DNA of 64,000 nucleotides, taken from the NCBI RefSeq assembly GCF_900128895.1, contig NZ_FSQW01000001.1, positions 744,001-808,000 of the forward strand, read 5' to 3'. The DNA comes from Parasphingorhabdus marina DSM 22363 (GTDB taxonomy: Bacteria > Pseudomonadota > Alphaproteobacteria > Sphingomonadales > Sphingomonadaceae). A program made the translations under genes and the position numbers. Shown piece after piece: positions 1 to 64,000 of the stretch. A model generated the notes under the pieces. The model was given only the letters and a program-made list of their open reading frames with translations, did no database searches and was not told where the DNA came from. The stretch's first letter is position 1; each line of letters opens with the position of its first letter.

Positions 1-763
1 TCACGCCGCCGAACAGGAACTGGCGAGCGCGGCCGTGGCCATAGGCCCCCATCACCAGGTATCCTGCGCCAAGAGTTTCAACCGTCGACAACAGCGCCGT
101 ATCAACGGAAGATTTTTCGGCTTGCTGCTCGTGCACTTCCGACTTGATGCCGTGACGCGAGAGATATTCGCATGCGTCGAGCGGCGGCAGGTCATGATCC
201 TTGTCTTCCGCAATCGTGACAATGTGGACATCACTGGACAGTTTCAGCAGCGGGATCGCCGATCGCAACGCGTTGCCGGCCTCGAAACTGCCGTTCCAGG
301 CGACAACCGCGGGTCCGGCGACATTGAATTTTTTCACGGTATCCGGCTGAACCAGCAAAGGCACACGCGTATCAAACAGCACTTCACCCAAAATCCCCAG
401 CGGAATGGCACTGTCCCAGTCACCGCTGGCCGAGCTGAGAACAATGATGTCCATCAGCGCCGAGCATCTGGTCAATCCGCGCGATGCATCGGCATTTTCT
501 TCGGAATAGTCCCAGGAAACATCTTCATCCGCGAGACGTTTCTCGATCCGCTTCCACAGCTCTTCGTCCGCCTTGTAAGTCATCTTCGCAATGTCATACA
601 TGACCGACATTCCGGTGACGCCGTCAAAAGCCATCTGCGGGTGATAGGGGTTGGAACGCAGGCAGTGGAGATGACCATCCACGGCACGGGTCAGATCCAG
701 CGCCGCCTGCAATCGGGCCTCAAGGCCGGGATCATCGTTGATATGGAGCAGCACCGACTTCAT
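1..763 (-). CDS. Universal stress protein, tandem USP domains (3' end outside window)
   Basis: The frame runs from ATG at 763 off the left edge, giving at least 254 residues, which is the size of a two-domain UspA-like protein. The start opens MKSVLLHINDDPG and the visible end contains LVMGAYGHGRARQFLFGGV, the G-x2-G-x9-G nucleotide-binding signature of the family. USPs are cytosolic stress proteins, many of which bind ATP. Three ATG codons lie in tandem (769, 766, 763). The GGAG at about 772-775 sits 7 bases before the one at 763, so I chose that one. The true C-terminus is beyond position 1. The family call is firm; the exact stress it answers to cannot be seen. Confidence 0.9.
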   Translation of the reverse strand, partial: MKSVLLHINDDPGLEARLQAALDLTRAVDGHLHCLRSNPYHPQMAFDGVTGMSVMYDIAKMTYKADEELWKRIEKRLADEDVSWDYSEENADASRGLTRCSALMDIIVLSSASGDWDSAIPLGILGEVLFDTRVPLLVQPDTVKKFNVAGPAVVAWNGSFEAGNALRSAIPLLKLSSDVHIVTIAEDKDHDLPPLDACEYLSRHGIKSEVHEQQAEKSSVDTALLSTVETLGAGYLVMGAYGHGRARQFLFGGV

Positions 764-932
764 CATCATTCTCCTTTTCGGGCAGATTCCGGACACCGGA
801 AACAGTCACTGGGGAAAATCTAGGCGGCGACATATTCGCGGTGTATCAGGGATGTTACGGAGCCGATTGGTCAGTCGAGTATTTACCAGGTAGGCCTGGC
901 AAAGAAGCTGACACCCCTGTCGTTACGCGACT

Positions 933-1565
933 TCATGGCTCGCCATCTTCGGTTGGCTTGTCTGTGGGGGTCTGCCACTGAAAGGCCTTGATCAGCTCCA
1001 TCAGGGCTTCCTGTGCCGGTTCATCAATATGCTGCGGATATGATGCGATCAGCCGCGCATCCCAATAGCCATAGTCAATTGCGGTCAGGCTGAAATGCCA
1101 GGGTGTCTTGTCCTTCTCTCCGTCAAAAATGCCCTGAAAGGCTTCGAGGTCCGGTCGGCCGGAGACGAAATAGTCTCCCTCGGACATGATGGACGCGCTG
1201 GAATAGTGCGAGAGCAGATCCGGCTTGACGATAAGATAGTGATTTTTCGCGTCGAGATCTTCCAGATGCACCACGGCAATCTTGATATCGACAATTTGGC
1301 CCTCAATCTCTTTAACATAACCGATCTCGAAATTGTTGCCGCTGAAGTCGGCCGTCATCTCGCATTCGCGCCGAAATCCGGCCACGAGAGACGGGAATGC
1401 AAAGCCGCTGTCCTTGTGCACGATCTCATAGCTGCTGCTGTCGAATTTCAGCGGATCGATCATCTGGTCTTTTCCGACCACGCACTGCGCAGCTGCCGGA
1501 ACGGAAGCAATGCCGACCAGCGCTGCTGCGGCCAGCAAAGGCCGGATGATGAATTTGCCGATCAT
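933..1565 (-). CDS. Hypothetical secreted protein, 210 aa
   Basis: The protein begins with a Sec-type signal peptide: a positive start (MIGKF), a hydrophobic alanine-rich core and a probable AxA cleavage site near residue 26 (PAAAQC). I do not recognise the mature domain. It is mixed alpha/beta in composition, with one Cys near the new N-terminus and one more at about residue 68 (RRECEMTAD), which could form a disulfide in the periplasm. It is transcribed leftward, downstream of the 119-aa hypothetical at 1591-1950 with a 25-base gap, so the two are probably one unit. Function unknown. Confidence 0.7.
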   Translation of the reverse strand: MIGKFIIRPLLAAAALVGIASVPAAAQCVVGKDQMIDPLKFDSSSYEIVHKDSGFAFPSLVAGFRRECEMTADFSGNNFEIGYVKEIEGQIVDIKIAVVHLEDLDAKNHYLIVKPDLLSHYSSASIMSEGDYFVSGRPDLEAFQGIFDGEKDKTPWHFSLTAIDYGYWDARLIASYPQHIDEPAQEALMELIKAFQWQTPTDKPTEDGEP

Positions 1566-1590
1566 GTCATTCTCCCTTTTTCCAAAGCGC

Positions 1591-1950
1591 TCAATCGTGA
1601 CAGCTCACCACCTTGAATGGCAGTTCGCTGCCATCGGTCTCGGTAATTGTCAGATATTCGCCGACCTGGAGCGGATGATCCTTGAGACGGAAAATCGTTT
1701 CATCATCATCGTCCCCAGCCCGGTAGGAAAAGGCCCAGCCTTTTGCCGAAGCAATGACAACGCCTTTCTGATCCGGTTCCCCGCGCCAGAAACGCCGGAC
1801 CTCCGGTCGTTTTTCCGCCTCTTTCAAGGCCTCGGGTTCAATATATCCGGCTTCATCGAGCGGCACGCGAAAGACATAGGCATGGGCTGCAGACCCGTTG
1901 GGATAATCAGAAGTGCGGGCCAGTTCGAGGCGGATGGTCTTCCAGGTCAT
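1591..1950 (-). CDS. Conserved hypothetical protein, 119 aa
   Basis: An acidic cytosolic-looking protein starting MTWKTIRLELART and containing RRFWRGEPDQ and GWAFSY segments. To my knowledge this pattern recurs in short conserved hypotheticals of alphaproteobacteria, but I cannot assign a Pfam family. No signal peptide or membrane segment is visible. The frame stays open upstream to a TTG at 1992, but ATG at 1950 gives the natural N-terminus; the ribosome-binding site is weak. It probably shares a transcript with the secreted protein immediately downstream. Function unknown. Confidence 0.65.
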   Translation of the reverse strand: MTWKTIRLELARTSDYPNGSAAHAYVFRVPLDEAGYIEPEALKEAEKRPEVRRFWRGEPDQKGVVIASAKGWAFSYRAGDDDDETIFRLKDHPLQVGEYLTITETDGSELPFKVVSCHD

Positions 1951-2022
1951 GCCGCATGCTTGCCTGTCTCGTCCTGGCTGCGCGATACGCAATATTGCGT
2001 AGTTGCAGGGATACTGCGCTGA

Positions 2023-2448
2023 TTAGGAATCCTCTTTCCTGGCAACCAGTCGCGCCATCAGCATTCCAAAGATCATGAACACCACAAAAATCAGTGCACT
2101 GCCCGGCACCAGGGCGATCCCGACAAGTGCGGGTCCGGGACACAGGCCGCTGATGCCCCAGCCGATTCCGAACAGCACCGCTCCCAGCAACAGCCTGGCG
2201 TCAATCGGATTGGTATCAGGCAATGCGAAACGCGATGCGGCCAGCGGTTTTTCCAGCTGCATCCGGACAAACCAGGCAATCGCCATGGGAACTATCGCTC
2301 CGCCCATGACGAACAACAGGGTCGGATCCCAGTTTCCCAGTATGTCCAGAAAATCCCGGACCCGTGTCGGATCTGCCATGCCCGATAGGGCCAGTCCGGC
2401 ACCGAATAGGATCCCGGCGAACAGGCCAATGGCAATATCGCGCGTCAC
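2023..2448 (-). CDS. YeeE/YedE-type (DUF6691) membrane protein, second half-permease
   Basis: A 141-residue membrane protein with about four hydrophobic segments and the glycine-rich GIGWGISGLCPGPA loop that carries the conserved cysteine of YeeE/YedE sulfur transporters. The family moves thiosulfate or related reduced sulfur across the inner membrane. The start is GTG at 2448, which overlaps the TGA of the preceding permease gene (GTGA), with GGGAG about 9 bases upstream; this gives the normal length of DUF6691 proteins and translational coupling. With the neighbour at 2445-2903 it forms the pair called PmpA/PmpB-like in other proteobacteria. The sulfur-transport role is inferred from family and context. 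Confidence 0.85.
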   Translation of the reverse strand: MTRDIAIGLFAGILFGAGLALSGMADPTRVRDFLDILGNWDPTLLFVMGGAIVPMAIAWFVRMQLEKPLAASRFALPDTNPIDARLLLGAVLFGIGWGISGLCPGPALVGIALVPGSALIFVVFMIFGMLMARLVARKEDS

Positions 2449-2903
2449 CAGCCGAGCTCCCAGTATTTCATCAGGATCACGGTGAGCATGCCCGACCCGA
2501 TAAAGGTCGCTGTTGCCAGCAAGGAACGCGGGGACAGCCGTGATACCCCGCACACTCCGTGTCCGCTGGTACAACCGCTGCCGAGACGCGTGCCAAAGCC
2601 AACCACCGTCCCGCCGACCACCAGCATCAGCATAGAGGGCGGATAGCGAGTCAGCACTGGGCCGAAGGCCAGCTCAAACAGGAGCCCGCCGAGGGGCAAT
2701 CCCACGATAAAAGCCGCCGCCACCCGCTTGCGCATGCCACTCTGTGAAATGGCCATTGTTCGCGCCAGCAAACCGCTGACACCAGCAATGCGGCCCAGTC
2801 CAAGCAGCATGATTGCTGCGGCGATTCCGATCATCGTTCCGCCGATATAGCCCCGCAGCCAGACGTCCGCAGGCAGGATTGTCAGGTCGGGATCGAGCGT
2901 CAC
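2445..2903 (-). CDS. YeeE/YedE family membrane protein, first half-permease
   Basis: A 152-residue inner-membrane protein with four or so hydrophobic helices and the GFGTRLGSGCTSGHGVCG motif. Its conserved cysteines are those used by YeeE-type thiosulfate transporters to pass on the sulfur substrate. Translation starts at GTG 2903, overlapping the stop of the metallohydrolase gene upstream, and the gene ends inside the start of the second permease. The three genes are therefore a tightly coupled unit. In rhizobial bigR-type loci the same combination handles hydrogen sulfide or persulfide; the role here is inferred by that analogy. Confidence 0.88.
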   Translation of the reverse strand: MTLDPDLTILPADVWLRGYIGGTMIGIAAAIMLLGLGRIAGVSGLLARTMAISQSGMRKRVAAAFIVGLPLGGLLFELAFGPVLTRYPPSMLMLVVGGTVVGFGTRLGSGCTSGHGVCGVSRLSPRSLLATATFIGSGMLTVILMKYWELGW

Positions 2904-3757
2904 AGCACGTCCAGCGGAATCTTGAGATATCGCGTCCCGTTATCTTCTGCTTCCGGAAAAAAGCCGGCACGCATGTTGACCTGCACTGACGGAAGGATCA
3001 GCCTGGGCATGTCCAGCGTCCTGTCTCGCGTTGTCCGCATGGCCACAAACTCCTTCTCCGTGACGCCCTGATGGACATGAATGTTGTGCTCGCGCTCTTC
3101 CGCCACCGTCGATTCCCATGCATAGTAATCCCGCCCTTCCGCCATATAGTCATGGCACATGAACAATCTGGTATGGTCTGGCAAAGACAAGATTCGCCGG
3201 ACTGACTGATAGAGCGCCTGGGCATCGCCGCCCGGGAAGTCGCAGCGCGCCGTACCATAGTCCGGCATGAACAGCGTATCCCCCACAAACACTGAATCGC
3301 CGACGACATAGGCGAGATCTGCCGGTGTATGGCCCGGAACGTGCAACGCTATGACCGGTACAGAGCCGATGTTAAACTGGTCACCATCCTCGAAAAGCCG
3401 GTCGAACTGCGACCCGTCATGACGGAAATCATCCCCCGTGTTGAACAGTTTCGCAAACACGCCCTGCACCGTGGTGATCAAATGGCCAATGGCGATTTTG
3501 CCACCGACCTTCTCCTGCAAATAGGGGGCAGCAGTCAGGTGGTCGGCATGAGCATGGGTCTCGAGCAGCCAGTCGACTGTCAGATCGTTGTTCCGTATAT
3601 GGTCAACAACCGCGTCCGCAGAACCGTGCGACGTTCGCCCCGAAGACGGATCATAGTCGAGCACAGGGTCGATAATCGCCGCCAACCGGCTGGCCGGATC
3701 GTGCACGACATGACTGGCGGTAAAGGTGGCCTCATCGAAAAAGGTGCGAATGACCAT
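2900..3757 (-). CDS. MBL-fold metallohydrolase, persulfide dioxygenase / Blh type
   Basis: A 285-residue metallo-beta-lactamase-fold protein of the ETHE1/Blh branch, which oxidises glutathione persulfide to sulfite using mononuclear iron. Visible motifs are the opening FFDEATFTASHVV, IDPVLDYDP, the metal motif THAHADHL at about residues 65-72, HVPGHTPAD, VGDTLF and a late CHDY. It lacks the extra phosphatase-like DUF442 domain found in some Blh proteins. I chose ATG 3757: the frame is open about 60 residues further upstream, but that stretch looks non-coding and family members start here. It is coupled by a GTGA overlap to two YeeE-type permeases, pointing to sulfide or persulfide detoxification. 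Confidence 0.87.
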   Translation of the reverse strand: MVIRTFFDEATFTASHVVHDPASRLAAIIDPVLDYDPSSGRTSHGSADAVVDHIRNNDLTVDWLLETHAHADHLTAAPYLQEKVGGKIAIGHLITTVQGVFAKLFNTGDDFRHDGSQFDRLFEDGDQFNIGSVPVIALHVPGHTPADLAYVVGDSVFVGDTLFMPDYGTARCDFPGGDAQALYQSVRRILSLPDHTRLFMCHDYMAEGRDYYAWESTVAEEREHNIHVHQGVTEKEFVAMRTTRDRTLDMPRLILPSVQVNMRAGFFPEAEDNGTRYLKIPLDVL

Positions 3758-3967
3758 CCTGGAACGATCAAAGCCCTCAATCTGTCTGGTTGCTGTTTCA
3801 ATCGCGAATACCGTCAAATCCCGGGCTCCTGCATCCCTGTCATCCGTGCAATTGCGTCTCTGCCTTGTCCCGGTGGACATGCACATCCGTAAAGTACCGG
3901 ATATTCGACAGCGATGAACCGCCGACGTTGCCACGGGTTATGGCGGCCCATAGCGGGGTGTTTTCAC

Positions 3968-4879
3968 TTAAGCGGCGTGGACCACGGAAAGATGGGGAGG
4001 TCGCCGGGCGATCGAAAGCTGTATCTGCTCAACGACAAAGTCAATCACGGCACGGATATGGGGCTGTCGGCGCGCTTCATCGGTCGTTACCATCCAGCCG
4101 GGTGTTGTGAGTTCGGGAATCGGGGGCAACAGCCTGACGAGACCGCGTATGTCATCGCCCATGAGGCAGGGTAGAACAGAAGCGCCAATCCCGGATCGTA
4201 CACTCGTGATGATGCTCGAAAGCGAGTTCAGCCGATGCGCGACCTCCGCCTCCTGCACATTCTCGGCCAACCATTTGTTGATGCTGCTTTCGCGGTCCAC
4301 CGACGTGACAAGCGGATAACGGATCATTTCGGACAGATCTTCAGGCATCCCCAGTTCAGAAACCAGCTGCTCACTGGCATAAAAGCTTTCCTGCATGTCA
4401 ATCAGGTGGCGAACGATCAGCGTTTCTTGCGTCGGTTTGGGACCAAACCTGATCGCAATATCTGCTTCTCCACGCGCAAGATCGAGATTCTGGTCTGACG
4501 TTATTATCTCCACCCGGAGGTCTGGATAGCGTGCGCGGAGCAAGCCTAATGCCGGGACGATCCAGGCATTGGCCGCGGATTCCACGGTGGTCAGTCGCAC
4601 CGTGCCGGCAATCCGGCGGGCCTCTGCGGCGATGCTGTCAGAGAATGACAGAACGGCCGCTTCAACCGATTCAGCGGAAGGGAGAACGGATTCCCCGCGG
4701 GGTGTCAGGCTATATCCGGAAGACTTCCGGATAAACAGTTTTACCCCGATCATCTCCTCAAGTGCGGTCACCCGGCGGGATACGGTCGACTGGCTCACTT
4801 TGAGTTGTTTCGAAGCAGCCAGCGTACTGCCTGTCCGGGCGACGGCGAGAAAATATCGCAGGTCATTCCAGTCCAACAT
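3968..4879 (-). CDS. LysR-family transcriptional regulator
   Basis: A 303-residue LysR regulator. The N-terminal winged helix-turn-helix is clear (MLDWNDLRYFLAVART, then SQSTVSRRVTALEE at about residues 30-43), followed by the periplasmic-binding-like effector domain. The start ATG 4879 has AGGAGA 8 bases upstream; the longer frame to 4921 is not needed. It is transcribed in the same direction as the persulfide dioxygenase/permease unit, whose first gene begins 210 bases downstream, and it is divergent from a small ORF at 5031. It may control either. In known bigR/sqrR loci the regulator is ArsR-type, so a LysR here is different. Effector unknown. Confidence 0.9.
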   Translation of the reverse strand: MLDWNDLRYFLAVARTGSTLAASKQLKVSQSTVSRRVTALEEMIGVKLFIRKSSGYSLTPRGESVLPSAESVEAAVLSFSDSIAAEARRIAGTVRLTTVESAANAWIVPALGLLRARYPDLRVEIITSDQNLDLARGEADIAIRFGPKPTQETLIVRHLIDMQESFYASEQLVSELGMPEDLSEMIRYPLVTSVDRESSINKWLAENVQEAEVAHRLNSLSSIITSVRSGIGASVLPCLMGDDIRGLVRLLPPIPELTTPGWMVTTDEARRQPHIRAVIDFVVEQIQLSIARRPPHLSVVHAA

Positions 4880-5030
4880 TGCTGATTCTCCTGATGAAAT
4901 CCGAGTTATGCGTTTTTGCATAACATATTTGCAATACTGGTGTTAGCGCAACGATCCGCATCGATGTATCTAAAGTTCAAGACGATGGAATGGTCCACCG
5001 CCTAAATCGAAATCCAAAGAGTGGAGAAAC

Positions 5031-5138
5031 ATGATGACCAAATTCTATCCAGCCGCATTCGCAAGTGCACTTCTGGCTTCTGTGACAAGCTTTTCGCTTG
5101 CTCTCTCAGCGTCGCCTCTGACAATTCTCGCAGTGTAA
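5031..5138 (+). CDS. Small ORF, 35 aa, signal-peptide-like (possibly a truncated secreted protein)
   Basis: ATG 5031 is preceded by GGAG at 5022-5025 and encodes a 35-residue peptide with a charged start (MMTKF) and a long hydrophobic alanine/leucine/serine stretch, then TAA. It looks like a Sec signal peptide with no mature protein behind it. A strong intrinsic terminator follows 65 bases after the stop, so the unit is a self-contained short transcript divergent from the LysR gene. It could be a real small membrane peptide, a remnant whose mature part was lost, or the carrier of a regulatory RNA. I recognise no homolog. Confidence 0.4.
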   Translation: MMTKFYPAAFASALLASVTSFSLALSASPLTILAV

Positions 5139-5202
5139 CGGCGTTCATAATCAACATCCCGTCGCGGATAAACAGCACTTTCCTCCCCCAGAGTGCCTCA
5201 GC

Positions 5203-5241
5203 ATCTCCCCGCCAGTCCCCCCTGGCGGGGAGATTTTTTTT
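5203..5241 (+). terminator. Rho-independent terminator
   Basis: A perfect 13-base-pair stem (5203-5215 with 5222-5234, arm ATCTCCCCGCCAG) closes a 6-base loop and runs directly into eight T residues (5234-5241). It ends a rightward transcript, most simply that of the 35-codon ORF at 5031. Confidence 0.93.
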
Positions 5242-5596
5242 GCAGAACAGCGATCAAAGAATTTCGCGACATTCTGGCCATTTGGCGAGATCCTGGCGGA
5301 CATGATGACAGGTGAAACCCGGCCTCAAGCTGTGCTCCCTGCCGCTCCAGGTGGTTTCCGCACATCGAACCCCCGCCACGCCCATGCATAGTGTGGCCCA
5401 ATGAACACAGGGACATGGTCCCTTTTACCGGCAACGCCATTTTGCCTGACCTGGACCTTCCAGCAAAAGCGCTGTCCTATCAAACCCTTGAGTCTCATGT
5501 GCTTTTTGCTGATTCGCCGAAGCCAAAAAATTCGACAAGGTCGCTTTTTCTGGTTAGTTACCGCTAAGCCTTGGCGCCAGACCGAAGGATGAAGTG
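5242..5596. other. Intergenic region upstream of the efflux operon
   Basis: These 355 bases hold no recognisable gene. A 50-codon frame runs from ATG 5415 to TAA 5567, but it has no convincing ribosome-binding site and I recognise nothing in its peptide. The region must contain the promoter of the efflux operon, but I see no clear sigma-70 hexamer pair. Confidence 0.5.
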
Positions 5597-6610
5597 ATGG
5601 AAAAGAGGAGGAGTTCGGCCCGGATCGCGATTGTGGTTCTGGTCATTCTGGCAGCGGTCGCGCTGTATTTCCTGTTTCGTGATCCTGCCGGAGACCGGCA
5701 AACCGAATTTCTCGGCAATATTGATGTGCGCGAAGTCGAGCTGGGCTTCGAGCTCCAGGGCCGGATCGCTGCGATGAATTTTGACGAAGGCGATCGGGTG
5801 CGCAAGGGCGACCTGATGGCGACGCTCGACACCGCGCTGCTCGAGGACCGGATTCGCTCGGCTACGGCCGGTATGGAAGCGGCACAGGCGGAGATGTCCC
5901 GGGTCAAAAACGGCAATCGCCCGGAAGAAATCGCAATTGCCCGGTCGGATGTGCAGCGACGGCAGAGTGCCCTCACTGAGGCCGCACGGGAATATGACCG
6001 CCGCCGGAAACTGGTCGAAAGTGGCGCCGTCTCGCGCGCCGATTTTGATGCTTCGCGGCGGCGCTTTGATCAGGCGAAAGCCGATCTGGAAGCCGGGCGA
6101 CAAAATCTCAAACTGCTGCGGTCAGGAAGCCGTCAGGAAGATATCCGGCTGTCCGAAGCGTCGGCATCCACCGCCCGCGCGGAACTGGCAGAAGCCCGGA
6201 CCCGGCTGGGCAAATCGCAGTTGACCGCGCCTTCAGATGGTGTGGTGACCTCCCGGATCGAGGAGCCTGGTGCGATTGCCGGCGCCGGTGCGCCGATCTA
6301 CCGGCTGACCATCGACCGGCCGGTTCATGTCCGCGCCTATGCCGCCGAGACCGCGCTGAGCTATCTCAAGCCGGGAACAAAGGTTTCCGTTCACGCCGAC
6401 GGCACCGACAAGAGCTGGTCCGGCAAAATTGGTTATGTATCACCCAAGGCCGAGTTCACGCCGAAAACCGTGCAGACGCAGGACATGCGGACGGATCTGG
6501 TTTACCGCTTCCGTGTGGTCGTGGACAATCCCGATGGTGGATTGCGTCAGGGGCAGCCAGTTACGGTCCGGCTCGCTTCAGGTGAAGCCGACGAAAAAAG
6601 CGGGAGCTGA
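5597..6610 (+). CDS. HlyD/YbhG-family membrane fusion protein
   Basis: A 337-residue periplasmic adaptor. It has one N-terminal membrane anchor (about residues 10-28), the lipoyl-like segments FELQGRIAAMNFDEGD and LTAPSDGVVTSRI at either end, and a long coiled-coil hairpin (about residues 85-200, rich in Ala, Arg and Glu). Adaptors of this kind connect an inner-membrane pump with an outer-membrane channel. ATG 5597 has GAAGGA upstream; the GTG just before it is not needed. The stop overlaps the next start (TGATG), so it is coupled to the ATPase gene. It is the first gene of a five-gene YbhGFSR-plus-channel operon. Confidence 0.92.
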   Translation: MEKRRSSARIAIVVLVILAAVALYFLFRDPAGDRQTEFLGNIDVREVELGFELQGRIAAMNFDEGDRVRKGDLMATLDTALLEDRIRSATAGMEAAQAEMSRVKNGNRPEEIAIARSDVQRRQSALTEAAREYDRRRKLVESGAVSRADFDASRRRFDQAKADLEAGRQNLKLLRSGSRQEDIRLSEASASTARAELAEARTRLGKSQLTAPSDGVVTSRIEEPGAIAGAGAPIYRLTIDRPVHVRAYAAETALSYLKPGTKVSVHADGTDKSWSGKIGYVSPKAEFTPKTVQTQDMRTDLVYRFRVVVDNPDGGLRQGQPVTVRLASGEADEKSGS

Positions 6611-8385
6611 TGGACCGGCAAAGCCCCCTGATCGAAGCCAGGGGCCTGGCCATGGATTTTGCAGAAGCTGATCGTCCCGCGCTGCAGGAGATCGATCTCG
6701 GATTGCTGCCCGGCGAGATTGTCGGTCTTGCGGGACCGGATGGGGCCGGCAAGACCACTCTGGTTCGCATCCTCGCCGGACTGATGCAGCCATCGGCCGG
6801 CGAAGTCATGCTGGCTGGCGACAATTTGTATGCCGATCCCGCTCTCGCACAGCAGAGCATCGGCTACATGCCACAACGGTTCGGGCTCTATCAGGACCTT
6901 ACCGTGCTCGAGAACCTTCGTCTCTATGCCGATCTGCGCGGACTGTCGGCCGGAGAGCGGGAAGAAAGCTTTGACCGGTTGCTCGGCTTTGCCGATCTGA
7001 CCGCCTTCACGTCCCGGCCGACAGGCAAATTGTCCGGCGGCATGAAACAGAAGCTCGCGCTGGCCTGTACCCTGATCAACCGGCCGAAGGTGCTGCTGCT
7101 CGACGAGCCCGGCGTCGGGGTCGACCCGATCTCGCGCATCGAACTCAAAAAAATGGTCGACGCGCTGGCTGAAGAGGGGCACGCGATCCTCTGGTCCAGC
7201 GCCTATATGGACGAGGTCGAGAGTTTTGAACGGATCCTGCTGCTCAACGAGGGCGAGGCGGTTTTCCGGGGGCCACCGGCGGAACTGGTCAGTCGGGTCG
7301 AGGGGCGCGTTTTTTTGCTCGATTGCGAGCCGGAGCATCGCCGGGACACAGTCGACCGCCTGCAGGATAATCCTGCCATTCTTGATGTGTCGATCCAGGG
7401 CCGTGCGATCCGACTGCTGCTGGCTGACCGGGAGCCGGCAACAATGGCAGATATCCGGAGCGGGCAAACCGGCAGCCTGGTTCCTGCGCGCCCGCGACTG
7501 GAAGATGGCTTTTTCGATATATTGGGGCCGGATGAAAACCGGTTCGATCTGGTTGCTGAGCGATATCGGGAAATTGGCGACGTTTCCGGCTCACAGATCA
7601 TTGCCGATGGCATGGCCAAGAGCTTTGGCGACTTTCCGGCCGTGCGGTCGATCAGTTTTGACATTGGCCGCGGAGAAATTTTCGGGCTGCTCGGGCCAAA
7701 TGGTGCCGGCAAGTCCACGACGTTCAAAATGCTCTGCGGCCTGTTGTCTCCGACCGCCGGGGCCGGAAGTGTCGCCGGGCATGACCTCAGGACTTCGCGC
7801 AGTGAAGCCCGCGGGGCGCTGGGTTATATGGCGCAGAAATTCTCGCTCTATGGTGACCTGTCGGTACGGCAGAATCTGGAGTTTTTCGCAGGCGTTTATG
7901 GCCTTTCGGGGGCCAGGGCCACGGAGCGGATTCAGGACATGATCGAAGCGTTTGATCTCGACTCTGTACTTCACCAGAACAGCTCCGGCATTCCGCTCGG
8001 TTTTCAGCAGCGGCTCGCCTTTGCCTGTGCAGTGATCCACGAACCGCCGGTGCTGTTTCTGGATGAGCCAACATCCGGCGTCGATCCCCGCACCCGGCGC
8101 GAGTTCTGGCAGATCATCAATGATCTGGTGCAAAAGGGCGTCACCGTGCTGGTCACCACGCATTTCATGGACGAAGCCGAATATTGCGATCGTCTGGTTC
8201 TGATCCACCATGGCGAAGCCATTGCACTTGGCACGCCGGACGACCTGAAGCAGCTCGCGCAGCAAAAAGATCCGGAGACACCACCGACCATGGAAGGCGC
8301 CTTCGTCACACTGATCCAGAATCATCAGTCAGAGGACAGGCCAGACAGTTCCGGCGCAGTCAGTTTGCAGGAGGCGGAAAGCTGA
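6610..8385 (+). CDS. ABC transporter ATP-binding protein with two fused ATPase domains (YbhF-like)
   Basis: A 591-residue cytosolic protein with two complete ATPase domains. The first has Walker A GPDGAGKTT near residue 43, signature LSGGMKQKLA and Walker B VLLLDEPGVG. The second has GPNGAGKSTT near residue 362, a divergent signature (PLGFQQRLA) and VLFLDEPTSGVDP. The PLGF-type second signature is usual for YbhF proteins, so it is not a defect. It powers the two permeases encoded next. Both ends are translationally coupled: ATG 6610 overlaps the adaptor stop, and its own stop overlaps the next ATG at 8385. Confidence 0.95.
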   Translation: MDRQSPLIEARGLAMDFAEADRPALQEIDLGLLPGEIVGLAGPDGAGKTTLVRILAGLMQPSAGEVMLAGDNLYADPALAQQSIGYMPQRFGLYQDLTVLENLRLYADLRGLSAGEREESFDRLLGFADLTAFTSRPTGKLSGGMKQKLALACTLINRPKVLLLDEPGVGVDPISRIELKKMVDALAEEGHAILWSSAYMDEVESFERILLLNEGEAVFRGPPAELVSRVEGRVFLLDCEPEHRRDTVDRLQDNPAILDVSIQGRAIRLLLADREPATMADIRSGQTGSLVPARPRLEDGFFDILGPDENRFDLVAERYREIGDVSGSQIIADGMAKSFGDFPAVRSISFDIGRGEIFGLLGPNGAGKSTTFKMLCGLLSPTAGAGSVAGHDLRTSRSEARGALGYMAQKFSLYGDLSVRQNLEFFAGVYGLSGARATERIQDMIEAFDLDSVLHQNSSGIPLGFQQRLAFACAVIHEPPVLFLDEPTSGVDPRTRREFWQIINDLVQKGVTVLVTTHFMDEAEYCDRLVLIHHGEAIALGTPDDLKQLAQQKDPETPPTMEGAFVTLIQNHQSEDRPDSSGAVSLQEAES

Positions 8386-9512
8386 TGGCCGGCCGGTTCG
8401 CCCCGCGCCGGTTGACCGCTTTGATGGTCAAGGAAACGCTGCAGATCCTGCGCGACCCGTCCAGTCTGATCGTCGCCTTTTTCATGCCGCTGCTAATGCT
8501 GTTCCTGTTCGGATATGGTGTCTCGCTCGATCCCAACCGGATGAAGATGGGACTGGTCCAGCAGGGCACGGGGAGCTATTCGCAGGCACTCGCATCCGAT
8601 TATGTCAACTCGCCGTATTTTGACGTGCAGCCAGGCCAGACCGTCCAGGAATTTTCGGATGAGATGGCGGCCGGTCACATCTGGGGAATCGTGGTTATTC
8701 CATCGCAATTTGACCGGGATGTGCACAAGACCGGCCCGGATCCGCTGATCCAGATCATCACCGATGCCAGCAATCCCAACAGCGCCCAGTTTTTCGCGGG
8801 ATACAGCCAGGGCGTGTATGAAAACTGGAAACAGCAGATGCTCGCCGAACGGGGTGTCGATGTCGCGCCGCCGGTGTCGGTCAGCGCACAATATCTCTAT
8901 AACGAGCAACTGGCGAGCCGCTTCTTCCTGATCCCCGGGTCGATTGCGATGATCCTCACCATGGTCGGCAGTCTGCTGACCTCGCTGCTGATCGCGCGGG
9001 AATGGGAGCGCGGCACGATGGAGACGTTGATTTCGACGCCGGTTACGGTGGCCGAGCTGATCGTGTCCAAGCTCATTCCCTATGTCGTGCTCGGCCTGAT
9101 TGCGTCAGCGATCTGCATTTTTCTGGCGCTGGCGGTTTTCGGTCTGCCATTCCGCGGATCGTTCGTCATGCTGGTGCTGTTGCTGCTGGTATTTCTCATC
9201 CCGTGCCTGGCACAGGGACTGCTGCTCTCGGCACTGACCAAGAGCCAGTTTGTTGCATCGCAAGTGGCCGTGATCCTGGCCTTTCTGCCATCCTTCCTGT
9301 TGTCGGGCTTCATTTTCGAGATTTCCTCGATGCCGCGCTGGGTCCAGTTCATCACCTATCTGTTTCCCGGCCGGTACATGATTCCGCCGCTGCAGAGCAT
9401 ATTCCTGACCGGCGATGTCTGGTCGCTGCTCATCCCGAACATGACTATCTTGTTCCTGTTCGGGGTGTTTTTCTTTGGCATGACGATGCGGGTGACCAGG
9501 AAAAATGTGTGA
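8385..9512 (+). CDS. ABC-2 type transporter permease (YbhS-like)
   Basis: A 375-residue ABC-2 permease. It has one N-terminal membrane helix (FFMPLLMLFLFGYGV), a large periplasmic domain (about residues 50-180), then five C-terminal helices and the conserved IAREWERGTMETLISTPV segment before the second helix. I start it at ATG 8385, which shares bases with the ATPase stop (TGATG) and has GGAGG 10-14 bases upstream; the frame itself is open further 5'. It pairs with the homologous permease at 9525 to form the membrane channel of the exporter. Confidence 0.94.
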   Translation: MAGRFAPRRLTALMVKETLQILRDPSSLIVAFFMPLLMLFLFGYGVSLDPNRMKMGLVQQGTGSYSQALASDYVNSPYFDVQPGQTVQEFSDEMAAGHIWGIVVIPSQFDRDVHKTGPDPLIQIITDASNPNSAQFFAGYSQGVYENWKQQMLAERGVDVAPPVSVSAQYLYNEQLASRFFLIPGSIAMILTMVGSLLTSLLIAREWERGTMETLISTPVTVAELIVSKLIPYVVLGLIASAICIFLALAVFGLPFRGSFVMLVLLLLVFLIPCLAQGLLLSALTKSQFVASQVAVILAFLPSFLLSGFIFEISSMPRWVQFITYLFPGRYMIPPLQSIFLTGDVWSLLIPNMTILFLFGVFFFGMTMRVTRKNV

Positions 9513-9524
9513 GAGGCGACAGAC

Positions 9525-10640
9525 ATGAGCGGACGGATCGGACCGCTGATCATCAAGGAGGCGCTGGCGGTGCTGCGTGACCGCCGCGCGCGACTGATGC
9601 TGATCGCGCCGCCGATCATCCAGCTGCTGCTGTTCAGTTTCGCATCCACGCTGGACGTCAATCACGCCCGGATCGTGGTGCTCAATCAGGACCAGGGCGC
9701 GGCGTCGACAGAGATTATTCGCCAGATTCAGGGCAGCAAGAATGTCGCGGACGTGACCCAGGTCCAGGCGGAATACCAGATCGAGCAGGCCATTCGCGCC
9801 CAGGATGCCCTTGCAGGGATCAAGTTCTCGGAAGATTTCTCCAGCCGGGTTGCCGCTGGCGAGACCGCCGAAATCCGGGTGGTGCTCGATGGACGCAAAT
9901 CCAATGCTGCGCAGATTTTCAACGGATATCTGGTGCGTATCGCGCAGAATGCCGCAATCACGCTGACCGTTGAAAATCGCGGCGGTTCCGAAACCGCGCG
10001 TGAAGATGTTGCGATCATCCATGCCTATAATCCCAATCTCGAGGAATTCTGGCATGTTTTGCCCAGCCTGCTGGGGATTCTCGCCTGCATGACGACCTTG
10101 TCAATTTCGGCCCAGTCGGTGGCGCGGGAACGGGAACTGGGTACGTTCGAACAATTGCTGGTGACACCTCTGAAACTGCACGAGATCCTCATCGGAAAGG
10201 CCGTACCGGCGATATTCGTGGGGCTAGCCAATGCCACCCTGTTTGTCGTGGCGACCATCTGGCTGTTCGACGTGCCGCTGCAGGGATCCATTTTCACGCT
10301 CTATTTTGCGCTGACGTTCTTCGTGCTCGCGGTGGTTGGCGTGGGACTGCTCATTTCTTCGCTGTCAACGACCCAGCAGCAGGCGTTTTTGGGCACCTTC
10401 ATTTTCCTGACCCCGGCCGTGCTGCTGTCCGGCTATGCCAGTCCGATTGACAATACCCCCTTCTGGATGGAGCGCCTGTCCATGGCCAATCCGGTGCGCC
10501 ACATGACGACGATCGCGCATGGTGTGTTTTTGAAAGACACGTCTTTTCAACAGATCCTGGCCAGCGTATTTCCGCTCATGGTGATCGCGGCCATTTCGCT
10601 GACCTCGGCCGCCTGGCTGTTTCGTCGGAGGATGGAGTGA
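9525..10640 (+). CDS. ABC-2 type transporter permease (YbhR-like)
   Basis: A 371-residue paralog of the preceding gene with the same plan: N-terminal helix (LMLIAPPIIQLLLFSF), a periplasmic domain of about 140 residues, the VARERELGTFEQLLVTPL motif and five C-terminal helices. The start ATG 9525 follows GAGAGG. Its stop lies 2 bases before the ATG of the outer-membrane channel gene. YbhS/YbhR pairs in enterobacteria export cationic drugs and possibly ions; the substrate here is not visible. Confidence 0.94.
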   Translation: MSGRIGPLIIKEALAVLRDRRARLMLIAPPIIQLLLFSFASTLDVNHARIVVLNQDQGAASTEIIRQIQGSKNVADVTQVQAEYQIEQAIRAQDALAGIKFSEDFSSRVAAGETAEIRVVLDGRKSNAAQIFNGYLVRIAQNAAITLTVENRGGSETAREDVAIIHAYNPNLEEFWHVLPSLLGILACMTTLSISAQSVARERELGTFEQLLVTPLKLHEILIGKAVPAIFVGLANATLFVVATIWLFDVPLQGSIFTLYFALTFFVLAVVGVGLLISSLSTTQQQAFLGTFIFLTPAVLLSGYASPIDNTPFWMERLSMANPVRHMTTIAHGVFLKDTSFQQILASVFPLMVIAAISLTSAAWLFRRRME

Positions 10641-10642
10641 AC

Positions 10643-12058
10643 ATGACACGAAATTTCTGCCTGATTATGCTGCTGCCCGGCCTCTCTGCCTGCATGACCG
10701 GGATCGATGCGAATCGTGAACTGGCAGTGCAGGACCCGCCAGCGGAATTTGCGTCCGGCACCGAGCCCGGTGCCTTGCCGGCGAACTGGCTGGACGGGAT
10801 GGATGACCCGCTCCTATCGACTCTTGTCCGCGAAGCTGCTTCCGGCAATTTTGATGTCGCCCGTTCAACCGCACTTGTGCGTCAGGCCCGGGCGATGGCG
10901 GAGGCGGCCAATGGCCGTCAGTTTCCACAGGGTGGGCTGGGCGGGTCCGCGAACCGCAATCAGCTGAGCGAAAATGGCTTCATTCCGGTCGGCAACGTCC
11001 CCGGTTTTGACCGGACCTATTCGCTCTATGATATCGGTTTTGATGTCAGCTACGAACTGGATATCTGGGGGCGCAAAGGCAACACCGTCCGCGCGCGGCT
11101 GGCGGATGCCGAAGCTGCGGTGCAGACGCGCCGGGCGACATTGCTGACGGTGATGGCAGAGACGGCACGGACCTACGGTGAGCTGCGCAGTCTGGAATTG
11201 CAGGAAAAGGCGATGACCAGCCGGCTTGCCAGCGCCAAGGAAAAGTTGCGGCTTGCCGAATTGCGGACCAAATTTGGCGAAGCCCCGCTCAGCGAAAGCA
11301 TTGCCGCGGCCGGTGAGCTGGATGCGCTCGCGGCCGAACTGCCGCCGTTGCAGGGCCGGATCCGGGTCGCCATGTTTCAGCTCGCCCTGCTCACCGGCAA
11401 ACAACCGGCGGAACTGGTCGACCGGCTGGACGGTACCGGCAGCCTGCCGGCACTTCCGGATGCGATATTCGCCGGCCTGCCCTCAGACATGCTGACGCGC
11501 CGGCCGGACGTGGCGGCTGCGGCGTTCCGCTTTGATGCCGAGCGGCAGCGATTGAAAGTGGCTCGCGCAGACCTGTTTCCGCGCTTTTTCCTGCTCGGCA
11601 GCCTCGGTCGGCAGGAGCGGGATATTGACGGGATCACTTCCGGTGGCAGCGGGCGCTATTCGATCGGGCCATCCTTTTCCTGGCCCTTGTTCGAGATGGG
11701 CACGATCCGCGCACAGATCCGCGGCGCGGATGCGAAGGTCGATGCCGCGGCCAGCACCTATGAACAGGCCGTGTTGACTGCGCTTACCGAAAGTGAATCT
11801 GCGTTGACTCGCTATGCGCGGTCGAAGGAAGCCGCCGATCTCGCAGAAAAATCCGTGGCCCGGGCAGCACAAAATGCCGGGCTGTCGGCAGAGCTCTACA
11901 AAAGCGGGGAGGTCACCAAACTGGCCTGGCTGGATGCGCAGATCGAACAGGCCATTGCCGAGGAACGGCATGCCGCTTTGCGCGGTGAAGCCTTCCGCAA
12001 CCTGATTGCGGCATACAAGGCGCTTGGCGGGGGCTGGCCGGAACTGGCTGAGAAATAA
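10643..12058 (+). CDS. NodT-family outer-membrane efflux lipoprotein
   Basis: A 471-residue TolC/NodT-type channel. A lipoprotein signal (MTRNFCLIMLLPGLSAC) places Cys near residue 17 at the lipidation site. Two OEP repeats follow, including the family motif LDIWGRKG (SYELDIWG) and the second-half equivalent SWPLFEMG. It completes the tripartite pump with the adaptor and ABC components just upstream. I prefer ATG 10643, which has GGAG 5 bases upstream, over the GTG at 10637 that overlaps the permease stop. The operon carries no TetR-type regulator, unlike the enterobacterial ybh locus. Confidence 0.93.
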   Translation: MTRNFCLIMLLPGLSACMTGIDANRELAVQDPPAEFASGTEPGALPANWLDGMDDPLLSTLVREAASGNFDVARSTALVRQARAMAEAANGRQFPQGGLGGSANRNQLSENGFIPVGNVPGFDRTYSLYDIGFDVSYELDIWGRKGNTVRARLADAEAAVQTRRATLLTVMAETARTYGELRSLELQEKAMTSRLASAKEKLRLAELRTKFGEAPLSESIAAAGELDALAAELPPLQGRIRVAMFQLALLTGKQPAELVDRLDGTGSLPALPDAIFAGLPSDMLTRRPDVAAAAFRFDAERQRLKVARADLFPRFFLLGSLGRQERDIDGITSGGSGRYSIGPSFSWPLFEMGTIRAQIRGADAKVDAAASTYEQAVLTALTESESALTRYARSKEAADLAEKSVARAAQNAGLSAELYKSGEVTKLAWLDAQIEQAIAEERHAALRGEAFRNLIAAYKALGGGWPELAEK

Positions 12059-12073
12059 GCTCCAGGCATTTTG

Positions 12074-13198
12074 TCAGATATCGTCAATCTGTTCGGCCAG
12101 AGTTGCCAGGCAATCCTCGGCAAGCAGCTGACAGCGTTCTGGTGACCAGCCCTGTTCCGGGTCGGGCAGGTCGCGATTATCCTTGAACGGCATTTCCAGC
12201 GTCATGGCGATGGCACCGAAACGTTCGGCGACCTGATTGGTGGACATCGAGAGATTGGCCTTGCCCTTTGCCGCCACCGGATAGCCGAGCTCTGTCTGGA
12301 AATCGGGTGTGCGTTCGGCCAGCCGGTCGCGATAGGCGTGATATTTGCGGCCCATCTCGTCGGTCCAGCTGGGGATGCCTTCAAAACCCGCAATGAAAAC
12401 GGCCGGAATGGCTTCATCGCCATGCACATCGATGGCGAAATCGACACCGCTTTCATCCATGGCATTGCGGACACACAGGACCTCCGGGCTTTTTTCTGCG
12501 CTCGGCTCATGCCATTCGCGGTTAAGATTGATCCCCGCGAAATTGGTCCGCAAATGCCCGCGGCGTGACCCGTCGGGGTTCATGTTGGGCACAATGTGGA
12601 GACGGCATTTCTGCAGCAACAGGCGCGCCTGCGGATGCGACGGGTCGGTGAGCATGTCGAGCGCACCGTCGATCCACCACTCGGCCATGGTTTCGCCAGG
12701 ATGCTGGCGGGCGTAGAGCCAGACCTGTTTGTCACCACTGCCCATCTCCAGACAATCAATCGGCTGGCCTTCGAGGCTGTAGCCCAGTGTCCGGCACGTC
12801 ACGCCCTCCACCGCCGCCATTTCGGCGATCAGATCATGGTGGCGCTCCATGCCGTAGGGCGCAAAATAGGCAAACCAGACGATGTTGCTGGACGCGATAT
12901 AGCGTATCGTGAGCGTCCCGCTTTTGTCATCATAGGACGATTCAGTCCGGCCCCAGTAATCGCGGTCTTCACTGACGCATGCCTGATAGCCCGGCCAGCC
13001 TTGCGGATAGGCCGAATCCTTTAGCCCCCTGATCGCGAGCGTCAGCTCGTCGCCAATCGCGCAACTGACCCGAAAATGGAACCACTGGAAAAAATCACTG
13101 TCCTTGTCCTTGCGGATCGACAGTGTTGCGGAGGTGTCATTGATCTCTTCAACAACGATATTGCCGGAATCGAACGCAGCGGTGATGTCTATGCTCAT
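12074..13198 (-). CDS. M14-family zinc carboxypeptidase, cytosolic carboxypeptidase (CCP) type
   Basis: A 374-residue protein with an N-terminal beta-rich domain (about residues 1-125) and a C-terminal M14 peptidase domain. The zinc ligands are visible as [11 protein letters not shown] (His and Glu) and IDVHGDE (His), the substrate-binding stretch as NMNPDG and NLNREW, and the catalytic Glu in TLEMPF. The N-domain plus this active site is the layout of the cytosolic carboxypeptidase group, which in eukaryotes removes glutamate side chains; the bacterial substrate is unknown. No signal peptide. ATG 13198 overlaps the stop of the lipoprotein gene upstream (ATGA), so the two are coupled. Confidence 0.9.
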
Positions 13199-13797
13199 GG
13201 CACCCTGATAGTGCTTCCGGACTGTCCGGGGAAGTCCCTGAATAGGGCTTCTGCCAGACGGGATGCGGCAAGTCCGGGTTGCGACGCCGGAGAGCCCTGC
13301 TTCGCTTCGATGGACGAGCGACCTTCCCAGACGACATTGCCATCAGACTGGCGACTGATCCGGACCGACAGTTCCGTGACAATCTTGTCTTTGGGCTTGC
13401 CGCCCAGATTGATTCCAATGCCCAGACCCACGCCCGAGCGATAGCCACCGGTGCGGCCGCCAACGCCAACGGATACCGGTGAACGCTGTCCGCCAGCGGT
13501 CAGCACGCTCTGATCCACAAGGACGCGGACCAGATATTCACTGGCCTCAGATGGATCAAGAGACTCCTGGAAGCCGACGCGCTGCAACTCCCTCAGGACC
13601 GCCACATCATAGGTGCGTTTTTCCAGGCTGCCGCCTTCTTCGCCATCCACTGCGGGGGCGATGGTGACGGTTCCTGTGCCGATCGCCATGGTTTCGGCAT
13701 TGTGAAAACGTGTGACACTGACGGGCGGAGTGGTCGTGGCGCATGCTGCCAGTGCGATGGACATTCCTGTCGCGATTGCAAGTCTTTGAATCCTCAT
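13195..13797 (-). CDS. DUF4136-like outer-membrane lipoprotein
   Basis: A 200-residue protein with a lipoprotein signal (IALAACATT, Cys near residue 19), a DUF4136-like body ([18 protein letters not shown]) and a glycine-rich stretch ([20 protein letters not shown]). ATG 13797 has AGAGGA 9 bases upstream. It is the first gene of a two-gene unit with the M14 carboxypeptidase, joined by an ATGA overlap. Proteins of this family are envelope lipoproteins of unknown job. Confidence 0.8.
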
Positions 13798-13954
13798 GAG
13801 AATCTATCCTCTTTGGCGATTTGCGCTTATATTAGCCGATATTTCCCTTTCCGTTGGTAAATAATTGCATCGGGATGGACCTGTGGTTAACCGGAAGGAG
13901 ATGTTTGTGCGATAACCGGGGCTGCTCAAGTCCAGCAGATTGCGAGAGATGAAG

Positions 13955-14968
13955 ATGCCCGAACGTTTTACAGTCCTGGTTACCGGTGGAGCAGGCTATA
14001 TCGGCAGCCATGCAGTGCTGGCGCTGCGGGATGCGGGCTGGTCCGTCGCGGTGATCGACAATCTGGTCACCGGATTTCGCTGGGCGGTGCCGGAGGATGT
14101 CCCCTTTTATGAAGGCGACATATCAGACGCTGACCTGGTCGCCAAAATTATCGCGGACGAGAATGTCGGCGCGGTCATGCATTTTGCCGGGTCGGTCGTT
14201 GTGCCGGAATCGGTGGAGAATCCGCTCAAATATTATGACAATAATTCCGCGCGCAGCCGCAGCATGATCGAATCCGTCGTCGCAAATGGTGTGAAGCATT
14301 TCATTTTCTCCTCGACCGCGGCGACCTACGGCATTCCGGAAACCAGCCCGGTGCGGGAAGACACGCCGCAGGTGCCGATCAATCCCTATGGCATGTCCAA
14401 GTTGATGACCGAGCATATGCTGCGCGATGTGGCCGCCGCCCATGACATGAATTTCTGCGCCCTGCGCTATTTCAACGTGGCTGGAGCCGATCCCCAGGCG
14501 CGCAGCGGCCAGTCGACCATCGGCGCCACCCATTTGCTCAAGGTTGCGGTTGAAGCCGCGCTGGGCAAACGCGATGGAGTCGCCGTGTTCGGCACCGATT
14601 ATGACACGCCGGATGGCACCGGTGTGCGCGACTATATTCATGTTTCCGATCTGGCTGCGGCCCATGTTCTGGCGCTGGAAGCGCTGATTGCGGATCCCGA
14701 AACCAGCCATTTTCTGAACTGCGGCTATGGCCGGGGATTCTCGGTACTGGAAGTGCTGGATGCCGTGGACCGGGTCACCAACCTCCGGATCGACCGGAAA
14801 ATCGAAGGGCGCCGGGCGGGTGATCCCGATTCGCTGATTTCGGACAATCGCGCGATCATGGACCGCTTCCCGTGGCAGCCCAAACATGCCGATCTTGACC
14901 AGATTGTCCGTCATGCCCTCGCCTGGGAGCGAAAACTGGGAGATATTCAGCCGGGTAACGACGCCTGA
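13955..14968 (+). CDS. galE: UDP-glucose 4-epimerase
   Basis: A 337-residue extended short-chain dehydrogenase. The Rossmann motif VTGGAGYIGSH lies at the N-terminus, followed by the SSTAATYG serine region, the catalytic YGMSK pair (Tyr and Lys, near residue 146) and the family segments LRYFNVAGADP and YIHVSDLA. It interconverts UDP-glucose and UDP-galactose with bound NAD in the cytosol and supplies sugar for surface polysaccharide. ATG 13949 is an equally open start; I prefer 13955 because GAGAG then sits at a workable distance. It is a single gene with rpmJ downstream. Confidence 0.94.
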   Translation: MPERFTVLVTGGAGYIGSHAVLALRDAGWSVAVIDNLVTGFRWAVPEDVPFYEGDISDADLVAKIIADENVGAVMHFAGSVVVPESVENPLKYYDNNSARSRSMIESVVANGVKHFIFSSTAATYGIPETSPVREDTPQVPINPYGMSKLMTEHMLRDVAAAHDMNFCALRYFNVAGADPQARSGQSTIGATHLLKVAVEAALGKRDGVAVFGTDYDTPDGTGVRDYIHVSDLAAAHVLALEALIADPETSHFLNCGYGRGFSVLEVLDAVDRVTNLRIDRKIEGRRAGDPDSLISDNRAIMDRFPWQPKHADLDQIVRHALAWERKLGDIQPGNDA

Positions 14969-15064
14969 GCGCTTGACTTTGGGCCGGGACAACCTTAACT
15001 GCACCGTCTGTTCGCGGCTCCGGCCGATTCACAACATTTCAATTCTGCAAGGCGTGGTACCAAA

Positions 15065-15190
15065 ATGAAGATCCGCAACTCTCTGAAGTCGCTCAAAAAC
15101 CGTCATCGGGACTGCCGCGTGATCCGTCGTCGTGGCCGCACCTATGTGATCAACAAGACGAATCGCCGGTTCAAGGCGCGTCAGGGCTGA
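15065..15190 (+). CDS. rpmJ: 50S ribosomal protein L36
   Basis: A 41-residue highly basic protein beginning [17 protein letters not shown] and ending RRFKARQG. This is the 41-residue L36 form common in alphaproteobacteria, with reduced cysteine content compared with the zinc-binding C-type. It is a component of the large ribosomal subunit. It stands alone, away from the main ribosomal operons, as is usual for this form. The HAD gene begins 20 bases downstream. Confidence 0.95.
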
Positions 15191-15209
15191 TCGACTTCCC
15201 GTCGGTCGC

Positions 15210-15839
15210 ATGACTGGCAATTCCAGAACCGAATCCCTCATTGACACCGTCATCTTTGATGTCGGTCAGGTTCTCTATCGCTGGGACCTGCGCTATCTCT
15301 ATGAAAAACTGATTGACGATCCGGAAGAACTGGACTGGTTCCTGGCCCATGTGGTGACCCCGGATTGGCACTTTCAGCATGACGCCGGACGGCCGCTGGC
15401 GGAAATGGTGCCTGAGCGGATTTCCGAGTTTCCGCGATATGAAAAACATATCCGCGCCTATGCGGAGCGCTTCATCGAATCCATTCCCGGTCCGATAGAT
15501 GCGACTCACGATCTCGCCCGGCGGTTGGCGAACAGCGGCGTGACGCTCTACGGTCTGACAAATTTCGCCGCCGACTTCTGGCAGATGTTCCGCCCGACGG
15601 CTCCGATTTTCAATCATTTCCGTGATGTGCTGGTGTCGGGTGAGGAGAAACTGGCAAAGCCCGATCCCGCCATTTACCACCTGGCCCTTGAGCGATTTGA
15701 AGTTGCACCGGAGCAATGCCTGTTTGTTGACGACCGGCCTGAAAATATTGCTGCCGGACAGGCCCTGGGAATCCGCGGCCATTGTTTTGGCGATGCGAAG
15801 GATCTCGAGCGGGAGTTGGAGTCGCTGCAGCTGATCTGA
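15210..15839 (+). CDS. HAD-superfamily hydrolase (subfamily IA)
   Basis: A 209-residue HAD phosphatase/dehalogenase-like enzyme. Motif I is VIFDVGQVLY (nucleophile Asp near residue 17), motif II is GLTNF, motif III the Lys in EEKLAKPDP, and motif IV LFVDDRPEN. The cap domain is helical. The pattern resembles YihX-type sugar phosphatases and 2-haloacid dehalogenase-like proteins, but the substrate is not predictable. ATG 15210 lacks a strong ribosome-binding site. It follows rpmJ closely and may be read through from it. Confidence 0.88.
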   Translation: MTGNSRTESLIDTVIFDVGQVLYRWDLRYLYEKLIDDPEELDWFLAHVVTPDWHFQHDAGRPLAEMVPERISEFPRYEKHIRAYAERFIESIPGPIDATHDLARRLANSGVTLYGLTNFAADFWQMFRPTAPIFNHFRDVLVSGEEKLAKPDPAIYHLALERFEVAPEQCLFVDDRPENIAAGQALGIRGHCFGDAKDLERELESLQLI

Positions 15840-15847
15840 TCAGCTGC
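15827..15847. repeat. Perfect palindrome over the HAD stop codon
   Basis: Ten bases (GCAGCTGATC) are followed by one T and their exact reverse complement. The stop codon TGA of the HAD gene lies in the centre. No T-run follows, so it is not a standard terminator. Confidence 0.6.
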
Positions 15848-16201
15848 CAGCATTGCCAGGATACCCCGGACACATGGGGCGGTGTTTTGCGAATCTGTAG
15901 GAAACTGGCCGTACACAATCGCCATGATTGTTCGGTAACTTTGTGATTTTTCACGATTTTACAGATGCCACGTTGTCGAAAGCCCGCCTTTTGACTTAGC
16001 CGTTGGAGGAGTTCTCAACGGAGGTCATCATTCATTTGTTACATGCAGATTTCAGGCAATCGCGGTGCCCGGCGGGCATTGGGGGGTCTGTTTTTCCCGA
16101 ACATCACAGTTTGCAGGAGTTCATTGCATCCCTGCCCCCCAGGTACAGAATGGACTCCTGCATTTCCTGGCCAGGCGGCGGCACACCCGGAGCATTCCGG
16201 C
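15848..16201. other. Intergenic region, no gene seen
   Basis: About 350 bases between the HAD gene and the PH-like gene. Frames are open through the right half, but their translations look random and have no ribosome-binding site. The sequence is locally AT-richer (around 15920-15970) and likely holds the promoter of the downstream cluster; I see no clear hexamer pair. Confidence 0.4.
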
Positions 16202-16612
16202 ATGCATTCTGATCTCGGCTATTTCGACACAAATTGTCGTTTGAGCGGAGAAAAGGTTTTTGGCAGCATCGGTTGTCTCAATGAGGGCAATCCTTTTCCC
16301 GGTTCGCTGATACTGACCAATATGCGGCTATTGTTCTTGCGCAGCAGCCGGATTGGGCAGCAGTCTCGCTCGATAAGGCTGAAAAGCATCCGGAGCGTCT
16401 CGTCTCATTTAGAAAACAGCTACCACTATATCCTGGTAGTCCGTTTGCCGGCGGTTGAGCACAGGTTTGAACTGCATGGTCAGGATTTCGCAACGAAAAA
16501 TGCCTTTGCGCAGCTTTTACAAGCGCGATTGCTAAAAGCTTCCCATTCCGCAAGCGATCAAACATCGGCTCTCGCCGGACAATCTGCCAGGACACAAACA
16601 AACCATGCCTGA
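16202..16612 (+). CDS. PH/GRAM-like domain protein, 136 aa
   Basis: The core (GSLILTNMRLLFLRSSRIGQ followed by basic RSIRLKSIRSV) has the look of a bacterial PH or GRAM domain: a beta-strand series with a basic patch. I infer this from pattern, not from a search. The C-terminal 30 residues are low-complexity Ser/Ala/Gln. I take ATG 16202 as start (GGAG 10 bases upstream) because the open frame upstream reads as non-coding. The stop overlaps the next small gene by 8 bases and a TetR gene follows, so the three look like one unit. Confidence 0.55.
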   Translation: MHSDLGYFDTNCRLSGEKVFGSIGCLNEGNPFPGSLILTNMRLLFLRSSRIGQQSRSIRLKSIRSVSSHLENSYHYILVVRLPAVEHRFELHGQDFATKNAFAQLLQARLLKASHSASDQTSALAGQSARTQTNHA

Positions 16613-16799
16613 TTCCGTTGATGAACGTATTTATCTGACCCACTTGCTGAAATCTTGCGTCAAAAGCGCCGACTCGCTGGCGCTGAAGCTGGTTGCGATC
16701 AAGATTTGTGAAGCCATTGAACTGGTGGAAGCCGCCAATATCCAGCAGGGGGAGGACGATGATGGTCTGCGCTTCAGCGCCAGTGCCCGAGAGCCCTGA
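16605..16799 (+). CDS. Hypothetical small protein, 64 aa
   Basis: A short, mostly helical, acidic-ended protein (MPDSVDERIYLTHLLKS). It overlaps the end of the PH-like gene by 8 bases, which suggests coupled translation, and a TetR gene starts 57 bases later. I do not recognise a family. No membrane segment or metal motif is visible. Confidence 0.5.
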   Translation: MPDSVDERIYLTHLLKSCVKSADSLALKLVAIKICEAIELVEAANIQQGEDDDGLRFSASAREP

Positions 16800-16856
16800 G
16801 CCTCCAGATTGCGATAGCATCAATGCGGTCCGGAACGGGTCGCGGAGCTGAGAATC

Positions 16857-17420
16857 GTGGATATCCGGGTTTCAAAAACGCAAAAATCCCTCGCTGACGC
16901 GGCGAATCTACTGATGGAGAAATACGCCTGGAGAGATATTTCGGTTTCGACGTTGTGTGATCAGGCCGGAATCTCTCGTTCAACCTTCTATGCGCATTTC
17001 GCCACGAAGGCCGAATTGCTCGAGCAGATGTTCCTCTGGGTGGAACAGGATTTGATAGCCAATGCACCTGAAAACCGGGGACTGGATGTGAGCGGGCAGT
17101 TTGGTTTTTTGCCCGGACTGATCGCCATTCTCAGAGCAAGAAGACAAATTTTCCGGCGGCAGCAGCATAATGAGTCTGGTATCGCAATGGCCCATCGGAC
17201 TCGCCAGATGATTGCCAACATGATGCTGGAAGAAACACGAAACTCCACATTGTCGAACCAATTGTCCGATCGCGACCTGATCTTTTTGGGCGGAGCAGTT
17301 TCGGCCGTTATTCGCAAATGGGCTGATGACAAGCATGTTGAAGCGGACGAAGAGCTGATCAACAGTCTGGACAATCATGTGACTGGCTTTTTCGCGCTGC
17401 TGGAAGGCAGAACAGTCTGA
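16857..17420 (+). CDS. TetR/AcrR-family transcriptional regulator
   Basis: A 187-residue TetR-type repressor. The helix-turn-helix is at about residues 24-45 (ISVSTLCDQAGISRSTFYAHF), followed by a helical ligand-binding domain with no recognisable specificity. Translation starts at GTG 16857 with GGAG about 9 bases upstream; there is no in-frame ATG close by. It is the third gene behind the PH-like and 64-residue proteins and may regulate them or the S9 peptidase gene downstream. Confidence 0.9.
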   Translation: MDIRVSKTQKSLADAANLLMEKYAWRDISVSTLCDQAGISRSTFYAHFATKAELLEQMFLWVEQDLIANAPENRGLDVSGQFGFLPGLIAILRARRQIFRRQQHNESGIAMAHRTRQMIANMMLEETRNSTLSNQLSDRDLIFLGGAVSAVIRKWADDKHVEADEELINSLDNHVTGFFALLEGRTV

Positions 17421-17516
17421 ACGGAAAGGACCTGTTTCCATGCACATTGACTATTGCGCAAAAAAAGGGGTTCGTTAGTCTTGTTGTTTGCAAAGTAAAT
17501 CAGCAGGGGCATCGCA

Positions 17517-19505
17517 TTGATTGGACCGTTATTGGCATCAATTCTATTCGTGACATCGACTCAAAGTCAGGAAATCCCTGCCCGGACGGTCGAAAAACCG
17601 GCACCGACGGAAGGTGCCAGAACGGCTTCCAAATCCCAGCTTTCTGCTGAAAAGCTCCCGCTTGAGGCTTTCGCCAAGCTGCCTTTTATCGAAATGATCG
17701 AACTGTCGCCCAATGGTCAGTATTTCGCTGGCGTTTTTGGCGTCAAGGGTGAGCAGCGTATCCTGATTTCTCCGCTCAATTTTGACCGGACAAAAATCAA
17801 AATGCTTCCGATTCCGGACGAAACAGAGATCAGCCGGATCCGCTGGATCAATGACGACAATATCCTGATCAGCATGTACGGCCTGACCCGCGTGTTCGAC
17901 GATCGGTGGTATATCTCCCGGATTTTCGGCGTGAATCGCAAAACCGGTGAATTTACCAAGCTTCTGACGCGCCAGACGGGTCAAAATGCCGCCCAGGTGA
18001 TCTGGACACCGTCCGATGGTTCAGCGGAAATCCTCGCTGCCGGACAAGGGTCCATTTACAGTGATGAAGACGAATTCTGGCCCGGCGTGTTCCGGGTCAA
18101 TGTCGAAACCGGAAAACAGAAACGGGTCTTGAAGGGTAAGCAATATGTCACGCGCTGGGGCGCGGATGGCTCCGGCAATGTCCGGTTCGGCCTCGGCTAC
18201 AATGATCGCAACCAAACCTCCCGGCTGTTATATGCCAAGGAAGGCAGTCGAGCCTTCCGGACTGTCGACAAGGCCGATCTGGGCGAGGAAGAATCGCTCG
18301 ACGTACCGTTTTATTTCGTTCCAGGTACCGATAATGGCTGGATGATCCGGGACAATGCCGAAGGCAAGTCAGTCATCATGGAGCATAATATCGCGACCGG
18401 TGAAGATGTCCGGACGGTTTATGAGAATCCCGACAGTGATGTCATCAGAGTTAAAATGTCCCACGATCGGTCAAAGCTGTTGGGCGTGCGGCTGAACGCC
18501 AAGGATAATGACTTTGAATGGCTCGACCCAAAGGTCAAGCAGGCCCAGGAAGTGCTGGATGAAGCGGCCACCAATGCCAATGCCAGAATCGTGAGTCTCA
18601 GTCGGGATCAGACGAAAATGCTGGTCCGCATCGGTACGGCCGACAATCCCGGTCTGATCTATTTTTATGACCATGCGAAAGGGAATCTTTCCAAACTTGC
18701 GTCAGTGAACGAAGCTATCGGTGACCGCCGGCTGGCCCGGGCCAAATATGTGCAATACGAGGCGCGCGACGGTCTGGAAATTGAAGGTGTGTTGACCCTG
18801 CCGCGCGGGCGGGTGGCGAAGGATCTTCCGTTCATCGTCTTGCCGCATGGCGGGCCCTGGTCCCATGACAGCCTCAGCTATGACTATTGGGCGCAGTTTC
18901 TGGCGAATATGGGCTATGCCGTTCTCCAGCCCAATTTCCGGGGTTCCACCGGCTATGGTCAGGCTTTCGTCAAAAAGGGGCAGGGTCAGATGGGCTTTGC
19001 GATGCAGGATGACATTAGCGATGGAGTCAGATGGGCAGTTGATCAAGGCATCGCCAATCCGGATCGCGTCTGTATCATGGGCGCATCCTATGGCGGCTAT
19101 GCGGCCATGTGGGGTATCGCAAAAGATCCCGACCAGTATCGCTGTGCCATCGCCATTTCCGGCGTTGCGGCGCTGCGCCGGGAAGTGAACGATTTTGGCG
19201 GTTCGATCCGCGAGAATCTGTACCGCAAGCAATGGCGGCGGATGACCCCCGATTTCAGGGCCGTCTCACCGCTCTATGCAATTGACCGGATCAAGGCGCC
19301 ACTTCTGCTGGTTCACGGGAAAAAGGATGTCACGGTTGATCATGGCCAGTCTTCCAAAATGTACAAGGCGATGAAGAAGGCCGGCAAGGCGGTCGACTTT
19401 GTGTCACTGGAGAAAGCCGATCACTATTTCACGCGCGAAGCGGACCGCATGGCGCTGCTGCAGTCCATTGAGAACTTTCTGCTCACTCATAATCCGCCGG
19501 ACTGA
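17517..19505 (+). CDS. S9-family peptidase (prolyl oligopeptidase type), secreted
   Basis: A 662-residue serine peptidase. An N-terminal signal-like segment (MIGPLLASILFVTSTQS) is followed by a beta-propeller region (about residues 45-400) and a C-terminal alpha/beta hydrolase domain. The nucleophile Ser lies in GASYGGYAAMWG, the Asp in HGKKDVTVDHG and the His in KADHYF. It probably trims peptides in the periplasm. The start is a rare TTG at 17517 with AGGGG 7 bases upstream; stops occur in frame just before it and no ATG would keep the signal peptide. Confidence 0.88.
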   Translation: MIGPLLASILFVTSTQSQEIPARTVEKPAPTEGARTASKSQLSAEKLPLEAFAKLPFIEMIELSPNGQYFAGVFGVKGEQRILISPLNFDRTKIKMLPIPDETEISRIRWINDDNILISMYGLTRVFDDRWYISRIFGVNRKTGEFTKLLTRQTGQNAAQVIWTPSDGSAEILAAGQGSIYSDEDEFWPGVFRVNVETGKQKRVLKGKQYVTRWGADGSGNVRFGLGYNDRNQTSRLLYAKEGSRAFRTVDKADLGEEESLDVPFYFVPGTDNGWMIRDNAEGKSVIMEHNIATGEDVRTVYENPDSDVIRVKMSHDRSKLLGVRLNAKDNDFEWLDPKVKQAQEVLDEAATNANARIVSLSRDQTKMLVRIGTADNPGLIYFYDHAKGNLSKLASVNEAIGDRRLARAKYVQYEARDGLEIEGVLTLPRGRVAKDLPFIVLPHGGPWSHDSLSYDYWAQFLANMGYAVLQPNFRGSTGYGQAFVKKGQGQMGFAMQDDISDGVRWAVDQGIANPDRVCIMGASYGGYAAMWGIAKDPDQYRCAIAISGVAALRREVNDFGGSIRENLYRKQWRRMTPDFRAVSPLYAIDRIKAPLLLVHGKKDVTVDHGQSSKMYKAMKKAGKAVDFVSLEKADHYFTREADRMALLQSIENFLLTHNPPD

Positions 19506-19547
19506 CAAGAAGGGAATGGTCGGCGGTTTTGGGTGCGAACCCGATGA

Positions 19548-20162
19548 TCATGACCCGGTGCGGTTCACCCGGAGAAGGATTGCCGTCAACGTCTCTTCGC
19601 GCTGCGCCTCCGTCATTTGATCCAGTCCCAGAGTGCGCTCCGCCCGGCCAGAGATGATCAGTTCCGCCAGCCCGTGAACCACCGACCAGGACGCCATCAG
19701 ATCCTTCATGCTGTCCGGATCGGTGTAAGGATTTCGCCCGTTATGAGCCTGGGTATTTTCTACCAGCCGCTCGAAAACGGACAGGGCGACGTTGAAAAAG
19801 CGCGTGTCGGAACGATCGGGCACGGCCGAATTGAACATCAGGGCAAAGAGCTCCGGAAAAGCAACCGCAAATTCGATATAACCCAAACCTGAGGCGATAA
19901 TCCGGGCGAGCGGTTCTGGCCCAGCTGTCTCCTCGCGGCTTGTCTGATAGTGCAACAGGCGCTGATATCCCTTGGCGGCCAGCGCGGTCAGGAGACCTCG
20001 GGCGTCCCCGAAATGGTGGGCGGGCGCGCCATGACTGACCCCCGCGCGCTTGGCGACGGCGCGCAACGAAATCCGTTCTATTCCACTTTGTGACAGCTCG
20101 GTCTCAGCCGCCTCGAGCAGAGTTGCTGCAAGGCCTTCGTGTCGAAATTCGCTCTCCGTCAT
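19548..20162 (-). CDS. TetR/AcrR-family transcriptional regulator
   Basis: A 204-residue TetR repressor. The DNA-binding domain is clear at about residues 21-55 (RISLRAVAKRAGVSHGAPAHHF). I start it at ATG 20162, with GGAGGA 8 bases upstream, rather than at the longer frame to 20213. It diverges from the amidohydrolase gene, and the 148-base gap contains two copies of a CTAGACA/TGTCTAG palindrome, so it very likely represses both itself and the neighbour. Its ligand is unknown. Confidence 0.92.
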   Translation of the reverse strand: MTESEFRHEGLAATLLEAAETELSQSGIERISLRAVAKRAGVSHGAPAHHFGDARGLLTALAAKGYQRLLHYQTSREETAGPEPLARIIASGLGYIEFAVAFPELFALMFNSAVPDRSDTRFFNVALSVFERLVENTQAHNGRNPYTDPDSMKDLMASWSVVHGLAELIISGRAERTLGLDQMTEAQREETLTAILLRVNRTGS

Positions 20163-20206
20163 CAAGGCGGTCCTCCGATCCTTTCCTGGCCATTCTAGCA
20201 TTTTGC

Positions 20207-20255
20207 TTGACACTGTCTAGATACATCGCATAGGAGGCAGCTAGACAGTGTCTAG
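20207..20255. promoter_or_regulatory. Two palindromic operator sites between tetR and amidohydrolase genes
   Basis: The right site (20241-20255) is a perfect palindrome, CTAGACA-G-TGTCTAG. The left site (20207-20220, TTGACACTGTCTAG) is an imperfect copy of the same sequence. Its first six bases are also a consensus -35 box (TTGACA) reading right. On the minus strand a TAGACA and a TAGAAT lie 16 bases apart across the left copy, which would be the tetR promoter. The layout fits TetR autorepression with control of the divergent gene. Operator assignment is inference from symmetry and position. Confidence 0.75.
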
Positions 20256-20310
20256 TTGCCCACTGAACAGGGCACTGGACATGGAAAACGACCGGGAAGG
20301 GTGACGCGAA

Positions 20311-21825
20311 ATGGGTAAATGGGCGAAACGGATTTTGCTGGGAATGCTTGTTCTCACTCTGGTCAGCGGCATTGGCACCTATGTTTTCGTCAAGCGCGCC
20401 GTTGTCGAAATGTTTGGCGGAAACACCCAGATTGCTGAGCCGCTTCCTCGGGCGGCAGATGCGGGGCCTGTGTTCATCACCAATGTGCATGTTCTTGCGC
20501 CAGCGGCGGATATGTTTCTGGAACAACAGACCGTTGGCATCAAAGATGAAAAAATCACCTTTGTCGGTGCTGATGCGCCGATTCCGAAAGACGCACAGGT
20601 GATTGATGGCCGTGGCAAGTACCTGGTGCCGGGATTCACCGACTCGCATGTTCATTTGTGGCGAAGTGAAAATGATCTGCTGCTCTATGTCGCCAATGGT
20701 GTCACCCAGATACGGGAAATGCACGGGACCGAGCGGCATCTGAGATGGCGGTCGGAAATCGAGCAGGGGCGACTCGGCCCCGATCTATTCGTTGTGGCCG
20801 CTCAGCTCGCGACCTATGATTTTTTCGAAGGCCTGTGGATAGAGCTGACTGCAGAACGCAATGTCGTACGATCGCAAAATGATGTGCAGAGCGCAGTCGC
20901 AACCCTGAAATCGAAAAGATATGATGCGATCAAGGCAAGCAGTTTCCTGAGCCTCCCCGGATATCAATGGGCCAGCGAACAATCGGAGGAACAGCAAATT
21001 CCCCTGACGGGGCATATTCCCCTGGACGCGTCGCTCGAAGATCTCTGGGCTTCGGATCAGGGCGAAGTGGCGCATGTCGAGGAATTCGTCAAAGCGCTCG
21101 ACCGCGAGTTTGGCGGCTACCGACATGATTCCACTGAAGACTTTCTGGCATTTGTTCGAGAGAAAAGTGCAGAAGTTGCGCGACGCGTAGCCGATAGAAA
21201 CATCGCCGTCACATCGACCCTGTCCATTATCCAGAGCTTCAGCGCGCAGCAAATGGATCTGAAGCCGACCCTCGCTGGCGTGGAGCTGGAATATGTCAAT
21301 CCCGGGCTGGCCGAAGGTCAGGCGATGGGCTGGCTGCCGGAAACCAACCGCTACCGGCTCGCCGACCAATACAAGACCACGGGATGGAAAGACCGCCAGG
21401 GCGCCTATTGGGCGGCCTATGCCGAGGCCCAGCAGATATTGTTTGAAGCGCTCCGGAATGCCGGTGTGCGAATGATGGCGGGCACGGATGCTAACGTTCC
21501 CGTCATGGTTCCAGGCTTTTCCCTGCATGGAGAAATGCAGGCGATGCAGGAAGCCGGCATGACCACTGCCGAAGTACTGGCGTCGGCCACCACCATTCCT
21601 GCGACATGGATGAACTGGAAGGCGGGCCAAATTCGGACAGGTTATGCCGCCAATCTGGTGCTGCTGCGGGAAAACCCGCTCGCCGATATCGCGGCAACCC
21701 GGTCCATCGAAACGGTTTTTGTTAATGGCCATGTCCTTGTTCGCACCCGGCTCGACCAGCTGCTCGAATCGGTCCGCACGGCGAATGACGCCAGCCGCCA
21801 GGAGAGTCTGGATTTCATCCGCTGA
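20311..21825 (+). CDS. Membrane-anchored amidohydrolase-family protein
   Basis: A 504-residue metal-dependent hydrolase of the imidazolonepropionase/prolidase-like branch. An N-terminal membrane anchor (about residues 7-27) precedes the beta-sandwich and TIM barrel. Metal-site motifs are FTDSHVHLW (HxH), a Lys in YDAIKASSF, LTGHIPL (His), VAHVEEF (His) and MAGTDANVP (Asp). The closing GYAANLVLLRENPL is typical for the family. The anchor points to the periplasmic side of the inner membrane. Substrate unknown. It is divergent from, and probably controlled by, the TetR gene through the twin operators. Confidence 0.88.
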   Translation: MGKWAKRILLGMLVLTLVSGIGTYVFVKRAVVEMFGGNTQIAEPLPRAADAGPVFITNVHVLAPAADMFLEQQTVGIKDEKITFVGADAPIPKDAQVIDGRGKYLVPGFTDSHVHLWRSENDLLLYVANGVTQIREMHGTERHLRWRSEIEQGRLGPDLFVVAAQLATYDFFEGLWIELTAERNVVRSQNDVQSAVATLKSKRYDAIKASSFLSLPGYQWASEQSEEQQIPLTGHIPLDASLEDLWASDQGEVAHVEEFVKALDREFGGYRHDSTEDFLAFVREKSAEVARRVADRNIAVTSTLSIIQSFSAQQMDLKPTLAGVELEYVNPGLAEGQAMGWLPETNRYRLADQYKTTGWKDRQGAYWAAYAEAQQILFEALRNAGVRMMAGTDANVPVMVPGFSLHGEMQAMQEAGMTTAEVLASATTIPATWMNWKAGQIRTGYAANLVLLRENPLADIAATRSIETVFVNGHVLVRTRLDQLLESVRTANDASRQESLDFIR

Positions 21826-21922
21826 CGTCGACGAGCAGATGTCGTTCGCAGAAAATCTCTTTTGTCTGCGCACGCGCATATTCTATCCTGTCGGCTTCAG
21901 GGGATGATGCGAGGAGCATGAA

Positions 21923-23308
21923 ATGGAGATTGGTCGCCGGGATTTTATCCGCAAAGCACAGATGGTCGGGCTATATTTTGCTGCCTTTTCCGCATCATCC
22001 GGTGCGCTGGCATATAGCCGCAACAAGGGCATCAAGCTGATCCCGGATCCGGACGGCCTGCTCGACTTGCCAGAGGGCTTCACCTACCGCAAGATCGCCG
22101 AAACCGGCACCGTCATGTCGGACGGTTTCTATCGCCCCGGGCGCCCTGATGGCATGGCCTGTTTTCCGCATCCGGAATCGGCCAGCAAAAGCATCCTGAT
22201 GTGCAATCACGAAAACTGGCTCAATGTTGAGGATGGCAGTCCGTTTGGGAAAAATGACGAGCTGCTCGACCGGGTTGGCCGTGGGAAGCTTTATGATCGC
22301 AAGAAAGACGGTCGTCCGTTTTTCGGCGGCGTCAGCAAGATGATTTATGACCAGTCCACAGGTCAGCTGGAATCGCAATATCTGGTCCTGACCGGAACCG
22401 CAGCCAATTGCGCTGGCGGTGCGACACCCTGGGGGTCGTGGCTGACTTGCGAGGAAGAAATGCTGAAGCCCGAGGAAGGACCGGGAAAACATCACGGCTT
22501 TGTTTTTGAAACGCCATCTTCCGCCACCGGCCTGATCAAGCCCGTCCCGCTCACGGCAATGGGTCGGTTCGCGCATGAGGCAGCGGCTGTCGATCCCGAA
22601 ACCGGCATTGTCTATCTGACCGAAGACAATCGCAATGGCCTCTTCTACCGCTTCATACCGCGCAAACGCGGGCAACTGGAGAAAGGCGGAAAGCTGCAGG
22701 CGCTGGTGATCAATGACTGGAAATCGGCCAATACCAACAACTGGCCGGTAGACTGGGGCGGTGGTGGTCCGGGCCGGGTCAAGGCCGGTCAGGAATTTGA
22801 GGTATCATGGATTGATCTGGACGATGTCGAGTCTCCCAATGCCGACCTTGCCGCTCGCGGGCATGCCGCAGGTGCCGCCTATTTCTGCCGTGGTGAAGGC
22901 ATGGCTTACGGTCTCCGGCCGGGAAGCAATACCGGAGAGATTTTCTTCAACTGTACCCAGGGCGGTGCGGTGCGGGCCGGTCAGGTCTGGCGCTATACGC
23001 CGGGTGAGACCGGCAAACTGACGATGATTTATGAATCACCCAGTTCCGACGAACTGGACCTGTGTGACAATCTCGCCCTCGCGCCTTCTGGCGATCTGAT
23101 CATTTGCGAGGACGGTCTCGGCAGCCAGTATCTGCGCGGCCTGACACCCGACGGGACAGTCTATGATTTCGCCCGCAATGCCCACCAGGATGAAGCGGAA
23201 TTCTGCGGGGCCTGTTTCTCGCCAGATGGCAGCACCATGTTCGTCAATGTCCAGCAGCCGGGCATGACCTATGCGATTACCGGACCCTGGGACAGCTTGC
23301 GCAGCTGA
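21923..23308 (+). CDS. PhoX / DUF839 family protein with Tat signal
   Basis: A 461-residue protein with a twin-arginine signal (GRRDFIRKAQ then a hydrophobic run) and a PhoX-type propeller (motifs GGATPWGSWLTCEE, RFAHEAAAVDP, YLTEDN, GEIFFNCTQGG). PhoX enzymes are calcium/iron-dependent periplasmic alkaline phosphatases. This protein is shorter than classic PhoX, so it could be a related DUF839 member without that exact activity. Tat export fits folding with cofactor in the cytosol. ATG 21923 follows GAGGAGC. It lies 97 bases after the amidohydrolase gene and may be co-transcribed. Confidence 0.85.
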   Translation: MEIGRRDFIRKAQMVGLYFAAFSASSGALAYSRNKGIKLIPDPDGLLDLPEGFTYRKIAETGTVMSDGFYRPGRPDGMACFPHPESASKSILMCNHENWLNVEDGSPFGKNDELLDRVGRGKLYDRKKDGRPFFGGVSKMIYDQSTGQLESQYLVLTGTAANCAGGATPWGSWLTCEEEMLKPEEGPGKHHGFVFETPSSATGLIKPVPLTAMGRFAHEAAAVDPETGIVYLTEDNRNGLFYRFIPRKRGQLEKGGKLQALVINDWKSANTNNWPVDWGGGGPGRVKAGQEFEVSWIDLDDVESPNADLAARGHAAGAAYFCRGEGMAYGLRPGSNTGEIFFNCTQGGAVRAGQVWRYTPGETGKLTMIYESPSSDELDLCDNLALAPSGDLIICEDGLGSQYLRGLTPDGTVYDFARNAHQDEAEFCGACFSPDGSTMFVNVQQPGMTYAITGPWDSLRS

Positions 23309-23320
23309 TCATCCTTTACG

Positions 23321-24772
23321 CTAGCTGCGCTTGAGCTCGTCTCCGCTCAGCCGCACGACGTGCAGCAGGTTGGTCGAGCCGGGGGTCCCGAATGGCACGC
23401 CGGCGCAAACAATCAGCCGCGATCCCGCCTTGCCGAGCTTGTGGCGCAGCGCCATCCGCTTGGCTTTGGCGATCATTTCCTCGAAACTCTTGACGTCGCG
23501 CGTGACGACGGCATGCGCGCCCCAGAGCAGGCCGACGCGCCGGGCCGTGTTGCGGTTCGGCGTCAGCACCAGAAGCGGGACCGAGGGCCGTTCGCGCGCC
23601 ATCCGGCGGGCGGTGGAGCCGGACGTGGTGAAACAGACGATCGCCGACGTCTTGACGGTCCGGGCAATATTGTAGCTGGCTGCAGCAAGTGCATCTGCCG
23701 TCGTCTCATCCGGCACCGTCTCCGTGAAATGTACGCGTTCGGCGTAGGAGGCGTCGCTTTCGACTTGCTCCGCGATCCGGTCCATCATTGTCGCGGACTC
23801 AATCGGCCAGTCGCCAACCGCTGATTCCGCTGACAGCATGATCGCGTCCGCGCCGTCATAGATGGCGGTTGCGACATCGGACACTTCCGCGCGCGTGGGT
23901 GTCGGAGACTTGATCATCGATTCCAGCATTTGCGTTGCCACCACAACCGGTCGCCCGAGCTTGCGGGCGGCGGCGACGATTTTCTTCTGTAGCGGCGGCA
24001 CCTGTTCCGGGAGCAGTTCGACACCGAGATCGCCGCGTGCCACCATCACCGCGTCTGACAGTTCGAGAATTTCCTCAAGCCGGTCAATCGCCGCCGGCTT
24101 TTCGATTTTCGCGAGCAAGGCTGCCTTGCCTCCGATCAGGCGCCGGGCTTCGGCAACATCTTCCGGGCGCTGGACAAAGCTGAGCGCGATCCAGTCGACA
24201 TTCTGCTCGAGCGCGAAAGTCAGGTCCTTGCGATCCTTTTCGGTCAGCGAACTGACCGGCAGGACCACTTCGGGCACGTTGACACCCTTGCGGTCCGACA
24301 GCGGTCCGCCGACAATGACTTTGGTCTCAACGCTTTTGCCGTCGGTCTTTGTCACTTCCAGCCGGATCTTGCCATCGTCGAGCAGCAGCGTGTGTCCGGG
24401 TTCGAGTGTCTCGATAATCTCCCGGTGCGGCAGGTTGACGCGCCTGGCATCCCCCTTTTTGCGCTGCAGGTCGAGCGTGAATTTCGCGCCCTCCCTGAGC
24501 GTCACCGGGGCCCTGGCAAAGCTGCCGATGCGGAGTTTCGGACCCTGCAGGTCTGCCAGAATGGTGATCGGCCGGCCGACTTTCTTTTCGAGCGCACGGA
24601 TCGACTTCACATTGCCGGCATGAGCCTTGTGCTCGCCATGGCTCATGTTCATGCGAAACGCATCGACGCCCGCCTTGTACATTTTCTCGATCATCGCCGG
24701 ACTGCCACTGGCCGGGCCCAGTGTTGCCAGCACCTTTACCTTGCGGTCGCGGGAGAACATGTGCGATGCCAT
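23321..24772 (-). CDS. pyk: Pyruvate kinase
   Basis: A 483-residue pyruvate kinase converting phosphoenolpyruvate and ADP to pyruvate and ATP at the end of glycolysis. Visible motifs are MNMSHGEHK, ILADLQGPKLR, the metal/substrate stretch MVARGDLGVELL and VATQMLESM. Length is normal for the bacterial enzyme, including the C-terminal domain (CFTTSGSTARRMA). ATG 24772 gives the standard N-terminus MASHMFSRDRKVKVLATLGP. It is a single minus-strand gene between plus-strand neighbours. Confidence 0.97.
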   Translation of the reverse strand: MASHMFSRDRKVKVLATLGPASGSPAMIEKMYKAGVDAFRMNMSHGEHKAHAGNVKSIRALEKKVGRPITILADLQGPKLRIGSFARAPVTLREGAKFTLDLQRKKGDARRVNLPHREIIETLEPGHTLLLDDGKIRLEVTKTDGKSVETKVIVGGPLSDRKGVNVPEVVLPVSSLTEKDRKDLTFALEQNVDWIALSFVQRPEDVAEARRLIGGKAALLAKIEKPAAIDRLEEILELSDAVMVARGDLGVELLPEQVPPLQKKIVAAARKLGRPVVVATQMLESMIKSPTPTRAEVSDVATAIYDGADAIMLSAESAVGDWPIESATMMDRIAEQVESDASYAERVHFTETVPDETTADALAAASYNIARTVKTSAIVCFTTSGSTARRMARERPSVPLLVLTPNRNTARRVGLLWGAHAVVTRDVKSFEEMIAKAKRMALRHKLGKAGSRLIVCAGVPFGTPGSTNLLHVVRLSGDELKRS

Positions 24773-24872
24773 CGGAAAATTCCTGTAAATTTCTGTTCAC
24801 GGCCACTTTAATTTGATGCCGCCTAACGCCATTTCATGACAGGATAAAAACAAAAAGCAACGGAAGCCTGTT

Positions 24873-25181
24873 ATGACCGATCAAATTTCTGATGCCGCCG
24901 CCGCGGCTGCCTTTCGCCGTCTCGTCACCCATTTGCAGCACCGCCATGATGCCGAGAATATCGATCTGATGGGACTGGCCGGTTTCTGCCGTAATTGCCT
25001 TGCCGACTGGATCATGGAAGCGACCAATGAAGCCGGTGGCTCGATGACCAAGGAGGAAGCGCGCGAAGCGATCCACGGCATGCCCGCGTCGGAATGGAAA
25101 AAGAAGTTCCAGACCGAGGCGACGCCAGAGCGGCTGAAAAGAATGAAGGAAAGCGTAGCCAAGAACGCGCCCGCAGATTAA
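24873..25181 (+). CDS. DUF1244 family protein
   Basis: A 102-residue protein matching the DUF1244 family pattern: FRRLVTHLQHRHDAENIDLM followed by GFCRNCLADW and GMPASEWK. The CRNC pair is conserved in the family and could bind metal, which is my inference. ATG 24873 has GGAAG upstream. It is followed after 45 bases by the GapR-type gene. Function unknown. Confidence 0.9.
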   Translation: MTDQISDAAAAAAFRRLVTHLQHRHDAENIDLMGLAGFCRNCLADWIMEATNEAGGSMTKEEAREAIHGMPASEWKKKFQTEATPERLKRMKESVAKNAPAD

Positions 25182-25226
25182 AGCATCGGTCCGAATCCGA
25201 ATAACCTGTTTCACAAGGAAAAGAGA

Positions 25227-25469
25227 ATGAGCGAAGGCAATGTTGCCGCAGATCAGCTGCGTCTGTTTATCGAGCGTATCGAGCGGCTGGAAGAAGAGAA
25301 AAAGGGTATCGCGGACGATATTCGTGATGTTTACAGCGAAGCCAAAAGCCAGGGCTATGACGCCAAGATCATGCGGCAGATTGTCCGCCTGCGCAAAATG
25401 GAAACCCATGACCGCCAGGAAATGGAAGCCATTCTCGACACCTACAAGTCGGCGCTTGGTCTGGCCTGA
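25227..25469 (+). CDS. gapR: DUF2312 / GapR-family nucleoid-associated protein
   Basis: An 80-residue, mostly helical protein of the DUF2312 family ([20 protein letters not shown], then [12 protein letters not shown] and [11 protein letters not shown]). GapR in Caulobacter binds overtwisted DNA ahead of replication and transcription forks and stimulates topoisomerases. The family is characteristic of alphaproteobacteria, which supports the taxonomic placement. A good ribosome-binding site (AAGGAAAAGAGA) precedes ATG 25227. Confidence 0.92.
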
Positions 25470-25511
25470 CGGATCAGCTAGCTTCGCTCTTTCAGCAAGA
25501 GGAGAAGCGGG

Positions 25512-25832
25512 ATGATCGTGAGCACCACCAACACACTCGAAAACAGGGCCATCCGGGATTATCGCGGCATTGTGATCGGCGAGGTCATCGTCGGAGCCAA
25601 TCTGTTCCGCGACCTGTTTGCGAGCATCACGGACATTGTCGGCGGCCGCTCGGGCAAATATGAAAATGTCCTGAAACGGGCGCGGGACGAGGCCCTGCTC
25701 GAGATGCAGGCGGAAGCGGCGAAGTTGGGTGCCAATGCGGTGGTCGGGGTCGATCTCGACTATGAAGTGGTGGGAGAAAAGGGCTCGATGCTGATGGTGT
25801 CGGCTTCCGGCACCGCAGTGGTGACCGACTAG
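25512..25832 (+). CDS. YbjQ family protein (UPF0145 / DUF74)
   Basis: A 106-residue YbjQ-type protein, recognised by [12 protein letters not shown], the [12 protein letters not shown] segment and the late [14 protein letters not shown]. The family forms small pentameric beta barrels and is labelled heavy-metal binding, but the role is not established. GAGGAG precedes ATG 25512. Its stop overlaps, tail to tail, the stop of the CPBP protease gene on the other strand (shared CTAG). Confidence 0.92.
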
Positions 25833-26587
25833 GCGGGCCGCGGCCCGGCCAGCAGCATGAACAGCAATCCGCTGGTGGCGATCAGGTTATAGGCCATGTG
25901 CATGATGATGTTCGACCACCAGCCATAGCGGATGCGGGCATAGCCCCAGACCAGTCCGCCGACCAGTTGCGGCAGCACAAATGGCAACAGCGCTGCCGGA
26001 TTGTCCCCGGCATAGTTGAATATATGGACAAAGCCGAACAGCAGGGCCTGGGTCCAGAAGACCAGCGGAAAAATCCGGGCATACCATCCGGGCACCGGCC
26101 GGTTCCAGAACCGGATCATCGCAAAGAGCGTGACCAGCATCAGCAAGGCGCCGGCCGCCACGATGATCAGCTGATTGGCGTTGCTGAAACCGATCAGCTG
26201 CCCCCCGGCAATGGCCAGTGCCACCCCGCCCAGCGGAATCAGCAAGCGGGGCTGGCCGGTGATCCACGAGCGAAAGACCAGCTCCTCGATGATCGGGCCG
26301 ACAACCACGACGATCGCCAGAATCTGCCAGACGGGACGGTCGAACAGGCTGGTCATGTCGCCAGACATTTCGACATCAAATGCCAGCAGGGCCGGAAAAA
26401 GGATCGCCGCCAGACAGACAACGATCAGGCAGTTGACCGCAAAAAGCCAGATCAGATCGCTTGCCGGGCCCTGTGTTTTCCAGTCGGGTGAATGCAGCAC
26501 CGGAGCGCGAACAAACCGGACCAGCCCGGCGGCACTTTCCCGCAATCGGCCGACTGGCCATCCAATGGTTGAGTTGGGTTCAAACAT
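25829..26587 (-). CDS. CPBP-family intramembrane metalloprotease
   Basis: A 252-residue polytopic membrane protein with about six to seven hydrophobic helices. The CPBP (Abi) motifs are present: [13 protein letters not shown] (the EExxxR pair), [13 protein letters not shown] (His) and IIMHMAYN (His and Asn). Family members are glutamate-type intramembrane proteases related to Rce1. I take ATG 26587, which leaves a 51-base divergent promoter gap to yebC; the open frame upstream overlaps yebC and is unlikely. Substrate unknown. Confidence 0.87.
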
Positions 26588-26638
26588 CCGGCAAAGAGCC
26601 CACAACACTAATCCTCTTGCAAATGATGGACGACTCCT

Positions 26639-27382
26639 ATGGCAGGCCACAGTAAATTCAACAATATCAAGCATCGTAAAGGCGCGCAGGACAAGAAACG
26701 CTCAGCAATGTTCTCCAAGCTCAGCCGCGAAATCACCGTGGCGGCGAAATCGGGGATGCCCGATCCCGACATGAATCCGCGGCTGCGTCTGGCCGTCAAC
26801 AATGCCAAGGCGCAATCCATGCCCAAGGACAATATCCAGCGGGCGATCGACAAGGCGACCGCCAATGAGGGCGATGATTACAGCGAAGTCCGCTACGAAG
26901 GTTTCGGCCCGGGCGGCGTCTCTCTGATCGTCGAGACACTGACCGACAATACCAATCGCACGGTGACCAATGTCCGCACGATTTTTTCGCGCAATGGCGG
27001 CAATATGGGCGAAAGCGGGTCGGTGTCCCACGGGTTCGACCGGGTCGGCTATATCCAGTACCCGTCGAGTACCGGAGACGAAGACACGGTGCTGGAAGCG
27101 GCCATGGAAGCCGGTGCGGAAGACATTGCATCAGACAGCGACGGCCATGAAATCTGGACCGCGATGGAAGATTTGCACGAAGTGGCCGGCGCGCTGGAAA
27201 AATCCCTCGGCGAGGCTGAATCTGTCAAACTGGCCTGGCGCCCGACGGTGCAGGTCGAAGTGGATGCCGCGCAGGCCGAAACATTATTGGGCCTGATCGA
27301 CGCGCTGGAAGAGGATGATGATGTCCAGACCGTCTGGGGCAATTATGATGTATCCGACGAGATCATGGAGAAACTGGGGTGA
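26639..27382 (+). CDS. YebC/PmpR family (TACO1-like) protein
   Basis: A 247-residue YebC-family protein starting [20 protein letters not shown], with [20 protein letters not shown] and the [12 protein letters not shown] segment. Members were described as transcriptional regulators; more recent work on relatives points to a translation-factor role at difficult motifs. It lies 39 bases before ruvC, the usual arrangement in proteobacteria. No strong ribosome-binding site is visible. Confidence 0.96.
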
Positions 27383-27421
27383 CGCTGTCCTCCTCGCCGT
27401 GTTGCGCACAGGGAGGATTAT

Positions 27422-27889
27422 GTGATCATTCTCGGTCTTGATCCCGGCCTCGGTACCACCGGCTGGGGAGTCATCCTGACGGAGGGCAACCGGCTTTCCC
27501 ATGTCGCCAATGGCCAGATAAAGACTGATCCCAAAATGGCGCTGGCCAGCCGGCTGCTCCAACTCGATCTCGAGCTGGCGGATCTCATAAAGGAATTCAA
27601 ACCGGATGCCGCGGCGGTCGAGGAAGTGTTCGTCAATGCCAATCCGCAAAGCACATTGAAGCTGGGCCAGGCGCGCGGCGTGGTCCTGCTCGGCGCCTCG
27701 CGCGGCGGGGTGGAAGTCGGCGAATATGCGGCGCGGGCGGTGAAGAAATCCGTGGTCGGTGTCGGCAAGGCGGACAAGGATCAGGTGCAGGCGATGATCC
27801 GGATCCTGCTGCCCGGTGCGGAGATCGCGGGCGCCGATGCCGCCGACGCGCTGGCCGTGGCGATCACCCATGCGCATCATCGGGGGTGA
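27422..27889 (+). CDS. ruvC: Crossover junction endodeoxyribonuclease RuvC
   Basis: A 155-residue Holliday-junction resolvase. The acidic active site is visible as [12 protein letters not shown] (Asp near residue 6), AAAVEEVF (Glu near residue 67) and the C-terminal [14 protein letters not shown]. It cuts junctions held by RuvAB during recombination repair. Translation begins at GTG 27422, preceded by an excellent GGGAGG. Unusually, ruvA starts only 1.7 kb later, after two minus-strand genes. Confidence 0.96.
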
Positions 27890-27985
27890 AAGGGTTTAGT
27901 ATAGTCTCGTGGGGATGCTCGGGAAAGATCAAGTGGCTGCAAAATCCCGAAAGCCGACATTGAGCGGTTCTCATTCAGCTGACTG

Positions 27986-28582
27986 TCACCGTATCCCCAA
28001 CAGGCCTTTCTGAAAAGCTAGAGCGCTTGCAACGCGACCATCTTCATCGAGAGGAATATTGGAGATTTTCTCGATCTGACGCTCAATGCAAGTTCTGGCT
28101 TCGTCCTTTCGACCAGCGTAGAGCAAAGCCGGACCCCTAAAACGGTCGCTCCTTAGAAATGGGATCATATCTTCCACACTCTGGATATTGTCGAGATAAG
28201 GAAGACCATGTTTAAGCAAAGCGGGCTTAAAATCACGCTCAAAACTTGTCAGGAAAGAATCCTCATATCGGCAAAAATACATCTTTTGATAGTCCTCAAC
28301 ACCGTCCTCAGGACTGATGTAGTGCCTATTGGCGTTCGCCATGGGAATGCTCTCTGGAAATCTTTTGTGAAAGTCCTCAATGATTACCGGTGACGAAAAA
28401 TAGGCCATCGCATAGTAACGATCACCGCTGCGCAAACGGTGTAGGCCGACGAAATGATAAACATCCTCGTTCGCTTTCCGAAAGAAGATATCGGCATTTT
28501 CGCCGTCACGTTGGAACCCATGTTCCTTAAGTATTGGCCAGATATGTTCGATAACAAGCTTGTCGAAAGACTTCTGGTTCAT
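27986..28582 (-). CDS. Hypothetical protein, 198 aa (DUF4304-like)
   Basis: A soluble mixed protein beginning MNQKSFDKLVIEHIWPILKEHG, a pattern reminiscent of DUF4304 proteins, though I cannot confirm this without a search. Base composition is visibly more AT-rich than the ruv genes around it (runs such as AAAATACATCTTTTGATAG), and it faces against the ruv genes. Together with the acyltransferase gene it interrupts the ruvC-ruvA order, suggesting horizontal acquisition. Function unknown. Confidence 0.7.
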   Translation of the reverse strand: MNQKSFDKLVIEHIWPILKEHGFQRDGENADIFFRKANEDVYHFVGLHRLRSGDRYYAMAYFSSPVIIEDFHKRFPESIPMANANRHYISPEDGVEDYQKMYFCRYEDSFLTSFERDFKPALLKHGLPYLDNIQSVEDMIPFLRSDRFRGPALLYAGRKDEARTCIERQIEKISNIPLDEDGRVASALAFQKGLLGIR

Positions 28583-28639
28583 CGACGATCAATTCTCCTC
28601 TACCTGCGGGGAGTAGGGTATCATTTTGCCAATAGCAAT

Positions 28640-28686
28640 GTCCGCTTTTGCGCCCAAAGCGGACGCTGGCGTTTATGGCCGCCAGC
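28640..28686. repeat. Two adjacent hairpins (GTCCGCTTT/AAAGCGGAC repeat)
   Basis: A 9-base-pair perfect stem (28640-28648 with 28656-28664, 7-base loop) is followed at once by a 7-base-pair stem (28665-28671 with 28680-28686). The 13 bases CGCCCAAAGCGGA from the first hairpin recur exactly at 29477-29489, on the other side of the acyltransferase gene. Similar GTCCGCTTT palindromes are, as far as I recall, frequent between genes in sphingomonads. Confidence 0.75.
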
Positions 28687-28703
28687 CTGTGTCTCAACCC
28701 TTG

Positions 28704-29306
28704 TCATTGATTTTCCGGATTAATTCCAAAGAAATTTGCATCTACAAAACTCTTTATAGCTGCGTTGTCTTCATCATTATTCGCGCCCGTATATTCACAT
28801 TTTTTTTCGTGCAGGACGACCTCTTTTGACCGAGCGTCAATTCCAATCAGTGCGATCGGGACTCCCGCAGCCTTGGAGATACGCAAATATCCCTTTTTGT
28901 ATTCGCTCACTTTGCTGCGCGTTCCTTCCGGCGTCAGTCCTAACCAGACATTTTCGTTGCGATCGAACCAATTCACCATTTGAGATGTCACATTTCCTTG
29001 CGCAGAACGGTCAATCGGCACTCCACCCAAATATCTGAACAAGGTACTCAGCGGCCAGACGAACGCCTCTCTTTTCATCATGAACGAAACTTTGAGCCCG
29101 ACAGATTGCAAGCATGCCATTGCAAGTATGAAATCCCAGTTGGATGTATGCGGCATGCCGACGATGATCAGCTTTTTTTCCGCCGGTAGCTTTCCAACCA
29201 TTTGCCAACCCATAGACCGCAATACAAGGCGTCCAAGCCATCGCGTGAATCGATTGCCCATGCGTGGACTGGATGCGGAAAGTATGTTGTCTTGGCCTTC
29301 TTTCAT
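28704..29306 (-). CDS. PlsC-family acyltransferase
   Basis: A 200-residue 1-acylglycerol-3-phosphate acyltransferase-like protein. The catalytic HX4D motif reads MPHTSNWDF near residue 51 and the substrate motif is LTPEGTRSK near residue 126. Family members transfer acyl groups in phospholipid synthesis at the inner membrane; small versions like this are often of unknown specificity. I chose ATG 29306; a TTG 6 bases upstream is possible and neither has a clean ribosome-binding site. It lies antisense inside the ruvC-ruvA gap with AT-rich codon use. Confidence 0.85.
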   Translation of the reverse strand: MKEGQDNILSASSPRMGNRFTRWLGRLVLRSMGWQMVGKLPAEKKLIIVGMPHTSNWDFILAMACLQSVGLKVSFMMKREAFVWPLSTLFRYLGGVPIDRSAQGNVTSQMVNWFDRNENVWLGLTPEGTRSKVSEYKKGYLRISKAAGVPIALIGIDARSKEVVLHEKKCEYTGANNDEDNAAIKSFVDANFFGINPENQ

Positions 29307-29631
29307 CCTCAAGTCCCGCTTTTTGAAAATGCTATCTTATCTCGCATTGAGGCGGACAGGGCGGCACCTGCGAACAACCTTGCTGCTACTGTTGGTACAG
29401 GGAACATGTCATACTTCGCTCGATTGTTTTGCACAAAATCAGTACGTGCCAAAAGCGAAACTGGATTGCTCCCGAACGCCCAAAGCGGATGCGGTTTCCT
29501 GATCCCGAAAATGGCCAAATGATAGTGTCATGTGCTCCGGCAATCTCTGAATTGCAGCATGGACCTCCGCCTGCGCGAGGATGACTTGAAAGAAAGATGG
29601 CACGGGAATATTTTTGGGCTAAGAAGGCGGC
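29307..29631. other. Gene-free stretch before ruvA, with repeat remnants
   Basis: These 325 bases carry no convincing gene. They hold the 13-base copy of the nearby hairpin repeat (29477-29489) and a degenerate REP-like palindrome at 29564-29580 (CCTCCGCCTGCGCGAGG followed by ATGAC). The ruvA promoter should be in the last 100 bases; no clear hexamers stand out. Confidence 0.5.
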
Positions 29632-30240
29632 ATGATCGCAAAACTCACCGGGACCATCGACGAAGTCGGCACCGACAATATTGTGCTCGACGTGCGCGGG
29701 GTCGGCTATCTGGTCTTCGCCTCGTCCCGGACGATCAGCGCGATTGGCGGGATCGGCGATGGCGCGACCATTTATACCGAGATGCAGGTCAGTGAAAATG
29801 ACATGCGGCTGATGGGCTTCGCCAGCGGCTCGGAACGCGACTGGTTCCGGCTGCTGATCTCGGTCCAGGGCGTGGGCGGCAAGGTCGCGCTGGCGATCCT
29901 TTCCGCGCTCGAGCCCGGCGAGATTAGCCGTGCGGTGGCCACCGGCGACAAGGCAATGGTTGCGCGGGCCAATGGCGTCGGCCCGAAACTGGCGCTCAGG
30001 ATTGTCAACGAGCTGAAAGACAAGGTCGGCGGCATCGCAACGGATCCGATTGCGGGCAGCGGCAGCGATGCTGGCCATGCTCCGTCCAGCAACAGCGCCG
30101 ACGCGATCAGCGCGCTGCTCAACCTCGGCTTCAAACCGGCGGATGCGAGTGCCGCGGTGGCCGCCGCCGATGCGGAAGCCGGGGAGGGAGCAACACTCGA
30201 TGCGCTGGTGAGGCTGGCGTTGAAGAAGGCGGCGCGTTGA
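29632..30240 (+). CDS. ruvA: Holliday junction branch migration protein RuvA
   Basis: A 202-residue RuvA starting [13 protein letters not shown]. The OB-fold domain is followed by two helix-hairpin-helix motifs ([13 protein letters not shown] and [13 protein letters not shown]) and the flexible linker and C-terminal RuvB-binding domain ([15 protein letters not shown]). It binds four-way junctions and positions RuvB. The next small gene begins at a TTG that overlaps its stop codon. Confidence 0.96.
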
Positions 30241-30623
30241 GGGTCGCGAAATATCTGGGCATCCCGAACCTGCTGGTGATGTTCGGCTATGGAGCGGCAC
30301 TTCTGATAATGTTTTTTCCCGGTGCAAATCCCGCATCGCTTTTTTGGTGGGTGGCAACGCCGCTATTCTTCGCCTGGTGCGTTGCGCCGATTTACATCCC
30401 GATGATTGTCGCGCCAAAGTCCTGGCTGGTTACGATCGCAAGCCTCTGCCTCGCTCTCTATGGCCTAAATATCTATGCGGAAGCGATGTTCGGGCCGGGT
30501 GTACGCTCAACTTCGGGTCTCATATTTGCTTTCTTTCCGCTTCATCAATCTGTGCCTGCGGCAATTTTGCTTTTGGTGCATTATGTTGTCCAATATTTTT
30601 GGAACCGGCTGGTCGATGAGTAA
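30237..30623 (+). CDS. Hypothetical membrane protein, 128 aa
   Basis: Four hydrophobic segments ([31 protein letters not shown], a third near residues 63-82 and one near the C-terminus) predict a small inner-membrane protein. The start is TTG 30237, sharing bases with the ruvA stop (TTGA) and preceded by AAGAAGG. I recognise no family. It sits between ruvA and ruvB and is probably translated from the ruvA transcript. Confidence 0.6.
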
Positions 30624-30727
30624 AGTGAGCACCCTATGAATAGAAAATTTCGCGGGTTATCTAAATCGCCCTCCAGTCGATCCCTCGAAATGAATGACAG
30701 AACTCACTTTTTGGTTCGTTTGGATCT

Positions 30728-30792
30728 CACGCGAAGCCGCGAAGGCGCAAAGAGGCTGTGCATCTCCTTTCGCGTCTTTGCGTCTTCGCGTG
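30728..30792. repeat. 65-base imperfect inverted repeat (CGCGAAG type)
   Basis: The outer 9 bases match perfectly (CACGCGAAG at 30728-30736, CTTCGCGTG at 30784-30792). The inner arms are built from variants of a short CGCGAAG unit and pair imperfectly. This resembles dispersed intergenic palindromes common in sphingomonads; I know of no protein that uses it. Confidence 0.7.
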
Positions 30793-30824
30793 AATCCTCT
30801 CAACACAGCGACATCAAACTGGAG

Positions 30825-30844
30825 ATTCCAGCTTTCGCTGGAAT
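30825..30844. repeat. REP-type hairpin upstream of ruvB
   Basis: ATTCCAGC, a TTTC loop and GCTGGAAT form a perfect 8-base-pair stem followed by GACG. The stem-TTTC-stem-GACG layout is that of REP palindromes in related genomes. It ends 24 bases before the ruvB start. Confidence 0.75.
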
Positions 30845-30868
30845 GACGAAGTGGGTAGAGCATCAGGC

Positions 30869-31897
30869 ATGACTGATGACGAACGCCTTATCAATGCGGA
30901 ACGCAAGGTCGAAGACATCGACGCCGCGCTACGCCCCAAGACGCTCGACGAATTTGTCGGGCAGGAGGCGGCGCGGTCGAATTTGCGGGTGTTTATCGAG
31001 GCGGCGAAGAAGCGCAGCGAGGCGCTCGATCATGTGCTGTTCTTCGGCCCGCCGGGGCTGGGCAAGACGACATTGGCGCAGATTATCGCGCGCGAGCTGG
31101 GTGTTGGCTTTCGTGCCACCTCGGGGCCAGTCATTGCCAAATCCGGTGATCTGGCGGCGCTGCTGACAAACCTTGAGGAAGGCGATGTGCTGTTCATCGA
31201 CGAGATCCACCGGCTCAATCCGGTGGTCGAGGAAGTGCTCTATCCGGCGATGGAAGATCGCGCGCTCGATCTGATCATCGGCGAGGGACCGTCGGCGCGC
31301 TCGGTGCGCATCGACCTGCCGCCGTTCACCCTGATCGGCGCGACCACGCGGCAGGGGCTGCTGACTACGCCGTTGCGCGACCGCTTCGGGATTCCGGTGC
31401 GGCTCAATTTCTATTCCACCGCAGAGCTGGAGCAGGTCGTGCACCGGGCCGCGACACTGCTTGATCTGTCCATTGCCCCGGATGGCGCGACCGAAGTTGC
31501 CCGCCGCGCGCGCGGGACGCCGCGTATCGCTGGCCGGCTGCTCCGCCGGGTGCGCGATTTCGCCGGGGTCGAGGGCGCGGCGACGGTGGATGCGAAAATT
31601 GCCGATGCATCACTGACCCGGCTGGAAGTGGATTCGATTGGTCTCGATGCCATGGACCGGCGCTATCTCCACATGATCGCCGACATCTACAAGGGCGGTC
31701 CGGTCGGCGTCGAAACGCTGGCCGCGGGGCTCAGCGAACCGCGCGACACAATCGAGGAAGTGATCGAGCCCTATTTGATCCAGCTCGGCCTGATCGCCCG
31801 CACGGCGCGAGGCCGGGCGCTCAATGATCGCGGCTGGCAGCATCTTGGCCTGACACCGCCGGCGAGCAAGCCATCGGATGGAAACCTGTTCGACTAG
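30869..31897 (+). CDS. ruvB: Holliday junction branch migration helicase RuvB
   Basis: A 342-residue AAA+ motor. Walker A is [13 protein letters not shown] near residue 58, Walker [13 protein letters not shown], sensor 1 [11 protein letters not shown], and the C-terminal winged helix ends the protein. It drives branch migration on RuvA-bound junctions. ATG 30869 is the conserved start; a GTG six codons earlier is in frame but lies within repeat sequence. The stop overlaps tail to tail with the carotenoid oxygenase gene (shared CTAG). Confidence 0.97.
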
Positions 31898-33351
31898 CCG
31901 CCAAGCTGTTCCGCACTCGCCCAGGTGGCGTGGGTCCCGCTGCTGATCCGGTGGGGCAGGATGATGGTGCAGACAGGGCCGGCTGACAGGTCTTTGGCAT
32001 CGACGATGATGCACTCGCTGCGGTCCTGCGCCATGTCGGTGATGAAGCTGATCAGATAACCGTCATCTTCAGACTGCGCATTCTTGCGCGGAATGAACGG
32101 GGCTTCCGATCCATAGCGCTGCTCGCCAAAGTCGAGGCGTTCGGCGGTTCCGGTTTCCAGATCATGCTTGACCAGGCCGTTGAACAGGAACCAGCCCGGC
32201 TCGCCGGTAACGCTGTAGACGTAGCGATAGGGCTCGCCGGCGACCTGCTGGTTGAACATCCCGAATTCCACCGGATAGTCGTCGAACAGCGTCTCCTCGC
32301 TGGTGGCGCCGGTTTTCAGATTGAACCGCCAGCGGCGCAGTTCGGGCAGGAAGCTGTGCAGATCGATGCTCGCGCCCATGCTTTCATAGCCGGCGGGGAA
32401 GTCGGTGAGCGGGGCCGGGACCGGCTGATTCTGGAAATAGCCATCAAGCACCAGATCGTCGCCGTCCTCAAAAGCGTTGGCCCAGTGCAGCACATAGGTT
32501 GGTTCGGCCTCGAACCACCGGATGTCTTCCGGCTGACCCCGGCGCGGGATCACCCCAAAGCGTGTCGGCATGTCGGGATTATAGGTCGGGATATACAGAT
32601 TCTGTTCGATCAGCTCCGGTTTCCAGAACATCGGACAATCATTGAAAATCGCGTAATTTTCTGAAAAAGCCATGTCGTGCGGCAACCTTGCACCGGGGAG
32701 CTCGACGGGGATATAGTGCTTCAGCACATTGTCCGCACCGACCACGCCATAGTGGAGAAAGGGTGCCTTGGTCGAATAGTTGAAAAACAGCAATTCACCG
32801 GTCTTTTCATCGACTTTGGGATGGGCAGAGATGCCGTCCTCCGGCACCCATTTCTCGGTCCCCAGCGTCTCCAGCGTGTCCGGATCCAGCCGGTATCCTT
32901 CGCCGCACTGGTAAAAGGTCGACAATATGGTGCCCGCGTGCACCACAACATCGGTTGAGCTGCTGTCCTTGACGCTGCCATGCGCGCCCCAGCCCGGACG
33001 CCGGGAATCGGATGGCCGACCCATGATCCCGACCCAGAGCGGTCCGCCTTCTTCCTGCTCGGCCTCAAATCCGGTGGTCCGGACAAAGCGGTTGCGATAG
33101 ACGGCCTTGCCGTCCCGGATCCGCATCGTGTGGATCATGCCGTCGCCGTCAAAAGGATGATAGCGGCCAATGGAATCATGCACCGGGTTCTCGGTATTGC
33201 GGACATAGAGACCGTCAATATCATTGGGAATCGTCCCGATCACTTCCATGTCTTCCGCAACAACTTCCTCGAAATTGGGTGTCCATGCCCCGTTGCGATA
33301 GGGATGGTCGTTTTCGGGAAGTGTCGTTTTGATCCGTTCAACAACGGTCAT
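31894..33351 (-). CDS. Carotenoid cleavage oxygenase family (lignostilbene dioxygenase-like)
   Basis: A 485-residue non-heme iron dioxygenase. The four histidines expected to hold iron appear in [24 protein letters not shown] and SSGTHATWA, and the FDGDGMIH motif is present near residue 68. The family cleaves a carbon double bond in carotenoids or stilbenes; sphingomonads carry several and some act on lignin-derived stilbenes. The substrate cannot be told from sequence. No signal peptide. ATG 33351 has AGGAG 8 bases upstream. Confidence 0.93.
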
Positions 33352-33378
33352 GCGCGGGCTCCTTGATCAATTGCCATG

Positions 33379-34002
33379 TCATTCGGCGAGACTTTCTTCC
33401 GACCGGACGTCATCTGCAAGCCTTCTTATTAAAATGGCCCGATAAAAGTCGCCTCCGGGATTTTCCTGAGCGGCTTCGAGATAGGACAGTAACTCCATCC
33501 GGGTCACGTCAAAGCCGCACTCCGCAAACCGCCCTTCCAGATAATGGTCCGGAAAGGCGATCTGTCCGGCGAGACGTCCGGCCTTTGCCGACGCCCGGAT
33601 CAGGCGTCCGCCTTCACATGTATCCTGCGGCTGTTCATTGAGGCCGAGCAGGGTAATGTACCCGACCACAAAAAGCGACTGCGGATAGCCGGCCGCAACT
33701 GATCTGGCACGCCACGGCAGCGCTTTTTTGCCGAGACCGCTATACCCGTACGCCCGGGCCAGCTGATAGTGGAGCCGGGGATTGTCCGGATCTGCCGCAA
33801 TGGCCGCTTTGCAGGCCTTGACCGCAGCTGGCAGATTGGCGTCCTTGCGGGTCACACCGGGCGTGATGCGATGGGGATCATCCGGATGCGCCATTTGGCG
33901 ATCGCATTCCGTGATTGCCCTTGCGTAAGCCCCCGGGTCATATTCGCCAATGACGGTGCCCTGTGTCGCCGCGAACAACGCCAGAGAAACCGCCAGCTGC
34001 AT
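33379..34002 (-). CDS. Secreted Sel1/TPR-like repeat protein
   Basis: A 207-residue protein with a short N-terminal signal-like segment (MQLAVSLALFAATQG) followed by TPR-like helices (PAAVKACKAAIAADPDNPRLHYQLARAYGY read in two parts at about residues 60-90). Conserved Cys residues (TECDRQ, AVKACKA, TCEGG, AECGF) suggest disulfides in the periplasm. It starts 5 bases after dapD ends and is probably in that operon. I chose ATG 34002; a GTG one codon earlier is equivalent. Function unknown. Confidence 0.7.
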   Translation of the reverse strand: MQLAVSLALFAATQGTVIGEYDPGAYARAITECDRQMAHPDDPHRITPGVTRKDANLPAAVKACKAAIAADPDNPRLHYQLARAYGYSGLGKKALPWRARSVAAGYPQSLFVVGYITLLGLNEQPQDTCEGGRLIRASAKAGRLAGQIAFPDHYLEGRFAECGFDVTRMELLSYLEAAQENPGGDFYRAILIRRLADDVRSEESLAE

Positions 34003-34007
34003 CACCG

Positions 34008-34844
34008 TCAGTCCCGCAGCAAGTCATTGATGCCGGTCTTAGACCGGGTCTGGGCATCGACGGTTTTCACGATCACCGCGCAATACAGCGATGGCCCCGG
34101 CGCCCCGTCAATATTGACTTTGGGTGGCAGGCTGCCGGGCACCACAACCGCATAGGGCGGCACTTCGCCCATCCACACCTTGCCGGTGATCCGGTCGACA
34201 ATCTTGGTCGATGCTCCGAGATAGACCCCCATGGAAAGCACGGCGCCTTCTCCCACACGAACACCTTCGGCCACTTCCGACCGGGCGCCGATAAAGGCGC
34301 CGTCTTCGATGATCACCGGACCGGCCTGCAATGGTTCCAGCACTCCGCCGATGCCGGCACCGCCGGAAATATGGACATTTTTTCCGATCTGGGCACAGCT
34401 CCCGACAGTGGCCCAGGTGTCGACCATGGTGCCTTCATCGACAAAGGCACCGATATTCACAAAACTCGGCATCAGAACCGTGTTGCGACCGATATGCGAC
34501 CCGTGGCGGACAACCGCCCCGGGGACAGCCCGGAAACCTGCCTCGCGAAACCGGTTCTCGCCCCAGCCAGCAAATTTGGAAGGCACCTTGTCCCAGTGAT
34601 TGGCACCGCCCGGGCCTTCAATCACCTGATTGTCATTGAGCCGGAAGGACAGCAGCACCGCTTTTTTCAGCCATTGATTGACCGTCCAGCTGTCGCCGGA
34701 TTTCTCCGCCACACGCGCGGTCCCGTTGTCGAGCATCGCCAGTGCGGCATCGACGGCTTCCCGCTCCGCTCCCTGGCTCGTGATCGACAGGGACTCCCGT
34801 TTCTCCCATGCCGCATCAATCGCATTCATCAGGTCTTTCGTCAT
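34008..34844 (-). CDS. dapD: 2,3,4,5-tetrahydropyridine-2,6-dicarboxylate N-succinyltransferase
   Basis: A 278-residue DapD, the succinyl-CoA-dependent step in lysine and meso-diaminopimelate synthesis, needed for peptidoglycan. The left-handed beta-helix hexapeptide region is plain ([20 protein letters not shown], then [15 protein letters not shown]). ATG 34844 has AGGAC upstream and overlaps the stop of the HAD gene (ATGA), so translation is coupled. The frame extends further upstream but only through that gene. Confidence 0.96.
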
Positions 34845-35524
34845 GTCGGTCCTGTTCCCTTGTTTATGTCCGGGCCGGTCATCCAGCGTTCCAGATCGTT
34901 TATTTCGTGATCGATAAAGTCCGGTGCGTGATCCCGCGCACCCCATTCCGACCCGGTATTCACCCAGACCGTGGTCATGCCCAATTCTTTCGCCGGACGC
35001 AAATTGCGCGCCATGTCTTCAACAAAAAGCGACTGTTCGGGGTTAATGCCAGTTGTTTCCACCAGACTTTGGTAGGCGGCACGTTCCGGCTTGGGGACCA
35101 GATCACAGGCGAGTACGTCGTGAATCTGGTCAAACAAGCCGTCGAGACCGCGGTGTTTCAGCACCCGTTCGGCATAGTCCCTGTCACCGTTGGTAAAGAC
35201 CAGTTTTTCGCCTGGCAGGTCGGAAATCGCCTGTCGCAGCCGGGGAGCAGGTGTCAGCCGGCTCATATCGATATCATGGACCTTGTGGAGAAAATCATGC
35301 GGGTCGGTGCCGTGATGATACATCAGGCCTGCCAGCGTCGTGCCATGGTCATGGAAATAGCGTTTCTGGACAATCCTGGCCTGGTCCCGGTCCACGTCCA
35401 GTAACCGGGCGACATATTCGCCCATTTTCACGTCAATCAGCGCGAAAAGGTCGCATTCCGCCGGATACAGCACATTATCAAGATCAAAAATCCAGTGGTT
35501 GATATGCGAGTGGTCTGGCGTCAT
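34841..35524 (-). CDS. HAD-superfamily pyrimidine 5'-nucleotidase-like protein
   Basis: A 227-residue HAD enzyme of the SSM1/pyrimidine nucleotidase subgroup. Motif I is [11 protein letters not shown], motif [11 protein letters not shown], motif III Lys in LVPKPERAA and motif [12 protein letters not shown]. It probably dephosphorylates a nucleoside monophosphate or similar small molecule. It is the first gene of the unit with dapD and overlaps it by four bases, a pairing I believe is conserved in alphaproteobacteria. Confidence 0.9.
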
Positions 35525-35633
35525 GGTCGATTGCGACTAGTCACTCCCTGAGTGTCGGGCAAGCCCTGATCTTTGTTAAGGTCCCGGTAACGGGATATTA
35601 TGTATATATGCGTGGTTTTAGGGGAAGCGTCAG

Positions 35634-38015
35634 ATGAGTAACAGGCGGCATGGCAAGCAGTTATTGTGGGGAAGTTCGCTGACGGCGATGCTGTTTCTGT
35701 CCGCATGCGGCGGATCTTCGCCCAGTTCCACTCCTGCACCCCCGCCGACCCCGACTCCAACCCCAACCCCCACACCGACACCAACTCCCACGCCTACACC
35801 AACGCCAACGCCGACCCCTGCTCCCACCCCCGCTCCTGGGCCTTCACCGACGCCTGGCCCTTACAATACAGCGGAATATCGCGGGTCCGATGGCCCGTCG
35901 CAGCACGGGGCGATCACTGCCTATGACGGCGGTTCCACCGGATTTGGTGTGACTCTGGGTGTCATTGACGGCGGGATCAACGCGTCCAGTGCCGAATTTG
36001 TCGGCCGCATCCATCCCGACAGTGCGGACTTCGCCGGTAATCGCGGAATTGCCGACGAGAGCGGTCACGGTTCGGCTGTCGCATCGGTCGCTGCCGGGGG
36101 TAAAAACAACAACGCCACGCATGGTATCGCCTTTGACAGTGATATTCTGGTGCTGCGGACGGATACGCCCGGAAGCTGCCAGGAGGACGATCCGGATGAT
36201 CCGGATGACGGCTGCAGTCACAGCAGTGGTGCGATTGCTGCGGCGATCAATCAGGCCCGGACAACCGGCGCACGGGTGATCAATATTTCACTTGGCGGAC
36301 CGGATATTTCGCGGGTCGTCCAAAATGCCGTATCCGACGCCGCTGCGGCGGGTGTGGTCGTGGTCGTTTCCGCCGGCAATGACGGGGAATCCACACCGGA
36401 CGGATTTGCCGCCGGTATCGCTGCGCGCGGCAACGGACATGTGATTGTCGCTGGCTCGGTCGGTACCAGCGGGAGCATATCTTCTTTCAGCAACCGGGCC
36501 GGCTCGGAGGCCGCCAGCTATCTCACGGCACTCGGGGAGCGGGTGCGGGCCGATGACCATGAAGGTACGGCTTTCCTGTGGAGCGGCACTTCCTTCTCCG
36601 CGCCCCAGATTTCGGGCGCTGTCGCCTTGCTGGCCCAGGCCTTTCCCAATCTATCCGGGTCCCAGATAGTCGACCTGTTGTTTCAGAGCGCCCGGGATGC
36701 GGGTGATGCCGGGACAGACAGCATATATGGCAGAGGCATTCTCGATATCGCTGAAGCCTTCCAGCCGCAGGGACAGACCAGCTTCGCCGGTTCGTCGGTG
36801 GCCGTTGATATCGCATCTGACCCGGGACAGACATCTGCTGCCATGGGCGACGCGGCGTTGCAGCCGCAAAATGTCGGAGCGATCATTCTGGACGGATTTG
36901 ATCGCGCCTTTGCCCTGGATCTGGCGCACGGACTCAGTGTCGCCACACCGCAATATCGGCTGACCTCTTCGTTGCAAGGCGACCGGCGCAACATGAGCGC
37001 GGCCAGTGACGGCCTGCAGATTGCGGTCAGTATCGACCGGGATGAAACGCGGGGCATCGGCCTCAACGATTTTCGAATGTCCTGGGACAATGCCCGGGAG
37101 GCCCGGCTGCTGGCCGCTTCGGTCATGACCCGCGTCGCGCCGGATCTCGAGCTCGCTGTCGGTTTCCGCCGCGGCTCCAGCGGTCTGGTGGCTCAAGTGC
37201 AGGACCAGCGCAGCGCGGCTTTCCTGGTGGCGCCGTCGCCGGGCCGGGAACGCGGCTTTACCGGACAGGCCCGGACAGCCTTCGCGTTGCGCCAGAGACT
37301 TGACAATTTCGGCCTCACGCTCAGTGCCGAGAGCGGGAGTGCCAATCCGGTGTCCAGTGCGTCCAGTTATCTCGAACTGGCACAGAATCCGGTTCGCGAC
37401 ATCCGCAATTTCGCCACCATCGGCCTGAGCGTTGACCGGAAAATCGGGCCGGCCACACTGAGTTTTGCCGCCAGCATGATGGATGAGAATGCCACGATAC
37501 TGGGTTCGCGTTTTTCCGAAACGCTTGGAGCGCAAGGCGCACAAAGCCTGTTTGCAGATGGCCGGGCGGACTTCGATCTTTCCGCCCTTCTGGGCGCCGG
37601 ATGGCATAGCTCCGCCAGCTGGCGCCAGGGCTGGACCCGAGCTGAATCGGCCAGTCTGGTGACCGGTGGCACCCTCCAAAGTTCCAGCTTCGCGATCGAT
37701 CTGACAAAATCCGGCCTGTTTCAGGGTGCAGATCAGCTGGCTTTCCGGTTTGCCCAGCCGCTCCGTGTCAGCAATGGCGGCCTCAATCTGTTCCTGCCCG
37801 TCGGCTACAGCTACCAGACGCTGCAGACGGAGTTTGGACAGCGCACGCTGAACCTGGCACCGGCCGGCCGGGAACTGGTCAGCGAGATGGTCTATGCGAC
37901 GCCATTATGGGGCGGATATCTCAACACAAACCTGTTCTGGCGGCAGGAGCCGGGGCATTTTGAATCAGTGGGCGACGATTTCGGCGGGGCGGTCCGCTTT
38001 CACCTGAAATTCTGA
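35634..38015 (+). CDS. Subtilisin-family (S8) autotransporter serine protease with lipoprotein signal and Pro-Thr linker
   Basis: A 793-residue protein. Its parts in order are a lipoprotein signal (MLFLSACGG, Cys near residue 25), a Pro-Thr linker (residues 33-76), an S8 protease domain and a C-terminal autotransporter-like beta-barrel (about residues 500-793) ending in Phe (VRFHLKF). The catalytic Asp is in GVIDGG near residue 112, His in [10 protein letters not shown] near 144 and Ser in GTSFSAPQ near 319. The product should reach the outer membrane with its protease domain exposed. An AGGGGAA site precedes ATG 35634. Substrate unknown. Confidence 0.9.
35730..35861 (+). repeat. Pro-Thr dipeptide-coding tandem repeat
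   Basis: About 44 residues of alternating Pro and Thr (later Ala, Gly, Ser) are encoded by degenerate CCN-ACN hexamers. The codons vary (ACC, ACG, ACA, ACT), so it is an old or selected linker rather than a fresh slippage product. Copy number may still vary between strains. It forms a rigid spacer between lipid anchor and protease. Confidence 0.9.
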
Positions 38016-38016
38016 T

Positions 38017-39954
38017 TCAGGCGCGCGCGCCTTCCTCGATATTGCTGTCCACGCTGGCGCTGTTGTGCCGCAGGGCCTTGAGCACGGTATCCACTATGCC
38101 ATCCGCATCGAGTCCCGCTTCGGCATATTGCAGTTCGGGCTTGTCCTGGTCCTGAAAGCGATCGGGCAGGCGCATCGTCCGGATTTTCAGGCCGGCGTCA
38201 GTCAGTCCGAGATCGGAGGCCAGAGTCAGGACATGCGCGCCGAGACCGCCTACTGCCGCTTCCTCAATGGTCACTGCGACCTCGTGCGAGGTGAGCGTCC
38301 TGCGAATCAGCTCTTCGTCCAGCGGCTTGACGAAGCGCAAATCGACAACCGTGGTGCTGAGGCCTTTGGCTTCGAGCCGGTCGGCGGCTTTCATGGCTTC
38401 GGTGAGCCGCGCACCCAGTGACAGGATCGCAACCTTGCTGCCTTGCTTGACGATCCGGCCCTTGCCGATTTCCAGTGCTTCCAGCCGGCCCGGGATCGGT
38501 ATACCGGTGCCGCTGCCGCGGGGATAGCGGAAGGCGATCGGGCCGCTGTCATGCTGCGCGGCGGTCAGCGTCATGTGTGCCAGCTCGGCTTCGTCACTCG
38601 GGGCCATAACCACAAAATTGGGCAGGGTGGCGAGATAGGTCAGGTCGAAACTGCCGGCATGAGTGCTGCCATCGGCGCCGACCAGTCCGGCACGGTCTAT
38701 GGCAAAGCGTACCGGCAGATTCTGAATGGCGACATCATGGACGACCTGATCATAGGCACGCTGCAGGAAGGTCGAGTAGATTGCGCAAAATGGCCGCATG
38801 CCCTGGGCTGCGAGGCCGGCCGCAAATGTTACGCCATGCTGTTCGGCAATGCCGACGTCAAAGGCCTTGTCGGGATGTGCCCTGGCAAATTTGTCGACAC
38901 CTGTGCCAGACGGCATCGCCGCCGTGATCGCGCAAATCCGGGAGTCGTCATTGGCCAGTCTGGCCAGCGTCTCGCCGAAGACATTCTGATAGGCTGGCGG
39001 GCCGCCGCCCGGCCCCTTGTCCTGCTTGCCGGACACGACATCGAATTTGGCAACGCCGTGATATTTGTCGGCTGCCTCTTCGGCATATTTATAGCCCTTG
39101 CCCTTTTCGGTAACGACATGGACAAGGCAGGGCCCTTCGGCCGCATCGCGCACATTTTCGAGCACCGGGATCAGATGCTCCATATTGTGGCCGTCAATGG
39201 GGCCAACATAGTAAAAGCCCAGCTCCTCGAACAACGTCCCGCCCATGGTCATGCCGCGGGCATATTCATCGGTCTTGCGCGCGGCATCATAGAGTGCCTT
39301 GGGCAATTTGCTCGCTACCCGGCGGGCCAGTTGCCGGATGCCCAGAAATTCGCGGGAAGAGACGATGCGGGCCAGATAGGCAGAGAGGCCGCCGACGGGG
39401 GGTGCGATGGACATGTCATTGTCATTGAGGATCACGACCAGCCGGTTTCCGGCCGCTTCGGCATTGTTCATCGCCTCATAGGCCATGCCCGCGCTCATCG
39501 CGCCATCGCCGATCACGGCAATGCCGCGACCCGGACGGTCGTTCAGCTTGTTGGCAATGGCGAAGCCGAGCGCAGCGCTGATCGACGTCGAGCTGTGCGC
39601 CGCACCAAAGGGATCATATTCGCTTTCGGACCGTTTGGTGAATCCCGAGAGGCCGCCGCCCTTGCGCAGCGTGCGGATCCGGTCGCGGCGACCGGTGATG
39701 ATCTTGTGCGGATAGCATTGATGACCCACATCCCAGACCAGACGGTCATTGGGCGTGTCAAACACATAGTGAATAGCTGCTGTCAGTTCGACCACACCCA
39801 GTCCCGCGCCAAGATGGCCGCCAGTGACGGAAACGGCATCGATCACTTCACTGCGCAGCTCATCCGCAAATTGCGTGAGCTGTTCGGGCTTCAGTTTTCT
39901 GAGATCGGCGGGGTAGGTAACCTTGTCCAGTAATGGTGTATCAGGCCCTGACAT
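38017..39954 (-). CDS. dxs: 1-deoxy-D-xylulose-5-phosphate synthase
   Basis: A 645-residue thiamine-diphosphate enzyme that condenses pyruvate and glyceraldehyde 3-phosphate, the first step of the MEP isoprenoid pathway feeding carotenoids and quinones. Visible motifs are [27 protein letters not shown], the ThDP-binding [16 protein letters not shown] and the transketolase middle-domain [14 protein letters not shown] use ATG 39954 because GGGAG lies 6 bases before it; ATG 39972 is also in frame. Its end abuts the autotransporter gene tail to tail. Confidence 0.97.
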
Positions 39955-40062
39955 ATTTGCTCCCTGTTTCATCGGACGTTAGCGCCAATGGCAGGCGATG
40001 TCGAACATTGTGCAGCGCAGGCATGAACACAGGCTGACCTGCGATGCCGGACAATCGGACTC

Positions 40063-40521
40063 CTAGTTGCATTTCTGGCACACACCCCGGACTTCAATCA
40101 CGGGGCGGATGGAGTTGAATCCCTCTTGCTGCGCGACGCCCCGGACCTGCGAAGACAGGGCGTCATCATCGATATGCGTCGCTTCGCCACAGGAGTCACA
40201 GACGAGGAACATGCAATCATGCTCGCATCCCGGATGGCTGTTGGCGATATAGGCATTGGCGCTTTCAACCCGCATGGCGAGATTTTTCGCCACAAACAGG
40301 TCAAGAATCCGGTAAACACTGTTCGGCGCCACTCTTTTGCCACGGGCAGCAGAAACCAGCTCGGCTATGTCATAGGCCGAAGCCGGGCGGGAAAATCCTG
40401 CCAGGGCTTCGAATATCGCGGCCCGGGTTTCGGTCCACTTTTCGCCGGCGGCCTCGAGATTCTGTTGCGCGGCTTCCGCCAGTGACTCGCCGTGATGCTC
40501 GTGATGATCATGTTTTCCCAT
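40063..40521 (-). CDS. zur: Fur-family regulator, Zur type
   Basis: A 152-residue Fur-superfamily repressor. The winged helix (ASAYDIAELVSAARG, then PNSVYRILDLFV) is followed by a metal-binding domain with HPGCEHDCMF, a CDSC pair and a terminal CQKC pair, the cysteine arrangement of zinc-structural sites. The N-terminus is histidine-rich (GKHDHHEHHGE). With MerC-like protein next door, zinc is the likely signal, and a loss of zinc would relieve repression of uptake genes. The Zur rather than Fur call rests on sequence feel and neighbour, so it is moderately sure. Confidence 0.82.
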   Translation of the reverse strand: MGKHDHHEHHGESLAEAAQQNLEAAGEKWTETRAAIFEALAGFSRPASAYDIAELVSAARGKRVAPNSVYRILDLFVAKNLAMRVESANAYIANSHPGCEHDCMFLVCDSCGEATHIDDDALSSQVRGVAQQEGFNSIRPVIEVRGVCQKCN

Positions 40522-40616
40522 GACTGCAATTTAGGGATGTTGCGGGCTTTGGGCAAGAGAGGGGTTTTGAACTGTTTGTTTGGTCCTTCAGGTGCCGGGA
40601 TGAGTCTTTGTTTTGA

Positions 40617-40832
40617 CCTCAAGCGCCGGGCGCGGGCATCCGCCCGCTTGGCTTTCCTCGCAGTAGCTCGGGCGCGCGGTCGCGCTTGCCGACGCTGCGC
40701 GTCGGATTGGTGACTTGTCGTCGGGGCACCGAACCGAGCGCAGCGAGGCAAGGGCGCCAAAATCTTCTGGCGTCCGCCGCGCCTTATTGGCGCGTAGCCA
40801 AGGCGACGGATGTCGCCGCCCGGCGCTTGAGG
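40617..40832. repeat. 216-base paired-hairpin element with matching ends (REP doublet or MITE-like)
   Basis: The two ends are exact inverted copies for 16 bases (CCTCAAGCGCCGGGCG at 40617-40632, its complement at 40817-40832). Just inside each end is a 6-base-pair hairpin: GCGGGC-ATCC-GCCCGC at left and GGCGAC-GGAT-GTCGCC at right. The stems differ by paired changes while the loop is the same once inverted. The middle (about 150 bases) has further GC-rich palindromes and no gene. It fills the gap between zur and merC. Confidence 0.8.
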
Positions 40833-40840
40833 GAAAAATA

Positions 40841-41248
40841 TCAGTGCGTTGCGCGGTAATTGAGATCATGCCCCAGCGCGAGTATCGCCACGCCGAGCAT
40901 GGTGTAGAGAATTTCTCCGGCGCCATGATCTCCCTGATGGCCGATCGTGATGGCGCCCATCATGATCCCCAGACCAAGACCGCCGACAGCGGCTGGCATG
41001 ACATAGCCATGATCAAGCACGCCCCGGCCAAGTGTGAACAGGCCAAGCGCAATCGCGATGCCGATACCGATTTCATGGACGATCGGATCGAGCAGCACGC
41101 CAGCAGCGGAAGACAGCAATGCGACGAAGACCATCGTCGAAATGCAATGGACCAGACACAGGCCGGACACCAGCACCGCGATGCGGTCCCAAAGTCCGTC
41201 TTTGCCCAAAAGGCCGTGTTTGTTCCAGAGATTCGAAGTCTTAAACAC
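40841..41248 (-). CDS. MerC-domain inner-membrane protein
   Basis: A 135-residue protein with four hydrophobic helices. The first carries the MerC cysteine (SGLCLVHCIST), and an AIALGLFTLGRG segment and several His residues follow. MerC proteins import Hg(II), but in genomes without a mer operon this domain beside a Zur gene may handle another metal such as zinc; that is inference. Translation begins at GTG 41248 with GGAAAG upstream. It is separated from zur by the paired-hairpin element and divergent from the heme A synthase gene. Confidence 0.85.
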   Translation of the reverse strand: MFKTSNLWNKHGLLGKDGLWDRIAVLVSGLCLVHCISTMVFVALLSSAAGVLLDPIVHEIGIGIAIALGLFTLGRGVLDHGYVMPAAVGGLGLGIMMGAITIGHQGDHGAGEILYTMLGVAILALGHDLNYRATH

Positions 41249-41390
41249 GAATCAGCTTTCCGTCATGTTGCTGCAATGCGCAGAATATAGGTCCCAAGGT
41301 GTTAAGATACAACATATCATTTCCGCTATTGACTCCGATTTTGGCACATCAGGCTTGTCAGAATTCCCTTTTGTCATCACATAGCGCCCT

Positions 41391-42467
41391 ATGAACCGCA
41401 TCGCGCAAACCATGAAGCCCGGTCATGATGCACCTGGCGCACGGCCGATCGCCATCTCCAACTGGCTTTTATCGGTCGCCTTTCTGGTGTTCATCATGGT
41501 TATTGTCGGGGGAATCACCCGGCTGACCGAGTCTGGACTGTCGATCACCGAATGGAAACCGATCATGGGAGCGATACCGCCGCTCAATGAAGCGGACTGG
41601 CTGGCAGAATTCGAGAAATACAAGCAAATTCCGGAATATATCGAGATTACCGGCCCCGCTGGCATGACACTCTCGGACTTCAAATTCATCTATTTCTGGG
41701 AATGGGTGCACCGATTGCTGGGTCGGCTGATCGGCCTGGCTTTTGCGCTGCCGCTGCTGTTTTTTGCCGTTCGGAAAGCGATTCCCGCAGGCTATGGCTG
41801 GAAGCTGACCGGATTGCTGTTGCTTGGCGGTTTGCAGGGAGCGATTGGCTGGTGGATGGTCAGCTCCGGACTATCCGAACGCACCGATGTCAGCCATTTT
41901 CGCCTTGCGACCCATTTGCTGCTGGCGCTGTTTATACTGGGCTGTCTTGTGTGGACTGCGCTGGATATACGGCGCCTTGCCAGCGGCCATGTCCATCCTG
42001 CCCGACTGACCGGTTTCGGAGCGACGGTGCTGGTGGTGCTGTTCATCCAGTTGCTGTTTGGTGCCTGGGTGGCCGGCCTCAACGCCGGATATGTGTCGAA
42101 CACATGGCCTTTGATGAATGACTATTTTGTCCCCGGCGGCATTGATTATACCGCCGGAATTTTCGCTGCGCTGCACAGCGATCCCTATCTGACTCATTTC
42201 ATCCATCGCTGGTGGGCATGGGTTGTGGTCGGGTTTCTGGTTGTCCTCGCCCGCAGGGTCCGCAAAGAGGTACGCCCGGCATCGGTGGCCATACATACGG
42301 CCTTTGGCGTGCAGATCCTGCTCGGCATCGCCACGGTGATGACCGGCATGGACATCACACTGGCCGTTTTGCATCAGGCCGTGGGCGCACTTGTGGTTGT
42401 GGCAACGGTCTGGGGTGTCCATGTTCTGGGTCGGTCGAATCAAGGGCCAAACTTTTCACTCGAATAG
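41391..42467 (+). CDS. ctaA: Heme A synthase (COX15/CtaA)
   Basis: A 358-residue polytopic membrane enzyme with about eight helices. It oxidises heme O to heme A for aa3-type cytochrome oxidase. Recognisable segments are IVGGITRLTESGLSITEWKP, the heme-ligand region FWEWVHRLLGR, GLQGAIGWWMVSSGL, FIHRWWAW and the late AVLHQAVGALVV His. The length and the type without a disulfide-forming loop fit alphaproteobacterial members. ATG 41391 is the first start in frame. Confidence 0.96.
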   Translation: MNRIAQTMKPGHDAPGARPIAISNWLLSVAFLVFIMVIVGGITRLTESGLSITEWKPIMGAIPPLNEADWLAEFEKYKQIPEYIEITGPAGMTLSDFKFIYFWEWVHRLLGRLIGLAFALPLLFFAVRKAIPAGYGWKLTGLLLLGGLQGAIGWWMVSSGLSERTDVSHFRLATHLLLALFILGCLVWTALDIRRLASGHVHPARLTGFGATVLVVLFIQLLFGAWVAGLNAGYVSNTWPLMNDYFVPGGIDYTAGIFAALHSDPYLTHFIHRWWAWVVVGFLVVLARRVRKEVRPASVAIHTAFGVQILLGIATVMTGMDITLAVLHQAVGALVVVATVWGVHVLGRSNQGPNFSLE

Positions 42468-42508
42468 CCAAGGTATTAAAATACCCGTCGGGAAAGCCGC
42501 CCTTTCTC

Positions 42509-42537
42509 TTGACTTCAAAGAAAAACAGCGCCATTAG
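42509..42537 (+). promoter_or_regulatory. Candidate promoter for rplM-rpsI
   Basis: TTGACT (42509-42514) and CATTAG (42532-42537) are spaced by 17 bases, about 85 bases before the rplM start. The -35 box is good and the -10 box is weak, as is common in alphaproteobacteria. Confidence 0.4.
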
Positions 42538-42622
42538 CGCGGCACTTGGCGGGGCGCTGGCGTCCCGCTTTTGCTATTTTTGATTCATCGCTCCCCAATG
42601 GAGCTTCCACAGGAGTATGGCC

Positions 42623-43102
42623 ATGAAGGCTATCAGCAAGCAGACTCAGTCGGTCAAACCGGCCGATGTCGAAAAGAAATGGCACATTATTGATGCCACC
42701 GATCTGGTCGTCGGCCGCGTGGCCTCGATCATCGCCAATATTTTGCGCGGCAAGCACAAGCCAAGCTACACCCCGCATGTCGATTGCGGTGACCATGTCA
42801 TCGTGATCAATGCCGGCAAGGTGAAGTTCACCGGCAACAAGACCAGCAAGAAGGTTTATTACAAGCACACCGGATATCCCGGTGGTCTCAAGGAGCGTAC
42901 CGCGGAAAAGGTTCTCGAAGGCCAGTTTCCGGAACGCGTTCTGGAGAAAGCCGTTGAACGCATGATCCCCAAAGGACCACTCGGTTTTGCCCAGATGCGC
43001 AACCTGCATCTCTTCAATGGTACCGAACATCCTTATGATGGCCAGAACCCGCAGCCGCTGGACGTGGCATCCATGAATCGCAAAAACAAGGTGAGCGCAT
43101 AA
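42623..43102 (+). CDS. rplM: 50S ribosomal protein L13
   Basis: A 159-residue L13, with the typical [15 protein letters not shown] start region, [16 protein letters not shown] and the [19 protein letters not shown] stretch. AGGAG lies 7 bases before ATG 42623; the ATG two codons earlier is too close to it. The stop shares a base with the rpsI start (TAATG), the standard rplM-rpsI operon. Confidence 0.97.
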
Positions 43103-43629
43103 TGTCGGACGTAAAAACAGATCTCGCCGATCTCAAGGATATCGCTGGTGACAACGCGGCGGAAGCACCAGCTGGTGATGCCGCAGCAGAAGCTGCCCCT
43201 CCGGTCGAAACCATGCCGCTGCGCGAGCAGGAGCTGGACCAATATGGCCGTGCTTATGCCACCGGCCGCCGCAAGGACGCAGTTGCGCGTGTCTGGCTGA
43301 AGCCGGGCAAGGGCAAGATCACGGTCAATGGCCGGGATCAGGAAACCTATTTCGCTCGCCCGACCTTGCGTCTGGTGCTCAACCAGGTGTTCGCCATTAC
43401 CGAACGCGAAGGCCAGTATGATGTCGACGTCACCGTCAAGGGTGGCGGACTTTCCGGCCAGGCCGGTGCGGTCAAGCACGGGATCTCGCAGGCGCTGACC
43501 AAATATGAGCCGGCTTTGCGGTCGACCGTCAAGGCGGCCGGCTTCCTGACCCGCGACAGCCGTAAAGTAGAGCGGAAAAAATACGGCAAGGCCAAGGCGC
43601 GCAAGAGCTTCCAGTTCTCCAAGCGCTAG
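43102..43629 (+). CDS. rpsI: 30S ribosomal protein S9
   Basis: A 175-residue S9. The last 130 residues are the conserved protein ([18 protein letters not shown] through to the terminal SFQFSKR, whose basic tail reaches the P-site). An acidic Ala/Glu-rich extension of about 45 residues precedes it, which I believe is common in sphingomonad S9. It is coupled to rplM and followed by an intrinsic terminator. Confidence 0.97.
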
Positions 43630-43650
43630 GTTTCAGCAGGAATATGTTTC

Positions 43651-43679
43651 AAAAAGGCGGCCAGATGGTCGCCTTTTTT
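43651..43679 (+). terminator. Rho-independent terminator of rplM-rpsI
   Basis: AAAAAGGCGGCC, an AGAT loop and GGTCGCCTTTTT form a 12-base-pair stem with one G-T pair, continued by a further T. The A-rich left arm makes it workable on both strands. Confidence 0.88.
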
Positions 43680-43706
43680 ATTGGGATGGGGCATGCAGGC
43701 TGCTAG

Positions 43707-44954
<1,248 letters not shown>

Positions 44955-44972
44955 CGCGGTTACCGTCGGGGC

Positions 44973-45887
44973 ATGAAATGGATCCTGGTATTGATTGTGG
45001 TCGGCCTCGTGCTGGGCGGTGTGCTGTACTGGCTCCTGTCGCAACCGGGGCCACGCCAGCTGGACATTGCGAATAATCTGATCCCCGGAGATGGCAACGC
45101 GCGTCTGCTGGTCAGCGACCAGATTTATGATGAAGACCAGGGTCTCGGACTCGATATCTGGGCGCCCAGATCCGGAGCGTCCCAGCGTCTGCCAGTTGTG
45201 GTCTTCATCTACGGCGGGGGATGGCATGCCGGGTCCAAGGATCATTATGCCTTTGCCGGACGGGCTCTGGCCCATCGCGGATTTCTGACAGTACTGGCAG
45301 ACTATCGGCTGTTTCCCGACGCCCGGTTCCCCGGTTTTGTGGAGGACAGCGCCAGGGCCGTTTCCTGGGTGCATGACAATATCGCACGGTTCGGAGGTGA
45401 TCCCGAGACCATCTTCCTGTCCGGTCAATCGGCGGGCGCGTATAATGTGATGATGCTGGCGCTCGACCGCCAGTGGCTCGGCCGGCTGGGCAAGCAGACA
45501 GATATCATCAAGGGTGTGGCCGCTCTCGCCGGGCCTTATGATTTTTATCCGTTTGACTCGAACTCGACGAAGAACAGTTTCGGCGACTATCACAAGCCCG
45601 ACATGACCCAGCCAGTGAATTTTGTCCGACCCGATGCCCCGCCCCTGTGGCTTTCAACCGGCACGGCTGATACCCAGGTTCGTCCGCGCAACAGCCGGAT
45701 ATTGCATGACCGGATGCTCGAAGCCGGAGGTGACGCGGAATATGTCGAATATCCGGACATGGGACATCTCGAAATCATGATGGCTGTCGCCAAGCCGTTT
45801 CGATACAAGGGCCCGGTTCTGGACGATATGGTGGCATTTTTCGACAGCCGCGCGGCGCAATTGCAGGCTGCGGCTCAGGCGGATTGA
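44973..45887 (+). CDS. Membrane-anchored alpha/beta hydrolase (esterase)
   Basis: A 304-residue hydrolase of the carboxylesterase/HSL type. An N-terminal hydrophobic anchor (about residues 3-22) precedes the oxyanion motif IYGGGWHAGS, the nucleophile elbow GQSAGA near residue 157, a late Asp in TGTADTQV and His in DMGHLE. It probably acts on small esters outside the cytosol; substrate unknown. It follows the threonine synthase-like gene by 18 bases and overlaps the flippase gene tail to tail by 13 bases. Confidence 0.88.
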   Translation: MKWILVLIVVGLVLGGVLYWLLSQPGPRQLDIANNLIPGDGNARLLVSDQIYDEDQGLGLDIWAPRSGASQRLPVVVFIYGGGWHAGSKDHYAFAGRALAHRGFLTVLADYRLFPDARFPGFVEDSARAVSWVHDNIARFGGDPETIFLSGQSAGAYNVMMLALDRQWLGRLGKQTDIIKGVAALAGPYDFYPFDSNSTKNSFGDYHKPDMTQPVNFVRPDAPPLWLSTGTADTQVRPRNSRILHDRMLEAGGDAEYVEYPDMGHLEIMMAVAKPFRYKGPVLDDMVAFFDSRAAQLQAAAQAD

Positions 45888-47281
45888 CCCGGCCGGATTT
45901 CCTTGAGAAGCGTCCAGCTCGTCCAAAGCAGCATTGCCGCACCCAGCGCTGAGGACAGGAGCATGGCAACGGCCGCGCCGGTGGCGGCATAGCCTGGGAG
46001 CAGGACGGCCAGCAAACCGAGCAAAACCAGCAGCGAGAACAGGCGGAGCAGAAAGGCCGCACCTGCGCGATCGGATGCCTGGATCAGGGGCTCGAGGCCA
46101 ACGCCGACCAGATTGATGATCGTCGCGGCTGCGAGCAGCAGGAGCAGCGGGTAGGCAGCCAGATATTCTGATCCCGACATCAGATGGATGAGCGGCTGTC
46201 CCAGCAGCACAAGCACCAGAAACATGCTGATTCCGGCGATGGCCGAAATCCGAAGAGACCTGAAAAACAGCCGGGAAAGATCATCAAAATTTTTCTGGCC
46301 ATATAGCCGGGACAGTTCGGCAAATATCGGTCTGGCGAAAATCTCGGTGAGGCGATTGATACTGTTTGCCAGCTGATCGGCGAGCCTGAACAGCCCGGCC
46401 GCGACGGCACCGACGAACAGGCCGACAATGATGACGACGAATCGCTCCCGGATCACATTGAGCAAATGGGAAAGATTGGTTGCGAGGAGAAACCGGAAGA
46501 ACAGCGACCGGGTTGGCATCTCCGCCGCTGGCTGTTGTGACAATTGTGCCGGGAGGTGTCCGTCCGGATTGCTGCCCCTGCGCCAGACCAGCAGCCACAG
46601 GATCAGAGCACAGACAAGCTCGGATACGCCCCATACGATCAGAAATCCCATCATCGTCGGCGCAGTCAAAACCAGCACAATGGCCCCCGCCATGCGCACG
46701 ACAGGGATCGCAACATCGCCAATCGCTCCATCCCGGAAACGGTCTTGCGCCCGCAATATTCCGGTCGGGGTTGAGCGAACCGCGAACAGAAGGATCAGCG
46801 TATAAGTTAACAGCCCGGACTGGATATCCGGCTCCAGTCCGAACTGCCTGGCTAGCGGCGGCAGCAGGAACCACATCAGGACGCAGGCGAGAAGTCCGCC
46901 ACCGGCTTCCACAAAGAACCCGCGTCTGGCAATGCGCCGAAACCCGTTGCGGTCGCCCCCGATCAGCAAAGGCGTGCCAAATTGCACGATCGCCTGCCAG
47001 GTCTGGACCCGGAAAAAGGCGGCAACGATCTGGCCGGTGCTGACGATCAGAATGAAGGTCCCGAACCCCGCAACGCCAAGTGACCGCGTGACGACGGCGA
47101 GATAGAACAGGCTCAGAATGGCGCTGACGCCCTTGCTGGAAAAGAGCCAGGCGCTGTTGCGGAAAACGCGGACCAGCGAGTCTTCGCTTGTTTTCCAGCT
47201 GTTCAGGAAATTTCTGGCCAAACCCCGGTTCAACCCCGCTTTTCTGTTGCTTCGGACATCGGGGATTTGGCTAACCGGCAA
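45875..47281 (-). CDS. Oligosaccharide flippase / lipopolysaccharide biosynthesis membrane protein
   Basis: A protein of up to 468 residues with roughly 12-14 membrane helices in the MATE/MOP polysaccharide-transporter pattern (WLFSSKGVSAILSLFYLAVV, then RSLGVAGFGTFILIVS). Such proteins flip lipid-linked sugar units across the inner membrane. The start is uncertain: the longest frame begins at TTG 47281 without a ribosome-binding site, and several internal TTG codons would also do. It diverges from the nucleotidyltransferase gene, which suggests a two-gene surface polysaccharide locus. Confidence 0.82.
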   Translation of the reverse strand: MPVSQIPDVRSNRKAGLNRGLARNFLNSWKTSEDSLVRVFRNSAWLFSSKGVSAILSLFYLAVVTRSLGVAGFGTFILIVSTGQIVAAFFRVQTWQAIVQFGTPLLIGGDRNGFRRIARRGFFVEAGGGLLACVLMWFLLPPLARQFGLEPDIQSGLLTYTLILLFAVRSTPTGILRAQDRFRDGAIGDVAIPVVRMAGAIVLVLTAPTMMGFLIVWGVSELVCALILWLLVWRRGSNPDGHLPAQLSQQPAAEMPTRSLFFRFLLATNLSHLLNVIRERFVVIIVGLFVGAVAAGLFRLADQLANSINRLTEIFARPIFAELSRLYGQKNFDDLSRLFFRSLRISAIAGISMFLVLVLLGQPLIHLMSGSEYLAAYPLLLLLAAATIINLVGVGLEPLIQASDRAGAAFLLRLFSLLVLLGLLAVLLPGYAATGAAVAMLLSSALGAAMLLWTSWTLLKEIRPGQSA

Positions 47282-47378
47282 CCAGTGCTATGGCAATCAT
47301 ATTCCGCTGACGGGAAATTTTCCGGTTGCGATCGCAATCAGGGTTGATCTTTTCCCGGACCTGGCGAAAGGAACTGAA

Positions 47379-48188
47379 ATGCAAGAGAAATTCGATGTCA
47401 TATTGCTGGCGGCGCAACGGACCGGTGTGGTCAATCCGCTGGCGGTCGCTCATGGCGTGAGCCACAAATGCCTGATCCCGATTGCTGGTGAACAGCTCAT
47501 TTCCCGGACGCTGAAAACCGTCACCTCCCATCCGGGATGCCGGGCGGTCCATATATTGATCGAACCGGACGGACGGGAATCGGTGGAACCCGTGGCCATG
47601 AAATATGCGCGGGAAGACTTGCCGATCCATTTTATCGCATCCGACTCCAGCATTGCGGAAAGTGTCATTCTGGGCTGTCAGAACGGCACCGCACCATTCA
47701 TTGTCACCACTGCCGACAATGTGCTCGTCAAGCATGAGACATTCGACAAGGTGTTGGCGGCGCTGAATGGCGGCGCAGATGCCGTCGCAGGGCTGGCGAA
47801 CCGGAATGATATTCGCGCGATTCATCCGAAGGCGCAGGGCGGATATTATGAATTTCGCGATCATGGCTATGCCAATTGCAACATGTACGGGATCGCCGGG
47901 ATGCATGCTTTGAAGGCTGCAGAGATATTTCGGGAGGGGGGCCAGTTCATGAAAAATCCGAAACGGCTGATCAACGCCTTTGGCCTGTTCAACATCTTGC
48001 TCATGCGGTTCCGGCTGGTCACGATAGACGGAGCGTTCAGGCGCATGTCAAAACGGTTCGGTATCACCATGCGCCGGGTGCCATTGACCGATGGTACACA
48101 GGCGATTGATGTCGATAATGACCGCACCTACCGGATCGTCGAAGCGGTCCTGAACGGTAATGTTGACAGCCTCGTTATAGAGGACTGA
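47379..48188 (+). CDS. MobA-like NTP transferase-domain protein
   Basis: A 269-residue nucleotidyltransferase-like protein. The opening is MQEKFDVILLAAQRTGVVN, the usual place of the glycine-rich nucleotide loop, followed by SHKCLIPIAGEQLISRTL and PFIVTTADNVLVKH, where the metal Asp of the GT-A fold is expected. Family members attach a nucleotide to a sugar, alcohol phosphate or cofactor. AAAGGA precedes ATG 47379; the long open frame upstream is antisense to the flippase gene. Placement next to the flippase suggests cell-surface or lipid head-group work. Confidence 0.75.
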   Translation: MQEKFDVILLAAQRTGVVNPLAVAHGVSHKCLIPIAGEQLISRTLKTVTSHPGCRAVHILIEPDGRESVEPVAMKYAREDLPIHFIASDSSIAESVILGCQNGTAPFIVTTADNVLVKHETFDKVLAALNGGADAVAGLANRNDIRAIHPKAQGGYYEFRDHGYANCNMYGIAGMHALKAAEIFREGGQFMKNPKRLINAFGLFNILLMRFRLVTIDGAFRRMSKRFGITMRRVPLTDGTQAIDVDNDRTYRIVEAVLNGNVDSLVIED

Positions 48189-48329
48189 CAATCCCCCAAT
48201 TTCCGGGCCGGTACGGCCAAAAGCACTAGTATTCAGGCATTGAAATCACTGCAAAACCGGCTATGAAAGACTGAATTCAAGCAATTTTCCGCCGATTCCG
48301 GCGCGCGGGTCAAAACAAGAGACAGGCAC

Positions 48330-49112
48330 ATGGCAACTTTCACGCTCCCGAAGAACAGCAAGATCCGCAAGACCGGAGAAGTGCACGAAGCGCTGACCGG
48401 CGGCAAGACACGGTCGTTCAAGGTCTATCGCTATGATCCCGACAGCGGAGAGAACCCGCGCTACGACACGTTCAAGATAGATACCGAAGATTGTGGACCG
48501 ATGGTGCTGGATGCGCTGATCAAGATGAAGTCGGAACAGGACGCGACCCTGACCTTCCGCCGGTCCTGTCGCGAAGGCATTTGCGGTTCCTGTGCGATGA
48601 ACATTGACGGGAAAAATGGCCTCGCCTGCACCACGGCGATTGAAGATTGCGGCAAGGAAGTGAAGATCACGCCGCTGCCACATATGGAGGTTGTGAAAGA
48701 TCTGGTGCCGGACTTCACGCATTTCTATGCGCAATATGCATCCATCCAGCCCTGGTTGAAAACCGTGACGCCGACGCCTTCCGGCAAGGAACGGCTGCAA
48801 TCTCCGGAAGACCGGGCGAAGCTGGACGGATTGTACGAGTGCATCCTGTGCGCCTGCTGCCAGACCAGTTGCCCGAGCTACTGGTGGAACAGCGACAAGT
48901 TCCTGGGCCCCGCGATCCTGTTGCAAGCCTATCGCTGGCTGGCCGACAGCCGGGACGAAATGACCGGCGAGCGCCTTGACGAGCTGGAAGATCCGTTCCG
49001 TCTCTACCGTTGTCACACGATCATGAACTGCGCCAATGCCTGCCCGAAAGGTCTGTCGCCGGCCAAGGCGATTGCCGAGATCAAGAAGATGACCGCCGCG
49101 CGCGAAATCTGA
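48330..49112 (+). CDS. sdhB: Succinate dehydrogenase iron-sulfur subunit
   Basis: A 260-residue SdhB carrying three iron-sulfur clusters that pass electrons from SdhA to quinone. The [2Fe-2S] ligands are Cys80, 85, 88 and 100 (CREGICGSC); the [4Fe-4S] and [3Fe-4S] ligands lie in [11 protein letters not shown] (171-181) and [12 protein letters not shown] (228-238). It belongs to the TCA cycle and respiratory chain at the inner membrane. The sdhC, sdhD and sdhA genes are not immediately upstream, where the gap to the previous gene is 141 bases, so they must be elsewhere. Confidence 0.97.
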
Positions 49113-49130
49113 TCTGGTCCGGACCGACTC

Positions 49131-49613
49131 GTGGCGGACGAAGAACACGAATTTTTTACGAGCAACCCCGACCCGGACCATCCGGGCTGGTATCAGTGGG
49201 TGCTCAACGATCCTGATTGTTACAACAGCTTCCTCGGCCCGATGATCATTCGTCGAGGCGGCGACGGGCTCGGCGAGGATATCGGGCGCGTCCGGATGTT
49301 CCCCGAGCGCCGGCACCGGAATCTCGGCGATGTTGTTCATGGCGGGACGATGATGGGATTTATCGATTGCGCGCTGTTCGCCGCGATGCGGGTGCTTGAA
49401 CTGGGGCCGTCCGGTCCGGCCGTGACCATGGAGCTGCAGACGCACTTTATTGGTGCGGCCCGCATGGACCAGCCGCTTGAGGCGCAGGTGGAAATTGCCC
49501 GGGAAACCCGCAAGTTCCTGTTCATGCGCGGGCTGGTTGTCCAGGGGAAAAAGGGGGACAGCAATGTCGCCTCGTGGACAGCGATCGTCAAAAAAGCCCC
49601 CCAGACCAAATGA
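49131..49613 (+). CDS. PaaI-family hotdog thioesterase
   Basis: A 160-residue single hotdog domain protein. The core motif VVHGGTMMGFIDCALFAAM is that of PaaI-type acyl-CoA thioesterases, and THFIGAARMD follows as usual. Translation starts at GTG 49131, 18 bases after sdhB, with no strong ribosome-binding site. Its stop overlaps the zapE start (ATGA), so all three genes probably share a transcript. Substrate unknown. Confidence 0.88.
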   Translation: MADEEHEFFTSNPDPDHPGWYQWVLNDPDCYNSFLGPMIIRRGGDGLGEDIGRVRMFPERRHRNLGDVVHGGTMMGFIDCALFAAMRVLELGPSGPAVTMELQTHFIGAARMDQPLEAQVEIARETRKFLFMRGLVVQGKKGDSNVASWTAIVKKAPQTK

Positions 49614-50740
49614 GCAGATTCTATCAGCGTTATCAGGAGCTGATTGCGCAGGGCGAACTGAAACCGGATGCCGATCAGGATGGTTGTGCGCAGCGGCTGG
49701 CGCAGTTGCAGGAAGAACTGGAAGCGGTACCGCCGCGGGGCAGCATCTTGTGGCGCGCCCTGCGGAAAAAGGCGCCCTCGCCCAAGGGCGTCTACATGTG
49801 GGGCGGGGTTGGCCGGGGCAAGTCGATGCTCATGGACCTGTTCTACGAAAATCTCGAGATCAATCACAAGACGCGGGCCCATTTTCACGAGTTCATGCTG
49901 CGGGTGCACGACATGATGCGGGCCTGGCGCGACAAGGATCCCGGGGACCCGATTCCAAAGGTGGCGCGCGACCTGGCGCAGGAGGGGCGCTGTTTCTGTT
50001 TCGACGAAATGGTCGTCAACAACATGGCGGACGCGGCGATCATGTCACGGCTTTTTACCTCCCTGATGGATCAGGGCGTCACCATCGTCACGACATCCAA
50101 CCGTCACCCCGATGAGCTCTACAAGGATGGCCTCAACCGGGAATTGTTCCTGCCCTTCATTGATCTGGTCAAGGAGCGGCTGGATGTCATCTCGCTCAAC
50201 GGGCCGACCGACTATCGCCGGGAACGGCTGGGCGGTGTTGATCTGTGGCATGTCCCAAATGGCGAGGTGGCGACTGCGGCCTTGCGTGATGCCTTTTTCC
50301 GGCTCACCGACTATTCGCCGGATGATGCGGAACATGTGCCGTCGGAAGAGCTGGATATTGTGGGCGGCCGGACCATGCATGTGCCGAAAGCGCTCAAGGG
50401 CGTGGCGGTCTTTTCGTTCAAGCGACTCTGTGCAGATGCCCGGGGCGCGCCGGATTATCTGTCGATCGCCCGTCATTATCACACGGTATTTGTTGTCGGC
50501 ATTCCGCAATTGTCGAAAGAATATCGCAACGAGGCGGCGCGTTTTGTCACGCTGATCGATGCGTTGTACGAATATCGGGTCAAACTGCTGGCCAGCGCGG
50601 ATGCCGAACCCGATGCGCTATATGTCGAGGGTGACGGGTCTTTTGAATTTGAACGGACGGCTTCCCGGCTGATCGAGATGCAGTCGGATGACTATCTGGC
50701 ACTGGGGCACGGATCGATGGAGCCTGCTAGAGCAGACTGA
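49610..50740 (+). CDS. zapE: Cell division protein ZapE / AFG1-family ATPase
   Basis: A 376-residue AFG1-like ATPase. Walker A is GVGRGKSMLMDLF near residue 67, Walker B CFDEMVV, and the family segments ARAHFHEFMLRVHD and TSNRHPDELYKDGLNRELF are present. ZapE in enterobacteria modulates the Z-ring; the eukaryotic relative Afg1 works in mitochondrial protein quality control. ATG 49610 overlaps the thioesterase stop. It ends by overlapping the phosphotransferase gene by 14 bases, tail to tail. Confidence 0.94.
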   Translation: MSRFYQRYQELIAQGELKPDADQDGCAQRLAQLQEELEAVPPRGSILWRALRKKAPSPKGVYMWGGVGRGKSMLMDLFYENLEINHKTRAHFHEFMLRVHDMMRAWRDKDPGDPIPKVARDLAQEGRCFCFDEMVVNNMADAAIMSRLFTSLMDQGVTIVTTSNRHPDELYKDGLNRELFLPFIDLVKERLDVISLNGPTDYRRERLGGVDLWHVPNGEVATAALRDAFFRLTDYSPDDAEHVPSEELDIVGGRTMHVPKALKGVAVFSFKRLCADARGAPDYLSIARHYHTVFVVGIPQLSKEYRNEAARFVTLIDALYEYRVKLLASADAEPDALYVEGDGSFEFERTASRLIEMQSDDYLALGHGSMEPARAD

Positions 50741-51791
50741 GACTGTCGAGATCCATCGCCATCTGCGCCGGTCGCTCAGCCATCGCCGCGAACATCGCAT
50801 CCCCGCGGTCAGTCTGTTCGACATGCAGCGACGCATTGATCGCCATGACAAAGCCGGAAAAGGCATGGCGGCGGTATTCGGCCCAGAAGGGTTCGAAATC
50901 TGGTGCGGGTGCCGCACTGGCAGAGCGGCGGGCCAGATAATCCTGCACCAGCCGTTCCTCATGTTCCCGGCGTTGTGCCGGATCGGCAAAACTGGTCCCG
51001 ATCATATAGGCGACATCATTGGCCGGGTTGCCCAGGGTACAGGTCTGCCAGTCAACCAGCGCCGCCAGCTTCCCGTCAGCATGGAACAGGATGTTGTCGA
51101 GCCGCATGTCGCCGTGGGTGATTGTCTGTTCCAGCGGCTCGCGGGCAATGTAGCTCCCCATATGGTCCACCAGCTCTTGCCCAAGATCGAGCACCTCGGC
51201 CGACAACAGCTGACTGAACCGTTCGCGAAAAACGGGATATCCGTTGATCAGCGTATTCTTTGAAAACTCCCCGTTCGCTTGCGCATGATGCAGCCAGCTC
51301 AGATCTGCAAATCCGGCTTCCGGGCGGTAGCTGTGCAGGGCCGCGGCCTGTTCGAGTGTGGTTTCGACCTGGGTTAGCGACGCTCCCGCCAGTTGATCGC
51401 CCTGACTGGCCGGCGCCATATCCTCCAGCATCAGGACAAATTCCTGCTCATTGCCGGCAATATCCGCATGATAGCATCGCGGGCAGGCTACGCCCGCACT
51501 GTTCGCGGCGTCCCGGTACCAGCCGGTTTCCATATCATAGAGGTGGAAGATTGCGGCGGCGTTGCGGCTGACCGGATCGGCGCTGGGGCATTTGGCGATG
51601 AAGGTTTCGGGGCGGCTGGCCTCGTCCGGACCTTCGGCCCAGCTGCAGGTGAAACGGTAGCTGTCGCAGACCTGACCGGTCCCGACCGGCTCGTGATCCA
51701 GGGTCCGCAACGATCCGAGAGACTGACCGAACACCTGTTCGACAAAGCCTTTTTCAAATTCTTCGGGACGAAGGGGAAAGTTCCGGCTCAT
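50727..51791 (-). CDS. Phosphotransferase (APH / ecdysteroid-kinase-like)
   Basis: A 354-residue protein-kinase-fold phosphotransferase. The catalytic Brenner motif is THGDMRLDNIL near residue 222, followed by the metal motif LVDWQTC. The substrate of such proteins cannot be read from sequence; acyl-CoA-linked and antibiotic substrates are known for relatives. Its ATG at 51791 overlaps the stop of the hypothetical gene upstream (ATGA), so they form a coupled pair. Confidence 0.87.
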   Translation of the reverse strand: MSRNFPLRPEEFEKGFVEQVFGQSLGSLRTLDHEPVGTGQVCDSYRFTCSWAEGPDEASRPETFIAKCPSADPVSRNAAAIFHLYDMETGWYRDAANSAGVACPRCYHADIAGNEQEFVLMLEDMAPASQGDQLAGASLTQVETTLEQAAALHSYRPEAGFADLSWLHHAQANGEFSKNTLINGYPVFRERFSQLLSAEVLDLGQELVDHMGSYIAREPLEQTITHGDMRLDNILFHADGKLAALVDWQTCTLGNPANDVAYMIGTSFADPAQRREHEERLVQDYLARRSASAAPAPDFEPFWAEYRRHAFSGFVMAINASLHVEQTDRGDAMFAAMAERPAQMAMDLDSLSLL

Positions 51792-52888
51792 GATGCGGGA
51801 TCCAGGACGCCTTGCAAACCGCTCGACTTGTGCGGGCCAACGAACAATTGCTCGACAATGCCAACCCCCTGAAACTCACCCGTATCGGTGGTGAGCACGG
51901 CATCGCTGAGTGCCTGAATATGGAGGTAGAGCATGTCCGGGTCCGGCACATGACCGAGATCAATCACGTCATGGGCGGTTGCAAGATCGCCATGGTCCAT
52001 GCCGTGCCCCCATTCCGGATGCATGTAGCCGAGGCCGGACATGTAGAAGGTCCGCGCGGCATCGCCGGTGCGGGGCGTGATCGACAGCGACCCGTTTCCG
52101 GTATCGAGGCGCACATTCCGGATCCGTCGGGTGCCGGCATGATAGTCGAGATCAATCTCCGGCGGCTCAAATTCCCGCGCTCCGGATCCGATGGCATCAA
52201 CCACGCCGCGCCGGTTCCAGGGCAGGCCCTCGCCGTCGTCATTGCTGTGGAAGAAACAGGCATGGTCATCGAAATTCAGCGGCGTCCAAAGCCACCAGAA
52301 TTGCGGCAGTGATCCCATCGGCGGAGGCTGGGATTCGGGCGCGCCAACCGGTCTTATGCCCCAGCTGCGATCGCGGGTGCCGCGATGACTGGCGGGGTCG
52401 AGAGACAAGGACTCGCCATCGACGGAGAGGGTGCCGGACCAACCGCCATTCTGGGTCAGACGGGTATAATCCATCAGCATGCGCGGCCCGTCGCGGCGGA
52501 TGAAGCGGGGTTCCTCGATCGGATGATGGCGCGCCTGAAACCGGATATCGGCGCGGAGCGGACTGTCATTGTCGCTGATGACCAGCCGCAGGCTCTGCAA
52601 TGGTTCGACAATCTCTAGCCGGATCGGACCGACTTCGAGGTCGAGTCGCTCGCTGCCCATCCGCTTCGATGCGCGCAGATTATACTGTTTGTCGCCGATC
52701 GACACGCAAAAGGCCGCATCCATGATGTTGAGCTGGGGGTAGACGCCGAGGGCTGCGGCGAAAAACAGGCTGCCGTCCGCGCTGTAGCCATTGAAGAAAT
52801 AGCGGTCGTAAAAGTTCCGGTTGTCCCCGGAAACCGCCATGGGTTCGGGGGTCTGGTGCAGCGGATAGTCATCGCCCTTTGTCAGCAT
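51788..52888 (-). CDS. Hypothetical protein, DUF7064/DUF7065-like, 366 aa
   Basis: A beta-rich protein without signal or membrane segment. The RGTRDRSWGIRPVG segment (near residue 170) and FFAAALGVYPQ near the start resemble a lipocalin-like group annotated as hydroxyneurosporene-synthase-like or DUF7064/DUF7065; I am not certain. In relatives this type often accompanies an APH-like phosphotransferase, as here, which suggests that the two act on the same molecule. ATG 52888 has GAGAGG upstream. Function unknown. Confidence 0.7.
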   Translation of the reverse strand: MLTKGDDYPLHQTPEPMAVSGDNRNFYDRYFFNGYSADGSLFFAAALGVYPQLNIMDAAFCVSIGDKQYNLRASKRMGSERLDLEVGPIRLEIVEPLQSLRLVISDNDSPLRADIRFQARHHPIEEPRFIRRDGPRMLMDYTRLTQNGGWSGTLSVDGESLSLDPASHRGTRDRSWGIRPVGAPESQPPPMGSLPQFWWLWTPLNFDDHACFFHSNDDGEGLPWNRRGVVDAIGSGAREFEPPEIDLDYHAGTRRIRNVRLDTGNGSLSITPRTGDAARTFYMSGLGYMHPEWGHGMDHGDLATAHDVIDLGHVPDPDMLYLHIQALSDAVLTTDTGEFQGVGIVEQLFVGPHKSSGLQGVLDPAS

Positions 52889-53082
52889 GCCGGTAATCCT
52901 CTCGCCTTGTGTTTTGCGGCATCATGCCTGCCCGAAAAAGCCATTGCAAAGCAAAAGATTGGACCGGCTGGACGCTAGAACAGAGATATCAGCAGCACCA
53001 TAATTGCTACTGCAAACTATTAGCAAAGATAGGTCGGGAATCCGGGCTTTAGGCGGTTGAAATTGCCTGTGGATAAGCCTAA

Positions 53083-54368
<1,286 letters not shown>

Positions 54369-54387
54369 ATCCTTCGAGGGAGCGGAA

Positions 54388-54489
54388 ATGAGCATATTCT
54401 TTGATAGGAGCAACGAGGCTCACACCCATGGAATGACGGGAAATGCGATTTTGTCCAATCTAAAGCAATCATCGCCAACCAGATCATGA
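54388..54489 (+). CDS. Small ORF, 33 aa, resembling the N-terminus of SucD
   Basis: The 33-codon frame begins MSIFFDRSNEAHTHGMTGN. The real SucD, 690 bases downstream, begins [19 protein letters not shown]. Nine of 19 residues agree without gaps, including GMTGN, and by hand count 41 of 57 bases agree. After that the match ends. The stop overlaps the start of the next gene (ATGA). It may be a decayed partial duplicate of sucD, a leader peptide that couples translation of the next gene, or chance. Confidence 0.4.
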   Translation: MSIFFDRSNEAHTHGMTGNAILSNLKQSSPTRS

Positions 54490-55082
54490 CCCTTGCGCTC
54501 CTCTTCCTCGCCCAGGCGGCCACAGCCACTCCCGCACCAGCGCCATATCCGGCGGCATCGGTGCTGGATGCCTTTGGCGACGCCTGCCGGAACATTCAGG
54601 ATATCGCGCAGGTCGAGACAGACCTCGTCGATCAGGGCTGGGCCGCCGAAATACCGCCGGCTGACAGCCCGCTCGGCAAGCTGCTCGCGATTGGCCGTGC
54701 GCAGGCGGAGCAGGTTCTCGACGGTCCCGATGACCGGATGTCCGACACCAGCGTGTTTACGAAGACCGTTAGCGGCGAACGGCTCGATATCATCCTGTCG
54801 CAGGTCGAATCCGAGGGGACGATGGTCAATGGCTGTCGGCTCTATGATGTTGACGAGACCCGGAAGATCAGTCCGGAAGACGGCGCGAAATGGATCGACC
54901 GTGCAGCAAACCGGAGCGTCGAGCGGGAGGAAATCTCGCTGACCAACTGGTCGCCGGGCTATGACACCAGCCATGACAGTTTCGAGATTTTTTACGTGCC
55001 GGAAGGCAGCCCGGTTATTGCCCTGACGCAATTTCACGGCATCGCACTGAAAGCAGATTTTGTTGGAGAAACCGAAAAATGA
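54486..55082 (+). CDS. Hypothetical secreted protein, 198 aa
   Basis: The N-terminus ([20 protein letters not shown]) looks like a short signal peptide with cleavage near residue 14. The mature part is acidic, with two Cys (GDACRNI, VNGCRLY) that could pair in the periplasm. The start overlaps the 33-codon ORF and its stop overlaps the sucD start (ATGA), so it is embedded in the TCA operon by coupling on both sides. I recognise no family; function unknown. Confidence 0.65.
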
Positions 55083-55969
55083 GCATACTCATCGACAAGA
55101 ACACCAAGGTCATCACCCAGGGGATGACCGGCAATACCGGCACGTTCCACACCGAACAGGCACTGGCCTACGGGACCCAGATGGTCGCTGGCGTGACGCC
55201 GGGCAAGGGCGGTACCGAACATCTTGGCCTGCCCAATTATGATACGGTCCACGAAGCCAAGGAAGCGACCGGCGCAACGGCGTCGGTGGTCTATGTCCCG
55301 CCGCCATTTGCCGCGGACTCCATCCTTGAAGCGATTGATGCCGAGATCGAACTGATCGTCGCGATTACCGAAGGCGTGCCGGTGCTCGACATGGTTCGCG
55401 TCAAGCGCGCGCTGCAGGGCAGCAAGTCGCGCCTGATCGGTCCCAATTGCCCCGGTGTATTGACACCTGATGAATGCAAGATCGGCATCATGCCGGGCAG
55501 CATCTTCCAGAAAGGCTCGGTTGGCGTGGTTTCCCGGTCCGGGACGCTGACTTATGAAGCGGTCCATCAGACCACGGCGGTTGGCCTCGGTCAGACCACC
55601 GCGGTGGGCATTGGCGGTGACCCGGTCAACGGCACCAATTTCATCGACGTGCTGGAACTGTTCCTTGCCGATGACGAGACCAAGTCGATGATCATGATCG
55701 GCGAAATTGGCGGCAGCGCGGAAGAAGAAGCCGCGCAGTTCCTCGCCGACGAAGCGAAAAAGGGCCGCAGCAAGCCGACCGTTGGCTTCATCGCCGGCCT
55801 GACCGCCCCTCCGGGACGCCGCATGGGCCATGCCGGCGCGATCGTTTCCGGCGGCAAGGGCGGCGCAGAAGACAAGATCGCGGCCATGGAAGCCGCCGGC
55901 ATCCGAGTCTCGCCTTCGCCGAGTGAGCTGGGCACGACACTCGACGCCATGCTGAAGGAGATGGTTTAG
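55079..55969 (+). CDS. sucD: Succinyl-CoA ligase, alpha subunit
   Basis: A 296-residue SucD, which with SucC converts succinyl-CoA to succinate and makes a nucleoside triphosphate. The CoA-binding fold begins [31 protein letters not shown] follows, and the phosphorylated His lies in [12 protein letters not shown] near residue 247. The partner gene sucC is not in the window. ATG 55079 overlaps the stop of the preceding secreted protein gene. A GIY-YIG gene and palindromes separate it from sucA. Confidence 0.97.
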
Positions 55970-55989
55970 TGCATCATGATTACTCTGTT

Positions 55990-56056
55990 CCCCGGCGCAG
56001 GCCGGGGTCCAGAATGTGCGCATCTGCCAGACTGGGGCCCGCCCTTCGGTGCGGAA
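55990..56056. repeat. REP-type hairpin pair upstream of GIY-YIG gene 1
   Basis: The first hairpin is CCCCGGC-GCAG-GCCGGGG (55990-56007), followed by TCCAG. After 20-25 bases comes CTGG and an imperfect hairpin in the opposite sense with loop CTTC (about 56037-56056). The same head-to-head plan occurs on the other side of the gene at 56364-56428. Confidence 0.75.
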
Positions 56057-56063
56057 AATTGCA

Positions 56064-56357
56064 GTGACAAAACCTGGCTATGTTTACATCATGGCCAACA
56101 AGAGAAACGGAACAATTTATCTGGGTGTTGCAAGCGATCTGCCAAAGCGCATTTATGAACACAGGAACGGTTTGATCGAGGGATTTACCCAAAAATATGG
56201 ATGCAAAATGCTGGTCTGGTTTGAACAATATGACGACTTGGAAGAGGCTCGGGCCGCAGAATTGCGCATGAAAAACTGGAACCGCCAGTGGAAGTTGAAA
56301 CGCATTGAACGGATGAACCCGGAGTGGCGGGATTTGTGGGATGAAATTGCAAGATGA
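56064..56357 (+). CDS. Small GIY-YIG nuclease-domain protein (copy 1)
   Basis: A 97-residue protein that is just one GIY-YIG domain. The two signature strands read GYVYIMA and GTIYLGV, followed by the catalytic Arg region KRIYEHR and a Glu in ARAAELRMKNW. Such UPF0213/SLX1-like proteins are presumed structure- or junction-specific DNA nucleases, but few have a known role. I place the start at GTG 56064, in the same GTGACAAAA context as copy 2; earlier in-frame codons lie in repeat sequence. It lies alone between sucD and sucA, flanked by REP-type hairpins. Confidence 0.85.
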   Translation: MTKPGYVYIMANKRNGTIYLGVASDLPKRIYEHRNGLIEGFTQKYGCKMLVWFEQYDDLEEARAAELRMKNWNRQWKLKRIERMNPEWRDLWDEIAR

Positions 56358-56363
56358 TTGGTT

Positions 56364-56428
56364 CCCTGCCGAAGGGCAGGGTCCAGGCGATTGCACAGGA
56401 CTTTTCTGGACCCCGCCCTTCGGCGGGG
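56364..56428. repeat. REP-type hairpin pair downstream of GIY-YIG gene 1
   Basis: CCCTGCC-GAAG-GGCAGGG (56364-56381) then GTCCAG, about 20 bases, CTGGA and CCCCGCC-CTTC-GGCGGGG (56411-56428). Both stems are perfect 7-mers. Loop GAAG of the first is the reverse complement of loop CTTC of the second, so the units are inverted copies. Confidence 0.85.
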
Positions 56429-56448
56429 CACGATGATCGGAACTAGAT

Positions 56449-59232
56449 ATGGGCATTGAAAATCAGGAATTCGGCGTAGGTACCGAAAAGGAACCCGGTC
56501 CCAGCTGGCAGAAGAAGCACTGGCCGATCGATGATGCGGACGAGCTGAACAGCGCGCTCGATCCGACGGCCATGGGTATCGAGATCAAGACTGCGGCGGC
56601 GAAAGCCGGCACGGCGATGTCCGATTCCGAGGTGGAACTGGCAGCGGAAAAATCGATCCGGGCGATGATGCTGATCCGCACCTATCGGGTGCGCGGACAT
56701 CTCGGCGCCAATCTCGATCCGCTGGGTCTGTCCAAGCTCGAAGAACCGGCTGACCTGACTCCCGAATTTCACGGCTTCAAGGCCGACGAGATGGACAAGC
56801 CGGTTTATCTCGGTGGCGTACTGGGTTTTCAGCATGCCAGCATTCGCGAGATCGAAGCGGTTCTGCGCGCCAATTATTGCGGGTCGGTGGGGCTCGAATA
56901 TATGCATATCGCCGATACCGAGGAACGGCGCTTTCTGCAGGACCGGATGGAGGGCAAGGACGCCGCCATCCAGTTTACTCCGGAAGGCAAGAAGGCGATC
57001 CTCAACAAGGTGATCGAGGGCGAGGAATATGAAGCGTTTCTCGGTCGCAAATATGTCGGCACCAAGCGCTTTGGCCTCGATGGCGGGGAGTCGATGCTGC
57101 CGGCGCTGGAAAACATTATCAAATATGGCGGCCAGTCCGGCGTACGCGACATTGTCTACGGCATGGCCCATCGCGGCCGGCTGAACATTCTCGCGAACGT
57201 GATGGCCAAGCCCTACAAGGTGATCTTTCACGAATTTCACGGCGGGTCCGCCAATCCCGAAGATGTCGGCGGTTCGGGCGATGTCAAATATCATCTCGGC
57301 ACGTCGAGCGACCGCGAATTCGACGGGATCAACGTGCACATGTCGCTGGTGCCCAATCCCTCGCATCTCGAAGCCGTGGATCCGGTGGTGCTCGGCAAGG
57401 CCCGGGCCCAGCAGGTGGCGCGCGATGACCTTTCCAAGCACGAGCAGGTGCTCCCGGTTCTGATCCACGGCGATGCGGCCTTTGCCGGCCAGGGTATCGT
57501 CTGGGAATGTCTCGGCTTTTCCGGCATCCGCGGATATAATACCGGCGGATGCATCCACTTTGTGATCAACAACCAGATCGGCTTCACGACCAGCCCGCAA
57601 TTTGCGCGGTCTTCGCCCTATCCGTCGGATGTGGCCAAGGGTGTTCAGGCGCCGATTTTTCACGTCAATGGCGATGATCCCGAAGCGGTGACCTTTGCCT
57701 GCAAGATCGCGATCGAGTTCCGTCAGCGTTTTGGCCGTGATATTGTGATCGACATGTGGTGCTATCGCCGCTTCGGTCATAATGAAGGCGACGAGCCGGG
57801 CTTCACCCAGCCGATCATGTATGCCGCGATCAAGAAACATCCCAAGGTCAGCAAGCTTTACGAGCAGCGCCTGATCGAGGAAGGCGTAATTGATGCGGAC
57901 TGGGGATCGGCGACACGCAAGGCCTTTGCCGAACATCTCGAAGGCGAGTTCAAGGCCGCATCGGATTATGAACCCGACAAGGCCGACTGGTTTGGCGGAC
58001 GCTGGCAGGGGTTGCATGCACCGGCTGATCCGGAAACCGCGCGGCGCAATGTCGATACCGCGATTGACGGAAAATTGTTCGACAGCCTCGGCCGCACCCT
58101 GACCACGGTTCCCGATGGTCACCAGATCCACAAGACTCTGGGCCGGGTGCTCGATGCGAAAAAGAAGATGTTCGACAGCGGCGAGAATTTCGACTGGGCG
58201 ACCGGCGAAGCGCTGGCCTTCGGATCGCTGGTCTCGGAAGGGTATGGCGTTCGCCTGTCCGGCCAGGACAGTGGCCGCGGCACCTTTTCGCAGCGCCATG
58301 CTGTCTGGGTCGACCAGAACACGGAAGCCAAACATATTCCGCTCGACACCGTACCACATGGCCGGTTTGAGGTGCTCGACAGCCCGCTGAGCGAATATGG
58401 CGTGCTGGGTTTTGAATATGGCTATGCCGGTGCGGATCCGAAAACGCTGGTCCTTTGGGAAGCGCAATTTGGCGATTTTGCCAATGGCGCGCAGATCATG
58501 ATCGACCAGTTTGTCGCCTCGGGCGAAGCCAAATGGCTGCGTGCCAACGGTCTCGTGATGCTGTTGCCGCATGGCTATGAAGGGCAGGGACCGGAGCACA
58601 GTTCGGCGCGGCTTGAGCGATTCCTGCAGCTCTGTGCGCAGGACAATATCCAGGTTGCGAACATCACCACACCGGCCAATTATTTCCACGTGCTGCGCCG
58701 GCAGATGCTGCGCAGCTTCCGCAAGCTGCTGGTGATCATGACACCGAAATCGCTGCTGCGTCACAAGATGGCGGTGTCCACGGCCGAGGAATTCCAGGGC
58801 GACCATCATTTCATGCGGATCAAGTCGGATACCAGTCCGCCCGCGGACAAGGATATCAGGCGGCTGGTGCTGTGTTCGGGCAAGGTTGCCTATGACCTGA
58901 TCGAGGCACGCGACGCGGCCAGGGACAAGAATACGTCCATCGTCCGTATCGAACAGCTCTACCCCTTCCCGTCGGAACCGCTGGTGGTGCGTCTGAAGCG
59001 GATGAAAAATCTCGAGACTTTGGTCTGGGCACAGGAAGAGCCGCGCAACAATGGCAGCTGGCATTTTGTCCGGCCCTATCTGGAGGACTGTCTGGAGCAG
59101 GCCGGGGTGGGTCCGGTGGAACCGGTCTATGCCGGCCGGGTGGCGTCTGCGTCACCGGCGACCGGACTGGCATCGCGGCACAAGGAGCAGCAGGAAAAAC
59201 TGGTCGCGGAAGCATTGGGGCACGCAAACTAG
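56449..59232 (+). CDS. sucA: 2-oxoglutarate dehydrogenase E1 component
   Basis: A 927-residue ThDP-dependent E1 that decarboxylates 2-oxoglutarate and transfers the succinyl group to the lipoyl arm of SucB. Key stretches are YRVRGHLGANLDPLG, GMAHRGRLNILANV, the ThDP/Mg motif LIHGDAAFAGQG to VINNQIGFTT, and HNEGDEP. The C-terminus has the usual LLPHGYEGQGPEHSSARLER. Length is standard. ATG 56449 gives the normal start. It precedes sucB by 49 bases with no gene between. Confidence 0.97.
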   Translation: MGIENQEFGVGTEKEPGPSWQKKHWPIDDADELNSALDPTAMGIEIKTAAAKAGTAMSDSEVELAAEKSIRAMMLIRTYRVRGHLGANLDPLGLSKLEEPADLTPEFHGFKADEMDKPVYLGGVLGFQHASIREIEAVLRANYCGSVGLEYMHIADTEERRFLQDRMEGKDAAIQFTPEGKKAILNKVIEGEEYEAFLGRKYVGTKRFGLDGGESMLPALENIIKYGGQSGVRDIVYGMAHRGRLNILANVMAKPYKVIFHEFHGGSANPEDVGGSGDVKYHLGTSSDREFDGINVHMSLVPNPSHLEAVDPVVLGKARAQQVARDDLSKHEQVLPVLIHGDAAFAGQGIVWECLGFSGIRGYNTGGCIHFVINNQIGFTTSPQFARSSPYPSDVAKGVQAPIFHVNGDDPEAVTFACKIAIEFRQRFGRDIVIDMWCYRRFGHNEGDEPGFTQPIMYAAIKKHPKVSKLYEQRLIEEGVIDADWGSATRKAFAEHLEGEFKAASDYEPDKADWFGGRWQGLHAPADPETARRNVDTAIDGKLFDSLGRTLTTVPDGHQIHKTLGRVLDAKKKMFDSGENFDWATGEALAFGSLVSEGYGVRLSGQDSGRGTFSQRHAVWVDQNTEAKHIPLDTVPHGRFEVLDSPLSEYGVLGFEYGYAGADPKTLVLWEAQFGDFANGAQIMIDQFVASGEAKWLRANGLVMLLPHGYEGQGPEHSSARLERFLQLCAQDNIQVANITTPANYFHVLRRQMLRSFRKLLVIMTPKSLLRHKMAVSTAEEFQGDHHFMRIKSDTSPPADKDIRRLVLCSGKVAYDLIEARDAARDKNTSIVRIEQLYPFPSEPLVVRLKRMKNLETLVWAQEEPRNNGSWHFVRPYLEDCLEQAGVGPVEPVYAGRVASASPATGLASRHKEQQEKLVAEALGHAN

Positions 59233-59281
59233 GTTTGAAATTGGAGCGGAGTGATCCGCCGATGAAAGTGAGCATGAGATT

Positions 59282-60511
59282 ATGGCAACAGATGTAAAAG
59301 TTCCGGTTCTGGGCGAATCCATTACCGAAGCCACATTGGGCGAATGGCTGAAGCAGCCCGGCGATGCCGTGGAAGCGGACGAGCCGATTGCGAGCCTGGA
59401 AACCGACAAGGTCGCGCTGGAAGTTCCCGCGCCGGAAGCCGGTGTCCTCGGCCCGCTGCAGGTCGAAGTGGGTGATACGGTCGAAGTCGGTGCCGTGATT
59501 GCGACCATCGAGGCGGGCAACGGATCTGCTGCGAAAGCGGCGCCCGCGGCCAAGGCGGAGGCCGCGCCGGCTCCCGCTGCATCGGAAGAACCGGCGGCGT
59601 CGATGACCCTGTCCCCGGCGGTCCGCCGCCTCGTACTGGAGCATGGCGTCGATCCGAGCAAGATTTCCGGAACCGGCAAGGATGGCCGGCTGACCAAGGA
59701 TGATGTCGAGAAATATGTGAAATCCGGCACCTCGGCGCCGTTGGTCGAGAAAGGCGCGGCTACCGGTGCCGAAGCGCCGGCCGCGACGCCGGCTGCTGCT
59801 GGCGGCAACCGCAATGAGGAACGCGTGCGGATGACCCGACTGCGCCAGACCGTGGCCAAGCGGCTCAAGGACGCGCAGGACACGGCAGCTCTGCTCACCA
59901 CCTTCAACGATGTCGACATGACCGCGGTGATGGAAACGCGCAGCAAGTACAAGGAGCTGTTCGCCAGGAAACATGGCGTGAAGCTGGGCTTCATGGGCTT
60001 TTTCGCGAAGGCGGCCTGCCTCGCGCTGAAAGACGTACCGGCGGTCAATGCGCAGATTGATGGCGAGGAAATTGTCTATCACGACTATGTCGACATCTCG
60101 GTCGCGGTCAGCGCACCCAATGGTCTGGTCGTTCCGGTCATCCGCAATGCCGAGGCGATGAGCTTTGCCGATGTCGAGAATACGATCGGCGATTTCGGCA
60201 AGCGTGCGAAAGACGGCACGTTGACCATGGCGGACATGAAGGGCGGGACTTTCACCATTTCCAATGGCGGCGTGTTCGGATCGCTGATGTCGACACCGAT
60301 CATCAACCCGCCGCAGTCGGCGGTGCTCGGCCTGCACCGGATTGAGAAACGCCCGGTCGTCATGCCCGACGGGTCGATCCAGGCGCGCCCGATGATGTAT
60401 CTCGCACTGAGCTATGACCACCGCCTGATCGACGGCCGGGAAGCCGTGACCTTCCTCGTCCGGATCAAGGAAGCGATCGAGGATCCGACACGACTGCTGA
60501 TTGATTTGTAA
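59282..60511 (+). CDS. sucB: Dihydrolipoyl succinyltransferase, E2 of the 2-oxoglutarate complex
   Basis: A 409-residue E2. The N-terminal lipoyl domain has its lipoylated Lys in [10 protein letters not shown] (Lys near residue 43). An Ala/Pro linker leads to the E3-binding domain ([19 protein letters not shown], about residues 112-150) and the catalytic domain, with its active-site [12 protein letters not shown] near residue 381. It forms the core of the complex with SucA and Lpd encoded on either side. A second GIY-YIG gene separates it from lpd. Confidence 0.97.
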
Positions 60512-60519
60512 GGAATAGT

Positions 60520-60539
60520 GCTCCTGCGAAAGCAGGAGC
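60520..60539. repeat. REP-type hairpin upstream of GIY-YIG gene 2
   Basis: GCTCCTGC-GAAA-GCAGGAGC is a perfect 8-base-pair stem 9 bases after the sucB stop. Its right arm contains AGGAG placed 7 bases before the GTG start of the nuclease gene, so the hairpin and the ribosome-binding site coincide. Confidence 0.88.
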
Positions 60540-60544
60540 CCAGA

Positions 60545-60859
60545 GTGACAAAAAACGAAAGGAGACCCGAAACGAAGCCTGGTTTTGTGTACCTGATGGC
60601 CAACAAGCGAAACGGTACGCTCTATCTGGGTGTAACCAGTCGGCTGGAACAACGGGCCTGGCAGCATCGCGAAGGCTTGATGGAGGGATTCTCAAAGGAA
60701 CATGGATGTGTGAAGCTGGTGTGGTTCGAAGCGTTTGACGATATTCAGGAAGCGCGGCGCAGAGAATTGCAGATGAAGAAGTGGAAAAGGGGATGGAAGC
60801 TGGAACTGATCGAAAAAGACAATCCGCAATGGAAAGATCTTTTCGAGACACTGTTCTGA
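60545..60859 (+). CDS. Small GIY-YIG nuclease-domain protein (copy 2)
   Basis: A 104-residue GIY-YIG protein closely related to copy 1 at 56064: GFVYLMANKRNGTLYLGV against GYVYIMANKRNGTIYLGV, and a shared LVWFE segment. The catalytic Arg (LEQRAWQHR) and Glu (RRRELQMKKW) are kept, so both copies look active. GTG 60545 has AGGAG 7 bases upstream. It sits between sucB and lpd and is bracketed by hairpins at 60520 and 60870. The two copies differ enough in sequence to be separate arrivals or an old duplication. Confidence 0.87.
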   Translation: MTKNERRPETKPGFVYLMANKRNGTLYLGVTSRLEQRAWQHREGLMEGFSKEHGCVKLVWFEAFDDIQEARRRELQMKKWKRGWKLELIEKDNPQWKDLFETLF

Positions 60860-60869
60860 TCCACCCTGG

Positions 60870-60891
60870 GCTCCGGGTCTTCGCCCGGAGC
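60870..60891. repeat. REP-type hairpin downstream of GIY-YIG gene 2
   Basis: GCTCCGGG-TCTTCG-CCCGGAGC is a perfect 8-base-pair stem 10 bases after the nuclease stop and 17 bases before the lpd start. Its outer GCTCC/GGAGC matches the hairpin on the upstream side. There is no T-run, so it is not a terminator. Confidence 0.85.
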
Positions 60892-60908
60892 ACAAAGGAG
60901 CTAAAAGA

Positions 60909-62315
60909 ATGACCGACAATTTTGACTATGATCTTCTCGTAATCGGTTCCGGCCCGGGCGGCTATGTGGCGGCCATTCGCGCCGCGCAGCTGGGACTGAA
61001 AACCGCCTGTGTCGAAAGCCGCGAGACGCTCGGCGGAACCTGCCTCAATGTCGGCTGCATTCCGTCCAAGGCGATGCTGCATGCCTCGGAAATCTATCAT
61101 GAAGCCCATTCGGGGGCGCTCGAGAAATTCGGCATCAAGCTGACCGGTACAAAACTGGATCTCAAACAGATGCATGCGGAAAAGTCGAAGGCGGTGGAAG
61201 AGCTGACCGGCGGGATCGCGTTTCTGTTCAAGAAGAACAAGGTCGACTGGATCAAGGGCCATGCCGCGTTTGAAAGCGCGAACAGCGTGAAGGTCGGCAA
61301 GAAGACCGTGACCGCGAAAAACATCATGATCGCTACCGGCTCCTCGGTCACACCGCTGCCCGGCGTCGACATTGACAATAGCAAGCATGTCATCGTCGAC
61401 AGCACTGGCGCGCTCGACTTGCCCAAGGTGCCGGGCCACATGGTGGTGATCGGTGGCGGAGTGATCGGACTTGAGCTCGGATCGGTCTGGCTGCGGCTTG
61501 GTGCCAAGGTGACGGTGGTCGAATATCTCGACAAGATTCTGCCCGGCATGGACGGCGATATCCGCAAGGATGCTGCGCGCATCTTCAAGAAACAGGGTTT
61601 CGACATCAAGACCTCGACAAAGGTCACCGGCGCCAGCGTCAAGGGCAAGAAAGCCACGCTCACCATCGAACCGGCGAAGGGCGGAGATGCGGAAACGCTG
61701 GAAGCCGATGTCGTGCTGGTCGCCATTGGCCGCAAGCCCAATACCGAGGGCCTGGCGCTCGACAAGGCGGGGCTCAGTACCAATGATCGCGGCCAGATCG
61801 AAGTCGGACATGATTTCCAGACCAGCGTGCCCGGTGTCTATGCGATTGGCGATGTGACGCCCGGCCCGATGCTCGCGCACAAGGCCGAAGATGAGGGCAT
61901 TGCCGCGGCCGAATTTGTCGCCGGCCAGCAGGGAATCGTGAATCACGACCTGATTCCCGGCGTGGTCTATACCCATCCCGAAATCGCCTCAATTGGCAAG
62001 ACCGAGGAAGAGGTCAAGGAAGCGGGCATCAAATACAAGGTCGGCAAATTCCCGTTCATGGGCAACAGCCGGGCGAAGACCAATCGTGATACGGATGGCT
62101 ATGTGAAGGTCATTGCCGATGCCGAAAGCGATCGCGTACTTGGCGCACACATTATCTCGTCGCTGGCCGGCACACTTATCGCTCAGGTCACGCAGGCGAT
62201 GGAATTCGGCACCACCAGCGAGGACATCGCCTATACCTGCCACGCCCACCCGACCCATTCGGAAGCGGTGAAGGAAGCGGCGATGGCAGTGCAGGGCAAA
62301 CCGATCCACATCTGA
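60909..62315 (+). CDS. lpd: Dihydrolipoyl dehydrogenase, E3
   Basis: A 468-residue flavoprotein that reoxidises the lipoyl arm with NAD. FAD motif GSGPGGYVAAIRAAQLG, the redox-active disulfide in GGTCLNVGCIPSK (Cys near 43 and 48), the NAD motif VIGGGVIGLELGSVW and the C-terminal His-Glu pair in HAHPTHSEAVKEAA are all present. Proximity to sucAB marks it as the E3 of the 2-oxoglutarate complex. An AAGGAG site precedes ATG 60909 directly after the repeat hairpin. Confidence 0.97.
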   Translation: MTDNFDYDLLVIGSGPGGYVAAIRAAQLGLKTACVESRETLGGTCLNVGCIPSKAMLHASEIYHEAHSGALEKFGIKLTGTKLDLKQMHAEKSKAVEELTGGIAFLFKKNKVDWIKGHAAFESANSVKVGKKTVTAKNIMIATGSSVTPLPGVDIDNSKHVIVDSTGALDLPKVPGHMVVIGGGVIGLELGSVWLRLGAKVTVVEYLDKILPGMDGDIRKDAARIFKKQGFDIKTSTKVTGASVKGKKATLTIEPAKGGDAETLEADVVLVAIGRKPNTEGLALDKAGLSTNDRGQIEVGHDFQTSVPGVYAIGDVTPGPMLAHKAEDEGIAAAEFVAGQQGIVNHDLIPGVVYTHPEIASIGKTEEEVKEAGIKYKVGKFPFMGNSRAKTNRDTDGYVKVIADAESDRVLGAHIISSLAGTLIAQVTQAMEFGTTSEDIAYTCHAHPTHSEAVKEAAMAVQGKPIHI

Positions 62316-62340
62316 TGCTTCGCGATCGCCCAATGCCGCG

Positions 62341-62964
62341 ATGACCGTCGATCTGTCCCTTGAGCCCGTATTGGGCGCCCTGAACTATATTGCCATTGCC
62401 TTTTTTGCGGCAACGGGCGCGCTGGCGGCGGCACGGAAAAACCAGACGATCGTCACCTTTGTCTTTCTCGGCCTGGTGGTCGGGATGGGCGGGGTCACGG
62501 TGCGCGACATCATGATCGACGCGCCGCTGTTCTGGATCCATTCCAATGCACTGCCGATCATCGCCATCCTGGCCTCGATATTGGTCTGGTTCGTGCCTGC
62601 GAGTTGGTGGCGGGAAAACATGATTGACTGGTTTGATGCCGTCGGACTGGCGGCCTACGCAGTCTATGGGGCGGCCAAGGCGCTGGAATTTGGCGTCGAT
62701 CCGGCACCGGCCGTGCTGATCGGCTGTATTGCGGCCGTGGCGGGCGGTATATTGCGCGATGTCATTGTCGGGGAAACGGCGCTCGTGATGGGCGAAAATA
62801 TCTATATCTCGGCGGCATTTCTGGCCGCCGCCTCATTCATCATTCTCACCATATCGGGTGTCCCCCTGTCGCTTGCCGGGCTGATCGGCGCGCTGGCCGG
62901 ATTCGCGCTGCGCGGGGCAGCCATCCATTTCAATCTCCGGTTACCCGCCTATAAGAGAGGGTGA
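62341..62964 (+). CDS. TRIC-type (UPF0126, YicG-like) membrane protein
   Basis: A 207-residue protein with seven hydrophobic helices arranged as two similar halves: AATGALAAARK ... GGVTVRDIMID and GAAKAL ... AVAGGILRDVIVGE. The repeated GG-x-RD motifs define the trimeric intracellular cation channel/UPF0126 family, thought to pass monovalent cations. ATG 62341 lies 25 bases after lpd without a strong ribosome-binding site. It could be read from the TCA transcript. Confidence 0.9.
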   Translation: MTVDLSLEPVLGALNYIAIAFFAATGALAAARKNQTIVTFVFLGLVVGMGGVTVRDIMIDAPLFWIHSNALPIIAILASILVWFVPASWWRENMIDWFDAVGLAAYAVYGAAKALEFGVDPAPAVLIGCIAAVAGGILRDVIVGETALVMGENIYISAAFLAAASFIILTISGVPLSLAGLIGALAGFALRGAAIHFNLRLPAYKRG

Positions 62965-62998
62965 ACGGCAACGAAAGAACGGGAAGCGGGGAAGTGTA

Positions 62999-64000
62999 AT
63001 GACTCAGGTGACGGACGAATTGACGGCGACGGAGCTTGCGGCCCAAATCCGCGCGGGCCAAATGACGGTCCGGGATGCGACCGAAGCTGCTATCGCCCGG
63101 ATCGGCAATTTGAACGAGCCGATAAATGCCGTCGTTGTGCGGGACTTTGAGAAGGCGCGGGAGTCGGCGAAACAGCTGGACGCGGCCGGTCCCGGCGAAA
63201 ATCAGCCGCTTTTTGGCGTACCGATGACGGTGAAGGAAAGCTTCCATCTGACAGGCACGCCATCGACATGGGGTCTGGAGCATGCCCGCAACAATTTCGC
63301 GGAGGCCGATGCCGTGGTTGTGCAGCGTCTCAAGCGGGCGGGCGCGGTGATTATCGGCAAGACCAATGTCCCGCCCGAACTGGCCGACTGGCAATCGAAC
63401 AATCCGGTCTATGGCCGGACCAATAACCCGCATGATCCCGGCCGGTCTCCGGGCGGATCGTCGGGTGGCGGGGCGGCAGCGGTAGCCGCCGGGATGGTAC
63501 CGTGCGAATATGGCAGCGATATTGGCGGGTCGATCCGTGTCCCGGCTCATTATTGTGGCATCTGGGGGCACAAGCCGACTTTTGATGTGATCAGCCTGGA
63601 AGGGCACAGCTATCCGGGTACGGATTCCGCGCGCCCGGCCTTGTCGGTCTGTGGCCCGCTGGCCCGCTCGGCGGAAGATCTGGCGACCTTGCTGGAGGTC
63701 ACGCTGGATCATCCGCTGGCGCGGCGCGAGGTGCGGATTCAGGGCGCAAAATTCCTGCTGATCGACGAACAGCCGATGACCGGATGCGCCAGGGCCTATC
63801 GCGCCGAGCTCGACCGGGTTGCGGGGAAGATCGAAGATGCGGGCGGACAGGTGGAGCGGCGCAGCGAATTGCTGCCGGATCTGGAACAGTCGCATGCGAG
63901 CTATCTCAAAATGCTCAATATCGCGATGGCCGGAGGACTACCGGCGCCCGATGGCACCCAGGCGACGGTGCGGGACTGGTTCGACCTGTGCGACATTCAG
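62999..64000 (+). CDS. Amidase signature-family enzyme (3' end outside window)
   Basis: The first 334 residues of an amidase signature protein, still open at the right edge. The catalytic Lys is in MTVKESF near residue 79, the cis-Ser in SPGGSSGG and the nucleophile Ser in [12 protein letters not shown]. The family hydrolyses amide bonds of small molecules; a GatA role is unlikely because gatC and gatB are not adjacent and the sequence resembles catabolic amidases. It starts at ATG 62999, 34 bases after the TRIC gene, near GGGGAAG. Confidence 0.9.

Follow-up and report, generated by a model that had tools for sequence, protein, structure and literature searches.

A GIY-YIG nuclease gene flanked by REP palindromes: a possible REPtron-like unit with an Slx1-like enzyme

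Introduction

In the REPtron, a single gene encoding RAYT (TnpA-REP), an HUH Y1 enzyme, lies between inverted REP palindromes of the GTAG type. A second group of palindromes, the CGTC-tagged REPs, carries the head CGTC, or TGTC/CCTC, occurs in five phyla, and includes the Neisseria dRS3 repeats as well as the rickettsial RPE-4 and RPE-6 elements; according to the available text of the 2013 survey, their origin was left open because no transposase adjoins them (PMC3733652). That survey reports no dedicated or associated transposase, and GIY is not mentioned anywhere in its text (PMC3733652, Di Nocera 2013). Standalone prokaryotic GIY-YIG proteins have been grouped with Slx1, with citation of a predicted repair role, and the prokaryotic Slx1-like members are described as being without the C-terminal Asn of the UvrC lineage, in the accessible part of PMC1564403. 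No link between GIY-YIG proteins and REPs was present among the matches listed in a search of the open-access literature, a scope outside which preprints and most subscription journals fall.

The subject of this work is a 64,000-nucleotide stretch of Parasphingorhabdus marina DSM 22363 (hereafter the window, meaning the whole of that stretch), in which two GIY-YIG genes are bracketed by palindromes. We lean towards the view that the gene and its flanking palindromes constitute one REPtron-like mobile unit, in which an Slx1-like GIY-YIG nuclease would replace RAYT. The novelty lies in a GIY-YIG nuclease as partner of CGTC REPs, the REPs themselves being known, and the occurrence of this nuclease beside CGTC-type REPs across phyla makes the question testable with a 97-residue protein and a 24-nt hairpin.

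The nuclease genes of the window

Both genes announced by the original prediction are present as open reading frames on the + strand, each with a GTG start and a single domain: gene 1 (56064..56357, 97 aa) and gene 2 (60545..60859, 104 aa) score 57.3 and 56.1 bits, respectively, against the Pfam GIY-YIG family (PF01541; curated cut-off 22.6), and are paralogues with 59% identity. No domain other than GIY-YIG was detected by Pfam in either protein, and no HUH Y1 transposase, while the sole match of an NCBIfam search was a weak one between gene 1 and a group I intron endonuclease. The genome holds three GIY-YIG places, the third being inside a 648-aa open frame that we take to be UvrC. Gene 1 is located between + strand ORFs at 55079..55969 and 56449..59232, which we take to be sucD (succinyl-CoA ligase alpha) and sucA (2-oxoglutarate dehydrogenase E1), and gene 2 between + strand ORFs at 59282..60511 and 60909..62315, presumably sucB (E2) and lpd (dihydrolipoamide dehydrogenase); at both junctions, the CCAG tails of the flanking palindromes point at the gene.

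GIY-YIG enzymes employ two Tyr, an Arg and a Glu (and a His) in catalysis. In an alignment of 33 diverse rows, Y8, Y19, G21, H33, E66 and K70 are invariant and R29 is conserved in at least 90%, while the invariant N85 falls past the region aligned with UvrC structures. The fold predicted for gene 1 (pLDDT 96) is closest to UPF0213 and to Slx1, a nuclease of branched DNA, and among solved structures BH0048 and EF2693 alone match it by sequence at E<=0.01 (E 1.2e-8 and 5.6e-6).

Palindromes in the window and in its genome

Gene 1 has pairs of REPs on both sides, and gene 2 has single REPs on both sides. Upstream of gene 1, REP 1 (55990..56012, + strand; covariance-model span 55984-56013, 39.2 bits, E 2.3e-7) consists of CCCCGGC-GCAG-GCCGGGG and a TCCAG tail that points at the gene, and forms a REPIN-like pair with a degenerate inverted partner, CTGGGGCCCGCCCTTCGGTGCGG (56032..56054, - strand), which was read by eye and has no covariance-model match at E<=1. 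The downstream REPIN of gene 1 is composed of REP 2, CCCTGCCGAAGGGCAGGGTCCAG (56364..56386, + strand; model span 56358-56387, 32.5 bits), and REP 3, CTGGACCCCGCCCTTCGGCGGGG (56406..56428, - strand; model span 56405-56434, 32.8 bits). REP 4 (60520..60543, + strand; model span 60515-60544, 39.6 bits, E 1.8e-7), which reads GCTCCTGC-GAAA-GCAGGAGC followed by a CCAG tail, is separated by 1 nt from the GTG of gene 2, and downstream of this gene the inverted REP 5, CTGGGCTCCGGGTCTTCGCCCGGAGC (60866..60891, - strand; model span 60865-60896, 22.1 bits, E 0.0034), also directs its tail at it. A stand-alone REP of the same structure (30818..30849, - strand; 24.6 bits, E 0.0008) adjoins neither of the small GIY-YIG genes of the genome.

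These sites were located with the covariance model R1, built from nuclease-gene flanks, which replaced a simple hairpin count (perfect stem >=7 plus CCA/CCTG) that did not outperform shuffles in most samples. At E<=0.01 the model finds six sites in the window, five of which touch the two genes, so that the reported palindromes on both sides of each gene were recovered. A 400 kb sample from the rest of the genome gave three sites, and the whole genome 26 at E<=0.01, relatives having 0-104; in this genome these palindromes are dispersed and few, and do not make up an abundant REP family.

The A3/R1 palindrome structure comprises an 8 bp stem, a 4 nt loop and CCA. Stem pairing is accompanied by compensatory changes at 7/8 pairs, with a covariation of 0.606 vs 0.206 in shuffles (36 rows), an alignment whose paired fraction is inflated because its rows were chosen as palindromes. 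A head CGT or TGT is present at one fixed offset in 57/102 collected REPs (their CCA tails being there by selection), and CGTC-type heads are common in the REPs of relatives. The window copies have stems of 7-8 bp and the heads TGTT, GGTT, CGTG, AGTG or TGTG, not CGTC. Judged by sequence, the palindromes around the nuclease appear to match the CGTC-REP superfamily, the window heads departing from CGTC. Inverted REP dimers were also seen in genome listings, for example in genome G092.

Palindromes beside relatives of the nuclease

The association extends well beyond the window. The 107 relative loci fetched were those most similar to the query (110 minus L036, L055 and L056, each present twice) and represent distinct places, not independent lineages; an inward CCA-tailed palindrome is found upstream of the nuclease in 75, downstream in 75, on both sides in 54 and on either side in 96. 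Control genes of the same loci, each required to border on a gap of 60 nt or more outside ORFs, have such a palindrome upstream in 22/237 cases and downstream in 30/219, and those with both gaps have it on both sides in 1/135 and on either side in 20/135 (Fisher p 1e-22 to 4e-34). Relatives are therefore flanked as the original prediction had anticipated (96/107 vs 20/135 on either side), and the palindromes, far from being equally common beside unrelated genes, are much rarer there. A second sample drew 20 loci with high scores from further families in the class and yielded 16/20 for either side and 12/20 for both. Outward-facing palindromes are enriched as well (41/110 and 32/110); at a Neisseria locus (L256) the closest repeats on both sides have tails that point away from the gene, contrary to the orientation rule, and in R. 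tumorigenes (locus L257) the model has no match within 100 nt, the closest being at 1964-1996.

The original prediction spoke of sphingomonad REPs, but the system is not restricted to sphingomonads: relatives of the nuclease occur in Gamma-, Beta- and Deltaproteobacteria, Nitrospirota, Bacteroidota, Dehalococcoidia, CPR and on a cyanobacterial plasmid, with none from phages at E<=1e-5. The Neisseria gonorrhoeae relative sits within an array of dRS3 / CGTC-1 repeats, two names for the same repeats according to the available text of PMC3733652.

Palindrome sequence also follows nuclease sequence. Among 34 loci without an assignment to Sphingomonadales, the Mantel correlation between the two was 0.61, and 0.615 after the removal of taxonomy (0/2000 permutations as high); the test excluded loci without a usable palindrome string, which 92/110 possessed. 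All 11/11 loci of the ATTGCGAG..GCAATCC type fall into one clade of a quick tree (SH-aLRT 94), and this clade spans Alpha- and Gammaproteobacteria and Bacteroidota. Automatic A/B/C palindrome labels were wrong in the case of B for L026 and L061 and left 18/110 loci unlabelled, and the C clade alone was used. The co-variation could alternatively stem from joint inheritance of the gene with its flanks.

In a second GIY-YIG subfamily, a different palindrome of its own is present at 17/20 loci, as scored with a motif written after its loci had been viewed; this motif was unreadable at 4 loci of one further set and at 5/12 of another. Distant GIY-YIG genes, considered as a negative control, were dropped, being bracketed by another palindrome, and three UPF0213-like loci without the second-subfamily palindrome (L291, L296 and L335) are too few (n=3) to serve as one.

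Co-occurrence of nuclease and REPs in genomes

Within a set of 385 genomes, which includes that of P. marina but from which it was left out of the co-occurrence tables, Alphaproteobacteria with at least 10 R1 matches carry the nuclease in 38/43 cases, the other genomes in 95/341 (28%); with at least one match, the figures are 62/89 and 71/295. The cut of 10 was picked after the table had been viewed, cuts from 1 to 15 giving odds ratios of 7.3-19.8, and an R1 count of 19 in this set means at least 19. An exact pattern of one stem type, CATTCCSGCGNANGCSGGAATCCA, gave a weaker association than R1 (nuclease in 32/50 genomes, odds ratio 4.1). In the nearest 59 genomes, the number of nuclease copies, counted by hand and with the second subfamily excluded, correlates with that of R1 matches, counts that include the flanking REPs of the nuclease genes (Spearman 0.47, p 1.6e-4), and the rank correlation within the same genus (n 31) is 0.55 (p 0.001). 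The anticipated link of REP number with the nuclease is supported by 38/43 vs 95/341 and by the Spearman coefficient; the contrast between nuclease-bearing and nuclease-less genomes of the same genus was not significant (p 0.07). Nuclease-less genomes G011, G018 and G026 have 5, 2 and 0 R1 matches in their whole genomes, and the nuclease was not detected in 14 genomes with at least 5 matches, one of which (G336) carries 85 exact CGTC-1 copies.

These distributions bear on two alternatives. The nuclease could be a caretaker or addiction factor that moves nothing and resolves REP hairpins or cruciforms, as Slx1 or SbcCD do on branched DNA, in which case genomes with REPs would retain it near its repeats. 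UPF0213 and Slx1 as nearest solved folds, the nuclease in most REP-rich genomes, and the Slx1 grouping and predicted repair role in the accessible part of PMC1564403 are in line with this reading. An enzyme acting in trans would, however, need neither a bracket of its own REPs, present on at least one side at 96/107 loci, nor any tracking of REP sequence by the nuclease, and the entire unit is gained or lost as one; we thus regard the caretaker role as unlikely.

Somewhat less likely still is that the gene is cargo in a REPIN-ended element moved by another enzyme, with the nuclease serving elsewhere, for example in defence. We know of no GIY-YIG enzyme that joins strands or integrates DNA, and the REP-rich genomes without the nuclease are compatible with such a passenger. 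Yet a single-domain family with conserved catalytic residues, in the same position over many phyla, is difficult to explain as random cargo, as is the pairing of a second subfamily with a second palindrome. In addition, the transposase associations of CGTC REPs are qualified as few and fortuitous in the available text of PMC3733652.

TCA junctions and empty sites

Of the 30 nearest genomes examined per junction, 11 have the gene at sucD/sucA and 4 have it at sucB/lpd, and it is therefore not a constant occupant of these sites. TCA junctions nonetheless hold 32/107 loci (sucB/lpd 16, before sucA 12, mdh/sucD 4), more than expected of a freely moving element, although the loci fetched are those most similar to the query; the objection that the genes might occupy the same TCA junctions in all Sphingomonadales is therefore only partly answered. 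Of the 11 same-genus sucD/sucA copies, the 8 included in the tree form one clade (85), while further copies before sucA branch elsewhere in this tree, at two places (L040/L045/L046 and L061). The TCA share and the same-genus clade fit long residence of these copies better than recent jumps; many Sphingomonadales copies would thus have settled in the TCA operon long ago and not recently, as the two window copies probably did too.

Within the TCA operon, palindromes are not limited to junctions that bear the gene: the sucB/lpd junction of relatives usually contains a gene-less pair. A hairpin is present at 25/26 gene-less sucB/lpd junctions (23 recognised with a loose motif and the other 2 by eye) and at 13/19 gene-less sucD/sucA junctions (judged by eye, some degenerate), with no palindrome at sucD/sucA in four genomes. 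At sucB/lpd of nuclease-less genomes, the palindrome pairs are of several unrelated sequences.

Presence and absence at otherwise similar sites can be followed outside the TCA operon. The sufB/sufC gap of Azospirillum lipoferum has the arrangement REPIN-gene-REPIN, in which the model finds four REPs; the gene is missing from the same gap in A. ramasamyi, A. oryzae and strain B510 (flanks ~94% identical) and in A. argentinense (87%), and the covariance model finds no REPs in these four gene-less gaps. No target-site duplication is visible at the A. lipoferum site, where the sequence beside the gap has diverged. By eye, the B510 gap contains a different, larger inverted repeat. Sphingobium TomTYG64 displays one merged palindrome where sister genomes carry the gene, a form that a deletion between the CCCCGGG repeats within the two REPs would give. 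In other gene-less Sphingobium, inspection by eye revealed another hairpin (TomTYG72), a short hairpin (TomTYG65) and a degenerate palindrome (TomTYG74). Two gene-less Shinella records were dropped as empty sites, being too diverged; R1 is blind to the Sphingobium and Shinella palindromes, and the lack of R1 matches there is therefore uninformative.

Homing into REPs, whereby the nuclease would cut an existing REP or hairpin and break repair would copy the unit in, requires a target REP. The hairpins at gene-less junctions (13/19 and 25/26) and the merged TomTYG64 palindrome could represent such targets, but no REP is detected by the model in the gene-less gaps of the four Azospirillum genomes, sucD/sucA is free of palindromes in four genomes, and solo palindromes are equally explicable as scars, for instance by the TomTYG64 deletion form, all of which renders homing improbable. 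Slightly more improbable again is a role as selected mRNA hairpins for processing or stability, with the gene among them or regulated by them, since, despite the unrelated pairs at sucB/lpd of nuclease-less genomes, the 32/107 loci at TCA junctions and the discussion of such roles in the available text of PMC3733652, it accounts neither for identical bracketing elsewhere, including on plasmids and in further phyla, nor for the matching of nuclease and palindrome types.

Proposed unit and mechanism

The pairing of nuclease and palindrome is well supported: the unit and the orientation usual for it, its distribution across phyla, the co-variation, the genome co-occurrence and the presence or absence at otherwise similar sites were all seen here. 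For the REPtron-like unit that we favor, the minimal form would be a nuclease between inverted REPs, with CCA(G) tails inward as a rule and CGTC-like heads outward. The nuclease would recognise a hairpin or cruciform of its own REP type and nick it, and host repair or replication would then give rise to copies of the unit, or of a REP pair lacking the gene, in other intergenic gaps. We infer that the nuclease may cut the hairpin, that cutting may drive movement, and that gene-less REPs may be served in trans; since GIY-YIG enzymes are not known to join strands, the insertion step is left without an enzyme. The suggestion of a RAYT-like part for the GIY-YIG nuclease consequently stands in part, in view of the flanks, co-variation, co-occurrence and empty sites on the one hand, and of REP-rich genomes without a detectable nuclease on the other, and also because cleavage and movement are inferred and the system extends beyond sphingomonads.

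A broader and more tentative possibility is that standalone bacterial Slx1-like GIY-YIG proteins are, as a rule, REP-element enzymes unrelated to RAYT, with at least two subfamilies that would each propagate their own palindrome family (the CGTC type, including dRS3, and the CCTGAGCTTGTCGAAGG type), and that they are the enzyme missing from the 2013 CGTC survey. If the nuclease does mobilise CGTC-type REPs, the mobility of REPs would have evolved repeatedly, through enzymes that are not related, and many genes annotated as ‘GIY-YIG nuclease’ or ‘excinuclease ABC subunit C’ would be mobile-element genes.

Comparison with known systems

The UPF0213/prokaryotic Slx1-like proteins (BH0048, EF2693) share sequence similarity with the nuclease and provide its best fold match; in the accessible part of PMC1564403 they are described as stand-alone and repair-like, and are not linked to palindromes. 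GIY-YIG homing endonucleases of the I-TevI kind and Penelope-like elements differ from the present proteins, which have a single domain and no intron, and the empty Azospirillum gaps have no REP target by the model, hairpins being nonetheless present at other gene-less junctions. MITE/IS pairs likewise combine autonomous and gene-less copies with common ends, but here the ends are REP hairpins, a target duplication was not seen in the diverged sequence of the A. lipoferum site and a transposase domain was not found. CGTC REPs, as portrayed in the available text of PMC3733652, have an 8-9 bp stem, a 4-5 nt loop and a CCA tail, occur mostly as inverted dimers and have an alphaproteobacterial centre of gravity. 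The nuclease palindromes are alike in stem, loop, tail and centre of gravity, and probably in forming dimers, the window copies differing in their heads.

A parallel is offered by the REPtron, which likewise has inverted REPs around a single gene, REPINs (small REP pairs without a gene) and a REP type particular to every enzyme subclass; REP genomes without the enzyme gene are suspected there as well, according to the accessible part of PMC6006769. The present system differs from it by an unrelated GIY-YIG nuclease, by CGTC-like heads with no GTAG foot, and by the presence, often, of several copies per genome.

Palindrome-flanked GIY-YIG genes in the window and in relatives

Both nuclease genes lie in a TCA operon that includes sucD, sucA, sucB and lpd. 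Gene 1 (56064-56357; 97 aa), between sucD and sucA, and gene 2 (60545-60859; 104 aa), between sucB and lpd, encode proteins of 59% identity in which GIY-YIG is the sole domain matched in Pfam. On the 5' side of each gene lies a palindrome (REP) whose CCAG end points gene-ward, and on the 3' side its mirror image, with CTGG at its start; the upstream CCAG is separated from the start of gene 2 by 1 nt, and gene 1 has inverted pairs (REPINs) on both sides, the left pair having one degenerate arm. A covariance model of the flanking palindromes detects 6 sites in the window at E<=0.01, of which 5 are at the two genes; 3 sites occur in 400 kb sampled elsewhere in the genome, and 26 genome-wide. The model also places an isolated REP, built like the others, at 30818-30849 (- strand), near which a longer palindrome occupies 30727-30793.

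Relatives were drawn from 60 genomes including the host's own, 39 of which gave a match (in some cases to a second subfamily), and from a one-genome-per-species collection, the best 80 of 411 loci being taken. Dropping places held twice left 107 loci, whose lineages are not all independent. An inward hairpin, CCA-tailed and at most 120 nt from the gene, is present upstream in 75/107, downstream in 75/107, on both sides in 54/107 and on either side in 96/107, as opposed to 22/237, 30/219, 1/135 and 20/135 for other ORFs at the same loci that encode 100 aa or more, where the gap measures 60 nt or longer. Palindromes with a different tail occur at several of the other 11 loci. As the 80 kept loci had been selected by score, 20 more class-wide loci were drawn as a second sample, also high-scoring, from other families and with one meeting a contig end; inward hairpins are found on either side in 16 and on both in 12. 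Hosts include Alpha-, Beta- and Gammaproteobacteria, Desulfobacteria, Desulfobulbia, Nitrospirota, Bacteroidota, Dehalococcoidia and CPR, many being metagenome assemblies, and palindromes lie close to the gene, by eye, in most of 11 loci from plasmid records (L256-L266). The initial observation is real and general. One genome carries tandem nuclease genes of equal score, ~300 nt apart (G057:C5:159050-159325 and 159628-159903).

Outward-facing palindromes are also enriched, less strongly than inward ones (upstream 41/110 and downstream 32/110, versus 25/371 and 33/371 in controls), a pattern that complete REPINs beside the gene would give. In Neisseria gonorrhoeae (L256), a relative of 55% identity is located inside a dense array of repeats of the dRS3 form, the nearest model sites, 1354-1383 (-) and 1775-1804 (+), having tails away from the gene; the record, NZ_CP119140.1, is filed as a plasmid, measures 2.17 Mb and looks like a chromosome. 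In Rhizobium tumorigenes (L257) the closest model site is ~180 nt downstream, and the Planktothrix agardhii plasmid copy (L262) is flanked by repeats of a different sequence, GTCATTCTGAGTGAAACGAAGAATCTC; its neighbours are a type IIL restriction gene and drmA (DISARM).

A second subfamily with its own palindrome

A control set of 20 distant single-domain GIY-YIG genes proved to be bracketed too, in 17/20 cases by another palindrome, of the CCGTTCGTCCTGAGCTTGTCGAAGGACG kind and recognised with a motif written after the loci had been viewed (second-subfamily loci of the genus-level sample, L277-L290 and L292-L295). Among 12 class-wide loci of this subfamily, 7 were readable and 6 of these carry a CCGTTCGTCCTGAGCTTGTCGAAGGACG-kind repeat by eye (L317, L319-L321, L323, L324). 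The protein pattern is YILKCxDGxFYTGHTDNLE..., and the bracketing family comprises CCTGAGCTTGTCGAAGG and variants; this palindrome was not found at the UPF0213-like genes L291, L296 and L335.

Co-variation of nuclease and palindrome

Compensatory stem changes occur at 7/8 pairs; the rows had been picked as palindromes, and the paired fraction is inflated by that choice. In a quick protein tree of 97 columns, the 11 loci assigned the long ATTGCGAG..GCAATCC palindrome all form a single clade (support 94) that mixes Alphaproteobacteria, Gammaproteobacteria and Bacteroidota. Among 34 loci not assigned to Sphingomonadales (2 without taxonomy), similarity between proteins correlates with similarity between palindromes at r 0.61, or 0.615 with taxonomy removed, a value reached by 0/2000 permutations. 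The correlation fits specific recognition, but joint inheritance of gene and flanks as well. That nuclease and palindrome are paired is nearly certain; that the nuclease moves the palindromes is a reading towards which we lean only slightly.

Presence and absence of the unit

TCA genes, recognized by protein motifs, flank 32/107 loci (sucB/lpd 16, before sucA 12, mdh/sucD 4), a count that omits L016 and L098, each with a single weak motif, and is not a fair census, since the fetched loci are those most similar to the two window proteins. The gene is often at TCA-operon junctions in other sphingomonads, at three different ones (mdh/sucD in L034, L037, L039 and L089; mostly sucB/lpd in L042, L048, L052, L057-L062, L066, L068, L072 and L085), which shows long residence in the operon across Sphingomonas, Sphingobium and others. 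In the tree, 8 same-genus sucD/sucA copies form one clade (85) despite several REPIN sequence types, and L040/L045/L046 and L061, before sucA as well, are placed elsewhere, so that part of the occupancy is old and part may have arisen repeatedly.

Within the genus, sucD/sucA holds the gene in 11 of 30 genomes (G001 being included by its match in the relatives search, the motif test having missed it), no palindrome in 4, a single hairpin, degenerate in some, in 13, and REPINs or remnants only in 2, one with an apparent 3' end of the gene. At sucB/lpd (L114-L143) the gene is present in 4/30, 25 of the 26 others having a palindrome pair or its remains and 1 nothing; the junction may be a preferred site, or the pair an mRNA element in use. 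The gene-less pairs are inverted, fall into three or more unrelated sequence types, and are also present in nuclease-less genomes. The expected absence from the same junctions therefore holds for many close relatives, but TCA junctions are occupied well beyond them.

The sufB-sufC gap of Azospirillum lipoferum contains REPIN-gene-REPIN, with 4 model REPs, and that of A. ramasamyi, A. oryzae, strain B510 (~94% identical around it) and A. argentinense (87%) contains no gene and 0 model REPs; by eye, B510 has a different inverted repeat there. On Sphingobium plasmids, the gene lies between fnrL and a response regulator in 7 records, and is in two pieces in 1; in TomTYG64 it is absent, and one merged palindrome in its place is identical over 30 nt to the predicted product of deletion between CCCCGGG repeats inside two REPs. 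All these comparisons, including that of the genus, are presence/absence contrasts, unpolarised as to gain or loss.

REP number and nuclease per genome

In an Alphaproteobacteria sample drawn evenly over the class, the nuclease (called at E<=1e-12) is present in 38/43 genomes with at least 10 model sites versus 95/341 remaining genomes. REP number follows nuclease copies in the nearest 59 genomes (Spearman 0.47, p 1.6e-4) and within the genus (0.55, p 0.001), counts that include a few flanking REPs per copy under a model built from flanks; nuclease-bearing and nuclease-less genomes of the genus differ only at p 0.07. Fourteen genomes of the class sample with at least 5 model sites have no detectable nuclease. 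Two genomes of one genus (g245), G336 and G414, hold 85 and 26 exact copies of the known repeat CGTC-1 and no nuclease match at E<=1e-3; the enzyme may have been lost, be too diverged, or be a different one. Orphan genomes, with REPs and no enzyme, are also suspected for RAYT REPs (PMC6006769).

Comparison with known systems

As described by Di Nocera and others (PMC3733652), CGTC REPs have stems of 8-9 bp, loops of 4-5 nt and CCA tails, occur mostly as inverted dimers, and seem to have no transposase of their own; "GIY" is nowhere mentioned in the paper's text. The accessible portion of a 2006 GIY-YIG survey (PMC1564403) groups standalone prokaryotic members with Slx1 and reports a recent insertion of an Slx1-like domain in an HsdR gene of Methylococcus, the stem "palindrom" being absent from it. 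No prior description of a GIY-YIG-to-REP link was found in the literature searched. The GIY-YIG unit would work like a REPtron, the RAYT transposase gene between its REPs, but is not one by membership, because its enzyme is not HUH and its REP foot is not GTAG.
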